Shown here one piece after another: positions 1 through 46,940 of a DNA stretch of 46,940 nt. Source of the stretch: a virus; IMG/VR virus record IMGVR_UViG_3300050821_002632, positions 1-46,940 of that record. One strand, given 5' to 3'. The position numbers and the translations under genes were made by a program. The notes under the pieces were generated by a model, which worked only from the letters and a program-made list of their open reading frames with translations, was not told where the DNA came from and ran no database searches. Position 1 is the stretch's first letter. Each line of letters begins with the position of its first letter.

Positions 1-2
1 AG

Positions 3-143
3 CGGTACGATCTTGCCTGCATAGGAAAGATAGAGATTCATCTTCCAAGGAAAGCAGAAAAGTGGCAGTTAGATGGCCTTAAAGATCATGGCTATAGTCT
101 GCTTCCTTTCACGTTTACACCACGAATTTCAGTGAAGAAGTAA
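3..143 (+). CDS. 3' end of a small phage protein, 5' end cut by window edge
   Basis: Forty-six codons are open from the window edge to TAA at 141-143. The peptide runs RYDLACIGKIEI..LPRKAEKW..DHGYSLLPFTFTPRI. The LP..A.....D.G....PF.F pattern matches the C-terminal half of a small phage protein family whose N-terminus begins MKVKVTAxDI. Exactly such an N-terminus starts at 46884 and runs off the other end of the window. I infer that the two pieces are one gene on a circular or permuted genome with a short missing stretch. Function is unknown; it sits in the recombination module. Confidence 0.6.
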   Translation, partial: RYDLACIGKIEIHLPRKAEKWQLDGLKDHGYSLLPFTFTPRISVKK

Positions 144-168
144 ATATCTCAAAGGAGAGAGGTGAACA

Positions 169-723
169 GTGGGATTACTCGATAAGGTACAGAAACAGAA
201 GCGAGGGCCGTGGAACGCAGGGTGGTACTCCTCGGTTGTATCTGAGGAGCTGATCAAAAGAGATGGCAGTATCCAGGCTACTTCCGATTATGAAAGCAGC
301 AAGGGAGATAGCCGGAACCTGTGTCTGATTATCTCCTCCATCAACCAGGGAATGACTCAGACCAACGAGTTCCGCATCAACTACCGTCCTGAGGCGCTGT
401 TTGATGAAGCTCGCAGGAATGAGGTGATAGCGGATCGAGAGAAGAACATGCGGGATCACATCAGCCTGGAGCGCCTCAAGGATGTCGAGGAAGCCTTTGG
501 GACCATCACGCCTAATGGTAATGGCGGGATCGACGCTCACCGGATGATAGGCAGAGAATGTCGAGCTTATCTGGGAGTGTTCCAGAAAGATCCCTCAGGT
601 GGTAAGAATCCCCTGCCAGTCAAGAAGTCGGAGTTCGATAAGCTGACCGAAGAGGAACGCGGGGGGATGTTCAATATGGTTACGCAGGTAGGTCCAGCCA
701 AGGCTGAGGCCAAGAAGCCATAA
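169..723 (+). CDS. Conserved-looking DNA-metabolism module protein (184 aa)
   Basis: The start is GTG at 169, behind a strong AAGGAGAGAGGTG ribosome-binding site. On a circular map it would follow the RecB-like nuclease, the RecT-like gene and the split small gene, a place where phages often carry an ssDNA-binding or DUF669-like accessory protein. The middle and end (RMIGRECRAYLGVFQKDPSGGKNPL) loosely resemble the 'G-R-x-y-l-v...N-v-k' strand pattern of that group. The C-terminus is rich in Lys, Ala and Glu. No catalytic motif is visible. The role is inferred from context; it is otherwise a hypothetical soluble protein. Confidence 0.6.
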   Translation: MGLLDKVQKQKRGPWNAGWYSSVVSEELIKRDGSIQATSDYESSKGDSRNLCLIISSINQGMTQTNEFRINYRPEALFDEARRNEVIADREKNMRDHISLERLKDVEEAFGTITPNGNGGIDAHRMIGRECRAYLGVFQKDPSGGKNPLPVKKSEFDKLTEEERGGMFNMVTQVGPAKAEAKKP

Positions 724-741
724 AGATATGACGATATCCTG

Positions 742-812
742 CTGTGGCAGCCTGCCGCTTGATGGGGCGGTGAGTGAGCACATAACAGTCCATTAGCTCT
801 GGACTGCCACAG
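742..812 (+). other. Two overlapping perfect inverted repeats in a 281-bp gap
   Basis: CTGTGGCAG (742-750) pairs with CTGCCACAG (804-812). Inside its loop lies a second perfect hairpin, CAGTCCA (786-792) / TGGACTG (800-806) with a 7-nt loop. The two stems share bases 804-806, so they are alternative folds. No U-tract follows, so a simple terminator is unlikely. It could be a processing site, an attenuator-like switch or an operator. Confidence 0.5.
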
Positions 813-848
813 TTATCACTTTGTGCCCTTTAAGGGAGAGCAATAGAC

Positions 849-956
849 ATGCCAATGGATGCGGTCCGATATAAAAATCCGAGCAACGTCTGCCCTGACG
901 ACTCGGTGGAGAGTAGGACCAACAAGCCAGATGGTATTCCGAATGCTCTCCAGTAA
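849..956 (+). CDS. Possible 35-aa small protein
   Basis: ATG at 849 follows GGGAGAG with about nine bases of spacing, and the frame closes with TAA at 954-956. The peptide is polar (MPMDAVRYKNPSNVC...) with one Cys and no recognisable motif. It is the only credible reading frame in the 724-1004 gap. It may be non-coding leader sequence instead. Confidence 0.35.
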   Translation: MPMDAVRYKNPSNVCPDDSVESRTNKPDGIPNALQ

Positions 957-1004
957 AGGGCCATCCGAGTCTGCGAGGATGATCGTGGTAGATAGGAGAA
1001 GTAG

Positions 1005-1391
1005 ATGATCGAAGAAACGATTAAGCAGTTGGCCGAGAAGGCTGCCGCTGAATCATCATTCGATAACCGTGAGCACATTGCACAGACGATAGAGCGCGTA
1101 TTCACCCCCGCCATCCGCGAGTTAGGACCGTGCGGAAAGCATCCGAAGATGTTCTGGGTTGAGGGAACTGGCCGAGGAAAGTATGCAACCTACGATCACT
1201 GTACCGTCTGCGCCGACAATGCGGCTCAAGTGGCTGCGGCGCTGCGGGAAGCGGCTGAAATTGTAAGCAATGGCGTTAAGGCCACTTACACCACTTCAGG
1301 AGTTGCTAATCAAACAACACTCCTTGAGATTAGAGACGCCATTCTCTCCCTCATCCCCGACCCCTCGGCGCTCGATAGGAGGAAGCCGTGA
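1005..1391 (+). CDS. Hypothetical protein (128 aa), first gene of small-gene operon
   Basis: ATG at 1005 follows a GATAGGAGAAGTAG ribosome-binding site. The N-terminal 40 residues are helical and acidic. The centre has C..H and CTVC residues (PCGKHPKMFW ... YDHCTVCADNA) that may bind a metal, followed by an Ala/Glu-rich helix. The stop overlaps the next GTG start as GTGA, so the pair is probably translationally coupled. I do not recognise the family. It opens a chain of coupled small genes that runs to 4460. Confidence 0.65.
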   Translation: MIEETIKQLAEKAAAESSFDNREHIAQTIERVFTPAIRELGPCGKHPKMFWVEGTGRGKYATYDHCTVCADNAAQVAAALREAAEIVSNGVKATYTTSGVANQTTLLEIRDAILSLIPDPSALDRRKP

Positions 1392-1663
1392 GCTATTCAT
1401 GCAACCACTGTGGTCTGACCTCGGATAGCCAGACGAGAATAACTGAGCACATAAAACGACATCATGGCTCGGGTGATCAAGCCGACCTCGATAAGCGGAT
1501 CGCGCAGGAGCGTCACGATACGCAACTCGAAGAATTGAAGTGGTTCAAGATGCGCCTACATCAATTCTCGGAGCGTAAAGGGCACGAACACGCACTATTC
1601 TTCCTGCGAAGTACGGTAGACGAGCGCATCGCCAACTTACAAGCAGCCCTGGGGAAGGAATGA
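1388..1663 (+). CDS. C2H2 zinc-finger small protein (91 aa)
   Basis: The start is GTG at 1388, in a 4-base overlap with the previous stop. Residues 5-26 form a classical C2H2 finger: Cys5-x2-Cys8-x12-His21-x3-His25, with another His at 26. The rest (residues 35-91) is a charged, probably helical region. C2H2 fingers are common in eukaryotic DNA-binding proteins and sporadic in bacteria (the Ros/MucR type) and their phages. A nucleic-acid-binding or regulatory role is inferred. The TGA overlaps the next ATG (ATGA). Confidence 0.75.
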   Translation: MSYSCNHCGLTSDSQTRITEHIKRHHGSGDQADLDKRIAQERHDTQLEELKWFKMRLHQFSERKGHEHALFFLRSTVDERIANLQAALGKE

Positions 1664-1854
1664 GACGGTATAGATGCTGGCTGGATGAGGATGGAAAACA
1701 TATTTGGTTCAGTCACAAGTGCGTATCTGGCGAAGAAACAACGTGGCTTCCGTCCACATGGAAAGTTGGAGATAACGATCAGGTAAATCCCTCAATTGTG
1801 TGCAATGCCTGCGGATTCCACGAAATAGTACGTCTCACTGGAGAGAGCCAATGA
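1660..1854 (+). CDS. Small zinc-ribbon-like protein (64 aa), possibly DUF6527-like
   Basis: The start is ATG at 1660 in an ATGA overlap. The peptide contains HIWFSHKC, W-PSTW-V-D and PSIVCNACGFHEIV. This order (His/Cys, Trp, P-S, C-x2-C, then a short strand) recalls the phage DUF6527 group, but the match is weak and by eye. Three or four Cys/His residues could hold one metal ion. Function is unknown. Confidence 0.65.
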   Translation: MRRYRCWLDEDGKHIWFSHKCVSGEETTWLPSTWKVGDNDQVNPSIVCNACGFHEIVRLTGESQ

Positions 1855-1967
1855 AGCTCTGCAAAGAATGCGGTCAGCCGACCAAGGTAGGCAGGCACAA
1901 GAAAGACGAGTATCAACATGCGAGTGGTTGCCCTAAGGTACCAAGGCCGAAGCGGGAACGAAAGTGA
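1851..1967 (+). CDS. 38-aa Cys/His basic peptide
   Basis: The start is ATG at 1851 in an ATGA overlap with the upstream stop. The frame ends at TGA 1965-1967, which overlaps the next GTG. The peptide is MKLCKECGQPT...H...ASGCPK, with C-x2-C at 4-7, a His near 23 and Cys 27, followed by a Lys/Arg-rich tail. It looks like a minimal zinc knuckle that could bind nucleic acid. Coupling on both sides supports it as a real gene despite its size. Confidence 0.6.
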   Translation: MKLCKECGQPTKVGRHKKDEYQHASGCPKVPRPKRERK

Positions 1968-2197
1968 GCCGCTATCTAATCATCGTTTATGACAAGCAGC
2001 ACGTTTGCGTGAATCGCCTGAAATCGGGCCAAGTTCCACCGGCATCGCTCGAAGTCGAGGATGTGCTCTGCGAAGGTTCGAGCTTCGATGATGTGGTGAG
2101 GGCTTTAGAAGAAGCGTTTACAGCGGAAATGAACCCCGAGCAAATAAACGAGCGCAGTACGACCGCGCAGCTAAAGCAGTCTAAGTTGGAGCCGTAA
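1964..2197 (+). CDS. Hypothetical protein (77 aa)
   Basis: The start is GTG at 1964 (GTGA overlap). The N-terminal 55 residues alternate strand and helix (SRYLIIVYDKQH ... ASLEVEDVLCEG...VVRALEEAF), suggesting a small alpha/beta domain. The C-terminal 20 residues are polar. There is no metal motif, unlike its neighbours. The next gene starts 27 bases later behind its own ribosome-binding site. Confidence 0.55.
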   Translation: MSRYLIIVYDKQHVCVNRLKSGQVPPASLEVEDVLCEGSSFDDVVRALEEAFTAEMNPEQINERSTTAQLKQSKLEP

Positions 2198-2224
2198 GGC
2201 AGCCCTGGAGGGGAAGGTGACGGG

Positions 2225-2383
2225 ATGAAGCCTCGCGGTGAATGTCAGGAGTGCCACAAGACGTTTGAGTTGAGTCCGTGGAACGGATTGATTCCAGCGC
2301 ACCGTAATCCTGGAGACAAATATAGTTGCCCCGGAAGCGGAACACCATCGGTGGAGCGCAAGTCCTTGGAGGAAAGGAAATGA
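2225..2383 (+). CDS. 52-aa zinc-knuckle peptide
   Basis: ATG at 2225 follows GGAGGGGAAGGTGACGGG. The sequence has GECQECHKTFEL (C-x2-C-H) and a later SCPGSG, so three Cys and one or two His could bind a metal. It ends ERKSLEERK, the same ending as the next gene, because both genes carry copies of a 32-bp repeat across the stop, ribosome-binding site and next start. The TGA at 2381 overlaps ATG 2380. Confidence 0.6.
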   Translation: MKPRGECQECHKTFELSPWNGLIPAHRNPGDKYSCPGSGTPSVERKSLEERK

Positions 2384-2385
2384 GC
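2354..2385 (+). repeat. 32-bp direct repeat, copy 1, at a gene junction
   Basis: The 32 bases beginning GAGCGCAAGTCCTTGGAGG recur without mismatch at 2521-2552, 167 bases downstream. Each copy encodes the last residues ERKSLEERK of one gene. It also supplies GGAGGAAAGG as ribosome-binding site and the ATGAGC start of the next gene. Confidence 0.95.
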
Positions 2386-2550
2386 GAAGCCCCTGCAAAG
2401 TCGCAAGAAAAGGTAGGATGCCGAATCAATATCACGATTGACGACATTGGCACTAACCGCGAATTTGTGGCCGAGTTCCTGAAACTGTGCGCTCGATTCT
2501 ACCCATTCGCCCAAATACCTGAGCGCAAGTCCTTGGAGGAAAGGAAATGA
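2380..2550 (+). CDS. Hypothetical protein (56 aa)
   Basis: The start is ATG at 2380, behind GGAGGAAAGG and overlapping the previous TGA. The core, CRINITIDDIGTNREFVAEFLKLCARFYP, looks like a strand followed by an amphipathic helix. It ends in the repeat-encoded ERKSLEERK. An upstream ATG at 2326 in the same frame would lie inside the previous gene and has no ribosome-binding site. Family not recognised. Confidence 0.6.
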   Translation: MSEAPAKSQEKVGCRINITIDDIGTNREFVAEFLKLCARFYPFAQIPERKSLEERK

Positions 2551-2552
2551 GC
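2521..2552 (+). repeat. 32-bp direct repeat, copy 2, at a gene junction
   Basis: This is an exact copy of 2354-2385, again spanning the end of one gene, the ribosome-binding site and the start of the next. The unit is a complete translational-coupling cassette, so duplication here moves or copies the signal that drives the following gene. Confidence 0.95.
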
Positions 2553-2738
2553 AACGCGACTGAAATAGTTCACTGGCCCGGTAAGGATACTCCTGCTTGC
2601 GCCGTGCACGCCGCGAAGTTAATAAAGCTAGGTACGTTCATGGGATTCGCGGTCTCTTCTACGCCGTGGCCTGCCGGGGGAGTCTGCACGAACTGCGAGA
2701 ACGAAGCCGCAACGCGGGACCGGAAAGGATCATCGTGA
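2547..2738 (+). CDS. Hypothetical protein with C-terminal CxxC (63 aa)
   Basis: The start is ATG at 2547 (ATGA overlap). The peptide reads ATEIVHWPGKDTPACAVHAAKLIK ... GGVCTNCENEA. His-x-Cys-x2-His in the first third and C-x2-C in the last third could form one zinc site. The stop TGA at 2736-2738 overlaps the next GTG. Confidence 0.6.
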   Translation: MSNATEIVHWPGKDTPACAVHAAKLIKLGTFMGFAVSSTPWPAGGVCTNCENEAATRDRKGSS

Positions 2739-2917
2739 GCGACAAGCGGAAGCCAAAGAGGATACTCGCAGCCATCGCAGCATCTAAGAATCGCATTGCT
2801 GCAGAGCGTGATAAGCTGCGCGACCTAATCAGCGATGTCGAGGAGATTTGTACGGATGCCGACGATGCCGTGGAGCAGTTGAACGACGCACTGGAAGTTC
2901 TGAGCAGGTATCTATGA
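2735..2917 (+). CDS. Small helical protein (60 aa)
   Basis: The start is GTG at 2735, in a GTGA overlap with the upstream stop. A longer in-frame reading from 2597 would run through the previous gene and is not preferred. The product is basic at the N-terminus (SDKRKPKR), then a long helix with heptad-like hydrophobics (LRDLISDVEEI...VEQLNDALEVLSRYL), probably a coiled coil. Function is unknown. Confidence 0.55.
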   Translation: MSDKRKPKRILAAIAASKNRIAAERDKLRDLISDVEEICTDADDAVEQLNDALEVLSRYL

Positions 2918-3171
2918 CCACCGACAAGTTCGCGGCGATAGAGCGGTGTCTCGGGATGCTCCACTGCGCCTATGGAGATACAGTGAATGAGCCTCTTGCT
3001 CACTCCGAACTCTCCGCAGCGCGGGAGCGGGAAGCGAAGTATCGGGAGCTCGCCTTAGCCGCCCTACGCGTTCTGAATTGCCAGGTAGATTGGAGAGATC
3101 ATGCGGAGTGCCGAGAAGAATTATGGAAGGCATACGCCGCCGCTTGCACCAAGATGGGAGGCTCAGAGTGA
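2914..3171 (+). CDS. Hypothetical helical protein (85 aa)
   Basis: The start is ATG at 2914, overlapping the previous TGA. The product is mostly helical (FAAIERCLGMLHCAYG; AREREAKYRELALAALRVL; HAECREELWKAYAAACTKMG) with four scattered Cys but no tight metal knuckle. It ends GSE, encoded by a 12-nt segment (GGCTCAGAGTGA) that recurs at the end of the next gene. Confidence 0.55.
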   Translation: MTTDKFAAIERCLGMLHCAYGDTVNEPLAHSELSAAREREAKYRELALAALRVLNCQVDWRDHAECREELWKAYAAACTKMGGSE

Positions 3172-3353
3172 GCCGCAAGCCCTACGTTTGCCACGCCTGC
3201 CGACATGAGATGCACAGTTTGTGTGCCTCGGACCTAGACCCTAAGAGGGTCTGCACCTGCGACAAAATGTGGCATATGCAAATCACCATCACGGGCACGA
3301 TGCAAAAGTTCAAGGGGACTGAGTGGATTCCAGCGCGGGAGGGCTCAGAGTGA
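3168..3353 (+). CDS. Small Cys/His-rich protein (61 aa)
   Basis: The start is GTG at 3168 (GTGA overlap). The sequence VCHACRHEMHSLC...CTCDKMWHMQ carries C-x2-C, three nearby His residues and C-x-C, enough ligands for one or two metal ions. Its last residues, REGSE, and the 12 nt encoding the end match the previous gene, suggesting duplication or recombination at gene ends. Confidence 0.55.
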   Translation: MSRKPYVCHACRHEMHSLCASDLDPKRVCTCDKMWHMQITITGTMQKFKGTEWIPAREGSE

Positions 3354-3379
3354 AGCTGACAGCGGAGCGAAAGATATGA
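3350..3379 (+). CDS. Nine-codon linker reading frame
   Basis: GTG at 3350 overlaps the previous TGA, and its own TGA (3377-3379) overlaps the next ATG at 3376. The peptide would be MKLTAERKI. It probably serves only to carry ribosomes from one gene to the next. Chance is a fair alternative. Confidence 0.3.
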   Translation: MKLTAERKI

Positions 3380-3684
3380 GCTGCGACGAACACTACGACT
3401 GCAGAGAGTGCAGCAATGCCCTCGACGAAGCTATACGTGCGGCTACTGCCGACCTCACCCAGCGCCTTGCCGACACGAAGGGGCATCTGCGATGGGCGTT
3501 GGAGCATTCAACCGCAATTCAGCATGATCCTATGGCGTGGTACCCGATCTATATTTGCACGTTTTGCGAAGGACGAGGGGAAGAGGAGCGGCGCATTGAG
3601 ATAGGAGACGCAGACCCAAACACTGTGAAGCATAAGTCAGAATGCCCGTACATTGCAGCCCAGGAGGCCAGCAAAGATGATTAG
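3376..3684 (+). CDS. Zinc-binding-like protein (102 aa)
   Basis: The start is ATG at 3376. An N-terminal CDEHYDCRECSNA (C-x6-C-x2-C) is followed by a helix (LDEAIRAATADLTQRLADTKGHLRWAL). A second Cys group follows, YICTFCEGRG...KHKSECP. This gives two potential metal sites flanking a coiled-coil-like helix. The stop overlaps the next gene by eight bases. Family not recognised. Confidence 0.6.
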   Translation: MSCDEHYDCRECSNALDEAIRAATADLTQRLADTKGHLRWALEHSTAIQHDPMAWYPIYICTFCEGRGEEERRIEIGDADPNTVKHKSECPYIAAQEASKDD

Positions 3685-3970
3685 CGATGATGAATTGCTA
3701 GGATTGGATAGACCTCCCAAGCCCACCTACGAGGAACTGGAGCAGCGCCTTGCCGCGAGTGAGGAGCGCAAAAAGGAAATCATCAATGAACTCGATAAGC
3801 GAATGGGCGAAATTGGGAAACTGGAGCGCGAGCTAGCCGAACTGCGCCAGCAATCCCTAAAAGATAGGAAGGCCAAGCGAGAGGAGTTCCATAAAGCTAT
3901 GAAGAGAGCTGGTGTGCAAGGATTGATGATTGCCAAAGTGTTCGCAATGCTCACCGGAGTAAAAGCATGA
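3677..3970 (+). CDS. Coiled-coil protein upstream of lysozyme (97 aa)
   Basis: ATG at 3677 follows CAGGAGGCCAGCAAAG. Residues 18-75 are an almost continuous charged helix with heptads (YEELEQRLAASEERKKEI...LERELAELRQQ). A short hydrophobic end follows (GLMIAKVFAMLTGVKA). This could be a virion-associated or lysis-accessory coiled coil, but no family is evident. Its TGA overlaps the lysozyme ATG, so the two are probably co-translated. Confidence 0.6.
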   Translation: MISDDELLGLDRPPKPTYEELEQRLAASEERKKEIINELDKRMGEIGKLERELAELRQQSLKDRKAKREEFHKAMKRAGVQGLMIAKVFAMLTGVKA

Positions 3971-4353
3971 ACTCTCTCGAATCCGTAGCTGACGCCATCA
4001 TGTCCTTTGAAGGCTGGAAGCCTGGTACCAAGTCTTATATCAACCGTAATCCGGGAAATCTTCGAAGTGCCAATGAGGATTACTTGGTGTATCAATCCTT
4101 GGTATATGGGTATCAGGCATTATTAGAGGATCTCACCGCTAAGTTTACCGGCCATACTCATAGCGGCCTGACACCCGATAGCACGCTATTCGATCTGATG
4201 GCGGTCTACAGTCCATCAGCAGATGGTAATCCCACTACAGCCTATGCTCAGTTCATTGCTAATTGGTGTACCAAGGCGTTGGGGATTCAGGTTACGCCGG
4301 CTACCAAGCTAAAGGATATATGGAGCCCTGCTGCTCCGGTAACAGTTCTATGA
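3967..4353 (+). CDS. Lysozyme-like muramidase / endolysin (128 aa)
   Basis: The start is ATG at 3967 (ATGA overlap). The fold signature is the phage lysozyme-like domain: an N-terminal helix with candidate catalytic Glu15 (IMSFEGW), the NRNPGNLR motif at 26-33, a YGYQALLEDL helix, and a C-terminal YAQFIANWC...LGI region. Proteins with this NPGNLR motif cleave peptidoglycan and occur as endolysins or as virion muramidases. There is no signal peptide, so export would need a holin. The 36-aa membrane peptide just downstream is the obvious partner. Family call is fairly firm; endolysin versus virion enzyme is open. Confidence 0.8.
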   Translation: MNSLESVADAIMSFEGWKPGTKSYINRNPGNLRSANEDYLVYQSLVYGYQALLEDLTAKFTGHTHSGLTPDSTLFDLMAVYSPSADGNPTTAYAQFIANWCTKALGIQVTPATKLKDIWSPAAPVTVL

Positions 4354-4460
4354 TACTAGCAATAGAGATAACCTTAATCATTTTGGCAGCGGCAGAAGGT
4401 GTTAAGGGAATATGCCTACTCTGCATGTTCATTAGGGACATCAAATCGAAGCGTATCTAG
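4350..4460 (+). CDS. 36-aa single-helix membrane peptide, holin candidate
   Basis: The start is ATG at 4350, overlapping the lysozyme stop (ATGA). The sequence MILAIEITLIILAAAEGVKGICLLCMFIRDIKSKRI is one transmembrane helix followed by a basic tail, the layout of very small holins or pinholin-like peptides. Its TAG (4458-4460) overlaps the stop of the converging gene on the other strand. A holin role is inferred from position only. Confidence 0.5.
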   Translation: MILAIEITLIILAAAEGVKGICLLCMFIRDIKSKRI

Positions 4461-5449
4461 TTCCAGCTATTCCCCTTCTGCACTACCGCTCCATTCATCG
4501 GAGACGGCCAACTATCCTGATTGAAAGCCTTCTTTCCATTACCATTGGACATATTATTGGTTACTGCCGCATCTACCGGAGTACTGGAGTTGATGAAGTA
4601 CAGGCAGAAACAGATTCCGTCTCCGGCATTCCCGTTAGTGGTCACATGATCAATAACCAACCCCTTGATGAACTGTCCCGGTATGGGATTTCCCTGTCCC
4701 GGCCCATTTGGTTCCACGTCAATCCCATCGGCTATCCCACCAGCTAGGTTCCTGGCTCCGTTGAAGGAACTGTACTCGATCAAGGTACTGGTAGTCTTAT
4801 CGGTGACACTGAGGCCATTCCTTAGAGGGTTGGTAGAGACTACGTTCTTGACATGAGTTCCTGTCGATCCATTCCCGATATAGATAGAGTCCTCTCCGCA
4901 CTTATCGAAGCGTAGTCCAGTGATGATCGTATTGCTGGACGTTCCAATCCACACACAGTTATTCTGAATATTCCCCTGAGCGAAGGTCAGCGGCATCGTA
5001 ACCAGCCAAGCGTTTGGTCCACCGCTACCCGTTAGAGTGATATTCTGATTCCCGGAGATAGCAAACATATGGGACCAGCCGGTATAGGCGGCATAATCAG
5101 TGGTAATGGCTCCATCATCTCCGCAAATATCCGCTCCCGATGGCAAGGTAGAAGTAGCCAATCGATAGGTTCCCGCAACCAGCTCTACCGGCCCCTTGGC
5201 TGCTGCGGCATAGAGAGCCGGCTGATCGTTACCGCCTGTCGGCGTAAACTTAGTCCGAGCAGGTGGAGGACAGGACCATACTGGAGGCACATTCGGACAG
5301 GTCACTACCGTTCCGGTTAGCGTACATCCCGCAGGGATGGTGATGTTTACCGGTGGAGGAGTCACCGGAGGAACGGTTACGGGTACGCTTTGCTGTGCCG
5401 CCAGCGGACTGGCTATCAAGAGCAGTGGTATCAGTTTCCAGAATCGCAT
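4457..5449 (-). CDS. Secreted right-handed beta-helix protein (about 330 aa)
   Basis: I place the start at ATG 5449, five bases after GAGAGG; a TTG at 5461 overlaps that ribosome-binding site. Residues 1-18 are a Sec signal peptide (MRFWKLIPLLLIASPLAAQQ). A Pro/Val/Thr-rich linker with four Cys follows, then parallel-beta-helix repeats (NITLTGSGG, NTIITGLRFDKCGEDSIYIG, GLVIDHVTTNGNAGDGI) as in pectate-lyase-like depolymerases. Virion tailspikes normally lack signal peptides, so this product may act outside the host cell or be surface displayed. It is the last gene of the long leftward operon. Confidence 0.7.
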   Translation of the reverse strand: MRFWKLIPLLLIASPLAAQQSVPVTVPPVTPPPVNITIPAGCTLTGTVVTCPNVPPVWSCPPPARTKFTPTGGNDQPALYAAAAKGPVELVAGTYRLATSTLPSGADICGDDGAITTDYAAYTGWSHMFAISGNQNITLTGSGGPNAWLVTMPLTFAQGNIQNNCVWIGTSSNTIITGLRFDKCGEDSIYIGNGSTGTHVKNVVSTNPLRNGLSVTDKTTSTLIEYSSFNGARNLAGGIADGIDVEPNGPGQGNPIPGQFIKGLVIDHVTTNGNAGDGICFCLYFINSSTPVDAAVTNNMSNGNGKKAFNQDSWPSPMNGAVVQKGNSWN

Positions 5450-5534
5450 GTGACCTCTCAATCTGTAGATCCAGTTCCTTCGCCAATCTGCGAAGGAGTT
5501 GCTCGATACGAAGAAGTTGATCGTCGGTTTTCAA
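5250..5534 (-). CDS. Possible small coiled-coil protein overlapping the beta-helix gene
   Basis: TTG at 5534 overlaps the preceding TGA as TTGA, the same junction type as at 6476. The N-terminal 30 residues (KTDDQLLRIEQLLRRLAKELDLQIER) are a good amphipathic heptad helix and fill an otherwise empty 82-bp gap. The remaining frame lies inside the beta-helix gene and is low complexity, so only the N-terminus argues for coding. An ATG at 5573 in the same frame would add a hydrophobic segment. Confidence 0.4.
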   Translation of the reverse strand: MKTDDQLLRIEQLLRRLAKELDLQIERSHAILETDTTALDSQSAGGTAKRTRNRSSGDSSTGKHHHPCGMYANRNGSDLSECASSMVLSSTCSD

Positions 5535-5696
5535 AAGAATGTTGATAAGGTAAGAAAGAACATACCACACCATCCAACTCTGGCCCTATAAGGTTCCACC
5601 GGAGCCAGCCATCCGAATCCTGCAATGGCGAATAGTACTAGAGCCAGTACAACAAATATGAGATGTAACGGAGCCTCATTGTGTTGAGTGAACATG
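5531..5696 (-). pseudogene. Two-helix small membrane protein with an apparent frameshift
   Basis: ATG at 5696 has an ideal AGGAGG (6-base spacing) and reads MFTQHNEAPLHLIFVVLAL. It then goes out of frame and stops. The next frame continues VLFAIAGFGWLAP...RVGWCGMFFLTLSTFF to TGA 5531-5533. Joined by a +1 step near CTT-AGT-A (about 5643-5637), they form a two-transmembrane protein like small phage membrane proteins of the 'LHLI..LALV.F..A' type. A shorter unshifted version could start at ATG 5680 (49 aa) but is 22 bases from the ribosome-binding site. Assembly error, mutation or programmed shift cannot be told apart. Confidence 0.5.
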
Positions 5697-5754
5697 GATA
5701 TCCTCCTGCTGATTAGAGTACCGGAAGGGCTACCGAGGGTCTGTTCCGTTCAGG

Positions 5755-6300
5755 CTACTTACCAATGAGATGCAGGCTGAGTTGAATGATAGCGATGATC
5801 GCTCCGATAATAAGTCCTATTACCCACTGGCTTTGCTGGCGTCCCTCCGTGCGCTGACCTTCCCTGCCTACGCCTTGATATTGATTCTGTTCCAGGACAG
5901 AAATGCGCCGGTCTTGCGCAGTAGCCTGAGCACCTTGTTTCTCCAGGGCCAGAGCCACGTTATTGGTATTGGCAGCCAACAAAGCATCGATACGTCCAGC
6001 TTCCGCTTTCTTCGATTCACTGTTGGCACGTTGGCGTTCCTCTTCCAGTTTAGCGATATATCCCTGTTCTTGATTACGGAGGTCATCCAGCCTTCTAAAC
6101 TCTGCTTTCCTAAGGTCATCCTGACGGGTAATCGCTGCCGATACCAGACTTAGTACGTTAGCAGTGGGATCGATCAGCGGAATCTTATCGGGAGGCTTAT
6201 CACGTCCATTACGAAGAACATCCTCGATAGCTCTCAGGCGGGAGATAATCTCATTGAAGGCATTGGTGATTGGTGTCGGACTACCATCGGTATCAGTCAC
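5755..6300 (-). CDS. Tail-anchored coiled-coil membrane protein (181 aa)
   Basis: GTG at 6300 overlaps the upstream stop (GTGA). Residues 60-145 are a long charged coiled coil (DDLRKAEFRRLDDLRNQEQ...ALEKQGAQATAQDRRISVLEQN). Residues 158-180 are a C-terminal transmembrane helix (QWVIGLIIGAIIAIIQLSLHL). Phage proteins of this shape sit in lysis cassettes or at the membrane. It could be a spanin-like or holin-associated protein, but I see no defining motif. Confidence 0.65.
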   Translation of the reverse strand: MTDTDGSPTPITNAFNEIISRLRAIEDVLRNGRDKPPDKIPLIDPTANVLSLVSAAITRQDDLRKAEFRRLDDLRNQEQGYIAKLEEERQRANSESKKAEAGRIDALLAANTNNVALALEKQGAQATAQDRRISVLEQNQYQGVGREGQRTEGRQQSQWVIGLIIGAIIAIIQLSLHLIGK

Positions 6301-6476
6301 TTAGGATGCTCCGAACACTTATGCCCTGCAAACTCTTTATCTCTCTGCTGAAGGTAGTTCTGGGCCATCTCCCGAATCGTATCCCCTATCGGTGGCCCCT
6401 TAGGGGGAATGAAGTTCCATCTGCACTCCGAACATCCCCAGGAGACACCGAGTTTGCGCTGGATCAGGTATCTCAA
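6297..6476 (-). CDS. Small zinc-finger-like protein (59 aa)
   Basis: The frame runs from TTG 6476, overlapping the upstream TGA as TTGA, to TGA 6297-6299, which overlaps the next GTG. The peptide has WGCSECRWNF near residues 14-22 and FAGHKCSEHPK at the end, i.e. C-x2-C ... H-x-C-x2-H. This spacing recurs in small phage and bacterial proteins that probably bind one zinc ion. There is no ribosome-binding site, so translation would rely on coupling. Confidence 0.6.
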   Translation of the reverse strand: MRYLIQRKLGVSWGCSECRWNFIPPKGPPIGDTIREMAQNYLQQRDKEFAGHKCSEHPK

Positions 6477-6661
6477 GCAGCAGGAGGTTGAAGAGCTGCA
6501 ACAATTGCGTTGTAGGCATCGTCGTTACCGGCAGTGATCGCCTTGGCCTGAGCTAAGATCTCATCATCGGTGAGGCCATGCTGCGCCTTGATACTCGATA
6601 CCAATTGCAGGATCGCATTAAGCCCTGTCAGGGCAAGATTCATAATATCAGCAGGATTCAT
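6473..6661 (-). CDS. Small helical phage protein (62 aa)
   Basis: ATG at 6661 immediately follows the lipoprotein stop. The sequence NPADIMNLALTGLNAILQLVSSIKAQHGLTDDEILAQAKAITAG is two or three helices, the first fairly hydrophobic. The 'GLTDDEILAQA' stretch is of a kind often seen in small phage proteins near lysis genes. Function unknown. Confidence 0.6.
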   Translation of the reverse strand: MNPADIMNLALTGLNAILQLVSSIKAQHGLTDDEILAQAKAITAGNDDAYNAIVAALQPPAA

Positions 6662-7087
6662 TTAGGCTCCTCCGAGTCCGCTGACAATAGCTTTCGTTGC
6701 AGCCGTCAGCCCGTTAACCACTAGATTTACCGTGCTGCTCGCACTGGCATTGTTGACCTTGATCAGCGCCAACTCTGCTGGATTATTGATGGATGTATTG
6801 AAGGTCTGGGCACACGCGGTATAAGTTCCTGCCTTGTTCCCGTTATCGTGCGCCACCGATACGCAGGTAAGGAATGCCTTATCTGAATCGTTAGCGAATT
6901 TGAGATAGCCAACTACGTTCAGTTCCTCTGCCGGGGTAATCGTACCCTGAACGCGTAGTTGATCCACAGTGGAGAACGCTGCGGCGATTCCCAAGGCAAT
7001 ATCTCCACCAGCCTTGGCCGAAGATCCGTAGGGATCTTTACACCCTGTCAAAACTAACAGTAGAACTAACGGTAATCTCTTAATCAT
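6662..7087 (-). CDS. Small outer-membrane-type lipoprotein (141 aa)
   Basis: ATG at 7087. Residues 1-16 are a lipoprotein signal with lipobox LTGC (Cys16). The next residue is Lys rather than Asp, so by the +2 rule it would go to the outer membrane. The mature part is helical (IALGIAAAFSTVDQLRVQGTITPAEELNVVGYLKF). Short lipoproteins of this pattern are common in phages next to holin-like genes. Roles could be lysis, superinfection exclusion or surface change. It overlaps the next upstream gene by eight bases. Confidence 0.7.
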   Translation of the reverse strand: MIKRLPLVLLLVLTGCKDPYGSSAKAGGDIALGIAAAFSTVDQLRVQGTITPAEELNVVGYLKFANDSDKAFLTCVSVAHDNGNKAGTYTACAQTFNTSINNPAELALIKVNNASASSTVNLVVNGLTAATKAIVSGLGGA

Positions 7088-7364
7088 GTGGCGTATAGAC
7101 TCCTTCCGATGGTTTCGTGACTACAACAACTGCAGGTGTTCCGGTATCCTTGGCTACCTCATTGGTGCTGTCCTGAACCTGAGCTACGGTGGAATGGGTG
7201 GTGGAATCCTTGGTCACTAGGCCGATCCCAGCAATCGCTGCGGCTACGGCAAAGTCCCTCCAAGTCATCCCCGGCTTATACGTCTGGGCAATGATATAGA
7301 GAACTCCGCCAAGGATACCGAGCAGGCTGCTTTTCCAATTCTTCAAGACGATATCGGTCATCAA
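7080..7364 (-). CDS. Holin-like membrane protein (94 aa)
   Basis: ATG at 7364 (or the adjacent ATG at 7361). The N-terminus LKNWKSSLLGILGGVLYIIAQ is one transmembrane segment. WRDFAVAAAIAGIGLVTKDSTTHS is a second, ending in the 'GL.TKD..THS' signature of a common holin-like group. The C-terminal 35 residues are polar and Val/Thr-rich. Two helices with both ends cytoplasmic would fit a class II holin. It lies among other membrane proteins at the end of the late operon. Confidence 0.65.
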   Translation of the reverse strand: MMTDIVLKNWKSSLLGILGGVLYIIAQTYKPGMTWRDFAVAAAIAGIGLVTKDSTTHSTVAQVQDSTNEVAKDTGTPAVVVVTKPSEGVYTPHD

Positions 7365-7903
7365 TTACTCCATGCCTCAGATAATGTCTTCTTACGCGTC
7401 AGCATCGCTACTGCGGTATACGCCATGATACTTAGCAGAGATGGCAACCACAAATTAGCACTCCAGTGGGCTCCATCGAACCTGGTGAATGCAAATCTCC
7501 ATGCCGCTGCAGCGATGAAGTAACTCCCCATGATCTTGGCCTGAATACCAAAGCAATAACTGAGCAGCGCTACTCCGATGATCAGACACCAGATCCCTTT
7601 GGCTGCGGTCATATAGAGATACCACTTGGTAGGGTGAGAGATAATCACCGCTATCGCTACGGCTACCCATACATACCTCAGTTGCAGATGAGCGTAGAGA
7701 GCCGCAAAGGACAGCATAGCAAAGTTGAACAGGCTCCACATGATTCCGTACATATAAGAGTCGATGCCGAATCCAGTGTTGAGATCGATCAGCTCGATAA
7801 GAGCCAAGCCCATGGCCATAACGAAGTACGCCTTCAGCCACCGCTCTGTAGTAGTGATAGCGGCAAACAGGCTGGCTCCCAGTAGGCTGATCTGAATAAT
7901 CAT
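7361..7903 (-). CDS. Polytopic membrane protein (180 aa)
   Basis: ATG at 7903. Five or six hydrophobic helices cover almost the whole length (IIQISLLGASLFAAI; AYFVMAMGLALIELI; YVWVAVAIAVIIS; IWCLIIGVALLSYC; SLLSIMAYTAVAML). It ends with a short basic/polar tail. No transporter motif is visible. It overlaps the next gene by four bases (ATGA). It might modify the host membrane during late infection; function is unknown. Confidence 0.65.
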   Translation of the reverse strand: MIIQISLLGASLFAAITTTERWLKAYFVMAMGLALIELIDLNTGFGIDSYMYGIMWSLFNFAMLSFAALYAHLQLRYVWVAVAIAVIISHPTKWYLYMTAAKGIWCLIIGVALLSYCFGIQAKIMGSYFIAAAAWRFAFTRFDGAHWSANLWLPSLLSIMAYTAVAMLTRKKTLSEAWSN

Positions 7904-8253
7904 TCCACTGGATATTGATTGATGAAATGACAGCTATAGAGATCCCCGATCTCCAGATGAGGCAGAACGCCATCCTCAGCGGAGATCGTCACATCTACTA
8001 CGTCTCCCGACAGAGAGTAGTCGGTGCTCTCCGTCTTGACGTAGGCCGTAATGGTTTTCGTGATCCCCGACTTATACGCCTGAGAGATCGCATCCATGGT
8101 CATCAGAAATCCCTGAATGAAGTAAGGATCTCCAGGATCTACCGACTGCGGAGGATTCACCGCGCAGTACCTTGGGATACGAAACGTCACCTTGTTGCCA
8201 AAGACTCCGGTGATCTTGATATTGCCGTCTATTCCAGGATCTGGTCCGCCCAT
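7900..8253 (-). CDS. Hypothetical beta-rich protein (117 aa)
   Basis: I choose ATG 8253, which follows GGAGGT by seven bases; an in-frame TTG at 8268 would overlap that site. The sequence (NIKITGVFGNKVTFRIPRY, TKTITAYVKTESTDYSLSGDVVDVTISAEDG) predicts a compact beta-sandwich. It could be a small virion decoration or fibre-associated protein, but there is no recognised family. Confidence 0.55.
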   Translation of the reverse strand: MGGPDPGIDGNIKITGVFGNKVTFRIPRYCAVNPPQSVDPGDPYFIQGFLMTMDAISQAYKSGITKTITAYVKTESTDYSLSGDVVDVTISAEDGVLPHLEIGDLYSCHFINQYPVE

Positions 8254-8254
8254 G

Positions 8255-8560
8255 TTATTTACCTCCAAAGAATATATGTGCGATGATCATCACTCCGAAC
8301 ACGGTGATCAGGAATATCATCAATCCCAAGGCTCCATTCCAGCGGTTCAGTTGCTCATCGATCTTTCTGAAATGGATATCATCCAATACCGCATGAGCTG
8401 CCATCGTATCTTCAATCTTGTCGATGCGTCCCTTGCCGGCACGTCCGATACCTACCAGTTCTTCCTTGAGAGCCGCCAGAGTTCGGTTCGTCTCAATGAT
8501 TAGATCCCTGTCAGGACGCCGCTCATTGCGATGTTCCTCGGTTTGATCCCCCATCATCAT
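8255..8560 (-). CDS. Coiled-coil protein with C-terminal membrane anchor (101 aa)
   Basis: Three consecutive ATG codons lie at 8560-8552, so the exact start is open. Residues 20-70 are helical and charged (LIIETNRTLAALKEELVGIG...KIDEQLNRW). Residues 74-96 are a transmembrane helix (GALGLMIFLITVFGVMIIAHIFF). The layout mirrors the 181-aa protein at 5755-6300, and the pair may act together at the inner membrane. This resembles XhlA-type haemolysin/lysis accessory proteins in shape only. Confidence 0.6.
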   Translation of the reverse strand: MMMGDQTEEHRNERRPDRDLIIETNRTLAALKEELVGIGRAGKGRIDKIEDTMAAHAVLDDIHFRKIDEQLNRWNGALGLMIFLITVFGVMIIAHIFFGGK

Positions 8561-8564
8561 GGCT

Positions 8565-8966
8565 TTACTGCGGAGTTACACCCACCCCCGTTGGTGGGAG
8601 GGGGGCTAAAGGGGCTGTATTTGTAGCCTCCACACTCAAAGGACTCTCAATCGCTATCGGCGGAAGAGAGGTCGCCGTCACCACGTAGAAGTACTTCTTG
8701 CCGTCCGTTACCGGATCAAGAAAGCTAGTCGTGGCCACCGGCAGCAAGGCAGCGTTCAGCTTGGTATACGGCCCTCCGCTTACTGTTGCGCGATACACGC
8801 TTTCTCCCGCAACTCCAGTGCTTACCGATGCCGTCCAGCTTACCAGCAGGCCGTGACTTGTCTGGGCGGAGACAGTGAAGGACGATATAGCAACTAGGAG
8901 TAATAGTATCGAGGTCCAGCAACGTAATCTTTTGAGCCATTTCTGCTGCTTGGGCAAGTGGATCAT
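8565..8966 (-). CDS. Secreted fibronectin-III-like protein (133 aa)
   Basis: ATG at 8966. Basic residues then a hydrophobic core (WTSILLLLVAISSFTVSAQ) form a signal peptide cleaved after about residue 35. The mature part is a fibronectin type III-like domain: LLVSWTASVS...GESVYRATVSGGPYTKLN...SFLDPVTDGKKYFYVVTATS, and a Pro-rich end. A separate FN3-like domain occurs at 15208-15732 without a signal. An exported FN3 protein may decorate the host surface or join the particle late; this is inference. Confidence 0.65.
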   Translation of the reverse strand: MIHLPKQQKWLKRLRCWTSILLLLVAISSFTVSAQTSHGLLVSWTASVSTGVAGESVYRATVSGGPYTKLNAALLPVATTSFLDPVTDGKKYFYVVTATSLPPIAIESPLSVEATNTAPLAPLPPTGVGVTPQ

Positions 8967-9012
8967 CGGCAGGCACCCCTTTCACGGACGTATCTTCCTA
9001 TTCCATAGATAT

Positions 9013-9627
9013 TTAGTCAACATCATCCGCAATCCAGATGACGAATGATTGACCTCCACCGGTACTCACAGACACACTCCCTGCGGTAGCTGTCATACTG
9101 GAACCGGTTGTCACTGTATTGGCGTCTCCAGTAATTGCTACCGTACCTGTGGAGATTGCTAGGCTGATCCCGGTCACCCCTACCGTTACATTTCCACCGG
9201 TACTGACCGATACCGATCCAGCGGTGAAGTTAGCGATATTACCGGTAGAAGTGACATTGGCATCTCCGGTAAGGCTAACCACCCCAGCGGTAGCATTGAT
9301 CTGATTGCCGGTTACAGAAACGTTGGCAGTCCCGGTGATGCTTACCGTCCCCGCGCTTGCCGTTATCGAGTTACCGGTAGACGTTACGTTCGCCGTACCT
9401 GTTACCGAGACAGTTCCAGCGGTAGCAGTTATGGAATTTCCCGTTGGTGTAACGTTAGCCGTCCCAGAGACGGACACCGTTCCCGCTGTGGAGGTGATCT
9501 GATTCCCAGTAACAGCTACGGTGATATTAACGATAGAAGATGGAGGAGAAAACTCATACTGAGGCTGAAAGAACTTCGATGGGGATATTAACGCCGGATT
9601 ACCGTTAGGCGTATTCTGGAAAGGCAT
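9013..9627 (-). CDS. Repetitive beta-structured virion/fibre protein (204 aa)
   Basis: ATG at 9627. After a 36-residue N-terminal part, seven tandem units of about 22 residues follow (consensus VTxTGNSITATAGTVSVTGTAN), with a short C-terminal cap QSFVIWIADDVD. Such Thr/Gly/Val repeats make extended beta structures in phage fibre and decoration proteins. The neighbours on both sides are also beta-rich structural candidates. Host-binding fibre or capsid-fibre roles are both possible. Confidence 0.6.
   Translation of the reverse strand: MPFQNTPNGNPALISPSKFFQPQYEFSPPSSIVNITVAVTGNQITSTAGTVSVSGTANVTPTGNSITATAGTVSVTGTANVTSTGNSITASAGTVSITGTANVSVTGNQINATAGVVSLTGDANVTSTGNIANFTAGSVSVSTGGNVTVGVTGISLAISTGTVAITGDANTVTTGSSMTATAGSVSVSTGGGQSFVIWIADDVD
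9055..9519 (-). repeat. Seven tandem ~66-bp coding repeats
   Basis: The DNA encoding residues 37-191 of the fibre-like protein consists of seven degenerate units of about 66 bp. The first three (residues about 37-102) are the most alike, and the distal ones have diverged (e.g. TGDAN, STGGN endings). Copy number could vary by recombination. Confidence 0.8.
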
Positions 9628-9960
9628 TTAGAGATTGATGAGCCCTAAGGAGATCGCATAGAAGTTGGTGCCATCGTAGATCACGGTTTGCACTGCTGAA
9701 GTACTAGCCACAGCGGTTATCGTAATGGGAATGATACCCTTGAAGGTTGCCGGCCATGCCACAGAATGTAGGCCACTGCCATCTTGCTTGAAGATGAAGG
9801 TATACACCATTCCGGCCATCGGATTGGTCAAGGTGAAAGAGGTTACGTTACCCGTCAGGGTCATCAGGAATACATTGCCCTGCGAGCAATCAAACGTAGG
9901 TGTAGCGCTGAAGGGTACGATAATCAGGCCATAAGGATAGTTGCCAACCGCTGCCGACAT
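9628..9960 (-). CDS. Tail-fibre/virion beta-domain protein (110 aa)
   Basis: ATG at 9960. The pattern PTFDCSQGNVFLMTLTGNVTSFTL.NPMAG..YTFIFKQDGSGLHSVAWPATFK...TVIYDGTNFYA matches the compact beta domain often found at the C-terminus of phage tail-fibre and structural proteins. Here it stands alone as its own gene. Likely a virion component. Confidence 0.65.
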   Translation of the reverse strand: MSAAVGNYPYGLIIVPFSATPTFDCSQGNVFLMTLTGNVTSFTLTNPMAGMVYTFIFKQDGSGLHSVAWPATFKGIIPITITAVASTSAVQTVIYDGTNFYAISLGLINL

Positions 9961-9961
9961 G

Positions 9962-10552
9962 TCAATTTCCGCTGGACCAATCGGTCCATGCTGCCTGTAC
10001 CGTGCTGGCTACAGAGAAAGTGATCCCGATATTGATGGCTCCAAATGAGCCTGCCGTCCCCGTTCCTGTGGTGTCCACCGATACGGCGGCAGTACTTCCA
10101 AAGGCTACCGTAAGGCCGCTGCCTGCCGTAGCTAGAGTACCTTGGCTCCAGAAACATCCTGAGCACCATACTGTTGAGGAGGTAGCTACTTGAGAGATTG
10201 TCCTGAATACAATCCGGCCTTCCATATACCAAGGCACGTTCGTCAGGCTGGCGACGTATGTTTGCGCGGCAGAAGCACCCAATACGGTAGCTCCGGTCAA
10301 AGCCGACTGAGCTGAACTGGGACCGAATACCGGAGTGACTACAATGGTTCCCGCTGTACCAGTAGTCATGATCCCACCCATGGCAAACTTATAGACCTGT
10401 CCGGCAAAGGGAGCGGCAAGGCCATAACCAATAGGAAATGCTTGGTTGGCTTGAGCGGGAGTAAATATACCGGTGATCGTAGTGATCGATCCCGTTGAAG
10501 CAGTAACGATCAGAGAATCAGCTAACTGGCTATTAAAGTATTGACGGGCCAT
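9962..10552 (-). CDS. Probable virion structural protein (196 aa)
   Basis: ATG at 10552 follows AGGAGAAAAG. The protein is rich in Gly, Thr, Ser and Ala with alternating hydrophobics, typical of beta-sheet virion proteins (PIGYGLAAPFAGQVYKFAMGGIMTTGTAGTIVVTPVFG...). No specific family. Its start overlaps the end of the next upstream gene by 20 bases. Confidence 0.55.
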   Translation of the reverse strand: MARQYFNSQLADSLIVTASTGSITTITGIFTPAQANQAFPIGYGLAAPFAGQVYKFAMGGIMTTGTAGTIVVTPVFGPSSAQSALTGATVLGASAAQTYVASLTNVPWYMEGRIVFRTISQVATSSTVWCSGCFWSQGTLATAGSGLTVAFGSTAAVSVDTTGTGTAGSFGAINIGITFSVASTVQAAWTDWSSGN

Positions 10553-12515
10553 CTTTTCTCCTAACTCTTACCAGATCTCGATCCTGCGTAGCCTGCTTAT
10601 CCACTTCCATTGCTTTGATAATCGCACTATCGGTAGCTACTTGCTTTTGAACTTTCACATTCACGATCATCTTACATAACTTGACGATCTGAGCCTTGAT
10701 CTTGTTCCAAAAGTTAACCAGTATCTGCCAGTTCATCAGGATAATAGAAAAGAAAGCCAAGGTAGCTAAGGAGCCAGAAACCATTCTCATTAGAGCATGT
10801 AATGTCACGATAGGAATAAGTCCAATAGCTCGGGATGGGCCAAACGTTCTATATCCATACCAATTGGGAGGACCGGGTACAGCCACGGCTCCTGCTAAAG
10901 CTATTGCATAGCAGTTTACGCTGGCAGCGTTGTTTTGAACGGCGTAATGGAAGTTGTAGCTTCCGGGTGAGGCGGCGAAGAAATGCCCATTGGCATCACC
11001 GTCTGTATAGTAATCCGCATCAGCATCGTGGGTAGTTGCCGAGCCCCAATTAGCTAAAGCGGCTCCAACTGTTTGGGTTGGATACGGACTATCCATAACT
11101 GCCCCTGAGGGATTGGTCATCTGGGCCATCGGTCCAGTTCCATCCACGCAAGTATTAACAATTAGATCGTTTGCAAGACTTGTCACTAGTGTTGGGAGAT
11201 CGGCACAATCAATTATCAGCAACGTGGTTCCGAAGCAAATCGCATTGCCTCCTACAGTGGTATTCTCAGTCTGAGAGTTTCTCACTACCCCAGTCGCTTC
11301 AAGAAAGCTCGCATTGGAGCCACCGCCATTCGCGCCAGCGGTAACTCCCGAGTCAACCCCGGTTGCATTAGTGCAGTAGTAAGTAATCATTTCAGAATTT
11401 CCAGCGGGATTTACAATCGTAACCGTGAACGCATTGATTGCCGCCTGGGTAGCAAAGGTTAATCCATTCTTGTAATAAATCTTTGGGAAGCTGGCTGTGT
11501 GTACGGAAGTAAAAGTGTCTGAGTTGCTATCGGAGATTGAAGTTGTCGCACCCTCTCCATCGGTGACGACTAGTGTTGTAGTGCCAGTGGGACAGGGAAC
11601 GTGTAGCGTGTCCGTCGAACCCGACGAAGGCATAAGGTTCTTCTGCGACATCAGGACTTGTGCAATGCTTGGAGTTGTACTGCCACCAGCACCACTACGA
11701 AATGCCACCGCATAAATAGCAAAGGGGTCGTGAGTCGTTTGAGAAACAGTGAAAGTCGGGGTGAATGTGCCCACCCCCGGCGTACATTGCATGACTACAT
11801 GACCTATGTTAATGTTGTGCTCAAGTAGCGTGCAACCTGCGGGAACTGTTAACGCTCCCCACGGATTAGCCGGACCTAGAGTTGGAAGTCCGGTTCCTTC
11901 ATCATCTACCCGCACCAACACCAGATCGTTGGCGTTGTTGATGGTCATAGCAGTACCGGTGATATTGGGAGCAGTATTGCTCACGGGTGTCACATCTACC
12001 TTGCAAGAACTGGCATCTACAAAACCTGATGCAGTTGTCTGAACTCCTATCCAGTTTGAGATATTCCAGGAGTTATTGGAAACGATAACCGAATGCGCCT
12101 CCACTACATTGAAAGTCGTGTTGGCGATGTTCTGATCGTAATAAAAGCCGTGATTCCCTGGCATTACCGTATCGATGCAGGTGCCCACGGTGAAAACTGG
12201 CGTTAGGGTATTTGACGCATTGTCGGTGAAGGTCGGCGCACAGTGGGAAGCGCAGGCTGGTAGGGTGCCGCCATTCTCGTTAAGCGTCTGTACGTCCGCC
12301 CACTCTCCATCCACCACAATAAGAGAACCTGTCGTTAATACGTCAGGATGTAGATTGAAATTGCGATTGTTTCCCCCTACGCTTGGGTTGGCATTTTGAT
12401 AGATACCATTGTTACCGAGGTATATATTTTCTGTTGGTGTTTGAGCCTGCGCCGAAACACAAATAGAGAATAAGATAATAATCCAATAAATATTAGAGAA
12501 GCTGAATGATCGCAT
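10533..12515 (-). CDS. Large exported, membrane-anchored surface protein (660 aa)
   Basis: I take ATG 12515, directly after GGCAGGAA; longer in-frame reading would only run antisense-like through the previous gene. Residues 1-25 are a signal peptide (IIILFSICVSAQAQ). Residues about 26-550 are beta-rich, Gly/Asn/Thr-rich, with several Cys pairs. Residues about 565-600 are hydrophobic (two close helices or one long one), and the last 60 residues are strongly basic. This is the topology of a type I surface protein: large outside domain, membrane anchor, basic inner tail. It is unusual inside a phage structural operon. It could be a displayed adhesin, a superinfection-exclusion protein or an odd fibre. 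Confidence 0.6.
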   Translation of the reverse strand: MRSFSFSNIYWIIILFSICVSAQAQTPTENIYLGNNGIYQNANPSVGGNNRNFNLHPDVLTTGSLIVVDGEWADVQTLNENGGTLPACASHCAPTFTDNASNTLTPVFTVGTCIDTVMPGNHGFYYDQNIANTTFNVVEAHSVIVSNNSWNISNWIGVQTTASGFVDASSCKVDVTPVSNTAPNITGTAMTINNANDLVLVRVDDEGTGLPTLGPANPWGALTVPAGCTLLEHNINIGHVVMQCTPGVGTFTPTFTVSQTTHDPFAIYAVAFRSGAGGSTTPSIAQVLMSQKNLMPSSGSTDTLHVPCPTGTTTLVVTDGEGATTSISDSNSDTFTSVHTASFPKIYYKNGLTFATQAAINAFTVTIVNPAGNSEMITYYCTNATGVDSGVTAGANGGGSNASFLEATGVVRNSQTENTTVGGNAICFGTTLLIIDCADLPTLVTSLANDLIVNTCVDGTGPMAQMTNPSGAVMDSPYPTQTVGAALANWGSATTHDADADYYTDGDANGHFFAASPGSYNFHYAVQNNAASVNCYAIALAGAVAVPGPPNWYGYRTFGPSRAIGLIPIVTLHALMRMVSGSLATLAFFSIILMNWQILVNFWNKIKAQIVKLCKMIVNVKVQKQVATDSAIIKAMEVDKQATQDRDLVRVRRKDGPSIL

Positions 12516-13215
12516 TTCCTGCCGTCTGTGCCGGGAAGGTAATCGTAAACGTACCCGCAGTCGATGTTTGATCGGTCGTAAAGTTAAGCACCAAGACGGA
12601 TGGCTGACCACCCAAAGAGGCGTTATAGATCAGCGCTCCTCTGGCAGTAATGGTAGCGGAGGTCCACGCTATTGTGGAGAACAAGGCGCAAGCGGTATCC
12701 GTAGACAGTACTGGAGTCGTACTCACTAGAGCCATAGCGTTACCAACTAAGGTTCCACCGGGACCGATACCTCCAGTTACATAAGTCCCTGAGCTGCCCA
12801 CCTCATTGGTAGAAGCGTACTTAGTGGTTGTCTTATCCAAGGAAGCGGCAGAGGTATACAGAGCTATAGCGAATACGTTGGTTGTAGCAAAGACGGTACC
12901 CATGGTGCCGGAGTTAGCTCCATTGGGATTGGTCAACGTAATCGTAGTGGTAGTGGAAGCCACACAGAGAAACGTACCGTTATTGGCTGCCGTGCTGAAT
13001 CCCGAGAGACTGAGCACCAATCCCGCATAGGCGTTAGTCCCTCCATTGGTGAAGGTTCCGGTATAGACGGTGCAGGCAGTACCGTTAGGGCCAAGCGTGC
13101 CACCGGCAGCAGCGACAGAGGACACGGTATTGGTCCCTGTCAGAACGGTAAGGTTATGCATTCCCTGCAAGAGTTGCGTCTTGTAACTGTCACAGATCGC
13201 CTGCGTTATGGCCAT
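12493..13215 (-). CDS. Probable virion protein (240 aa)
   Basis: ATG at 13215. The start AITQAICDSYKTQLLQGMHNL and the later VFAIALYTSAASLDKTTTKY match a frequent phage structural pattern ('AITQ..C.SFK.ELL.G.H.F ... F.iALYTS.A.L...T..Y'). Between them is a Gly/Thr-rich insertion of about 70 residues that looks like an added beta domain. The C-terminus LVLNFTTDQTSTAGTFTITFPA is beta-rich. Probably a fibre- or head-associated virion protein. Confidence 0.65.
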   Translation of the reverse strand: MAITQAICDSYKTQLLQGMHNLTVLTGTNTVSSVAAAGGTLGPNGTACTVYTGTFTNGGTNAYAGLVLSLSGFSTAANNGTFLCVASTTTTITLTNPNGANSGTMGTVFATTNVFAIALYTSAASLDKTTTKYASTNEVGSSGTYVTGGIGPGGTLVGNAMALVSTTPVLSTDTACALFSTIAWTSATITARGALIYNASLGGQPSVLVLNFTTDQTSTAGTFTITFPAQTAGNAIIQLL

Positions 13216-13379
13216 TGAGTCTTAGCTCCCATCTTTGGCAGCTTCTCGTAATCCACGATGATATTGGTATCCCTGCGAATCACCTTACCTTCGCTATCGA
13301 GGTATTCCGTGATCTCCGCAACTCCGCAATCCACTTCTTGCCTGGTAATCCTTGGCGGTATCTGTTTGATCTCCAGCAT
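13206..13379 (-). CDS. Small acidic/basic mixed protein (57 aa)
   Basis: ATG at 13379 follows GTGAGGTAGCT, and the frame ends with TAA 13206-13208, overlapping the start of the next gene. The product MLEIKQIPPRITRQEVDCGVAEITEYLDSEGKVIRRDTNIIVDYEKLPK is well balanced in composition and likely folds as a small beta protein. It fills a 183-bp gap between virion genes. No family recognised. Confidence 0.6.
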   Translation of the reverse strand: MLEIKQIPPRITRQEVDCGVAEITEYLDSEGKVIRRDTNIIVDYEKLPKMGAKTQWP

Positions 13380-13398
13380 AGCTACCTCACGGTCGCTT

Positions 13399-14010
13399 TT
13401 ATGGTCTAGTTAAGTTAACCTGTACCGCTATCTCTGTCTCCCCGCCTGCAAGGCTGGCGATCATGATTTCCATCTTATCTCCGATGGCGTAAGCTGTATT
13501 CTGCACCGCTCCACCGTCAATCCAAGTATTCAGAGATCCTAAGGTAAGATTGGAAGCTAAGTGAGTATTCGCCCCGTTATTCCTCGCGTTGATCGTCGCT
13601 CCGGTAGCTCCTGAGACATATCCCTTCACGTTCGTCACGGTACACGCAAAGGGAGCTTGCCACACGATGACATTTATTGTGGAGGTAGGAGCGATAATCG
13701 TTCCACCCCTGGAGAATGACAGCGTAGTCTGCAACACGCTCGTCAAAAACGATCCGATCACCTTCTGATTGGTAAGATCTCCCGCTGTAGCCCAGGTAAC
13801 GAACTGATCGGCTGTAGAAGCTCCTCCACCAGCACCCTCGATAGACGCCCATACATAGGGATTCATGGAAGTACATCGCTTGGTCACATGGTTAGTGGTA
13901 TCGATCCATAGATCATCCGTCATGGGCATGGGGAAATCAGGAGTGATGGCTACACTCTGATCGGGAGCGTTCCCCTGCTTATAGATATTCGCTGGAGTAG
14001 TTCTGCTCAC
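13399..14010 (-). CDS. Probable fibre/virion protein (203 aa)
   Basis: GTG at 14010 overlaps the previous TGA. The N-terminal segment (TDDLWIDTTNHVTKRCTSMNPYVWASIEG) resembles the short 'dlWidT..n..yr.....W..l' motif used by phage fibre-type proteins. The C-terminal half (STINVIVWQAPFACTVTNVKGYVSGATGATINARNNGANTHL) is a beta-sandwich-like domain. Likely part of the host-contact apparatus. Confidence 0.55.
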   Translation of the reverse strand: MSRTTPANIYKQGNAPDQSVAITPDFPMPMTDDLWIDTTNHVTKRCTSMNPYVWASIEGAGGGASTADQFVTWATAGDLTNQKVIGSFLTSVLQTTLSFSRGGTIIAPTSTINVIVWQAPFACTVTNVKGYVSGATGATINARNNGANTHLASNLTLGSLNTWIDGGAVQNTAYAIGDKMEIMIASLAGGETEIAVQVNLTRP

Positions 14011-14393
14011 TTATACGATCTCTCCCGATACTCTACCTTGGGCTTAAGCCATCCGTAATAGCTATCTGGAGTAATCTCCATTGATTCCCCACATTCTGCA
14101 TTGGAACATACCACTGTAGCTCGCTTGGAACTATGAGGAATCTTGTCATCTACCTTATAACTGGCTTGACAGATTGGACACGTGATTGTACCTACTTCTC
14201 CAACGGTAGGCCAATCTACCGGAGGCTTGATATTGATGTATTCCTGCTGCCACCACTGGGCTAGTTTCAACCACATCTCTGCCATGGCGTTCTTCTGCTG
14301 GACACGGATAGCTTCCTGCCGTGCCGCAATATCGGTCAAGGAGTTTAAGATATCCTGATGCCACCATAGCCGCAGCTTAATGAGTATCTTCAT
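14007..14393 (-). CDS. Zinc-ribbon protein (128 aa)
   Basis: ATG at 14393. The first 60 residues are helical with many Trp and Gln (LRLWWHQDILNSLTDIAARQEAIRVQQ). Residues 72-102 hold CPICQASYK...VVCSNAECGE, a four-Cys zinc ribbon. It sits between structural genes and may be a small virion or assembly protein. The metal site is clear; function is not. Confidence 0.6.
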   Translation of the reverse strand: MKILIKLRLWWHQDILNSLTDIAARQEAIRVQQKNAMAEMWLKLAQWWQQEYINIKPPVDWPTVGEVGTITCPICQASYKVDDKIPHSSKRATVVCSNAECGESMEITPDSYYGWLKPKVEYRERSYK

Positions 14394-15208
14394 CAGTTAC
14401 TCGGAGTCAATACAAAGAGCATCGTTGCTGTATCTCCTACATTGTCATTGCGAATGTTCGCGGCATCAGCCGCATTCAATGTTCCGAACTGCATCTTGAT
14501 CGTGTGGGAAAGACCATCCCCTCCTACCACTGTGGTTACGACAATGTTGCAGCTATTTCCAATTGGGGGAATAGTAAGCTGCCTTCCAATGACCAATGAG
14601 CTTTGCGTATCGAATAAAGCCATGACGATACCTATTCCGGCAGTAGTATTGAGAACATCGGCGCTGGCCGTTACCACCAACTTCCATCCAACGGGGATGA
14701 TGACTGTATAGCTAAGAAAGGCGGCATCCACATCTACGAGTGAAACGCTGGAAGTACTGTAAGTTCCTCCAGCTCCAGAGCCTCTCTTCAGTACGATTGT
14801 TGGTATCCCCGTACCTGTAGGAGTGCCATTGATCGTAGGGTTGGTAAAGACTCCGTTGACGATAGCCAAGGCACCTCCACTGGATGCTGCGAGTGTGTTC
14901 AGATTAACTGATGCTCCAAGGATATAGAATAGGATCGGTCCCAGCTCATTGCCGGATACGTCCCTGAATGTCACTCCATAGAACGTAGTCGAAGGAACAA
15001 TATTATCATTGCCCCAGAGGTTTACCGTAAAGCTGCCATCGAGAGCCGTCTGTACCTGATATTGAGTCTTGGGTAGTAGCGCCGTTCCTGTAACTTGAGG
15101 AATGGTACCGATAGCAATATTCATCAACTGGAACGTAACCGTACCTTGAGGTAGGCCACCACCAGATAAAGTCTGCATGTTGCCGGTGACAGCGCATAGG
15201 CTAGGCAC
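14393..15208 (-). CDS. Probable tail-fibre protein (271 aa)
   Basis: GTG at 15208 overlaps the previous TAG by one base. The first 95 residues (GTVTFQLMNIAIGTIPQVTGT...DGSFTVNLWGNDNIVPSTTFYGVTFRDVSGNELGP) form an Ig-like beta domain often found near the N-terminus of phage fibre proteins. The rest is beta-rich, with YTVIIPVGWKLVVTASADV and a C-terminal jelly-roll-like pattern. I infer a fibre or adsorption protein. Confidence 0.6.
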   Translation of the reverse strand: MPSLCAVTGNMQTLSGGGLPQGTVTFQLMNIAIGTIPQVTGTALLPKTQYQVQTALDGSFTVNLWGNDNIVPSTTFYGVTFRDVSGNELGPILFYILGASVNLNTLAASSGGALAIVNGVFTNPTINGTPTGTGIPTIVLKRGSGAGGTYSTSSVSLVDVDAAFLSYTVIIPVGWKLVVTASADVLNTTAGIGIVMALFDTQSSLVIGRQLTIPPIGNSCNIVVTTVVGGDGLSHTIKMQFGTLNAADAANIRNDNVGDTATMLFVLTPSN

Positions 15209-15732
15209 TAGAGTTGCCCTCTACTGAATAGGCCGCCACCGCCACCGACACCACCACCTACGCCGTTACTGTTTACTGGACTCGCCGATACGGCGGTTAG
15301 GGCCGCAGCGGTAGATAAAGCCGTACCTGGTACCGGTTGAGATAGAGGGCTTCTTGTCCATTGCGAGATTGCCATTACCGAGTAGTAGCGCGTCGTGGTA
15401 TCGAATAGGCCCTGCCGTAGATACGATCCTGATTGAGCTGCCATATTCGCCGGCACGATAATCAGAGGCAGTCCTGGCGGAGACGCTTTGGTATCCATCT
15501 CGTAGATTGCATAACTGGAAATAGAAGGCTGTTCATTCCAGGCAATGAGTACGCTTCCGGGATAGCTAACTGTAGTCACCTGAGGCGCTACCGCTGGAGT
15601 GATAGAGCCCTGTAAGTCCGTTACTGAGGTCATCAGCCAGTTCAGGAAGTCGTTCATCGCCGGACTGGTATTGCTGTCACTGGGAACGCCATTCCAGGTA
15701 CGCCGTGGTCCTGTATTGATGGAGATAGCCAT
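15208..15732 (-). CDS. FN3-like virion protein (174 aa)
   Basis: ATG at 15732. Residues 50-135 read as one fibronectin type III-like domain (PQVTTVSYPGSVLIAWNEQPSISSYAIYEMDT...TTRYYSVMAISQW). An unusual Gly-only tract follows (GVGGGVGGGGGLF) near the C-terminus. There is no signal peptide. FN3 domains are frequent in tailed-phage virion proteins and aid surface attachment. Confidence 0.6.
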   Translation of the reverse strand: MAISINTGPRRTWNGVPSDSNTSPAMNDFLNWLMTSVTDLQGSITPAVAPQVTTVSYPGSVLIAWNEQPSISSYAIYEMDTKASPPGLPLIIVPANMAAQSGSYLRQGLFDTTTRYYSVMAISQWTRSPLSQPVPGTALSTAAALTAVSASPVNSNGVGGGVGGGGGLFSRGQL

Positions 15733-16253
15733 CAGTTCTTCTTTACCACGTAGATTCGATCCAGCTTCAATCCATTGGCTACCAGTTGCGCCGCTTCCTG
15801 TTTCTGAGCGATATGTAGGGTACGCTCATCTACTAGTAGAGCTACATCGGGACCGTCCAGTAATTGCTGAAACCTCTTGATGAACCTCTTGGAGAATGAT
15901 AGCCAGCTATCTCCACCCTTGATATTGTGCTCGGGATGTTCCTTCCATCTCTCAATCATCATTCTAAGGATTTCGTCCACATGAGCACGATCTGCGGCAT
16001 GATGTCTCCCCACGTTGAAACGTCTAAGAGCAAAGTCGGTTCGCACGGGGATGTGCAGTGCGTCTCCAATGATTTCAGTTGCGTGGGAGTCGAGGTCACT
16101 TCCCAGTATCGCTGAGATATCTTTTCCTTTGAGAGGTTCGACACGCAGCTTCAACTCCTTTCGGGCTTCCCTGTCCAGAGGGACTTTCTGCCAGCCGGAT
16201 TCGCGGCCCTTACGGGTGAGCTTATCGGGGACATTGGGTACCAGGTAGATCAT
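15732..16253 (-). CDS. Degenerate histidine-phosphatase-like protein (173 aa)
   Basis: ATG at 16253 overlaps the upstream TGA. The overall pattern follows the histidine phosphatase (phosphoglycerate mutase-like) superfamily: MIYLV, LTRKGRESGWQKVPLD, ISAILGSDLDSHATEIIGDALHIP, FNVGRH, GGDSWLSFSKRF, DVALLVDERTLH. But the catalytic RHG after the first strand is PNV (6-8), the S-DL-RA Arg is missing, and the late V-T-HG His is replaced by V-DERT. The phosphatase should therefore be inactive. It lies in the virion gene run, so it may be a structural or binding derivative. Family assignment is by eye. Confidence 0.6.
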   Translation of the reverse strand: MIYLVPNVPDKLTRKGRESGWQKVPLDREARKELKLRVEPLKGKDISAILGSDLDSHATEIIGDALHIPVRTDFALRRFNVGRHHAADRAHVDEILRMMIERWKEHPEHNIKGGDSWLSFSKRFIKRFQQLLDGPDVALLVDERTLHIAQKQEAAQLVANGLKLDRIYVVKKN

Positions 16254-18001
16254 TTATAGTTATCCAATTGACTCTGAGCGATAGACCTTTCCTCTTGAGT
16301 GGCCTTGGGATTCCTAAGGATCTCATTAAGACGGTTGATCTCGTAAGTACGCTGGCCCTCCAGCCATTCAGGACGATTGATGCGAGCGCCTTCGATGGCG
16401 GATTGCTTGGCACCGACAGTCCCTCGGGATGGAGTCGCCTGCTCCGCACTTTTCAGACTAACCTTATTTGGAGGGATATTCTTCAATCCTTGCTGAAGTG
16501 CGGCAGCTTTCTGTTCGCCAAGATCATAAAAAGGACTATCACTGGAGGAAGCTGCGAATCTCCTTACCGCTCCGCCACTACCTAGAATACGCTCCGCTCC
16601 AAGTCCCGCTACGATACCAGGAACGTAACCGATACCTGCAGCACGTCCAGCCAATCCACCTACCGTACCGTAGGGCCACCAACGGAATCCCTTGGCCTTG
16701 GCGAACTCTTTAGACTTGGAATAATCCTCACCTTCACTGCGGAGATCCTCAGGATCGAGGCCAAGATTCTTATACTGTCCTAAAGTGTTCTCCAGATGCG
16801 CCATATTATCAGGAGTCAGCTTACCGAGAGTCTGTGGAGCTGTAATGCCATTCATTATCTTGGAGACGATGGGATCGTTAACAAAGTGATTGAATCTCCT
16901 GCGGGATAGATCATTATAGGAAGTCCACTCATTGAGAGCGCCATTATCCCTGGCAGCCTTACCGATCTGCGTCTTGAGATCGTTATAGGTAGAGGTGAGT
17001 GCCGCCTTCATCGGTCCTTCGGCATCAGCCATGGCCGCACCAATCTTAGTTTTCATCTGAATGGCTGTAGCGATATCCCACTTACCGGAAGTAGAGCCGA
17101 GTTGGTTTATATCATAGAGAGTAGCCAAAGACTGAGGTAGCTTCTCTGGAGTCTTGACCTTGGCCAAGGCTTCGTTCATATGGTCTACGGTAGCCTTGGC
17201 TTCCACTGATCCTTCAGGATGAGCAGTATCTACCTTAGAGATGAGTTGCTGGGCAGCCTGACCCTCTTGCGCCTTCAGGGTATCGTGAACCTCTTTTAAC
17301 TTGGCGCTGACACCCAAGCCTCGGGTGTACATATCCTTGCTAATTTGTTGATGGGCCAGTTCAACCTTACTGGCTGGAGTGGTTAACCCTGATGCTGCGC
17401 CAGCTAAACCTCCAGCTAGTTGTGCTCCACCGCTAAGTCTACGTTCCAGCATATCAGCAGTATTCTCACCTGGTTGCCTGCCCGTAAGCGCCTGCTTGCC
17501 ACCTTGAGCGGCAAAGGCTCCACTGGCTGCCAGTTGAGGTACAGTTAGTGCTGCTCGGGTAGCTACCGCAGACTCAGGTAGAGCCGATCCACCTAAGGTA
17601 GCGGCAGCAAGCCCTAGAGATACCGGAGAGGTTAAGCTAGACGCTACGTTAGCTGCGCTACCTGTGGCTCCAGTAAGAAATCTAGTTATTGCTGCTGCTT
17701 TGGGATCTCCAGCGTTAGCGGCCTGAGTGGCACCTTGTTCCATCTGCTCGGGAGTCATGGTGCCACCGGAGATTAACCCAGCAAGCATCTGCTTCATCGT
17801 ATCGGAGGAGATCAGACCCTTGTTGATCGTATTCCAGCCTGAGCCGATCTTGGACATCAATCCTTGGATGGGAGATTGCTGAGATGAAGGTGCTGCCGCT
17901 TGCTGAGGTGCTGGAACCTCGTGATACCCAGAAGGTGGTCCTACTGATGCTGCCGGAGCAGGTACTTCGTGATAGCCATCCGGTGGACCGTTATTCGGCA
18001 T
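16250..18001 (-). CDS. Putative internal-virion/ejection protein (583 aa)
   Basis: ATG at 18001 overlaps the upstream TAA by one base. The N-terminus has two near-identical 12-residue units (GPPDGYHEVPAP, GPPSGYHEVPAP). Then come Ala/Gly-rich helical segments (about 95-215) that could insert in membranes. A long helical middle (about 220-440) and a second Gly-rich hydrophobic stretch (WWPYGTVGGLAGRAAGIGYVPGIVAGLGAE) follow. Large Ala/Gly-rich proteins between tail nozzle and fibre genes are typical DNA-ejection proteins of podoviruses. Role inferred from composition and order. Confidence 0.55.
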   Translation of the reverse strand: MPNNGPPDGYHEVPAPAASVGPPSGYHEVPAPQQAAAPSSQQSPIQGLMSKIGSGWNTINKGLISSDTMKQMLAGLISGGTMTPEQMEQGATQAANAGDPKAAAITRFLTGATGSAANVASSLTSPVSLGLAAATLGGSALPESAVATRAALTVPQLAASGAFAAQGGKQALTGRQPGENTADMLERRLSGGAQLAGGLAGAASGLTTPASKVELAHQQISKDMYTRGLGVSAKLKEVHDTLKAQEGQAAQQLISKVDTAHPEGSVEAKATVDHMNEALAKVKTPEKLPQSLATLYDINQLGSTSGKWDIATAIQMKTKIGAAMADAEGPMKAALTSTYNDLKTQIGKAARDNGALNEWTSYNDLSRRRFNHFVNDPIVSKIMNGITAPQTLGKLTPDNMAHLENTLGQYKNLGLDPEDLRSEGEDYSKSKEFAKAKGFRWWPYGTVGGLAGRAAGIGYVPGIVAGLGAERILGSGGAVRRFAASSSDSPFYDLGEQKAAALQQGLKNIPPNKVSLKSAEQATPSRGTVGAKQSAIEGARINRPEWLEGQRTYEINRLNEILRNPKATQEERSIAQSQLDNYK

Positions 18002-18951
18002 TATGGTAACGGTGTATTCGTCGCGGCATCATACCACTTGCCGTCTTTCTGATAAGCAGGCTTGGTAGAACTCTGCGGAGCTCCACCGCCCTGCTGTTTC
18101 TGCTTCGCTCCCACCTTGGGAGGTACTGTCGGTATCCCCAAAGGATTCTGCGGAGGTACTGGAGCCATCGGCGCTACTCCGGGAGTAGGCGCATTAGCCG
18201 TATTCTGATTCATGCTGGAGATATCACCTAAGCCACCGAATAGGCTGCTGAGTATCCAGTGCTCCTTATCCCATGATCCAACCTTCTCCTGAAGCTGAGC
18301 ACCTTCCATAGTGCCACGCTGAGAGAGAGATTGCCGCGCTACGTCCACCATCCCAGCACGAATCTGATTGGCTTCCTCGCCCAAAGCTAGCTTGGCCCTG
18401 TCGATTCCCACCTTGTCTACCATCACTGAGAATGTTTTCTCGAAATCCTTGGCTCGTAGGTCAAGCGCCGCATGAGCCTGATCAAGATGACCCTGAGCTA
18501 TCGCCTGCCTCCAAGTGTTCTGATTCTCAGCGAGAGTTACCTTACGCTGATTGATCGTCTGATTGAACTCTCGATTCTCAGCCTCACTTTGTTCTGCCTT
18601 AGATTTCGTCTCAGCATTCTGTTGCGCGATAGCCGCCAAGGTAGCCTTATTGGATAACTCACCTTCCCGGTAAGCACTAGTACTCGCCAAGCTACCTAGA
18701 GTCTCTGCTTTCTTCTGCTCCAGTTCCTGACGCTGTAACCGTTCTGCCGGCTGCATGGCTGTCCAACCGTAGGACTGAGCGCCTTGAGATAGCGCCCTAA
18801 TCAGTGCCGCTATCACCGGATGCTGCGTAGGGTCGATTTGTCCTCCACCTTGAGGTACCGTCTGAGCCATGGGGGATTGCAAAGTCTGCTGGCTCTGCTG
18901 CATCAGTGCGGCAGGATCGAATCCCTGTAATGGATTAGCGGGAGTGCTCAT
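18001..18951 (-). CDS. Putative internal-virion protein (316 aa)
   Basis: ATG at 18951. A disordered Gln/Pro-rich start (residues 1-40) precedes a long coiled-coil-like helix (about 65-225: ERLQRQELEQKKAETL...KSKAEQSEAENREFNQTINQRK...LDLRAKDFEKTF). A Pro/Gln-rich tail ends in KDGKWYDAATNTPLP. Composition and position, between two other Gln-rich genes and upstream of the large ejection-like protein, suggest an injected virion protein. Confidence 0.55.
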   Translation of the reverse strand: MSTPANPLQGFDPAALMQQSQQTLQSPMAQTVPQGGGQIDPTQHPVIAALIRALSQGAQSYGWTAMQPAERLQRQELEQKKAETLGSLASTSAYREGELSNKATLAAIAQQNAETKSKAEQSEAENREFNQTINQRKVTLAENQNTWRQAIAQGHLDQAHAALDLRAKDFEKTFSVMVDKVGIDRAKLALGEEANQIRAGMVDVARQSLSQRGTMEGAQLQEKVGSWDKEHWILSSLFGGLGDISSMNQNTANAPTPGVAPMAPVPPQNPLGIPTVPPKVGAKQKQQGGGAPQSSTKPAYQKDGKWYDAATNTPLP

Positions 18952-19676
18952 GCCTGGAATCCTTGAACTCCTAGTGGGTTAGTGAAGGCGCTGAGTGAAG
19001 GATTGCTATTCGGATTCGGTAAGCCGATATTCGGAGGCGCTCCACCTGGTAAGGTAGTCGGTAACTGCATGGAACCTGGATTACCTTGTCCTTGTTGCTG
19101 TCCTTGACCTATCAAGTTACCTAGTGATTGCCCTGCTGCGTTAATCGAACTGCCCAAGGTTGTCTGTACCGGCTGAGTAGTCGGCATCCCTTGACCACCG
19201 AAGTTGAACATATTCCCTAGACCTTGCTGACCCTGAGCCGCTTGAAACTTAACCTGCTCGTTAGCTAAGAGATTCTGAAGATAATTACTGACGCTGTTCT
19301 GAGCGGCACCTTGGCCCAGTTGACCGAGTGCCGATGCTGTAGCTCCAGAAGGTCCATATCCCATTCCTGAGGTCTGCATGTTCTGACGAAGCTGGCCAGC
19401 CGCATTGCCGAACTGCTGGGCATTTTGACCCGCCGCCTGCGATTGAATATTCTGCAGGAACGGACTTCCCTGCTGCATGTATTGCTGAAAGAAAGGGAAC
19501 AGTTGCTGCATGATCTGCATCTTCTGTTGCTGGCTCTGCTGATTCATGGCCAACTGAGCGGCAGCAATAGCGTTCTGTTCCTGAGCGGCCTGCTGTGCTA
19601 GGGAGTCGTTCTGAGCGGATTGACTGGCACCAAAGCCAGCGCCTACCAGTCCCAATAGAGGTGCTAACCAGGCCAT
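18948..19676 (-). CDS. Gln/Gly-rich putative ejection protein (242 aa)
   Basis: ATG at 19676. The N-terminus MAWLAPLLGLVGAGFGASQSA is hydrophobic with Gly. Runs of Gln follow (QQQKMQIMQQLFPFFQQYMQQ), then Gly/Asn/Gln-rich sequence. This resembles the small N-terminally hydrophobic, Gln-rich ejection proteins (gp14-like in T7-type phages) in layout, not in recognisable sequence. Overlaps its downstream neighbour by four bases. Confidence 0.5.
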   Translation of the reverse strand: MAWLAPLLGLVGAGFGASQSAQNDSLAQQAAQEQNAIAAAQLAMNQQSQQQKMQIMQQLFPFFQQYMQQGSPFLQNIQSQAAGQNAQQFGNAAGQLRQNMQTSGMGYGPSGATASALGQLGQGAAQNSVSNYLQNLLANEQVKFQAAQGQQGLGNMFNFGGQGMPTTQPVQTTLGSSINAAGQSLGNLIGQGQQQGQGNPGSMQLPTTLPGGAPPNIGLPNPNSNPSLSAFTNPLGVQGFQA

Positions 19677-20302
19677 TACGTGCCTCCCGTAGTCGGCGGA
19701 TTCAGGAACATAAACCCACCCTGAGGGTTATACATCAATCCATACTGAGCCAGGATGTTGGCAGGTACCTGAACCTGATTCCAGTTACCAGCTTGCTTCC
19801 AATTGGCGATAGCGTTCCATAATGCGCTTCCCGGAGCAGGCATGGGTTGGCCACCGGGACCGAAAATCAAGTTAGAGTTCGACGGTGCTCCGGGTACGTT
19901 AGCTCCAGGAGTTCCATTGTTGGGAGCGGCCTGAGCCGGACCGGGAGGCTGAGGTGCCGGACCCACGCTGGGACTGGCAGGCTGAGGAGCCAGGTTCTGA
20001 GCGTTCTGCTGCAAGGTCTGCGGTAATCCGAATAGTGGAGCGTTGCCACCACCTAGAGGACTGCTCTGGATATCATTGAGATTCCCTAGGGGATTGAAGT
20101 TTAGTACGCCACCCGGAGGTCGCATGAAGTTACCACCAGCAGAGGTAGCCAAGTTCTGAAGGTAGCTATTATCAAAACCCTGAGGCGTGGTGGAAGATGG
20201 CCGCACTACGCCGGCATCTCCTCCAAAAGCCTGCTGGCCTTGAGGTGCTTGATCTCCTTGACCCATCCGCAACATCGATTGCCCTGTAGTCCAGCCACCC
20301 AT
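19676..20302 (-). CDS. Pro/Gly/Gln-rich virion-associated protein (208 aa)
   Basis: ATG at 20302. The sequence is low complexity (PAPQPPGPAQAAPNNGTPGANVPGAPS), probably largely disordered. The C-terminal third is more ordered (SALWNAIANWKQAGNWNQVQVPANILAQYGLMY). It sits between the nozzle-like gene and the ejection-type genes. Linker or internal-virion role inferred. Confidence 0.5.
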   Translation of the reverse strand: MGGWTTGQSMLRMGQGDQAPQGQQAFGGDAGVVRPSSTTPQGFDNSYLQNLATSAGGNFMRPPGGVLNFNPLGNLNDIQSSPLGGGNAPLFGLPQTLQQNAQNLAPQPASPSVGPAPQPPGPAQAAPNNGTPGANVPGAPSNSNLIFGPGGQPMPAPGSALWNAIANWKQAGNWNQVQVPANILAQYGLMYNPQGGFMFLNPPTTGGT

Positions 20303-22824
20303 TACCCCTCCGCTATGGGATCGTAAGCGAACTCAAATCCCTTGAGTTCATAAAATCCCGGTGTCGATGGAAACGTAGTCCCGATCTGGAATCTACGTCC
20401 CTTCACTACGTTGACGCCACCCCACTTGAATAGCGCCGGAGATCGCTCCAGCGCGAATATCTGAGAGGGATTGTTCACTCCCGGAACACATAGTGTGGTA
20501 TTGGCGTTGACTCCCATAATGAACTTATCGTCATCGTAAGATAGCACGTTCCAGCTCCAGCCCTGAGAGGCAAAGTTAAGCGGAGACTGGTTGGTTAATA
20601 CTCGCATCCATGCTCCTGTCTTGATCGTCTCGGGATCTTGGTTACCTACCGCGTGAAGAGTGAGCCCTGGAGACGGTATGCTCTGCTCGGTAGCTACCGT
20701 GTAGTAGCTTGGCTGCCAATCGAGATCGGTGATTACGTCCACATCTCCCGCAATCAGATGATTGATGCTGTTACTATCGAAAGCCGTCTCAATGGCCTCA
20801 CAGTTCGTAGTGTAGAGGTACCAACTAGGAGCATTAGTGGCCATATCGAACGTGAAGAAACTAGGCTGGCCGTTGGAGGCGAGAAGATCGAGGTCCAGCA
20901 AGCAGAGTTGATTATTGAAGGTAGACGATCCAATGGTTATGGCCAGAGCCAGCCAGTTCCTGCCACCCGATTTGTAGCATTTCATCCTGGCAAACTGAAT
21001 CCGTGTTGCCTGGTTCAAGATATTCTGAATGGGAATGCCGACATTCTTCGGTGCATAGTGATCGGTGAAGAGCCATACTTCACGGTCACTGGAGAGCCAG
21101 AAAGCTCCTAGCGAAGTCACGCAGGTAGCATAGGGACTGGCGGCCCCAATCAGATAAGGCAATCTCTGAATGGTGGTACCGAGCTGTTGAGGATTGGCTA
21201 CCAAGTTATCGGTCAGTAATCCCGTCATCCGAAACATATCGTGGCGGTTGCTCCAGAAGCACATCCCCGTAGGCAGGTTGGCACTGCCGTTAATCGCTCC
21301 GTCTCCAATAGGTAAAGTGATCTCATTGAGAGGAGCGAATGACTCTGGTGGCTGGCCGACTACCGTTGCTTCCATGTTGGAGTAGAAGAAACTCTGCGGG
21401 GCAGCATTGGTTCCGTAGACGATCCTGCGACCCTGATACTGATCTTGGAATTGAGTGATGGGCGGAGGTACGTTCTGGTTCTGTGTCAATTCTGAGGTAA
21501 ACGATCCATTGGGAGGCTCGGAGTTATCGGTATCGTTGTAATAGACTCCTCCTCCGACACTGGTAAAGTTGAATGGCGAGTTATTAATAAAGTTGGTTGC
21601 GGTAAATGAGTTCCTGGCGATACGGAAATAGATAGCTCCACCATCGGATGTAGCGTAGATCCGTACATGCGTAACCTGTGGATCGTAAACGAAGAATGCC
21701 CTTGGAGTGGCATCAGTGATAGCCGATCCAGAATTAACCGTCAGGTGAGTAGCATCCTGCACGCTGACGATATAAGGATCGACGGGGAAGGAGTTCCCCT
21801 TCATGCTTATCTTCCTGCCTACCCATGCCTGAGAGAAGAAAGTATTGGAACCGGTGATTACAGGAGATGCATTGATCGTAGTTACGGTTCCAGGCTGAGT
21901 GGTTGCGACCTCGATAAGACCACCGCCACCTTGGATATATTGAGATGCTGGAGAAGGAGCGGAAACATGTCCGGTATTGGCATTCTCCCAGGCGTACTGA
22001 TAACTCCTGCCAGTGTTCTTAGTGATCCCCGTATTTACCGTTCCACCGCTACTGCTGGAGTCTTGGCCAATCTGTGCATAGGTGATTGTGTTGCCCCCGG
22101 CTACGGTCAGCATCTTAAAAGCTGTGCCAGCAGGACTGTTATAAGTAGTGTCGGTCACTCCCGCAACCGTTATCCACCCTTGAGGGAAATAGACGCTGAC
22201 TAATCCAGGAGCAGTCAAGGTAACGATATTCGATGTTCTGGAGATAGCGGTAATAGCTGCCGAGGTAGAGGTGGTGCCTCCTATAATTGGAGCGGCATCG
22301 GGAGCATCTATACCGTCTAGTTCCAAGGTAGGAACTCCGGCATTGTTGAATATCTTGCTGCGAGCCATGCCGTTCGTCTGGAAGATCATCCCGCCAAGGC
22401 CAAGGCGCATAAACGGTCCTGTCAGGTTCCATGTCGGCAGATAGAATAGGCTGGTAGTCTGTAGGCTGACCTGAGTAGCTCTATGCAGTACAGCATCCCA
22501 ATACCATATCTGCATGTTGGTATCGAAGAACCACCAAGGATTACTCAAGGGAAGATAAGCTCCGTACATGGAACTCATGCGTACCGTGGTAGGCGTATAT
22601 CCCGCAGTTGTGTTATTGAGAGTAGGAGCCCATCTGGCCCTGCGTACCGTACCGAATAAGCCGGAGTAGACATTATTGGCTGCGGCCCACATTTGAGGGG
22701 ATAGGAGGGTCGGATCGGTATAAGAATTAAGGCCCCCAGTCAGAGATTGCAGAGTAACTGTCTGCCGACCACGATCCTGATTTGTGGATTCAAACTCTGC
22801 GGTAGCGCGTCTACGTTGAGGCAT
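20302..22824 (-). CDS. Tail nozzle / stabilisation-like protein (840 aa)
   Basis: ATG at 22824. The N-terminus TVTLQSLTGGLNSYTDPTLLSPQMWAAANNVYSGLFGTVRRAR matches the 'GG.n...dp..l...e...a.N......g..rrR.G' opening of podovirus tail nozzle/stabilisation proteins (P22 gp10-like, T7 gp12-like). The body is beta-rich with propeller-like strands, including SDREVWLFTDHYAPKNVGIPIQ. Length fits this class (about 470-850 aa). It follows the adaptor-like gene by one base, the usual order. It should form the tube tip through which DNA exits. Confidence 0.7.
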   Translation of the reverse strand: MPQRRRATAEFESTNQDRGRQTVTLQSLTGGLNSYTDPTLLSPQMWAAANNVYSGLFGTVRRARWAPTLNNTTAGYTPTTVRMSSMYGAYLPLSNPWWFFDTNMQIWYWDAVLHRATQVSLQTTSLFYLPTWNLTGPFMRLGLGGMIFQTNGMARSKIFNNAGVPTLELDGIDAPDAAPIIGGTTSTSAAITAISRTSNIVTLTAPGLVSVYFPQGWITVAGVTDTTYNSPAGTAFKMLTVAGGNTITYAQIGQDSSSSGGTVNTGITKNTGRSYQYAWENANTGHVSAPSPASQYIQGGGGLIEVATTQPGTVTTINASPVITGSNTFFSQAWVGRKISMKGNSFPVDPYIVSVQDATHLTVNSGSAITDATPRAFFVYDPQVTHVRIYATSDGGAIYFRIARNSFTATNFINNSPFNFTSVGGGVYYNDTDNSEPPNGSFTSELTQNQNVPPPITQFQDQYQGRRIVYGTNAAPQSFFYSNMEATVVGQPPESFAPLNEITLPIGDGAINGSANLPTGMCFWSNRHDMFRMTGLLTDNLVANPQQLGTTIQRLPYLIGAASPYATCVTSLGAFWLSSDREVWLFTDHYAPKNVGIPIQNILNQATRIQFARMKCYKSGGRNWLALAITIGSSTFNNQLCLLDLDLLASNGQPSFFTFDMATNAPSWYLYTTNCEAIETAFDSNSINHLIAGDVDVITDLDWQPSYYTVATEQSIPSPGLTLHAVGNQDPETIKTGAWMRVLTNQSPLNFASQGWSWNVLSYDDDKFIMGVNANTTLCVPGVNNPSQIFALERSPALFKWGGVNVVKGRRFQIGTTFPSTPGFYELKGFEFAYDPIAEG

Positions 22825-22825
22825 A

Positions 22826-23842
22826 TTATCTACTGATATTCGTTACATAATAACGAAGAACACTTTGCGGGAACCTTCTGCGCCTTGGTGGCTCCTGGCG
22901 CTGTCTCGTCATCACTGTATCCCGCATGGCATCAAGTTCCTTCTCAGCCTTGGCTACCCAGAAAGGCAGGCGAGGATCATTAGCTGGAGTGCTCATGAAA
23001 GTTCTTGTAGCTAAGGTGGCAATCACATCATGATGGCCATCGGGAATATCGGGAACCGTAGCGATAGAGTAATTGGAGTTTGTTACCGCAGGAATCACTG
23101 GATTCCATGTGGTCAGTGCCGTATCGGAGTTGATGGTAGCGATCCGATAGGTCTGGTTCCCGCCAAGGACTAACTCTACGCCAAGGTCAGTATCTTCATC
23201 ATTTCCAGGCAAAGCTCCCTGAGCATCGGCAGAGACGATCTGAGTGAAGCTGGTATTCGTGCCGGTGACCACTAGTCCACTAGAGGTGATTGAGCCATTC
23301 TGCAAGATCGTTAACGGAACGAAGATAAATGTGTAGACCACCTCGATTTGTGTCCCTACTGGCAATGGTCTGGCAAACAGCAGTGATCCCTTGGCAAAGA
23401 ACGTATAGAGATAAGGAGACTGTTGCGCTACTTGCTGCGGAGTCGATTGCTGAATCTGTAGGAATTGAGGATCGTTCCAGTTTCTCGGCTGACCAGGAAT
23501 CCAGTTGGTATCTCCAGGCTGAAGAACTCGTATCCTAGTGACCTGAAAGACGCCATTACCTACTGGTCCATTCAGAAATCCGTTGGAGTTGTAGAGAAGA
23601 TCAAACTCAGCGGCGGCAGTAGCCACCGTCACGATCTTGATATCAGTAAAGTAGCTGTCATCAAGTTGAACGATGTAATCCCAGCACTCCTTATAGGCGG
23701 CGTTCACCTCATCTAGGTACTCCGAGATATCGTAACCGGGAATACGCCTCGTCACTCGATTAACAAGTGAGATGGCATTGAGTCCCTTACGAAAGGTAAG
23801 AGTGCTTGGAGCTAGCGGTCCAGTTGGAGTGACGACTGGCAT
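22826..23842 (-). CDS. Tail adaptor / tubular-protein-A-like (338 aa)
   Basis: ATG at 23842. The N-terminal helical part (DISEYLDEVNAAYKECWDYIVQLDDSYFTD) resembles the helical base of podovirus adaptor proteins that dock under the portal. A beta-rich insertion (about 180-275) and a C-terminal helix with many Arg residues (WVAKAEKELDAMRDTVMTRQRQEPPRRRR) follow. The position directly before the nozzle-like gene supports the call. Sequence identity to a named family is not certain. Confidence 0.6.
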   Translation of the reverse strand: MPVVTPTGPLAPSTLTFRKGLNAISLVNRVTRRIPGYDISEYLDEVNAAYKECWDYIVQLDDSYFTDIKIVTVATAAAEFDLLYNSNGFLNGPVGNGVFQVTRIRVLQPGDTNWIPGQPRNWNDPQFLQIQQSTPQQVAQQSPYLYTFFAKGSLLFARPLPVGTQIEVVYTFIFVPLTILQNGSITSSGLVVTGTNTSFTQIVSADAQGALPGNDEDTDLGVELVLGGNQTYRIATINSDTALTTWNPVIPAVTNSNYSIATVPDIPDGHHDVIATLATRTFMSTPANDPRLPFWVAKAEKELDAMRDTVMTRQRQEPPRRRRFPQSVLRYYVTNISR

Positions 23843-23847
23843 AATCT

Positions 23848-25482
23848 TTAAGTGTTAAAGTAAGGAATCTTCATCGCTGTTCCAGCCACATTGATGACAA
23901 TATACCCAGCTACCTGCGCTGGAACTGCCCCATTGGCCCCAGCAGTAGCTGATGTTGCCGTAGTAGAACCAAGTCCAATTTGAGCAGCCGCTACAGTCGG
24001 AGCAGCACCATTCACTATGGGAGCTGTAAGTAGAGAATTGATTATGGCATTTGACTGCATATCCAGGGCTGCCGCACCAATCTGGACATGCCTAGTAACA
24101 TTGGTCTGTGGGAAAATACTCAAATGACCACTGGAAAGAGAATCGATAAGCCATCCTTGGCCATTGGGAGATGTTTCATTCTTTAACTGTAATGCGGTAT
24201 CGGAAAAGCCAGTTCCTATACATACGCGGATCGAACTGCCCATTTGATCGTAGACGTAGGTTCCGCTAAAAGTGGTAAGAGAGAGAAAGTTTGTCCATCC
24301 ATTTCCAGCAGCGTTTGAGTTACCCCATACGTCCAGCTCAGCTCCGTTGGTTAAAGCAGCGAAAGCCGGAAATGTGTATAGCCCACTGGTCACTTTGATA
24401 CTGCTGGCAGAAAATTGACCAGAAGGACCGAACACCGCAACGACAGAAGCCGCCGTTGTTCCCGCTACATCGTTGGCAAAATCGAAGTCACTTCCATAGA
24501 GTATTCCCGAGGTAATGGATATAAAGGGGACGGTCTGCGGAGAAAGATATTCCATATGTAAATTACTGACTCCGACGTGCCCTCCTCCGCTGACCACGAT
24601 CTGCGCGTTATCCACAGAACAATCGACCATCGTAAGATACGCACCGGAGAATGCATTGACTATTGCCGAAGCGCAAGCAAAGCTAGCACCATCCTGAATA
24701 AACGTGCACGCCGAGAAACTAAGCTGCTCTCCGCTATTGGTGAGTCCTCCAGGAATGGAAAGAAGATTCGTTACTCCATCTCTGATAATGGAGTTATGAA
24801 ATTCCGTAGCCCAGGCATTATTTCCATAAACGATAACCTGATTGAAGCCTCCGATATTGATGCCATCGGCCTTGAATCCTTCCGCTCCATTTGTACCGCC
24901 CAGCAGTAACCCAATCCCTGTACTGGTGGCTCCGGGACCAATAATGACCAAATCGCGTAGTCCCGCTCCGCGAGGATGGTTTGTAACTACACCAGGGCCA
25001 TAGTTCATGGTGATACAGGTACCACTGGTAGGAGTAAAGGTTAGCTGCGTTCCATAGCCAGCTCCCTCTAAGATAGCTGGCTTGTTGGCGGTACCGAACA
25101 CAATAGGAGTACTGAAAGTGAAGGTACCAGTAGGAACTATAATCTTTCCGCCATTTGCTGTCAGTGCGGCATAGGCGGCATTGATCTGTGCTCCCATATC
25201 CGACCCAATGAAGTCGCTGGCGTAAACAATACCTTCCCCGTCTGCGGAGATCGTCTGAGTAAATTTGAAGGTATTGATTCCAATTCCACTGATATAGATA
25301 TCGTAGGTTCCAGCAGGGACATTGAGAGCTACGTTGCCGCTGGCATCGGCCACGGTTGTAGTGATCGGAGAAACGCAGGGAGTAGATGATCCACTGGGAG
25401 TGCAGACAGTTACTGTTACACCTGGAGCTACTTGTAGTGTTGTGCCAAGGTTCTTGAATACCTGAGTGTTATAGTTGGAGAT
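23848..25482 (-). CDS. Tailspike-like beta-helix protein (about 544 aa), probable ATC start
   Basis: The clear coding frame extends upstream of the first GTG (25353) to ATC 25482, just after AGAGGTGTGCC, with no other start between. The added N-terminus NYNTQVFKNLGTTLQVAPGVTVTVCTPS...VADASGNVALNVPAGTYDIYISG fits the virion-attachment head of phage tail proteins. Residues about 90-460 form pectate-lyase-like parallel beta-helix turns (GAQINAAYAALTANGGKIIVPTGTFTFSTPI, then GVSNLHMEYLS). A C-terminal cap follows. It should be the receptor-binding/depolymerase spike. Confidence 0.7.
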   Translation of the reverse strand: MSNYNTQVFKNLGTTLQVAPGVTVTVCTPSGSSTPCVSPITTTVADASGNVALNVPAGTYDIYISGIGINTFKFTQTISADGEGIVYASDFIGSDMGAQINAAYAALTANGGKIIVPTGTFTFSTPIVFGTANKPAILEGAGYGTQLTFTPTSGTCITMNYGPGVVTNHPRGAGLRDLVIIGPGATSTGIGLLLGGTNGAEGFKADGINIGGFNQVIVYGNNAWATEFHNSIIRDGVTNLLSIPGGLTNSGEQLSFSACTFIQDGASFACASAIVNAFSGAYLTMVDCSVDNAQIVVSGGGHVGVSNLHMEYLSPQTVPFISITSGILYGSDFDFANDVAGTTAASVVAVFGPSGQFSASSIKVTSGLYTFPAFAALTNGAELDVWGNSNAAGNGWTNFLSLTTFSGTYVYDQMGSSIRVCIGTGFSDTALQLKNETSPNGQGWLIDSLSSGHLSIFPQTNVTRHVQIGAAALDMQSNAIINSLLTAPIVNGAAPTVAAAQIGLGSTTATSATAGANGAVPAQVAGYIVINVAGTAMKIPYFNT

Positions 25483-25492
25483 GGCACACCTC

Positions 25493-26083
25493 TTACCTCT
25501 TGGACGGTGGCGCTGTCTGCTTAGCGATCTCTGCCGCTACCAGCATGGCTAGATATTCAGGGTCAACCTTCTGTTCAATGACCACCTGTTGCTGCTCCCT
25601 GATCTCAGGGGCCTTGGTTACTGTCTCGGGAGCCTTCAAGCCATGGAGTTTGTAGCACTCCGCTTCGTAGGTATTCGGTACCCAGCGGCCCGGTCCACCT
25701 TGCATCTTGCTGCGGAACTGCTGCTCAAACCTATCAATGAATAAGCGGCGATGCTTCATGTTGCGTTCTTCGCCGGCCTTTTCGATCTTCTCTCTGTTGG
25801 CATCGGAAGTCTTATCGAGATCGGCCATGGCTAAACCACGTGAGCCGAAGTCACCTACTAGACGCTCTGCTAGCTGCTTTCCGGTAACGATAGACTCTCT
25901 CCCCTCACCTGCTGCGTCTACCCAAGACTCATAGCGCACATGACGATAGAAGTCCTCCAGCTTAGTCCACTGGTGCGCCTTGAAGATCACTTGCACACCT
26001 AGAGCCTGACGATAATCCGTCATGCAGTTGTTCTCTTCGTCCCACTTGGGGAAATCCTCTGGAGAGTAGACTGACCAACTCAT
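25493..26083 (-). CDS. Hypothetical soluble protein (196 aa)
   Basis: ATG at 26083 (ATGA overlap). The first 80 residues have many aromatic and charged residues (FKAHQWTKLEDFYRHVRYESWVD). A Lys/Glu/Arg-rich helical part follows (EERNMKHRRLFIDRFEQQF), then a Pro/Gln tail. It is conserved-looking and coupled to the upstream head genes, perhaps an assembly factor. Family not recognised. Confidence 0.55.
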   Translation of the reverse strand: MSWSVYSPEDFPKWDEENNCMTDYRQALGVQVIFKAHQWTKLEDFYRHVRYESWVDAAGEGRESIVTGKQLAERLVGDFGSRGLAMADLDKTSDANREKIEKAGEERNMKHRRLFIDRFEQQFRSKMQGGPGRWVPNTYEAECYKLHGLKAPETVTKAPEIREQQQVVIEQKVDPEYLAMLVAAEIAKQTAPPSKR

Positions 26084-26223
26084 TTCTTTTCCTCCAACAC
26101 TTTCATGATGGCGTCCACGATAGCCTCGCGCTGGTTATCGGGTAGCTTAAAGACAGCCTTCCTGTCCGACTGCAATAGCGTCTTGTTCAAAGCCTTGTCG
26201 ATCTCTTCCCTAGACGTAGCCAA
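26080..26223 (-). CDS. Small helical protein (47 aa), start uncertain
   Basis: The frame ends at TGA 26080-26082. I prefer TTG 26223 (AAAGG nine bases before), giving ATSREEIDKALNKTLLQSDRKAVFKLPDNQREAIVDAIMKVLEEKK, because longer starts (ATG 26301 or 26325) lie deep in the previous gene. The product is helical and charged. Confidence 0.5.
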   Translation of the reverse strand: MATSREEIDKALNKTLLQSDRKAVFKLPDNQREAIVDAIMKVLEEKK

Positions 26224-26578
26224 GTTTCTGTAACCTTTCCCATTGCTGGGCGAACTTGCCGGAGTAACCGATTTTGCTGTCACGTAAGCCCATGCCTGCA
26301 TAAACCACTCTGTCGGCTGCGGCAAGATACTCCTGATCTAAACTGTGTTCCCATGCCTTGCGAGCATTATCCCGTTGATCCCGGTAGAAGCCTACGAACT
26401 TATCCGCATCTCGTTTCTCGGGATTGCCGATATCGAGCAGCTTCAGATCATAATCAGTGACACCGGGCTCATCAGTAGTTCTGGCCACGTACTCATTGCC
26501 TGCCACGTTGGTACCAACGATATCCAGACGGCCATCGGTACGCTTGCGGGTTTTGAGTCCCTTGGGTAGATCAGGCAT
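26210..26578 (-). CDS. Hypothetical protein (122 aa)
   Basis: ATG at 26578. An N-terminal basic, beta-like section (LKTRKRTDGRLDIVGTNVAGNEYVARTTD) is followed by a helical half (DKFVGFYRDQRDNARKAWEHSLDQEYLAAADRVVY...FAQQWERLQKLGYV). It lies between small head-type proteins and the 196-aa gene. Head completion or assembly role is only inferred from position. Confidence 0.55.
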   Translation of the reverse strand: MPDLPKGLKTRKRTDGRLDIVGTNVAGNEYVARTTDEPGVTDYDLKLLDIGNPEKRDADKFVGFYRDQRDNARKAWEHSLDQEYLAAADRVVYAGMGLRDSKIGYSGKFAQQWERLQKLGYV

Positions 26579-26817
26579 TAGATAGCATTCGTAACGCCAG
26601 GGAGTGGAGACGGGCCTGCCGCAAACTGTACCGTGGTAGCGGTGGCCGAGCTATTCTGAATGGCCGTGGTCAATGTCGTAGTCGCTGCGGAGTTCAGCTC
26701 AAAGTCAGCAATCAACCACTGATTGGGAGCGGTGCCGCCGAATATCTGAATACGTGCCGTGCCGCCAGCGCCGAGGAAGTTCTGAACGGATATCGCTGAT
26801 GCAATTAGATCGGCCAT
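26578..26817 (-). CDS. Small virion-type protein (79 aa), paralogue of the next gene
   Basis: ATG at 26817. The sequence ADLIASAISVQNFLGAGGTARIQIFGGTAPNQWLIADFELNS aligns over about 55 residues with the N-terminus of the 161-aa protein just upstream (DLIA..L....AGGT..LQL.GG.P.NQW.IAD.E). The shared unit suggests tandem duplication. Likely a head decoration or stabilising protein. Confidence 0.6.
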   Translation of the reverse strand: MADLIASAISVQNFLGAGGTARIQIFGGTAPNQWLIADFELNSAATTTLTTAIQNSSATATTVQFAAGPSPLPGVTNAI

Positions 26818-26826
26818 GGAATCTCC

Positions 26827-27312
26827 TTAGAGAGCGTTAAATACCTGAGCCAGATTGTTTGCCGGATAGTTCAAGGTAGTCGATGTCCCGGCAGGTTGCG
26901 AGGTCACGATAAAGATATCTCCCGTAGTCACGTTCGCTGCGTTAGCTCCACTGACGAAAGTAACATGAAGCGCTGTGCCGCTATCCACGGAGTTGATGGA
27001 TAAAACCGTAGGAGCCCCGGCGTTCGCCTGCGTAGCGATGCTGATCTGCATTCCTGCTACAAGGCCGGCACTGGCGGCTACTGTGTATGCTGTGTTGTTG
27101 GCAGCAGATAGATTCACTGTTTGGGTACCCTTGAAGAACTTAGGAGCGGCATTCTGAAGATTGCCTATCAGTGTCTGAGCGTCCGCAGCAGGCATCTCAA
27201 TATCTGCGATGATCCACTGATTACCGGGAGAGCCGCCTAGTAACTGTAGGCTGGTAGTCCCACCAGCGGTCAGCGTCTTTGCGGTCAGCGAAGTGGCGAT
27301 AAGATCTGGCAT
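26827..27312 (-). CDS. Virion-type protein (161 aa), paralogue with inserted domain
   Basis: GTG/ATG-type start at 27312 (ATG). Residues 1-55 match the 79-aa neighbour. Residues about 60-140 are an extra domain (KGTQTVNLSAANNTAYTVAASAGLVAGMQISIATQANAGAPTVLSINSVDSGTALHVTF) that resembles the Ig-like insertion seen at 12493-13215 in style. The closing residues (PAGTSTTLNYPANNLAQVF) again resemble the shorter copy's end. Probably a virion surface protein. Confidence 0.6.
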   Translation of the reverse strand: MPDLIATSLTAKTLTAGGTTSLQLLGGSPGNQWIIADIEMPAADAQTLIGNLQNAAPKFFKGTQTVNLSAANNTAYTVAASAGLVAGMQISIATQANAGAPTVLSINSVDSGTALHVTFVSGANAANVTTGDIFIVTSQPAGTSTTLNYPANNLAQVFNAL

Positions 27313-27743
27313 TATCCAATCCTGGCGAATACCGCTAAACCGCTACCTGTTCCTAAAGTAACTGTGGTGAAATTCAACCGTATCAGACCACTGCCACCAT
27401 AGCCTGACATATCGATGGCGATGGCCTTGCCTACCGTAGCCACAATTAGCGTGAATCCCGTATAGGACGATAAGGTAGCTGCAGCGGCGCTGACCGGAAC
27501 CACACGGTTCACCTTCTCGAATGCCGATGGTCCAGATGGTCCTTCAGGGTCCATGGCACTTTCCACGTCAAAAGTAGCTGTAGTTACCGTCCCGCCCAAC
27601 TGGGCCGATTGAATCACCAGATTGGCACGATAGACCGATGATTGCGGCGGAATAGCAAAAGTAGCCTGAGCGCCGCTTGTAGTGATATTGGCATAGAGAA
27701 GTTCATCTACACCAATTCTCAGTGTCTTTGCCAGATCAGCCAT
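27312..27743 (-). CDS. Small structural-type protein (143 aa)
   Basis: ATG at 27743. Beta-rich, Ala/Thr/Val/Ser-rich, without Cys (SSVYRANLVIQSAQLGGTVTTATFDVESAMDP...GFTLIVATVGKAIAIDMSGYGG). It overlaps the next gene by one base. One of four small beta proteins right after the capsid gene, a common place for head decoration or head-tail joining proteins. Confidence 0.55.
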   Translation of the reverse strand: MADLAKTLRIGVDELLYANITTSGAQATFAIPPQSSVYRANLVIQSAQLGGTVTTATFDVESAMDPEGPSGPSAFEKVNRVVPVSAAAATLSSYTGFTLIVATVGKAIAIDMSGYGGSGLIRLNFTTVTLGTGSGLAVFARIG

Positions 27744-28124
27744 TTAATGTCCGAAAGCAATCAAGGTTGCCGATACCGCCGTAGCTGAAGCTGCTGAGGC
27801 GATCTCGGTTCCCGCTGCCGCATACATCCTCAGATTGCCGGTGGTATCGTCAATCTCGGAATAGGTTCCACCAGCACCGGCATTGGGAGCGAGATCGGCT
27901 CCAATGTAATAGGCTGTCGGCACTGCAGGAGGTGAGTTGGTCACGTTCAACTGAAAGTCACTGGTAGAAGCGAAGGTATTGAACGTGAATAGAGCCGGAG
28001 TGATGGGATAGCCATGAGCATTGGCCGCACCGGGATACGTGGCATCACCAGTAACCTTGATGATGGCCATGAACTCCGAAGGCTGTAGGGCTACCTTGAA
28101 GATACCGACTACGGTCAGGGCCAT
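27744..28124 (-). CDS. Small structural-type protein (126 aa)
   Basis: ATG at 28124. The protein is beta-rich (ALTVVGIFKVALQPSEFMAIIKVTGDATYPG...YYIGADLAPNAGAGGTYSEIDDTTGNLRMYAAAGTEIA). It resembles capsid decoration or head-completion proteins only in size, composition and place, two small genes after the capsid gene. Confidence 0.5.
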   Translation of the reverse strand: MALTVVGIFKVALQPSEFMAIIKVTGDATYPGAANAHGYPITPALFTFNTFASTSDFQLNVTNSPPAVPTAYYIGADLAPNAGAGGTYSEIDDTTGNLRMYAAAGTEIASAASATAVSATLIAFGH

Positions 28125-28128
28125 CTAG

Positions 28129-28296
28129 TTATTCCCCTTCCTCAGGATAATGACTTGTCTTGGACTTCAAGGGACCGTTTACCGTGTTGCTGGAAGAATC
28201 ATCCAAGTCAGCCAAGGCTTCCTTGACTACCTTATCTACGCCTGCATCAGGAATATGTCCGTAGATGCTGTCACCACTGCCTGAATCTTTTGCCAT
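28129..28296 (-). CDS. Small acidic protein (55 aa)
   Basis: ATG at 28296 follows GAGGTGACATC, and the frame ends TAA 28129-28131. The product MAKDSGSGDSIYGHIPDAGVDKVVKEALADLDDSSSNTVNGPLKSK is acidic, with one short helix. It fills an otherwise empty gap in the head operon. No family recognised. Confidence 0.6.
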   Translation of the reverse strand: MAKDSGSGDSIYGHIPDAGVDKVVKEALADLDDSSSNTVNGPLKSKTSHYPEEGE

Positions 28297-28300
28297 GATG

Positions 28301-28474
28301 TCACCTCAGATGTTCGAGATCGTTCTTCGAGGCATCGGAACCACTGCCTTCCTCTTCTTTCGCAGTGGCTCCTTTGCCGACCATACACTTCAGCGCCTGC
28401 TCTGCAACTTCCTTTCCCTGATCCTCGTGAACCGACAGATCGGGACCGTAAATGTTGCAATGACGGTTAGCCAT
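28301..28474 (-). CDS. Small charged protein (57 aa)
   Basis: I choose ATG 28474, behind GCGAGGATACTT; in-frame starts further up would overlap the capsid gene. The product MANRHCNIYGPDLSVHEDQGKEVAEQALKCMVGKGATAKEEEGSG has a helical, acidic C-terminal half. It lies directly downstream of the capsid gene, five bases before the next small gene. Function unknown. Confidence 0.6.
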   Translation of the reverse strand: MANRHCNIYGPDLSVHEDQGKEVAEQALKCMVGKGATAKEEEGSGSDASKNDLEHLR

Positions 28475-28497
28475 AAGTATCCTCGCTACACACTCCA

Positions 28498-29826
28498 TCA
28501 ATATCCGCCGCTTACACCTGAGGCCGGCACTGATAGCCCGGTAATAGCTGTATTGGCGTTCGGGAAGTGACACCCGAGATTCCCGCGGAACTCTAGGAAC
28601 GCCTGGAACGCATCCGTGTAGATTCCTGAGGAATTCACCACGCGGTTAAGGATGCTGCCAGTGCGGTCATCGAAACTCAGCTTCCTTGCAGTGACCTTCA
28701 GCATGCTGTCCTTGTTGACGAAGTACAGCGTATCTCTCGGTGCATCGGTGTCGATAACCCACGGAATACCTTCAAACTCGTAGGCCGTATATCCCAGGTC
28801 CATCTTCATTGCTGTACCGTTGAATTGCTTCAAGGTCCAGCCCATATCTGCGTAGGCGTGAAGTTGAGCGCCGTGGCTCCAGATGCGCAACTTGTTGAGA
28901 TCAACTGCGCCACGAGCCTGTTGGATCAGCCAGATACCACGACGGATATGATCTCTAGTCAGGGCTGGCGTTGAGGTCAGCGCAATGACGTTAGCATTGT
29001 ACTGAGGGTTGTTCGCCCGGTTGATGTTCTGAAAGTTCGTGGCGAAGGTGCCGTTATCGATGATGACCTTAAGGCCACTCATGGCCTTGTTGAAACTATC
29101 TGCGGAGCCAGAGGCCGAGCCAACCGAGGAGACGATTCCGTCTCCCACTGCGATAGCTGTGCCGGCTGAAGCAGGGCCGATGGTAATGGTAACGTTGCCG
29201 CCTGCTGAGGTGTTCTGAATCGTGCCGGCAGCACCTAAGGTGTTCTGAACCGAGACGATCTGAGCGGAGTACTTAACCGGAAGCGCTGTTCCCGTCAGCA
29301 CGTTGATGAACTGACCGGGCCTCAAGTATCTTGCACCGTCGCCGGTTCCTGTCACATCAAGTACGGTATTGACTGTCGTACTTGGTGTGGTGGTGTTATT
29401 CATCTTCCCCAAGATGCCCGTACCGTCGAGGAAGCTGTAATAGTTGAGTTCCTTGATGGCCTGAACTACACCATTACGGACGTTGAAGGCCAGAGACTTG
29501 ACGTAGTTCGTCGCATCTCCGCCACCACCTGCATCGAGAGCAGCGCCGGTAAACTGAATGGTTTTAGCATAGGAGTAGAAGCCTACCAGGGCGCGATTGA
29601 CGTGCTCGGCATCTCCACCGGGGAGAGCGCCGCCATCGGCATACCATGCATGAGCACCATTAGGAGCCATGTGAACCGGGATCTCTAATCCACGGTTGCT
29701 GATCATCGTGCCGGAACCTTCAAAGACATCGTTCCAGAGCACGGGAGCGGAGTTAAATTGCTTGTCAACTCTGGGAGCAAATACAATCTTGAAAATCGGA
29801 TCGGCTGCGGAAAGATCCCAAGCCAT
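28498..29826 (-). CDS. Major capsid protein (442 aa)
   Basis: ATG at 29826. Length, the position after the scaffold-like gene, and the pattern of segments suggest an HK97-fold capsid protein of the N4-gp56/P22-like kind. An N-terminal arm (AADPIFKIVFAPRVDKQFNSAPVLWNDVFEGSGTMISNRGLEIPVH) leads to a helical spine (ATNYVKSLAFNVRNGVVQAIKELNYYSFLDG). A Gly/Thr-rich inserted domain follows (about 150-245). The C-terminal part (LRIWSHGAQLHAYADMG...FEGIPWVIDTDAPRDTLYFVNKDSM) has the 'F.g.p...D.......y.ld' feature. This is the main shell protein. Confidence 0.8.
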   Translation of the reverse strand: MAWDLSAADPIFKIVFAPRVDKQFNSAPVLWNDVFEGSGTMISNRGLEIPVHMAPNGAHAWYADGGALPGGDAEHVNRALVGFYSYAKTIQFTGAALDAGGGGDATNYVKSLAFNVRNGVVQAIKELNYYSFLDGTGILGKMNNTTTPSTTVNTVLDVTGTGDGARYLRPGQFINVLTGTALPVKYSAQIVSVQNTLGAAGTIQNTSAGGNVTITIGPASAGTAIAVGDGIVSSVGSASGSADSFNKAMSGLKVIIDNGTFATNFQNINRANNPQYNANVIALTSTPALTRDHIRRGIWLIQQARGAVDLNKLRIWSHGAQLHAYADMGWTLKQFNGTAMKMDLGYTAYEFEGIPWVIDTDAPRDTLYFVNKDSMLKVTARKLSFDDRTGSILNRVVNSSGIYTDAFQAFLEFRGNLGCHFPNANTAITGLSVPASGVSGGY

Positions 29827-29855
29827 ATGATACCTGCTTTATGAGGAGCCGCTTA

Positions 29856-30758
29856 TTATCTTGCTGAGAGAGCTTTCTTGAGGTCCGCAACCATTCCGGC
29901 AGTTCCCCAATTGGGATCTTCACCGGGAGCGGTTTGCTGTGCTGTCCCGTTTACGTTCTCAGCGGCGGGAGTGATATCCCTGCTGCCTCGGGATTCCACT
30001 TCGGACCTGCGTTCGTGCTCTGTCTTTGAAGCGGCCTTGGTATCAGCAGTCACCAAGGAACATGCCTTGGCGAAGTGACTCGATAGGTCCACGTAAACAC
30101 CCTTGGCGACACGATCTCGGGAACCAGTGTCTTTCCATAGCAGCTCGTTGGTCTTGAGACGGATATGATCTTTCGTCAGCTCAGGAGTTTCCTTGGGCAG
30201 CTTGGCCAGCAATTCATCCACGGCGGAGTTATATCCGTTGAGGATCTGGGTATTCTGCTTCTCGGTGAGTTCCTGATTCTGACGGCTGATCAAACCTTCG
30301 AGCTTACTCGTGAGATCGTTTAGCTTGGATTCGATACGTGGATCGGTGGAGGAGGCAGTGCTGCTCGCAGTGCCGGGCGGCTGAGTTCCTTCAGGATGCT
30401 CCCGTTGCCAGTTCTCGTACCATTTATCCGACATGTGCTCCAGGATCTTCTTATACGTTGTCGGATTGTTTCTGGCGATCTCGTTAAAGAATACGTCTGG
30501 ATTACTATCCAGAATGCCAGGCAGGCGATTAAGAACTTCCATGGCCTGCTTGTATTGAGACGCATTCTGAGGGGTGATACCGAGATCGGCCAGGGTACGC
30601 AGAGCTGAGGCGTCCGCTTCGGTGAATTGAGGAGTAACTTGAGCTGGTGTTGATGGTATCTCAGGGGCTGCTGGCGTAGCCTGTGGTTCAGCCGGAGGTG
30701 CAGGCTTTGCAGCGGCATTCTCTAATTCAGCGAAGGTAACGCTTGGGGAGTTGCTCAT
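29856..30758 (-). CDS. Scaffolding-like protein (300 aa)
   Basis: ATG at 30758. A Pro/Ala-rich N-terminus (residues 15-45) precedes helical, strongly charged sequence, including SKLNDLTSKLEGLISRQNQELTEKQN, a coiled coil. The C-terminus ends in NWGTAGMVADLKKALSAR. This layout and the place immediately before the capsid gene are typical of podovirus scaffolding proteins that guide shell assembly and then leave. The sequence family is not certain. Confidence 0.65.
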   Translation of the reverse strand: MSNSPSVTFAELENAAAKPAPPAEPQATPAAPEIPSTPAQVTPQFTEADASALRTLADLGITPQNASQYKQAMEVLNRLPGILDSNPDVFFNEIARNNPTTYKKILEHMSDKWYENWQREHPEGTQPPGTASSTASSTDPRIESKLNDLTSKLEGLISRQNQELTEKQNTQILNGYNSAVDELLAKLPKETPELTKDHIRLKTNELLWKDTGSRDRVAKGVYVDLSSHFAKACSLVTADTKAASKTEHERRSEVESRGSRDITPAAENVNGTAQQTAPGEDPNWGTAGMVADLKKALSAR

Positions 30759-30761
30759 CGG

Positions 30762-31982
30762 TTAGGAGTTAGCAACAGAATGACGGTAACTGTCAAGAGA
30801 TTTCTGTATCTGTGTTACCGTTCCGTCAAAGCCTACCGTAGAGTTACGAAATATCTTAACGGATGGGTACCAGCCAGAAGTATCCTCCCTACCCCATTTG
30901 CAGTCCTGATAACCGCCAAGGATAAGCCACGTATCTTTCCCCATCGCGCCAGCCAAATGCACAATTGAAGTATCCACGGTAATAACAAGATCCAGATTTG
31001 AAATAATAGACGCTGTATCATTCCAACTCCTTATCTCAGGTTCCCGGCAACCCTCGGGAGCCTTGTAGCCTTTCTGTAAGCTGATCCACTCCACATTTCT
31101 ATTGGAGATTAACTGTGCGGCTTGGTCTAGCTTCAGTGAACGGAACTTGCGAACATCCATAGCTTCTCCGCATTCCCAGCAGATACCGACTAAAGGTTTA
31201 CCGTTGCGAGGTAGCGGGACTCTCTTGGGATCTCCTTCCAGATAGGTACCCGGAAACCACGGCTTATCTACCTTGAGCCATTGTAGCAATTCAAAGATGC
31301 TGACCCAGTAATCATAGGGATGTTCCTTATCATAGAACACTACGTCATCCTTGAGGCGGGGATTCTTCTCTTCTTCGTCCATGTGACACCAGGGATGATC
31401 CTTTAGATATTCTCCGACATCAGGAAAGGTGCAGTAACTTACGATAGCGCCCATCTCGTGGAGTTTCAGGTAGAAACGGAATAGCCAGAAAGCGTCTCCC
31501 CTTCCGCCTTCCGTGATAACCATGATGCGCTTGCCATTAAGATCTTCACCTTTCCATTCCTGAACTCCCTTAGGAGCGATCCACTGTTTGGATTCACGAT
31601 AGCGGCTGCAGAGAGGCCATGCCTCAAGCCATCTTCCTTTTCGGATCAGCTCCTCCGCATAGATGTGGCCCATCATCTGATCGTTCGGAAGGATCTGATG
31701 AGCCCTTTGAATGTAAGGGAATGCCTCTTCGTGCCTGCCGTATTGTCTAAGGATACAGGCATAGTTGAGATAGGTTTTCGCATTCATCCAAGGAAGAGAA
31801 TGAACCGCTCTCTCCGCATATCGAAAAGCCTCATCGTCCTGTTCCAGTACGTTGTAGTTGCTACAGAGATTCATCAGAGCTACCGGATCGAGAGGACATT
31901 CCAGGAGCCGGCTGAACTCTATGGGGATGCGCTGGCCTACTTCTTTCTTGGTGTAGATGAGATGACCACCTGCGGATTTCAT
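30762..31982 (-). CDS. TPR-containing glycosyltransferase (406 aa)
   Basis: ATG at 31982 overlaps the methyltransferase stop (ATGA). Residues about 30-130 hold two or three tetratricopeptide-like helix pairs (ALMNLCSNYNVLEQDDEAFRYAERAV; TYLNYACILRQYGRHEEAFPYIQRA). The C-terminal half resembles GT9/SPINDLY-type glycosyltransferases: GKPLVGICWECG, then NLDLVITVDTSIVHLAGAMGKDTWLIL, and WYPSVKIFRNS. It probably transfers sugar to protein or surface glycans. Wedged with a TylF-like methyltransferase between portal and scaffold, it may modify virion proteins. Confidence 0.7.
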   Translation of the reverse strand: MKSAGGHLIYTKKEVGQRIPIEFSRLLECPLDPVALMNLCSNYNVLEQDDEAFRYAERAVHSLPWMNAKTYLNYACILRQYGRHEEAFPYIQRAHQILPNDQMMGHIYAEELIRKGRWLEAWPLCSRYRESKQWIAPKGVQEWKGEDLNGKRIMVITEGGRGDAFWLFRFYLKLHEMGAIVSYCTFPDVGEYLKDHPWCHMDEEEKNPRLKDDVVFYDKEHPYDYWVSIFELLQWLKVDKPWFPGTYLEGDPKRVPLPRNGKPLVGICWECGEAMDVRKFRSLKLDQAAQLISNRNVEWISLQKGYKAPEGCREPEIRSWNDTASIISNLDLVITVDTSIVHLAGAMGKDTWLILGGYQDCKWGREDTSGWYPSVKIFRNSTVGFDGTVTQIQKSLDSYRHSVANS

Positions 31983-32497
31983 TTTCTCACCATAGCGAAG
32001 CCGTTCTCATCGACCTGCATTCTGCCTCCGAAGTAAGTATCCATGATTAGATTGATGCCCTTACAGGCGGGATTGACGTAATCATCCGCCACCAGGATTC
32101 CTTGAGGGACTAGACAAGGCCACAGGATATCGATAGCCTCCTTGGCGCTCCCGTAGAGATCACAATCGATATAGATCATGCTGAAATACCGTACCGATTG
32201 AGCGATAAGAGGTAGCGTATATTTGAATCTACCTGGAACGGGAACGATGTTAGTCCCTTCAGCTAATGGCATGATCTCATCCCACGAGGTAAGGAAATCG
32301 CCTTCCTTGTGGCCATCGATCTCGGTAGGTTCGGGCATACCTCGAAAGGTGTCGCAGGCGTAGACGATCTTCTCTTTACAGATCGTACCGATCCTTAGAG
32401 CGGAATCCAGTTTCCAGCTACCGCATTCGATAATGTCTCCGGGAAGATCGTTAGCTAATCTGGCGTAACGGATGATCGGATGTTCACTGCTGGCCAT
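31979..32497 (-). CDS. TylF/MacO-type O-methyltransferase (about 172 aa)
   Basis: I take ATG 32497 (14-base overlap with the portal end); the frame is open to ATG 32629, but that part overlaps the portal's Gln/Asn-rich tail. Family marks: GDIIECGSW (SAM-binding loop), ACDTFRGMPEP, MIYIDCDLYGSAKEAI with the metal-site acidic residues, and GILVADDYVNPACKG. TylF-like enzymes methylate sugar hydroxyls using SAM and Mg2+. It is coupled to the glycosyltransferase, suggesting a joint glycan-modifying pair. Confidence 0.75.
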   Translation of the reverse strand: MASSEHPIIRYARLANDLPGDIIECGSWKLDSALRIGTICKEKIVYACDTFRGMPEPTEIDGHKEGDFLTSWDEIMPLAEGTNIVPVPGRFKYTLPLIAQSVRYFSMIYIDCDLYGSAKEAIDILWPCLVPQGILVADDYVNPACKGINLIMDTYFGGRMQVDENGFAMVRK

Positions 32498-35400
32498 TGC
32501 GGCGGCGTTGCTGGGCGGAGTGGGATTGACCTCGTTGGCCAATATGCGATTGGTTACCGCCGCTGGGTTGGGGAAGGTTAGGCTTCGCCGCTTGGCCCTT
32601 GACGCCCCTGTCATGCTTGAATTGCTCATTGTTATTCTTGTTTCCTTGAGGAGATTGTTGCTGATTGCCAGACTGCTGACCTTGTTGCTGACCGGATTGT
32701 TGCGCCATGAGGCCCTGAACTTCGGATACTGTAGCCATGTTCTGCATGTGCTGAATGAAGTGAGTATGAGCCGCTACCTTGACTGGAGGAGGCTGACTGT
32801 CCCAATCGTCGGAGTTCATCCAATCCCGCAGGGTTTTCATGTGCGCCTGATCGTTTTGTACGAAAGCGATAGGCTGAGGGAATTGACCGGATTGCTTGCC
32901 TTGATCGATCTCTTTCTGCTGTACCTTGGCATCGGAGGAGAACTCATCGAGATCGGGAGAGAGTTGATAGAGTTCCAGCGCTTTGCGCCTTACCTGAGGA
33001 GGTAGCTGCGGGTTGAATGCACCTACCGCGATAGCTTGGTTGAAACTCTGTTGCTGCTGATAGTCCAAGGGGATGATATTCGCCCTCATCTTGAACTTCT
33101 CTTTATCGAGCATCTCCCCGCGTAACTGCTTGAACTCCCACTGTCCGTTAGGCCCCATGATGGCCGAGACACGATCATCGAGCCAGTTCTCCGCGTCGAT
33201 CTTCAGCATCTGCTGAGCCCACTTCTCATTCTCTTCCCGATACATCAACTGCAACGGTCCCAGCATGGATTGACTGGCCTGAGCGGCCTGTTGCTGGCCA
33301 CCGTAAGTATTGATCCCCGGTTCGTGCTGGCCTATAGCCGAGGGAGATACACCGGAATTGAATTGCATATTCTGCATACGTGTGCTGCGCCAGTTCCATA
33401 CGTCTGTACTTAGTTGTCCTCCGGGGAGCCACTTGGCTGCTTGGTCGATGGACTTACCGCCAAGGTTCTTCAGTTCCACCACGTAGCCAGCATCATTGAT
33501 AATGTTGTTCTTATCAAGGCGCTGAGCATCAGCAAGAAGCAGAGGTAAAGAGTTATAGTCAACGTGTCGCAGAATGAGACGATCAACTTCGTCTAGTAAC
33601 ATTTGATCTGGAAGTAAATCATCGTCTCCATCTCCCCAAAAACGACCTTCTACATGGATGTGCTTGAAATGAGTCCAATGATCGTCCATGGATTCGTTTC
33701 GCGTGGTCAGCAGACAATCATCTGCTTTAGCTGCATACATTCCATCGGGGAATTTCTTTCTGAGATCAGAATCAGATTGATACATCGAAGGACGAATCCA
33801 ACCCTCTATGAGAGGTACCTTGGCCTGAGTGACGGCTCGCTCGTACCAGCCGGGGTATTGCGTGGGATCGGATGGCAGCTCAGGAATGGCCTGCTGGTAG
33901 ATCAAGCCGATATCCTCTGAAGCATTTACGGTATCTCCCGGCATAGTATCGCCAGCGAAGTTCGCCTTGGGAAACGTAGCCTGTAAGCCTACCTTGTCCA
34001 CCATTCGGACTCTCAGAAGATAAGGAGCCTGCCACAAATTCTTTATTGAGGACCTGACGTAGACCTCGAAGGGCCAGACGACTTCGCAGCTTTCTTGTCC
34101 TCTTGGATATGCGGTCTTGCCGGAGAGCTTAGGTACTGTTGCAGTTCGAGGGGCTGTATGCTGCACGGGGACAGGGGAAGACGGGCCGCATTGCGGGCAA
34201 ACAGGTTCCTGACCCTCACCGCCCATTCCGCAATTGGGACATTGCCAGGTTCCTTGGTCAAGTTGAACCTCCACATCTTCGTAGACTGGAGCGGTAACGA
34301 AACCGTAGCGGGGATCGACGGAATAATAAGAGTAACGGAAGCTATTGCCGTAGAGCCGCATGTTCTGGGCTTCCATGGCGCGGATGGCGTCATAGCCGAT
34401 GTTCTCCTTGTTTATGTTGAGAGCGGTCCTAGCTGCTTCAGCGACGCCCTGAGAGGTGGGATCGGGACCATTCGGCTGAGCAATGAACTCAGGAGCTGTC
34501 TGAACGTACATGGCAGTGCCGTAACGGATGTAGCTGCGGTAATAGTTGGAGGCAAAGCTATATTCAGCTTGGTTGACTCCAATCGTATCGAAGGACATTC
34601 CCACGTCGGACAAGATATTGTCATGATATCCGCAGTTGTGAACGAAAATGCCGCAAGAGAGCGCGATATTACTAGTACGCGGTACAGTCACATCATAGAC
34701 TTCACGATCTCCAACATCTACAACTGAAATGACTCTGTGGTTCTTGAGTTTCCTTCGCTTGTCCCAATAAGCCGCCACAGCAGAAGCCTGCTTCTCTCGA
34801 TTCTCAGGCTTACTCCACCATTCACGAATACCTTCCGCTCGCGCATTGTTGAACTCTTTGGTCTTTCTAACTTCACGATTACGCTGAACAAATAAATGAT
34901 TGTCAGCAAACATCTGCTTGGTGCGCTGCGAAGCATTCTTACGATTCTCGGGATTCTTCCAGAAATTCCGTTTATGATTGGAGATTCGCGCCCTGCCATG
35001 AGCGCTTAACTTAGAAGCGTGTTCTTTTGGAGTTAATACCTCAAGGTTCTCAGGGACGTTATTACGAGTGTTGTCATCCTTATGATGAACGTGTTTCCCT
35101 TTCGGATAAGCTCCAAATACATCAGTAGCTACCCAGCGATGCTCACTTTCAAATCGGGCATCAAAAGGCTGAAAGATAGCTCCATACGTGGCGTCAGCAC
35201 CACTGCGGTAGAGTGGAACAAGTCTATCTCCAGTCTGCAATTCCCCCGCTTCCATGTATCCGGCAAACCATGTCAGTACCCTATGATCCTTGGTGCAGAT
35301 GAAAGAATCTCCGTTATCTAGCGTTACTTCTACACAGGGCTTGATGCCTGTTTTAAGGCAGCGCTCAATCTGTACGGGAACAATGCGGCCCTGCCGGTTA

Positions 35401-35735
35401 TCAAATCCGTAACTCCAGACAGGAAGGTGTTCACTGGATAGTTGTTTGAGAGTTACGTCCCGATTATCAAGTAGGTGTATTTTAGTATCGCCGTCCAGGC
35501 AGAAGAACAGGTGGTTGCGGAACCATTTTCTGTGGAGCTGGATTTTTTCATATTGACTCTGATAGTAGAAGTGATCGAGCAGCCACTTGATGCGTTTCTG
35601 CGGAGTGTCCCACTGCGGATAACTACCATAGGGATCTTTATTCTTATCTCGGGTCTGAAGATCTCGGATAGGCTTATCGGCACCCTTGAAGAGATCGGTG
35701 ATCTTTCCGGCTAATCCACCTATGATACCGCCCAA
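32484..35735 (-). CDS. Portal protein with in-frame HNH intein (1083 aa precursor)
   Basis: ATG at 35735. The precursor carries a 289-aa intein at residues 79-367. The spliced product would be 794 aa, within the large podovirus portal range. Extein features include YRKWFRNHLFF / CGYHDNILSDVG around the insertion, long helical and beta parts, GPLQLMYREENEKWAQQML, and a Gln/Asn-rich C-terminal tail. A four-Cys ribbon (CPNCG...CPQCG), encoded near 34180-34250, is an unusual addition. The portal forms the dodecameric DNA channel at one capsid vertex. Its position between terminase and scaffold fits. Confidence 0.75.
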   Translation of the reverse strand: MGGIIGGLAGKITDLFKGADKPIRDLQTRDKNKDPYGSYPQWDTPQKRIKWLLDHFYYQSQYEKIQLHRKWFRNHLFFCLDGDTKIHLLDNRDVTLKQLSSEHLPVWSYGFDNRQGRIVPVQIERCLKTGIKPCVEVTLDNGDSFICTKDHRVLTWFAGYMEAGELQTGDRLVPLYRSGADATYGAIFQPFDARFESEHRWVATDVFGAYPKGKHVHHKDDNTRNNVPENLEVLTPKEHASKLSAHGRARISNHKRNFWKNPENRKNASQRTKQMFADNHLFVQRNREVRKTKEFNNARAEGIREWWSKPENREKQASAVAAYWDKRRKLKNHRVISVVDVGDREVYDVTVPRTSNIALSCGIFVHNCGYHDNILSDVGMSFDTIGVNQAEYSFASNYYRSYIRYGTAMYVQTAPEFIAQPNGPDPTSQGVAEAARTALNINKENIGYDAIRAMEAQNMRLYGNSFRYSYYSVDPRYGFVTAPVYEDVEVQLDQGTWQCPNCGMGGEGQEPVCPQCGPSSPVPVQHTAPRTATVPKLSGKTAYPRGQESCEVVWPFEVYVRSSIKNLWQAPYLLRVRMVDKVGLQATFPKANFAGDTMPGDTVNASEDIGLIYQQAIPELPSDPTQYPGWYERAVTQAKVPLIEGWIRPSMYQSDSDLRKKFPDGMYAAKADDCLLTTRNESMDDHWTHFKHIHVEGRFWGDGDDDLLPDQMLLDEVDRLILRHVDYNSLPLLLADAQRLDKNNIINDAGYVVELKNLGGKSIDQAAKWLPGGQLSTDVWNWRSTRMQNMQFNSGVSPSAIGQHEPGINTYGGQQQAAQASQSMLGPLQLMYREENEKWAQQMLKIDAENWLDDRVSAIMGPNGQWEFKQLRGEMLDKEKFKMRANIIPLDYQQQQSFNQAIAVGAFNPQLPPQVRRKALELYQLSPDLDEFSSDAKVQQKEIDQGKQSGQFPQPIAFVQNDQAHMKTLRDWMNSDDWDSQPPPVKVAAHTHFIQHMQNMATVSEVQGLMAQQSGQQQGQQSGNQQQSPQGNKNNNEQFKHDRGVKGQAAKPNLPQPSGGNQSHIGQRGQSHSAQQRRRNGQQ
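34635..35501 (-). mobile_element. Intein with HNH homing endonuclease, inserted in the portal gene
   Basis: The first residue is Cys (CLDGDTKIHL, block A). Block B is NGDSFICTKDHRV with the TxxH motif, block F is REVYDVTVP, and the end is VHN followed by Cys (+1), all needed for protein splicing. The centre holds an HNH endonuclease domain (HRWVATDVFGAYPKGKHVHHKD, then NLEVLTPKEHA). Two NUMOD-like DNA-binding repeats follow (NFWKNPENRKNASQRTKQMF and EWWSKPENREKQASAVAAYW). It should splice itself out and spread by cutting intein-free portal genes. Confidence 0.85.
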
Positions 35736-36056
35736 TTATTTACCTCTTCCGATATCGCCCATTCCTGCGTTTAGTCCAGGGATCCTGAACATTACTTGGC
35801 GTTCTTTTCTCTGTTGATCTAGTTTTCGCAGGGCTGACTCCAGTTTCTTCTTAACGTCTACATCTTGCTGTTCGGGGATACCGATACCACCATTGAGTAT
35901 TTCCGCTTCAGGCAGAGGTTCCATATCATTCTTGATGAGCAGGCGATCCATCAGCCCTTTGATCATTCTGGCGTTCTGTAGCTCTCTGACGATCAGAATT
36001 GCCGCTAGAACGACGAGCGAGAAATAGAAGGGCATCTCGGACAGATATGAGTTCAT
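35736..36056 (-). CDS. Membrane-anchored coiled-coil protein (106 aa)
   Basis: I choose ATG 36056, which follows GGCAGGAGTATTCTAGAG; an in-frame start at 36092 has no ribosome-binding site. Residues 8-28 (PFYFSLVVLAAILIVREL) are one transmembrane helix. Residues 66-90 are charged and helical (VDVKKKLESALRKLDQQRKERQ). It sits between terminase-linked small genes and the portal. Possibly a membrane-tethered assembly factor. Confidence 0.6.
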   Translation of the reverse strand: MNSYLSEMPFYFSLVVLAAILIVRELQNARMIKGLMDRLLIKNDMEPLPEAEILNGGIGIPEQQDVDVKKKLESALRKLDQQRKERQVMFRIPGLNAGMGDIGRGK

Positions 36057-36120
36057 CTCTAGAATACTCCTGCCATTGATCTTCCTTACCAAAGTTATCC
36101 GGCATCACTAACCCCCAAAA

Positions 36121-36324
36121 CTAACCTGCATCGCAGTCTCCACAAGATAGCCGTGTTCTTCCGGTATGCTGATCGAAGGGTTGCAGATCGTGTTCCGATA
36201 CAATCTTGCCGCAGACATGACAGCGCTTATGAGAGCCTATCCACTGAACTGCCGGTATCACCGGCGCATTAAATAGCTCCTTGGCCTCAGCCTCTATTTG
36301 AATCTCTAACGCCGTCTTTTCCAT
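36121..36324 (-). CDS. Zinc-ribbon protein (67 aa)
   Basis: ATG at 36324, overlapping the upstream TAA by one base (TAATG). The N-terminal helix EIQIEAEAKELF leads to KRCHVCGKIVSEHD...LSCGDCDAG, a four-Cys zinc ribbon with extra His. Located between terminase and portal. Function unknown. Confidence 0.65.
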   Translation of the reverse strand: MEKTALEIQIEAEAKELFNAPVIPAVQWIGSHKRCHVCGKIVSEHDLQPFDQHTGRTRLSCGDCDAG

Positions 36325-36455
36325 TATGCTTTAGCCTTCACAGCTACTTTCACCTTGATACTAGCTTTCTTCTTCTTGCTCTTCCCCGCCATTGCAGCTA
36401 CCTTGCCGGTCAAAGGCTTCACCAAAGCGTTCATACTACTAAGATCAGCGCCCAT
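36324..36455 (-). CDS. 43-aa lysine-rich basic peptide
   Basis: ATG at 36455, TAA at 36324-36326. The product MGADLSSMNALVKPLTGKVA is followed by a Lys-rich tail (KSKKKKASIKVKVAVKAKA) with 12 Lys in 27 residues. It should bind DNA or another acidic partner. It overlaps both neighbours, supporting co-translation in the packaging region; a DNA-condensing or packaging-accessory role is a guess. Confidence 0.6.
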   Translation of the reverse strand: MGADLSSMNALVKPLTGKVAAMAGKSKKKKASIKVKVAVKAKA

Positions 36456-37092
36456 TATTGATTATCTCCACACCTTTTCTCCAATCCACCCAGTCGTCAT
36501 CTTCCCAAACTCCGCAGACGTCTCCGTTGGCTACAGGCTTCTGCATCACTCTACACCAACCGGTAGCAGAGTCCCACTTGGTTCCGTTATCGACAAGATA
36601 ATAGTCACAGTCGTCTCCGTTGTTTCCACCGCCGCAATTTGCACCGGAGTATTCAAGTCCAGGCTTGGGAGCATTGATCCATCCGAATCCAAGATTATCG
36701 GGATCACGGTAAGGGAAGGGTCGATACCGAACTTCTCCCGTATTCGGTTCTCCAGGGTCGGCTTGTCCGCAAACAGGCCAGTATTCGATGGGTTTGACAT
36801 CGGCAGTAGTCTCCTTGGGCCAGATGAATTTCTTTACCGGAATGTTTGGTCCCATGTAACCACAGGTGGCTGCCGACTTGTTATAGATCGTACAGTGATA
36901 GCAGGAACAGGGGATATCGTTCATCTCTTCCGCTGTGAGATATCCCACTTGGCCTGCATCCAGAACGGGAGCTGAGGTATCTTTCACTCCAACGGTGGAG
37001 TTAGCCATCCGTAACGCATTAACTTTGCGAAGTTGCTTATCATCGTAAAGAGGGAATCCACCTTCGGAGATCTTAAGAGAACTGCGGTCCAT
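36445..37092 (-). CDS. Cysteine-rich phage protein (215 aa)
   Basis: ATG at 37092 overlaps the terminase end by 20 bases. It has about ten Cys, including PCSCYHCTIYNKSAATCGY, CGGGNNGDDC and WCRVMQKPVANGDVCGVWEDDDW. The first cluster (C-x-C-x2-C...C) could bind a metal or a cluster. The middle is Pro/Tyr-rich (PFPYRDPDNLGFGWINAPKPG). I do not recognise the family. Its place between terminase and portal suggests a head or packaging role. Confidence 0.6.
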   Translation of the reverse strand: MDRSSLKISEGGFPLYDDKQLRKVNALRMANSTVGVKDTSAPVLDAGQVGYLTAEEMNDIPCSCYHCTIYNKSAATCGYMGPNIPVKKFIWPKETTADVKPIEYWPVCGQADPGEPNTGEVRYRPFPYRDPDNLGFGWINAPKPGLEYSGANCGGGNNGDDCDYYLVDNGTKWDSATGWCRVMQKPVANGDVCGVWEDDDWVDWRKGVEIINNGR

Positions 37093-38569
37093 GACGGGAA
37101 GGTATCACCTGTCTTGTGGATTTGAAAGGAGTTCTTGATAGCCTGTTAAGCCTTGCTACCTTCTGATCAGCCTGTTCCTTGGCTTGCCAGAATACCTTGC
37201 TCATTATCGGCAATGAAGGATTATCCCATTTCTTGGCTGCGACGATATCTGCCGGTGTCGGCCTGAAAGTGTGGATAGCGTAACGGATTCCATCAGGCAT
37301 ATGAGAGTGTTCGTGGTTCGTGGTGAAGTCGTTCTTGGGATTCCCCGACCTATCCTTGGGCCATTTATAGCCGCTGAGTTCCGTTATAGTATTAGTGCAT
37401 GATTTGGCCACGAAATATCGCGGTGCCCCTTGGGTATTGTTGAAGGGATGAGTCAATCTCGGGTCTACGTGCATGTATTGTTCTACTTTGAACAGGCCGG
37501 GACGACGCTCCTTGATGGCCGGGACTCCATAGATACCGTGTTCGTCTAGTTCTTGGGCTGCGGCTCGCTGGGCGTAGTCATAGGCCAACCCTTCAAGCGT
37601 GCGGCCTTCAAGATGATGTTGTAACTCTGTAGCGATTGGAGCAATTCGGAGATCGACTCCATAGATTTCCGCGAACTGATAGAGTGCTCCGTCAGGACTG
37701 ATAGAAATAATTGGCAGAGCCCAAGGGTCTCCTTCGCTACCAGAGCCAATGTCCATACCCACGATACAAGGCCAGCCAGCAGGAGGCTTATCAGAATCAC
37801 CGAAAATAGCCCAATGCTGCGTATCATCGTAGACATGAGTTAGCTCCGTAAATTCCTTGTATACCAAGTCGGTGAAGTCGGTGAAATGACCCAAAGAGAA
37901 GCGTTCGTACCAGTCGGGGGGATAGAGAGCCTTCTGGCGATCCAAATATCCAGCTTCGAGGAAAGTATTATCAGCAGATCGGGCTCCCACTCCGTAGAAA
38001 AGACGCTTCCACTCCTCTTTCCTGTTGGGATCAAAGAAGTGCCTCCACATGTAATCATGACCGGCAGGGTTGCTACTGAGTCGGATGATCTTTCTGACGC
38101 TTGATTTCCTTCGGAGACGGCCAATCAACAGTAAGAATACCTTCTCTTCTATCTCTGAAGCCTCATCGATATAGGCTTTGGATAGATTAAGAGAACGGAT
38201 ATGGCCGAATACCTTGGGATCAGTGATATCCAAGTGCCGGAAGAGAACGGGATGACCGTTATTAAAGGTCCATATCTTCTTACTCTCCGACCACTCACCA
38301 TAATCTGCGGGAACCAGCTCCAGGAAGATCCGCATGGTCGTGGATTCAAGAGCTGGCATGTTAAGACGGCCTACCAGGCTCATGCCATCCGGTTCTGCGA
38401 GGGCGTTGAGGATACAGCAGGTCATCAGAGTAACTGTTTTGGCCGAACCCTCTCCACCAACGAAAGCGGTACCGAAGTGCTTACTGAGCATGAACTCCTT
38501 GGCCTTGGGGAGTTTCTCCAGGCCGGCAATGGCATCCTGAAGGGTTATTTCTCCGGCGTAGTAGCCCAT
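37073..38569 (-). CDS. terL: Terminase large subunit (498 aa)
   Basis: ATG at 38569. ATPase motifs: Walker A GGEGSAKT at 38-45 and Walker B KAYIDEA with Asp135-Glu136. The C-terminal RNase H-like nuclease shows GMDIGSG (Asp273), YDYAQR (Asp331) and MPDGIRYA (Asp426). Length is normal for the family. It packages concatemeric DNA into the prohead through the portal and cuts it. It overlaps its neighbours slightly in the late leftward operon. Confidence 0.9.
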   Translation of the reverse strand: MGYYAGEITLQDAIAGLEKLPKAKEFMLSKHFGTAFVGGEGSAKTVTLMTCCILNALAEPDGMSLVGRLNMPALESTTMRIFLELVPADYGEWSESKKIWTFNNGHPVLFRHLDITDPKVFGHIRSLNLSKAYIDEASEIEEKVFLLLIGRLRRKSSVRKIIRLSSNPAGHDYMWRHFFDPNRKEEWKRLFYGVGARSADNTFLEAGYLDRQKALYPPDWYERFSLGHFTDFTDLVYKEFTELTHVYDDTQHWAIFGDSDKPPAGWPCIVGMDIGSGSEGDPWALPIISISPDGALYQFAEIYGVDLRIAPIATELQHHLEGRTLEGLAYDYAQRAAAQELDEHGIYGVPAIKERRPGLFKVEQYMHVDPRLTHPFNNTQGAPRYFVAKSCTNTITELSGYKWPKDRSGNPKNDFTTNHEHSHMPDGIRYAIHTFRPTPADIVAAKKWDNPSLPIMSKVFWQAKEQADQKVARLNRLSRTPFKSTRQVIPSRHGPQFS

Positions 38570-39195
38570 TCTCTTCTCATGACGGCGAGCCTACCCTCTA
38601 GCGTAACCTTCCAACCTTTATCGATAGCGTAGGCAATAGCCAGAGTAGCCTTGGTGGGGATATCATCCATCACCACAACCTTAGCACCCTTGGACTCCAC
38701 GGCCTTGAACTCCGATAAGCCGTGTTCCAGATTATCCGAGGTATCTAGAAAAGCGAAATCGATATTGAAGTGAATCATATCGAGGGCCATAAGAGATTCC
38801 TTACAGATGAAGGTGATCTCCCCCGATAGGGCTTTCTTATCTCGAATAGCCTTGATGGCTAGATCGATGTGGGATTGATCCATATCAATGCACCAGAGAT
38901 GACCACCCTGTGTTTTATAAAGCCACTCTGCGATCCGCAAGGTGCTCCAGCCATCTCCGGCCTCCGCATCGGGATGAGTTGATCTCATGCAGCCCGTCTC
39001 TACGATAATGAGAGGACGATCTTCCTGTTTCCAGAACTTATCCAGGATAGCAACGACTTGTTCTCCAGGGCTTAATGTTTTGGTCATCTGTGAGGTCCTG
39101 GTGCCCTGCGAGGAGATGCCGACATCTGTGGAAGGGAACGATTTTGGATCATCGACCCGCAAGAGGTTAGCAATAAACATAGGAATAGTAAGCAT
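38545..39195 (-). CDS. SAM-dependent methyltransferase (216 aa)
   Basis: ATG at 39195 lies one base after the regulator's TGA; a shorter start at ATG 39087 is possible. Class I methyltransferase marks are ETGCMRS (66-72, SAM loop), DGWSTLRIAEWL and HLWCIDMDQSHIDLA (acidic residue after the second strand), and IDFAFLDTSDN. The substrate is unknown; the type resembles small-molecule or sugar methylases rather than DNA methylases (no DPPY or PC motif). First functional gene after the late promoter. Confidence 0.7.
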   Translation of the reverse strand: MLTIPMFIANLLRVDDPKSFPSTDVGISSQGTRTSQMTKTLSPGEQVVAILDKFWKQEDRPLIIVETGCMRSTHPDAEAGDGWSTLRIAEWLYKTQGGHLWCIDMDQSHIDLAIKAIRDKKALSGEITFICKESLMALDMIHFNIDFAFLDTSDNLEHGLSEFKAVESKGAKVVVMDDIPTKATLAIAYAIDKGWKVTLEGRLAVMRREWATTPEK

Positions 39196-39196
39196 C

Positions 39197-39334
39197 TCAT
39201 CTAATCACCTTCAGTATCAGTTCCCGCACGAAGGCGGAAATATTCTCCCCGCAGATCTTCAGTAGTTTGCGATACTCAGCGGCTTCCAGGTAAACGTTAA
39301 TATTGTGGCGCTGGGAGAATTTCCTCTTTGGCAT
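39197..39334 (-). CDS. Ribbon-helix-helix regulator (45 aa), first gene of late operon
   Basis: ATG at 39334, TGA at 39197-39199. The sequence MPKRKFSQRHNINVYLEAAEYRKLLKICGENISAFVRELILKVIR is a complete Arc/CopG-type fold: strand NINVYL, helix A, turn GENIS, helix B. It has no ribosome-binding site. The promoter upstream predicts a transcript starting at or very near this ATG, so the message may be leaderless. The 14-bp palindrome in that promoter is a natural operator candidate for autoregulation. Confidence 0.75.
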   Translation of the reverse strand: MPKRKFSQRHNINVYLEAAEYRKLLKICGENISAFVRELILKVIR

Positions 39335-39340
39335 AGAGAG

Positions 39341-39369
39341 TATATATAAGATATATCTTAGTATGTCAA
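39341..39369 (-). promoter_or_regulatory. Sigma70-like promoter with palindromic operator
   Basis: On the minus strand TTGACA (39369-39364), a 17-bp spacer and TATATA (39346-39341) form a near-consensus promoter. The spacer contains the perfect palindrome TAAGATATATCTTA (39347-39360). A start about seven bases after the -10 box falls on the ATG at 39334. A repressor on the palindrome would block polymerase directly. Confidence 0.75.
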
Positions 39370-39452
39370 GAGAAAAATGGGGATGAGGATATAAATCTAT
39401 ATGACCTACCCTCCATCTTTCGGCTGCTTCCCTTATCTATGTGGAGGGGTAG

Positions 39453-39878
39453 CTACTCAGACTTCGTTGTGATTACCTTGACGGGCTCGTCAACCTTGTC
39501 GTTTGTTGATACGTAGACTGAGAGAGCTGTATTGATCGTTGTATCGGGAGACGATACTTTATGATTTCCACGCTCTGCAAACACTGTGTTAGAGAGGATA
39601 AACTTCGCTGCGTCAAGATCGTTTACATCTAGCTTATTACTGACTACAGAGATGCTCTTTGGTATCAGTCTATGGGATTCAACCTGGCCAGACTGAAGCA
39701 TTTTGTCAATGTCGCTCAGTTCTATGATACTGGCGACCGTGTTGACGCTCATTCCCAGGTCACGAGCTATCTTGGACTTAGGCTCGCCAGCCATCCTTCT
39801 GGCGATCACATTATTCTTGAGTGCTGGAGCCTTGCGGGAAGTCTTGCGTAGATAACTCTTTTTTGCGCTATCGGCCAT
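39453..39878 (-). CDS. Helix-turn-helix protein, possible small terminase (141 aa)
   Basis: ATG at 39878 follows AAGGGGAAT. An N-terminal Lys/Arg-rich arm leads to a helix-turn-helix (VIARRMAGEPKSKIARDLGMSVNTVASIIE, residues about 24-53). A helical part (LIPKSISVVSNKLDVNDLDAAKFILSNTVF) and a polar tail follow. This layout suits a TerS that binds the packaging site, or a transcription regulator of the flanking operators. It is separated from terL by a promoter and two genes. The 83 bases from 39370 to 39452 downstream of it hold no gene that I can see. Confidence 0.6.
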   Translation of the reverse strand: MADSAKKSYLRKTSRKAPALKNNVIARRMAGEPKSKIARDLGMSVNTVASIIELSDIDKMLQSGQVESHRLIPKSISVVSNKLDVNDLDAAKFILSNTVFAERGNHKVSSPDTTINTALSVYVSTNDKVDEPVKVITTKSE

Positions 39879-39928
39879 ATTCCCCTTGACTATTGGTTAC
39901 GTCCAGCTCGCTTCCTGTCCAGCTTAAT

Positions 39929-39957
39929 CTAGTACTCCAATAGTACTAATATGTCAA
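39929..39957 (-). promoter_or_regulatory. Sigma70-like promoter overlapping TAGTACT inverted repeat
   Basis: On the minus strand TTGACA (39957-39952), 17 bp, then TACTAG (39934-39929). The -10 match is weak. TAGTACT (39930-39936), CCAAT, AGTACTA (39942-39948) is a perfect inverted repeat lying over the spacer and -10 region. It would drive the helix-turn-helix gene. Confidence 0.6.
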
Positions 39958-39961
39958 GAAA

Positions 39962-39974
39962 GAGATTTCCACAG
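39962..39974 (+). repeat. 13-nt repeat GAGATTTCCACAG, copy 1
   Basis: This sequence recurs exactly at 43383-43395. Both lie just upstream of TTGACA promoters. The core TTTCCACA is one or two bases from a DnaA box (TTATCCACA), so initiator or activator binding is possible. Chance is not excluded. Confidence 0.5.
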
Positions 39975-39998
39975 GATATGCACAGGTAGCAGACTATT

Positions 39999-40090
39999 TA
40001 GTACTATCCCTTAAATTGGTACTTGCATATTGTAATACGCGTGTACTACAGTGTGGGTGTAAGGCAATCGCAGGGGAAGGGGGAATAGGG
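39999..40090 (+). promoter_or_regulatory. Rightward start region with another TAGTACTA site
   Basis: TAGTACTA at 39999-40006 is a further copy of the operator core found at 39930 and 39941. TGTAAT (40032-40037) fits a -10 box with a poor -35. Transcription of the rightward small genes probably starts here, divergent from the helix-turn-helix gene. AGGGGAAGGGGGAATAGGG precedes the first start codon. Confidence 0.4.
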
Positions 40091-40339
40091 ATGAAGATAC
40101 GCTTCACTGATCGCAGCACTGGCAAGGCGAAGATAGTCAGCTATGGCTGGGCATCCATTCAGATTGAGCGCATGTATGCCGGTCCCGAGCGCATCTTTGA
40201 GAACTGGCGCAAGGGATTGCCGTTGGTAACTGAGTATCACGTGTACGAGCCAGTTCCAGACTCTACATCTGATTTCGAGCCGGAGCGGGATGAACAGGCT
40301 ATGCAAGATAACAAGGTTGAGCCGGAACACTTTGCCTAG
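40091..40339 (+). CDS. Hypothetical protein (82 aa), first rightward gene
   Basis: ATG at 40091 sits behind a purine-rich ribosome-binding site; the longer in-frame reading from 40016 would begin inside the promoter area. The product MKIRFTDRSTGKAKIVSYGWASIQIERMYAGPERIFENWRKGLPLVTEYHVYEP is an alpha/beta small domain with an acidic tail. Family not recognised; an early role is inferred from position. Confidence 0.6.
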   Translation: MKIRFTDRSTGKAKIVSYGWASIQIERMYAGPERIFENWRKGLPLVTEYHVYEPVPDSTSDFEPERDEQAMQDNKVEPEHFA

Positions 40340-40392
40340 AGGGAGCGTAGCCTGGCACGCCGAAGCCAAGGGGAATGGGAATTGGAGGGCAC

Positions 40393-40602
40393 ATGGTACG
40401 CGTATCAGACCTAGTTGACCAGATCGGCCACAACGGACCACGAGCGATTCTCTATTGCTCCGCGTGTGGGCAAGAAGCCAGCGCGAACGCAGGGGACTAT
40501 TGGAATCTGCCGAATAATTACGAGTTTGAGTGCTGTGGGTTCCCAATGGTCAAGGTTGTCAAGAGTACGCACTATTCGCACGTTGACGCAGAGCATGTCT
40601 AA
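40393..40602 (+). CDS. Cys-containing small protein (69 aa)
   Basis: ATG at 40393 follows GGAGGGCAC; an ATG at 40375 lies before that site. The sequence ILYCSACGQEASA...NYEFECCGFPMVKV has C-x2-C and CC, a likely zinc ribbon. The C-terminus has HYSHVDAEH, which may add metal ligands. Overlaps the next small frame by eight bases. Confidence 0.6.
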   Translation: MVRVSDLVDQIGHNGPRAILYCSACGQEASANAGDYWNLPNNYEFECCGFPMVKVVKSTHYSHVDAEHV

Positions 40603-40711
40603 AGGCCATTGCTCGGGAGCATCCCTTGGTACGCTTGGCACGTCGCCGGGTGTGATGCTCCCTGTGGAGTGGCTTGAGATGTCAAATCCAATGAGAGAGG
40701 CGACACAATGA
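40595..40711 (+). CDS. Possible 38-aa peptide
   Basis: ATG at 40595 overlaps the previous stop, and its TGA (40709-40711) overlaps the next ATG at 40708. The peptide MSKGHCSGASLGTLGTSPGVMLPVEWLEM has no motif. Coupling on both sides is the only support. Confidence 0.4.
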   Translation: MSKGHCSGASLGTLGTSPGVMLPVEWLEMSNPMREATQ

Positions 40712-40929
40712 AAGACGCATTAGAGCAATTGATTGATGTAAACGGGCCAGCACACGTATTAGACCTATTCATCGAAGTATGCCACGAAAAGGCCGAGCAT
40801 CTCCGCACCAATTGGCAAGATGATGATATGGCGCGTCAGTGGGAGCGCATTGCCAAGAGGCTCGACAAGGTGACTCCGGCTATCGGATTGATTGCTGACA
40901 CGCTTGGATTCAAGGCGGTGCAATCGTGA
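40708..40929 (+). CDS. Hypothetical helical protein (73 aa)
   Basis: ATG at 40708 (ATGA). The sequence DALEQLIDVNGPAHVLDLFIEVCHEKAEHLRTNWQDDDMARQWERIAKRLDKVTPAIG is a helical bundle. Small phage proteins of this look ('H.L......C..KA.HL...WQD...A..W......L') are widespread but uncharacterised. Overlaps the next gene as GTGA. Confidence 0.6.
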   Translation: MKDALEQLIDVNGPAHVLDLFIEVCHEKAEHLRTNWQDDDMARQWERIAKRLDKVTPAIGLIADTLGFKAVQS

Positions 40930-41213
40930 GTATGAGCAAGAAGGATTTTATCGCACTGGCCGACGCCTTGCGAGCCGAGCATCAAGCAATGTGCATGGCG
41001 CACACTCGTAACTCAGCCAAGGCTAATACCTTTGAAACGGGATACGCAAACGGTTGCATCAATGGCGTGTCTCAGTCTATTCGGGCGATTGCAGACGTGT
41101 GTGCGGCAGCTAACCCAAGGTTCAAGCGCGACCGCTGGCTGGCCTATATTGCCGGTGAGTGTGGACCGAACGGAGGGACTATTCGGGGTTTAGGAAAGGT
41201 TAAGGTGAGCTGA
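40926..41213 (+). CDS. Conserved-looking small phage protein (95 aa)
   Basis: GTG at 40926, or ATG 40932. The sequence KKDFIALADALRAEH...INGVSQSIRAIADVCAAANPRFKRDRWLAYIAGECGPNGGTIR matches a common phage pattern ('F..lA..l........v..vA..C...NP.F.r.rFl...') of unknown function. Helical N-terminus, basic centre. Early-type position. Confidence 0.6.
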   Translation: MSMSKKDFIALADALRAEHQAMCMAHTRNSAKANTFETGYANGCINGVSQSIRAIADVCAAANPRFKRDRWLAYIAGECGPNGGTIRGLGKVKVS

Positions 41214-41214
41214 G

Positions 41215-41403
41215 ATGCCGACAAAGACTGCAAGAGAAGCATTCTGGGCCAAGGTAGCGGACGAGATGTGTTCATGTGATCATCTCAAAACAATGCACGC
41301 TGGTGTGATAGGTCATGGTGCCTGCTTAGAATTATCATGCCCATGCGTGAAGTACACTTGGGATCACTTCGTTGATGAGAATGGAAAGGAGGTCCACCGA
41401 TGA
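41215..41403 (+). CDS. Cys/His-rich small protein (62 aa)
   Basis: ATG at 41215, two bases after the previous stop. The sequence EMCSCDHLKTMHAG...GHGACLELSCPCVKYTWDHFV has the arrangement C-x-C-x-H...H...H-x2-C...C-x-C. Small proteins of this type recur in phages and actinobacteria and likely bind zinc or a cluster. Ends overlapping the next ATG. Confidence 0.65.
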   Translation: MPTKTAREAFWAKVADEMCSCDHLKTMHAGVIGHGACLELSCPCVKYTWDHFVDENGKEVHR

Positions 41404-41561
41404 GACAAAGCGATTACCAACAGACAAGACAAGATATGGACCGTATCGAGGGCATCGGCATCATTACCGCTATCTCTCTGCTCGTGGTAGGGGCCATCCT
41501 TGGAGGGATAGCAGCTGAGGGAATCAGGCTGTGGTTGCAGGCTCTATGGGTGCCCCGGTGA
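41400..41561 (+). CDS. Single-helix membrane protein (53 aa)
   Basis: ATG at 41400 (ATGA overlap), behind AAAGGAGGTCCACCG. A polar N-terminus (SDYQQTRQDMDRIE) precedes one transmembrane segment (GIGIITAISLLVVGAILGGIAA) and a short amphipathic end. Its TGA overlaps the next GTG. Possible early membrane modulator; no family recognised. Confidence 0.6.
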   Translation: MRQSDYQQTRQDMDRIEGIGIITAISLLVVGAILGGIAAEGIRLWLQALWVPR

Positions 41562-41776
41562 CCTTAGATCAATACTTTGCTCTGCCGGATACGCCGATGA
41601 AACGCAGCCCAGTAGGTAAGGCTATGCGTAGGGTATTAGGGTACCCAGCTCATTACGACTTTCCACGCCACGTCTATGAATCTACCCGAGAAGGAGCCCA
41701 CGAGAGGTTATACGGGTTTAGCAAGCGCAGTAAGCGTTTGGCTATACCCCTACCCAGAAAGACTCTGCGTGGCTAA
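41558..41776 (+). CDS. Small basic protein (72 aa)
   Basis: GTG at 41558 (GTGA overlap). The sequence TLDQYFALPDTPMKRSPVGKAMRRVLGYPAHYDFPRHVYESTREGAHERLYGFSKRSKRLAIPLPRKTLRG is very basic with several His and Tyr, suggesting nucleic-acid contact. Family not recognised. Confidence 0.55.
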   Translation: MTLDQYFALPDTPMKRSPVGKAMRRVLGYPAHYDFPRHVYESTREGAHERLYGFSKRSKRLAIPLPRKTLRG

Positions 41777-41820
41777 TAGGTGGCTGCAGCAGCGTTTAAA
41801 CACTATCTAGGAGGCTATCA

Positions 41821-41982
41821 GTGAGCATCGTATCCCTTTGCTTGGGGCTAGGAATAGGGTTAGCAACTGGAATAGGCTTAGTGAAGTGGGTCTTGGCTGG
41901 TTCCGATCAACGTTGTGGAGTGTGCCTTAACTGCAAGTCTGCCGATAAACATATGCCTTGTGAAAGGAGGACCAATGCCTGA
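41821..41982 (+). CDS. Membrane peptide with Cys cluster (53 aa)
   Basis: GTG at 41821 follows AGGAGG by six bases. The N-terminal 27 residues are one hydrophobic Gly/Leu-rich helix (IVSLCLGLGIGLATGIGLVKWVLAG). The rest has CGVCLNC...MPC, four Cys suitable for a metal. Overlaps the next gene by eight bases. Confidence 0.6.
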   Translation: MSIVSLCLGLGIGLATGIGLVKWVLAGSDQRCGVCLNCKSADKHMPCERRTNA

Positions 41983-42247
41983 GCAATGGTTTTGTTTGGA
42001 CTGTAACATACTGATATCGTTGAACATGCACGGATATTGCTCTCGTTGCGGGGGTAACTCCGTAGTCTCCGATCAACTGGAGAACCGTATCCTAGAACAA
42101 TTCCCCAAGAGAGTAGCGAATGAGGGCTATCAGGACTGGCTAACGCGCCTACGGGCTGAGAATGCCGCCGCTGAGTTACGCCGGCAGGAACAACGCCGCA
42201 TAGACGATCTGGATAGAGCCTCAGGAGTGCAGGAGTATGAGGACTAA
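41975..42247 (+). CDS. Zinc-ribbon protein (90 aa)
   Basis: ATG at 41975, five bases after AGGAGG. The sequence WFCLDCNILISLNMHGYCSRCGGNSV is a clear C-x2-C / C-x2-C zinc ribbon. A charged helix follows (LTRLRAENAAAELRRQEQRRIDDLDRA). Last gene of this rightward group, facing the converging ATPase gene. Confidence 0.65.
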   Translation: MPEQWFCLDCNILISLNMHGYCSRCGGNSVVSDQLENRILEQFPKRVANEGYQDWLTRLRAENAAAELRRQEQRRIDDLDRASGVQEYED

Positions 42248-42252
42248 ACTGA

Positions 42253-42377
42253 GCGCGGAACTCAGCTATTGTCTATATATATAGTAACTTTAGCATAGTT
42301 CCGCACCTACTTATCCCCTTTATTATCTAGGTGCCCCGGAGGGCGGAACTAACAATGCCTTTTCTGAGTTCCGCGCC
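42253..42377. other. Nested inverted repeats between converging genes
   Basis: A perfect 13-bp inverted repeat, GCGCGGAACTCAG (42253-42265) and CTGAGTTCCGCGC (42365-42377), encloses a second one, TAGTTCCGC (42296-42304) and GCGGAACTA (42343-42351). The latter extends inward as GCACCT/AGGTGC. GCGGAACT thus occurs four times in alternating orientation. A 12-bp palindrome CTATATATATAG (42273-42284) lies between. It may be a two-way terminator, an origin or a protein-binding array. Confidence 0.7.
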
Positions 42378-42378
42378 C

Positions 42379-43113
42379 TTACGCACCTTCAACCCAGCTA
42401 TCGAATTCAGCCAGTAAAGTACGCTCATTTATACGCAGGTAGAGGGACGAAATCGGCTTGCCTCTGCGGATGGTAAAGCTCACCTTGACGATACCTTTGC
42501 GGCGGCGTTCAGGCACGCACATCAGAAAGCTATCACCCTTACCGTATAGGACTGAACTGCCGCGCATGTTGTCTGGCCCGTGCCGGCCTGAATCCTTCTG
42601 AGGCTTGCTCATATGGTGGATGATATCCGAGGCAAAGCCATGCCGCTGTCTGAGGTAATCGACTCCCCCCATAACGCGCATCATGTCCTGAGCTTGGTTC
42701 TCATTGCCGCCGTGAAACTCTATTAGGGGATCGAATATCACCACGTCTGGAGCACAGCGATAAATAATGAAGCTGATATGGTCCCTGCCGCCTGGAGTAT
42801 CTAGCTTGGCCTCAAGATCGCAGCTATGCACGAAGATCTTCTCTTCGAACAAGGTACGCTCGGGGGGCTTCATTTCCGACACCATATGCCGGAAACGCTC
42901 TTGCAAGCTGTACTCACCCATTTCCTGCTCAAGGATAAGCACCTTCTGAGCTCCGCTGACCGTAAAGAAGGGCTCGCGCTCCTTCTCTCGGACAGCTTTG
43001 GTCACGTTGAACAGAGGCGTCCCAGTCACCAAGTGATAGCACATTGTAGTGGCAATGATGCTCTTGTAAGCCTTGGGAGGCCCACAGGTCATCATAATTG
43101 ACTGTTTATCCAT
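42379..43113 (-). CDS. RepA-like AAA ATPase (244 aa from first ATG, probably longer)
   Basis: The first ATG is 43113, but the frame stays open and protein-like up to 43296 (…WRWHTEPNRESVNEILKQIAAVGTEVLTAKQIIEKQF…SQGL), with only CTG 43293 as a start. Walker A is GPPKAYKS (residues 11-18 from the ATG) and Walker B is VVIFDP (Asp128). The pattern then fits RepA/DnaB-type AAA_25 ATPases: HHMSKPQ sensor region, RGSSVLYGKGDSFL. Such proteins are hexameric helicases or loaders starting phage or plasmid replication. It is the only replication-type gene visible here. Confidence 0.75.
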   Translation of the reverse strand: MDKQSIMMTCGPPKAYKSIIATTMCYHLVTGTPLFNVTKAVREKEREPFFTVSGAQKVLILEQEMGEYSLQERFRHMVSEMKPPERTLFEEKIFVHSCDLEAKLDTPGGRDHISFIIYRCAPDVVIFDPLIEFHGGNENQAQDMMRVMGGVDYLRQRHGFASDIIHHMSKPQKDSGRHGPDNMRGSSVLYGKGDSFLMCVPERRRKGIVKVSFTIRRGKPISSLYLRINERTLLAEFDSWVEGA

Positions 43114-43266
43114 AAGACCTTGACTGACAATAGCTTGTGAGGATTCGAATTGCTTCTCTATGATCTGTTTGGCGGTGAGAACTTCAGTACCTACTGCGGC
43201 GATCTGCTTCAGGATCTCATTAACTGATTCTCTATTCGGTTCCGTGTGCCACCTCCACGAAGGATA

Positions 43267-43298
43267 GAGGGCTAACGTGTCGTGGCACGCCAGCCCTC
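43267..43298 (-). promoter_or_regulatory. Hairpin in the leader of the ATPase gene
   Basis: GAGGGCT (43267-43273) pairs with AGCCCTC (43292-43298). Inside, CGTG and CACG pair across a short loop with a two-base internal mismatch. No U-tract follows on either strand. It covers the only possible upstream start (CTG 43293), so it may control translation of the long ATPase form. Confidence 0.5.
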
Positions 43299-43330
43299 AT
43301 TTCAAGGGGAAAGGTCAAACTGCAGGCTAC

Positions 43331-43359
43331 GGTATATCCCTGATTGATTCGAGCTACAA
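43331..43359 (-). promoter_or_regulatory. Possible leftward promoter for the ATPase gene
   Basis: On the minus strand TTGTAG (43359-43354), 17 bp, TATACC (43336-43331). Both hexamers are imperfect. The predicted start (about 43324) gives a leader containing the hairpin. Confidence 0.35.
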
Positions 43360-43382
43360 GTATTATTTAGGGCACTTTTCAG

Positions 43383-43395
43383 GAGATTTCCACAG
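43383..43395 (+). repeat. 13-nt repeat GAGATTTCCACAG, copy 2
   Basis: An exact second copy of 39962-39974, located 26 bases before the TTGACA of the rightward promoter. The DnaA-box-like core is discussed at copy 1. Confidence 0.5.
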
Positions 43396-43420
43396 ACTGA
43401 AAATAATCTGTAATTAGGGC

Positions 43421-43453
43421 TTGACAGAGTTCACGTACCTGCGGTACATACGT
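43421..43453 (+). promoter_or_regulatory. Sigma70-like promoter with inverted repeats
   Basis: TTGACA (43421-43426) is followed after 17-18 bp by GTACAT/TACATA (from 43444). The -10 box is weak, suggesting activation or tight control. GTACC-TGC-GGTAC (43435-43447) and ACGTA (43433-43437) / TACGT (43449-43453) form inverted repeats over the -10 region, a likely operator for the regulator encoded just downstream. Confidence 0.6.
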
Positions 43454-43472
43454 GGTGCACACAGGAGATGCC

Positions 43473-43649
43473 ATGAACGATAAGGTACCCATCACCATAA
43501 CCCTGAGGATCAGCCGGAACGACAGGGCGACTCTCAGGCGCGTAGAGAAAGTAGCCAAGCTGCCCTATAGCCAGATATGCCGGCAGGCCATAGCGGAATA
43601 TTGTCAGAAGATGCTAACACAGGAAGCGGCTCAGGAGACTCCGCAATGA
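43473..43649 (+). CDS. Ribbon-helix-helix regulator (58 aa)
   Basis: ATG at 43473 follows CAGGAGATGCC; the frame is open to 43452 but without a better site. The sequence VPITITLRISRNDRATLRRVEKVAKLPYSQICRQAIAEYCQKML is a CopG/Arc-type strand-helix-helix with a polar tail. Located right after a promoter bearing inverted repeats, it probably represses its own operon, which holds the recombination genes. Distinct from the 45-aa regulator at 39197. Confidence 0.7.
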   Translation: MNDKVPITITLRISRNDRATLRRVEKVAKLPYSQICRQAIAEYCQKMLTQEAAQETPQ

Positions 43650-43834
43650 TGACTCCTGAAGAGTTTCACGCAAAGATGCTGGAGATATTCCATATCCCAG
43701 AAGGAAGAATATATCATCCAGATTCTGAGGCTGCTCACTGTGCCGCTGATGATCTGATGTGTAACTTGCTTAGTGAAATGGGATATACGGCTGGCATTCA
43801 AGTATTCATTGACGCTGAGAAGTGGTACGCATGA
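43646..43834 (+). CDS. Hypothetical protein (62 aa)
   Basis: ATG at 43646 (ATGA overlap) after CAGGAGACTCCGCA. The sequence MMTPEEFHAKMLEIFHIPEGRIYHPDSEAAHCAADDLMCNLLSEMGYTAGIQVFIDAEKWYA is compact and helical, and resembles small uncharacterised phage proteins ('M..LL...GY..G...f....kWYA'). Ends overlapping the resolvase start. Confidence 0.6.
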   Translation: MMTPEEFHAKMLEIFHIPEGRIYHPDSEAAHCAADDLMCNLLSEMGYTAGIQVFIDAEKWYA

Positions 43835-44244
43835 TTATAACTTTCTCTGTTCCCGGTACCCCTCAGCCCTGCCAGTATCGGCAGACCACCAAGGGGATTA
43901 TCTACCAGAAGGCGGCTACTAAGAGCTGGCAGAAGGCCGTAGGGATGGCTGCGATGGTAGCGGCGAGAGAACAGTGTTCGGGATTCAAATTGGGTATGTA
44001 TTCAGGGCCGATAGAAGGCTGGGCTATCTTCAGGCTGCAGCCCAGCAAGAGCACTAAGCACGATAGCGGTGCTACTCATCTGCAGAAGCCCGATATAACG
44101 AACTTGTGGAAGGGACTTGAGGACGGCCTGAAACATATCCTATGGGCTGATGATTGCCAAGTCCAATCTGCCTTCATTCAGAAGATGTGGAGTAACGGCA
44201 ATCCCGGTGCGGAGATCAGAATCGATTTGGTGGAATATGAGTAG
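43831..44244 (+). CDS. rusA: RusA-like Holliday junction resolvase (137 aa)
   Basis: ATG at 43831 (ATGA). The N-terminus IITFSVPGTPQPCQYRQT is the RusA strand. KPDITNLWKGLEDGLKHILWADDCQVQSAFIQKMW (about 87-120) carries the conserved Asp/Lys set (Asp88, Asp98, Asp107-108). RusA dimers cut four-way junctions during phage recombination and packaging. The operon context with RecT and a RecB-like nuclease supports it. Confidence 0.85.
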   Translation: MIITFSVPGTPQPCQYRQTTKGIIYQKAATKSWQKAVGMAAMVAAREQCSGFKLGMYSGPIEGWAIFRLQPSKSTKHDSGATHLQKPDITNLWKGLEDGLKHILWADDCQVQSAFIQKMWSNGNPGAEIRIDLVEYE

Positions 44245-44422
44245 ATTCCATGTTGGTCAAGTTGTAATGGTCAAAACCATTATCGGATCAGTCTATCCAG
44301 TAAAGCTACGAAAGCGCACCAATATTGGGGATGACAGCAGAGGTCCAGCGTGGATGGATACTCTCTCTAACGTGGAATATGAGAATGAGATGAGGCCGCT
44401 CAATAGGAAAGAACGAGTATGA
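44237..44422 (+). CDS. Hypothetical small beta protein (61 aa)
   Basis: ATG at 44237, overlapping the resolvase end by eight bases. The sequence SRFHVGQVVMVKTIIGSVYPVKLRKRTNIGDDSRGPAWMDTLSNVEYENEMRPLNRKER begins like a small SH3-like barrel and ends with 'E.EMRPL...E', a motif seen in tiny phage proteins near recombination genes. Function unknown. Confidence 0.55.
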   Translation: MSRFHVGQVVMVKTIIGSVYPVKLRKRTNIGDDSRGPAWMDTLSNVEYENEMRPLNRKERV

Positions 44423-44967
44423 CAATCAATAGAGTATGGTCCATGCCGAACAAGTGGACTTTTAAGATTCCACCAATCATGAATCTGGTACACAAGTATG
44501 CTGGCGATGGCAAAGGGTGGGTTGATCCATTTGCAGGTTGTAGTGAGTTTGCGGAGCGCCGAAACGACTTAAATCCACTGATGCAGCAGCCTTATCATAT
44601 GGAAGCTGCCGACTTTTTGAAGGAGTTAGGGCGTTGTGGATATTACTGCGATGAGAGTATAGGTCACGTAGATCACAAGGAAATCCTCGGCGTGATATTT
44701 GACCCGCCCTACTCGCTGACACAGGTAAGCAGGTCCTATGAAGAAATGGGTTACAAGTTCAAGGGTAAGGAAGATCCCACAGGGGGATTCACGAAGGTCC
44801 GTGACGAGATCGCTAGATTAGTTCCTATTGGCGGTCATGTCATTTCCTTCGGCTGGAATACTGTTGGAATGGGCAAGGGCCGTGGATTTGAGATAACAGA
44901 GATTCTAATAGTCTGCCACGGTGGAAATAGAAACGACACACTCTGTACCGTAGAGAAAAGAATATGA
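44419..44967 (+). CDS. Adenine-specific DNA methyltransferase-like protein (182 aa)
   Basis: ATG at 44419 (ATGA). The opening RVWSMPNKWTFKIPPIMNLVHKY with WVDPFAGCSEFA (SAM loop, 34-45), NDLNP, and VIFDPPYSLTQVSRSYEEMG (DPPY at 95-98) matches the short phage adenine methylase group. It lacks a separate large target-recognition domain. It probably methylates phage DNA against restriction, since no restriction enzyme lies beside it. Overlaps the nuclease start by four bases. Confidence 0.8.
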   Translation: MTINRVWSMPNKWTFKIPPIMNLVHKYAGDGKGWVDPFAGCSEFAERRNDLNPLMQQPYHMEAADFLKELGRCGYYCDESIGHVDHKEILGVIFDPPYSLTQVSRSYEEMGYKFKGKEDPTGGFTKVRDEIARLVPIGGHVISFGWNTVGMGKGRGFEITEILIVCHGGNRNDTLCTVEKRI

Positions 44968-45914
44968 CTCAAGCTCTCATGTTCTCCCCGAGCGGGATGG
45001 CTACCTTCATGGAGTGTCGGGAGAAGTATCGTCTCCGCTATATCGAAGGTATAGAGAGCAGTGAGCCTGAGATTCATCTTACCTTTGGCCGAGCCTGCCA
45101 CAAGATACCGGAATGCTACTGGAAGGGACTGCCGCAAGAAGTGGCGTTCAATGCGGCCCTGAAGGTCTGCGGAGAAATCGGCCCACCCATGCTGCTGCCC
45201 AGTAAGATAAGGGATAAGTGGCTCTCCCTGATGGATGGATTGATGGAGAGTGTGGAAGCGTACTATCACCATCACGACGCTACCGATGGCAACAGAGATA
45301 TCATGAAGGTTTATATGCTGGAGCAGGAGTTTCAGTACCGCATATCCTCTTCGAGCGAGCGCCTACAAGCGAGCGTTATATGCGAGCAAGGCGCGAGTGA
45401 GAAGTATTCCAACCCCAACGGGGTTGATGTTCAGGTCTATGTCACCGGTAGGATAGATCAGTACATCGGTACAACTCTCAGGGAACTCAAGACTGCTGCC
45501 GAGGTAGGCGCTAACTGGAAACACGATTACCGGCAGTATCTCCTGAGGAACTGGGGACTGCAGGTTTATGACTGGTTTCTTGGCAGGAACCCAGGTGATG
45601 AGCCAGGACCACCTCAGCATATCGAGGTAGAGGTTTTAGTTAAGCCCTACCGGGATAAGCGACCCCGGATGGAGATATTTGATCTGACCAAAGAGATCAT
45701 CTCCTACCGAGAAAGGACGGCTCAACAAATTGAGTGGGTATGCCGAGAGATGGCGGAATACCACCTACGGTACTCTGTGGCTAGTCCTTGGCCTATGTCT
45801 AGCAGCTCTTGTCTTAATAAGTATGGTTCCTGTGAGTATCTGTATGGTTGTAATCAAGGCCATGAGAAGGCCGCTGAAAAAGGACTCTATAAGATAAGGG
45901 AGAAGATTAGATGA
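44964..45914 (+). CDS. PD-(D/E)XK nuclease, RecB/Cas4-like with Fe-S cysteines (316 aa)
   Basis: ATG at 44964. It begins FSPSGMATFMECREKYRLRYIEG and has His46, then VTGRIDQYIGTTLRELKTA with Asp165, Glu174 and Lys176 as the catalytic core, and a QVYDW helix. Cys18 plus Cys283, Cys290 and Cys296 (CLNKYGSCEYLYGC) could bind a 4Fe-4S cluster as in Cas4 and AddB nucleases. It would trim DNA ends and work with the RecT-like protein two genes on. There are no CRISPR repeats nearby, so a Cas4 role is unlikely. Confidence 0.8.
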   Translation: MTQALMFSPSGMATFMECREKYRLRYIEGIESSEPEIHLTFGRACHKIPECYWKGLPQEVAFNAALKVCGEIGPPMLLPSKIRDKWLSLMDGLMESVEAYYHHHDATDGNRDIMKVYMLEQEFQYRISSSSERLQASVICEQGASEKYSNPNGVDVQVYVTGRIDQYIGTTLRELKTAAEVGANWKHDYRQYLLRNWGLQVYDWFLGRNPGDEPGPPQHIEVEVLVKPYRDKRPRMEIFDLTKEIISYRERTAQQIEWVCREMAEYHLRYSVASPWPMSSSSCLNKYGSCEYLYGCNQGHEKAAEKGLYKIREKIR

Positions 45915-46108
45915 TCCATTGCTGGGAAGATGGCCCTGCTCGTTGCCGAGTAACCGGAGAGATATTAGACAACGAATGGAAGGTCTGTGGAAGACATTGG
46001 GATTCCGAGAAACCATGCGCTATCGGCAGTACTTGTATGCTGGAGAAAGATCATAAAGGACCGCATCAGTGGACTCCTGATGATGGCATAAGCATTTCAT
46101 TCACATAA
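45911..46108 (+). CDS. Cys/His-rich small protein (65 aa)
   Basis: ATG at 45911 (ATGA). The sequence MIHCWEDGPARCRVTGEILDNEWKVCGRHW...CMLEKDHKGPHQWTPDDG has five Cys, and the 'C....DH.GPH.WTPDD' ending is frequent in small phage and actinobacterial proteins. One or two zinc sites are likely. It sits between nuclease and RecT genes. Confidence 0.65.
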   Translation: MIHCWEDGPARCRVTGEILDNEWKVCGRHWDSEKPCAIGSTCMLEKDHKGPHQWTPDDGISISFT

Positions 46109-46122
46109 ATGGAGAAAGTGAA

Positions 46123-46887
46123 ATGAGCGACGTAACCGAGATCACGCAACAAGGTATGGATAACAATTCTGGGGCAGCCACTATAACTGCTCCTCAGATG
46201 AGCACTACCCAGTTAGCCGTTCAAGCCTCCGATGCCAGGAAAGTTGGCTTACAGCTACAGACCGACCTTCTGGCGAAGGTGGTCAACCAACAGTGGGATA
46301 GTCCTGATAACCAGCCTCTAGCCATGGCTTTCCTGCTGACCCATATGCCACTAGCTAAGGGGGCTACCATGTCACTCCCTGAGGCTCTGGCGTTCTACCT
46401 TACAGCCATAGCAGAAGGAGCTAATCCTTTCACCGGAGAGCTATACCGCACTGGAGCATGGCGATTCGCAACCAATGTTCAGGCCAAGATCAATAAGCTA
46501 CGAAAGATGGGCATTGATGTAGGAGTTCCAAAGTTCACCAAGAAAGAGCGTGAATGGCCCAAGATTGATGGCAAGCCGAAGAAACTGATCCGCTATGTTA
46601 ATAATCAGGCTGTCTCATTCGATATGGAGAAAGAGCCCGGAGTGGTCTGTGAGATCACAATAGGAAAAAGTCCTGTCGAGCAGGAGGTTTGGTTAATCGG
46701 CGAGTACATGCCAAACAATCAGAATTGGTACGACAGGATGGATCATATGCTGCAAGTCAGGGCCTTGGGACGTTGTGTAACCTTCGGTGGAGGAGAAGGC
46801 GTTTCCGATCAAGTGGGAGTCGATGCCCCTGAGGATGTAAAGCAAGTAGAAGAGGTAGAGACTCCCAAGATTAAGGTGAGCAAATGA
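46123..46887 (+). CDS. recT: RecT-like ssDNA annealing protein (254 aa)
   Basis: ATG at 46123 follows GGAGAAAGTGAA. The layout of the RecT/Bet superfamily is visible: FYLTAIAEGANPFTGELYRTG (early helix and strand), NVQAKINKLRKMGIDVG, GVVCEITIG....PVEQEVWLIGEY, and WYDRMDHMLQVRALGRCVTFGGGEGVSDQ, matching the '...W..hP..Ml...A..r..r..fgg...g' end. A polar Glu/Lys tail follows. It anneals single strands made by the upstream nuclease. Assignment is fairly secure to superfamily, less so to RecT itself. Confidence 0.7.
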   Translation: MSDVTEITQQGMDNNSGAATITAPQMSTTQLAVQASDARKVGLQLQTDLLAKVVNQQWDSPDNQPLAMAFLLTHMPLAKGATMSLPEALAFYLTAIAEGANPFTGELYRTGAWRFATNVQAKINKLRKMGIDVGVPKFTKKEREWPKIDGKPKKLIRYVNNQAVSFDMEKEPGVVCEITIGKSPVEQEVWLIGEYMPNNQNWYDRMDHMLQVRALGRCVTFGGGEGVSDQVGVDAPEDVKQVEEVETPKIKVSK

Positions 46888-46940
46888 AAGTTAAGGTTAC
46901 CGCAATGGATATAGAGTGTGGTCGCAGTAACCTGTCAGAA
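46884..46940 (+). CDS. 5' part of a small phage protein, cut by window end
   Basis: ATG at 46884 overlaps the RecT-like stop (ATGA). Nineteen codons, MKVKVTAMDIECGRSNLSE, run to the window end. This is the usual N-terminus of a short phage protein family whose C-terminal half ends '...PFxFxP', as found at 3-143. See that entry. Confidence 0.65.
   Translation, partial: MKVKVTAMDIECGRSNLSE

Follow-up and report, generated by a model that had tools for sequence, protein, structure and literature searches.

A predicted homing intein with an HNH domain in the probable portal gene of a podovirus-like phage

Is the segment that interrupts a candidate portal gene in IMG/VR virus record IMGVR_UViG_3300050821_002632 a homing intein, and what would its presence mean for the phage? 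The window analysed is the whole stretch of 46,940 nucleotides (positions 1 to 46,940 of that record). Its minus strand carries an open reading frame at 32484-35735 that encodes 1083 residues from a TTG start, and residues 79-367 of this product form an in-frame segment of 289 residues (34635-35501, minus strand) that starts with CLDGDT, ends with GIFVHN and is followed by CGYHDN. The segment is open throughout, with neither stops nor frameshifts, and the flanking exteins of 78 and 716 residues would give a spliced protein of 794; the boundaries and spliced length given in an earlier note on this DNA are correct to the base and residue. The parts of the gene are:

35502-35735, minus strand: N-extein, the first 78 residues of the portal from the TTG start, ending in ...RNHLFF; uninterrupted homologues in 20 loci
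34635-35501, minus strand: predicted class 1, HNH-containing intein of 289 residues; Pfam, NCBIfam, PHROGs and exact empty sites
35172-35501, minus strand: N-terminal splicing (Hint) part, intein residues 1-110 (end approximate), with Cys1 and TKDH at 70-73; TIGR01445
35016-35141, minus strand: HNH_3 nuclease domain, intein residues 121-162; Pfam 3.6e-14 with the intein alone
34746-34976, minus strand: basic linker, intein residues 176-252, that contains two short W-x-x-PENR repeats; repeat score above shuffles
34635-34745, minus strand: C-terminal splicing (Hint) part, intein residues 253-289, YDVTV...GIFVHN; TIGR01443
32484-34634, minus strand: C-extein, the remaining 716 residues and the stop, starting at CGYHDN (+1 Cys); homologues and the fold of a relative

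The residues of a class 1 intein are all present (Cys1, T70-K-D-H73, His288, Asn289 and the +1 Cys), as the earlier note had read from the sequence. Within the 1083-residue frame, Pfam Intein_splicing (PF14890, E 3.1e-13) and HNH_3 (E 1.8e-13) both score above their curated cut-offs, the latter bearing out the full HNH domain proposed earlier, and the NCBIfam models TIGR01445 (intein_Nterm, 1e-7) and TIGR01443 (intein_Cterm, 4.6e-5) also exceed theirs. PHROGs adds a match to HNH endonuclease (E 1e-9), so that the comparison with intein and HNH profiles that had been suggested gives the same answer in all three libraries. By sequence, the nearest solved proteins are inteins (4o1r, E 6.6e-5), and in the same type of search the HNH homing endonuclease 1u3e matches residues 117-175 (E 0.019). 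Judged by its sequence, then, the insert is an intein whose HNH domain looks intact.

Downstream of the HNH domain, two repeats share RNFWKNPENR-KNAS / REWWSKPENREKQAS, with a local score of 42 against 25 +/- 4.9 for shuffled sequences (2 of 500 shuffles reach 42). The earlier note had called them NUMOD-like; the repetition is real, but the label finds no Pfam counterpart, there being no NUMOD match to the intein up to E 10 in a search whose HMMER filters can drop weak ones. NUMOD DNA-binding modules are common in HNH homing endonucleases and are not required in them. The basic repeat region presumably contacts DNA.

A search of viral contigs with the C-extein as query returned 23 loci. In 20 of these, which are 61-74% identical across the C-extein, the N-extein runs straight into the C-extein, with no extra residues between them; intein-free portals with matching flanks, which the earlier note had proposed looking for, thus exist, none of the relatives has the segment as an ordinary domain, and the ends of the intein are fixed exactly by the uninterrupted relatives. 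At their empty site, LFF, LFY or LVF is followed by one of T, G, C or A and then by GYHD. The +1 position, at which splicing requires Cys, Ser or Thr, therefore varies in the portal family; Cys also occurs there in two intein-free contigs with the same site sequence (L012 and L013). The intein recurs in just one further contig, L002, which matches the window at 100% identity across 10,217 bp; it therefore represents the same phage, and a single allele is known. Using the intein itself as query retrieved no further copies from viral contigs, and the isolated-phage collection contained neither relatives of the window's portal nor a near DNA match.

Sequence families leave the identity of the host gene largely unnamed: among its close relatives, no Pfam or PHROGs match names a portal. 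Searching viral and genome contigs with a profile brought in distant homologues at 20-47% identity, one of which weakly matches the portal family phrog_156 (5.5e-5) and three the head-tail adaptor family phrog_332 (2.1e-5, also weak); the two sets of matches map consistently, to residues 63-186 and about 410-546 of the intein-free homologue L003. When the portal profiles were searched against PDB sequences, nothing but chance matches appeared, zinc ribbons among them. The fold was modelled on L003, which shares 72% identity with the spliced protein of the window, from 59 sequences (mean pLDDT 68, pTM 0.56); an earlier AlphaFold run with 15 close relatives reached pLDDT 40 and was discarded. 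The 50 listed PDB matches to the L003 model are all structures of portals, portal-tail complexes or neck/tail complexes from short-tailed phages (N4, SU10, Pa223, DEV, T7, P22 and others), the best among those listed having an E-value of 2.9e-17, and matches of the fold to viral models agree with a portal. Together with the weak distant PHROGs matches and the gene order, the L003 fold provides good support for a podovirus-type portal, the host gene that the earlier note had named. The seven genome-contig matches to the portal profile come from six Acidobacteria MAGs and one Granulicella genome, which weakly hints at Acidobacteria as the host phylum.

The order terL, two small genes, portal, scaffold and major capsid protein gene is common to the window and its relatives, and places the interrupted gene between the large terminase subunit and the scaffold and capsid genes:

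37073-38569, minus strand: terminase large subunit, no intein; Pfam Terminase_3 7e-14, PHROGs
29856-30758, minus strand: putative scaffold; position before the major capsid protein gene, as in relatives, with no PHROGs family match
28498-29826, minus strand: major head protein; PHROGs 1.8e-27

Several further features of this module may be recorded. The portal family has a four-Cys zinc-ribbon-like insert (L003 residues 205-230; WQCPNCG...CPQCG in the window's C-extein) that is nearly invariant in the 59 portal members and weakly matches zinc-ribbon models. We know of no counterpart in described portals. Between portal and scaffold (30762-32629, minus strand), the window encodes a TylF-like methyltransferase (PF05711, 2.3e-13) together with a TPR protein that weakly matches GT9; these have the look of an accessory cassette in the head module, since L008 alone has relatives of the two at this position. 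The gap is a hotspot for extra genes, as L014 has an 813-codon open frame there (L014:6441-8879) and L022 and L012 a variable gene set. A second methyltransferase-like gene (38545-39195, minus strand; Methyltransf_24, 9e-6) lies directly upstream of terL and, among the fetched relatives, is found only in the identical contig L002. In the sister phage IMGVR_UViG_3300015199_000078, TerL carries a 261-residue intein (L019:1801-2583) at the Walker A motif (SYVGGEG / CGKSVALC), starting with CVAPETL and ending with WHHN; the window's TerL has no insert at this motif (GGEGSAKTV).

Projected onto L003, the intein separates residues 77 and 78, where a long predicted helix (44-78) ends, and is flanked by the nearly invariant F76 and G79 (L003 numbering). 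Conservation of the 11 residues around the site falls in the 87th percentile of the protein, in keeping with the conserved insertion point expected in the earlier note, and in distant members the aligned motif is FW-x-GLQY. One distant portal homologue of 1148 residues (L090) was considered as a further intein carrier and rejected, its extra length being mainly a C-terminal extension.

Inteins found in phage genomes are less than 37% identical to that of the window, and the hosts of related ones comprise a P-loop protein of Bacillus phage SP-15, the RcKickapoo DNA polymerase, ribonucleotide reductases, dCTP deaminase and the LR756508.1 portal of T4 type. Across six divergent inteins that were aligned, Cys1, the T and H of block B and the terminal Asn are invariant, as are HNH residues H139, H140, D142, N147, N152, L153 and H161. 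The closest found, in SP-15 protein SP15_022 (L027:2501-3631), is 36% identical in the alignment and shares the +1 Cys and an HNH-like region, but is 377 residues long, sits in a P-loop host (GGIGLGKST after the junction) and reaches only 12.4 bits with HNH_3; as a query it finds SP-15 only. The intein of Rhodobacter phage RcKickapoo (L028:2501-3463) is 34% identical and has HNH_3 above cut-off at the same position, whereas its host is a family A DNA polymerase and its +1 residue Ser. Distant inteins occur in a ribonucleotide-reductase-like frame from viral contigs (L026) and, as the one match in a plasmid search, in GyrB.

Portal inteins are already known, and the window case adds to them. 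The earlier note regarded portals as much less common hosts; they are indeed uncommon, but this rarity was overstated. Six PORT inteins have been listed in cluster C1 mycobacteriophages (PMC5050341, Table 1). One such portal, ET08 gp79 (GQ303260.1), matches phrog_2833 and, above cut-off, TIGR01445, with its intein starting at about residue 505; it belongs to another portal family, with the insertion toward the portal's end rather than at residue 79 as in the window, and the profiles that it matches are of inteins from DnaB, ribonucleotide reductase and IF-2, with the HNH family absent from the PHROG matches. LR756508.1, the record of a 484-kb phage deposited without annotation, encodes a T4-type portal (Portal_T4 7.7e-52) whose one frame of 1387 codons contains three inteins (L030:527-4687). 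The third of these (L030:2501-3874) is of HNH type, 28% identical in the alignment and shares the splicing and HNH residues, but it lies in a T4 gp20-type portal at EGK/STLSQQ with a +1 Ser, and its HNH_3 score of 17.6 bits is below the curated cut-off. Because the known portal inteins differ in portal family and site, those of the window, the C1 mycobacteriophages and LR756508.1 look, from these comparisons, like separate invasions.

Taken together, these results make it very probable that an ordinary class 1 homing intein occupies a conserved motif of the portal in a podovirus-like phage. The 1083-residue precursor would be translated whole, and the Hint halves, whose residues are intact, would splice by the standard Cys1 / Asn289 / +1 Cys pathway into a 794-residue portal and a free 289-residue HNH endonuclease. 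The latter may nick or cut portal alleles that lack the intein, at LFF/CGYHD or close to it, whereupon recombination during co-infection would copy the intein into such an allele; once there, it could persist because imprecise loss from so conserved a motif would leave the portal defective. That splicing is finished before the portal ring assembles is plausible.

This last step invites a regulatory interpretation, in which conditional splicing, for example in response to redox state or temperature, delays nucleation of the portal ring and gates virion assembly, so that the element is not purely selfish. Conditional splicing is known among inteins, and the host here is an assembly protein interrupted within a conserved motif. 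The TerL inteins of phage Mic1 have also been suggested to act as sensors (PMC7156551). No sign of regulation emerged from this analysis, however, to support the gating of assembly that the earlier note had raised. With one phage carrying the intein and 20 relatives building virions without it, a sporadic selfish element fits better than gating, and we consider such a switch very unlikely. It is scarcely credible, in turn, that the insert is dead and non-splicing or is an ordinary portal domain: although a single allele is known, its splicing residues are all intact and the models of both splicing regions score above cut-off, no relative retains the segment, and an unspliced 33-kDa insertion between near-invariant portal residues should be lethal. 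An intron was set aside as an explanation, the window containing no Rfam RNA and the frame being open with the splicing residues in place.

The preferred reading, a homing intein, leaves the overall picture of inteins unchanged when taken alone. Since HNH endonuclease is the only function that sequence libraries give for the window gene, intein-bearing portals are open to mis-annotation as HNH endonucleases. To the short list of portal inteins the window contributes a new portal family and a new insertion site, at a near-invariant F-x-x-G at the end of an N-terminal helix; with at least three apparently separate insertions at different places, in the window, the C1 mycobacteriophages and a huge phage with a T4-type portal, portals can be read as a recurrent target of inteins.
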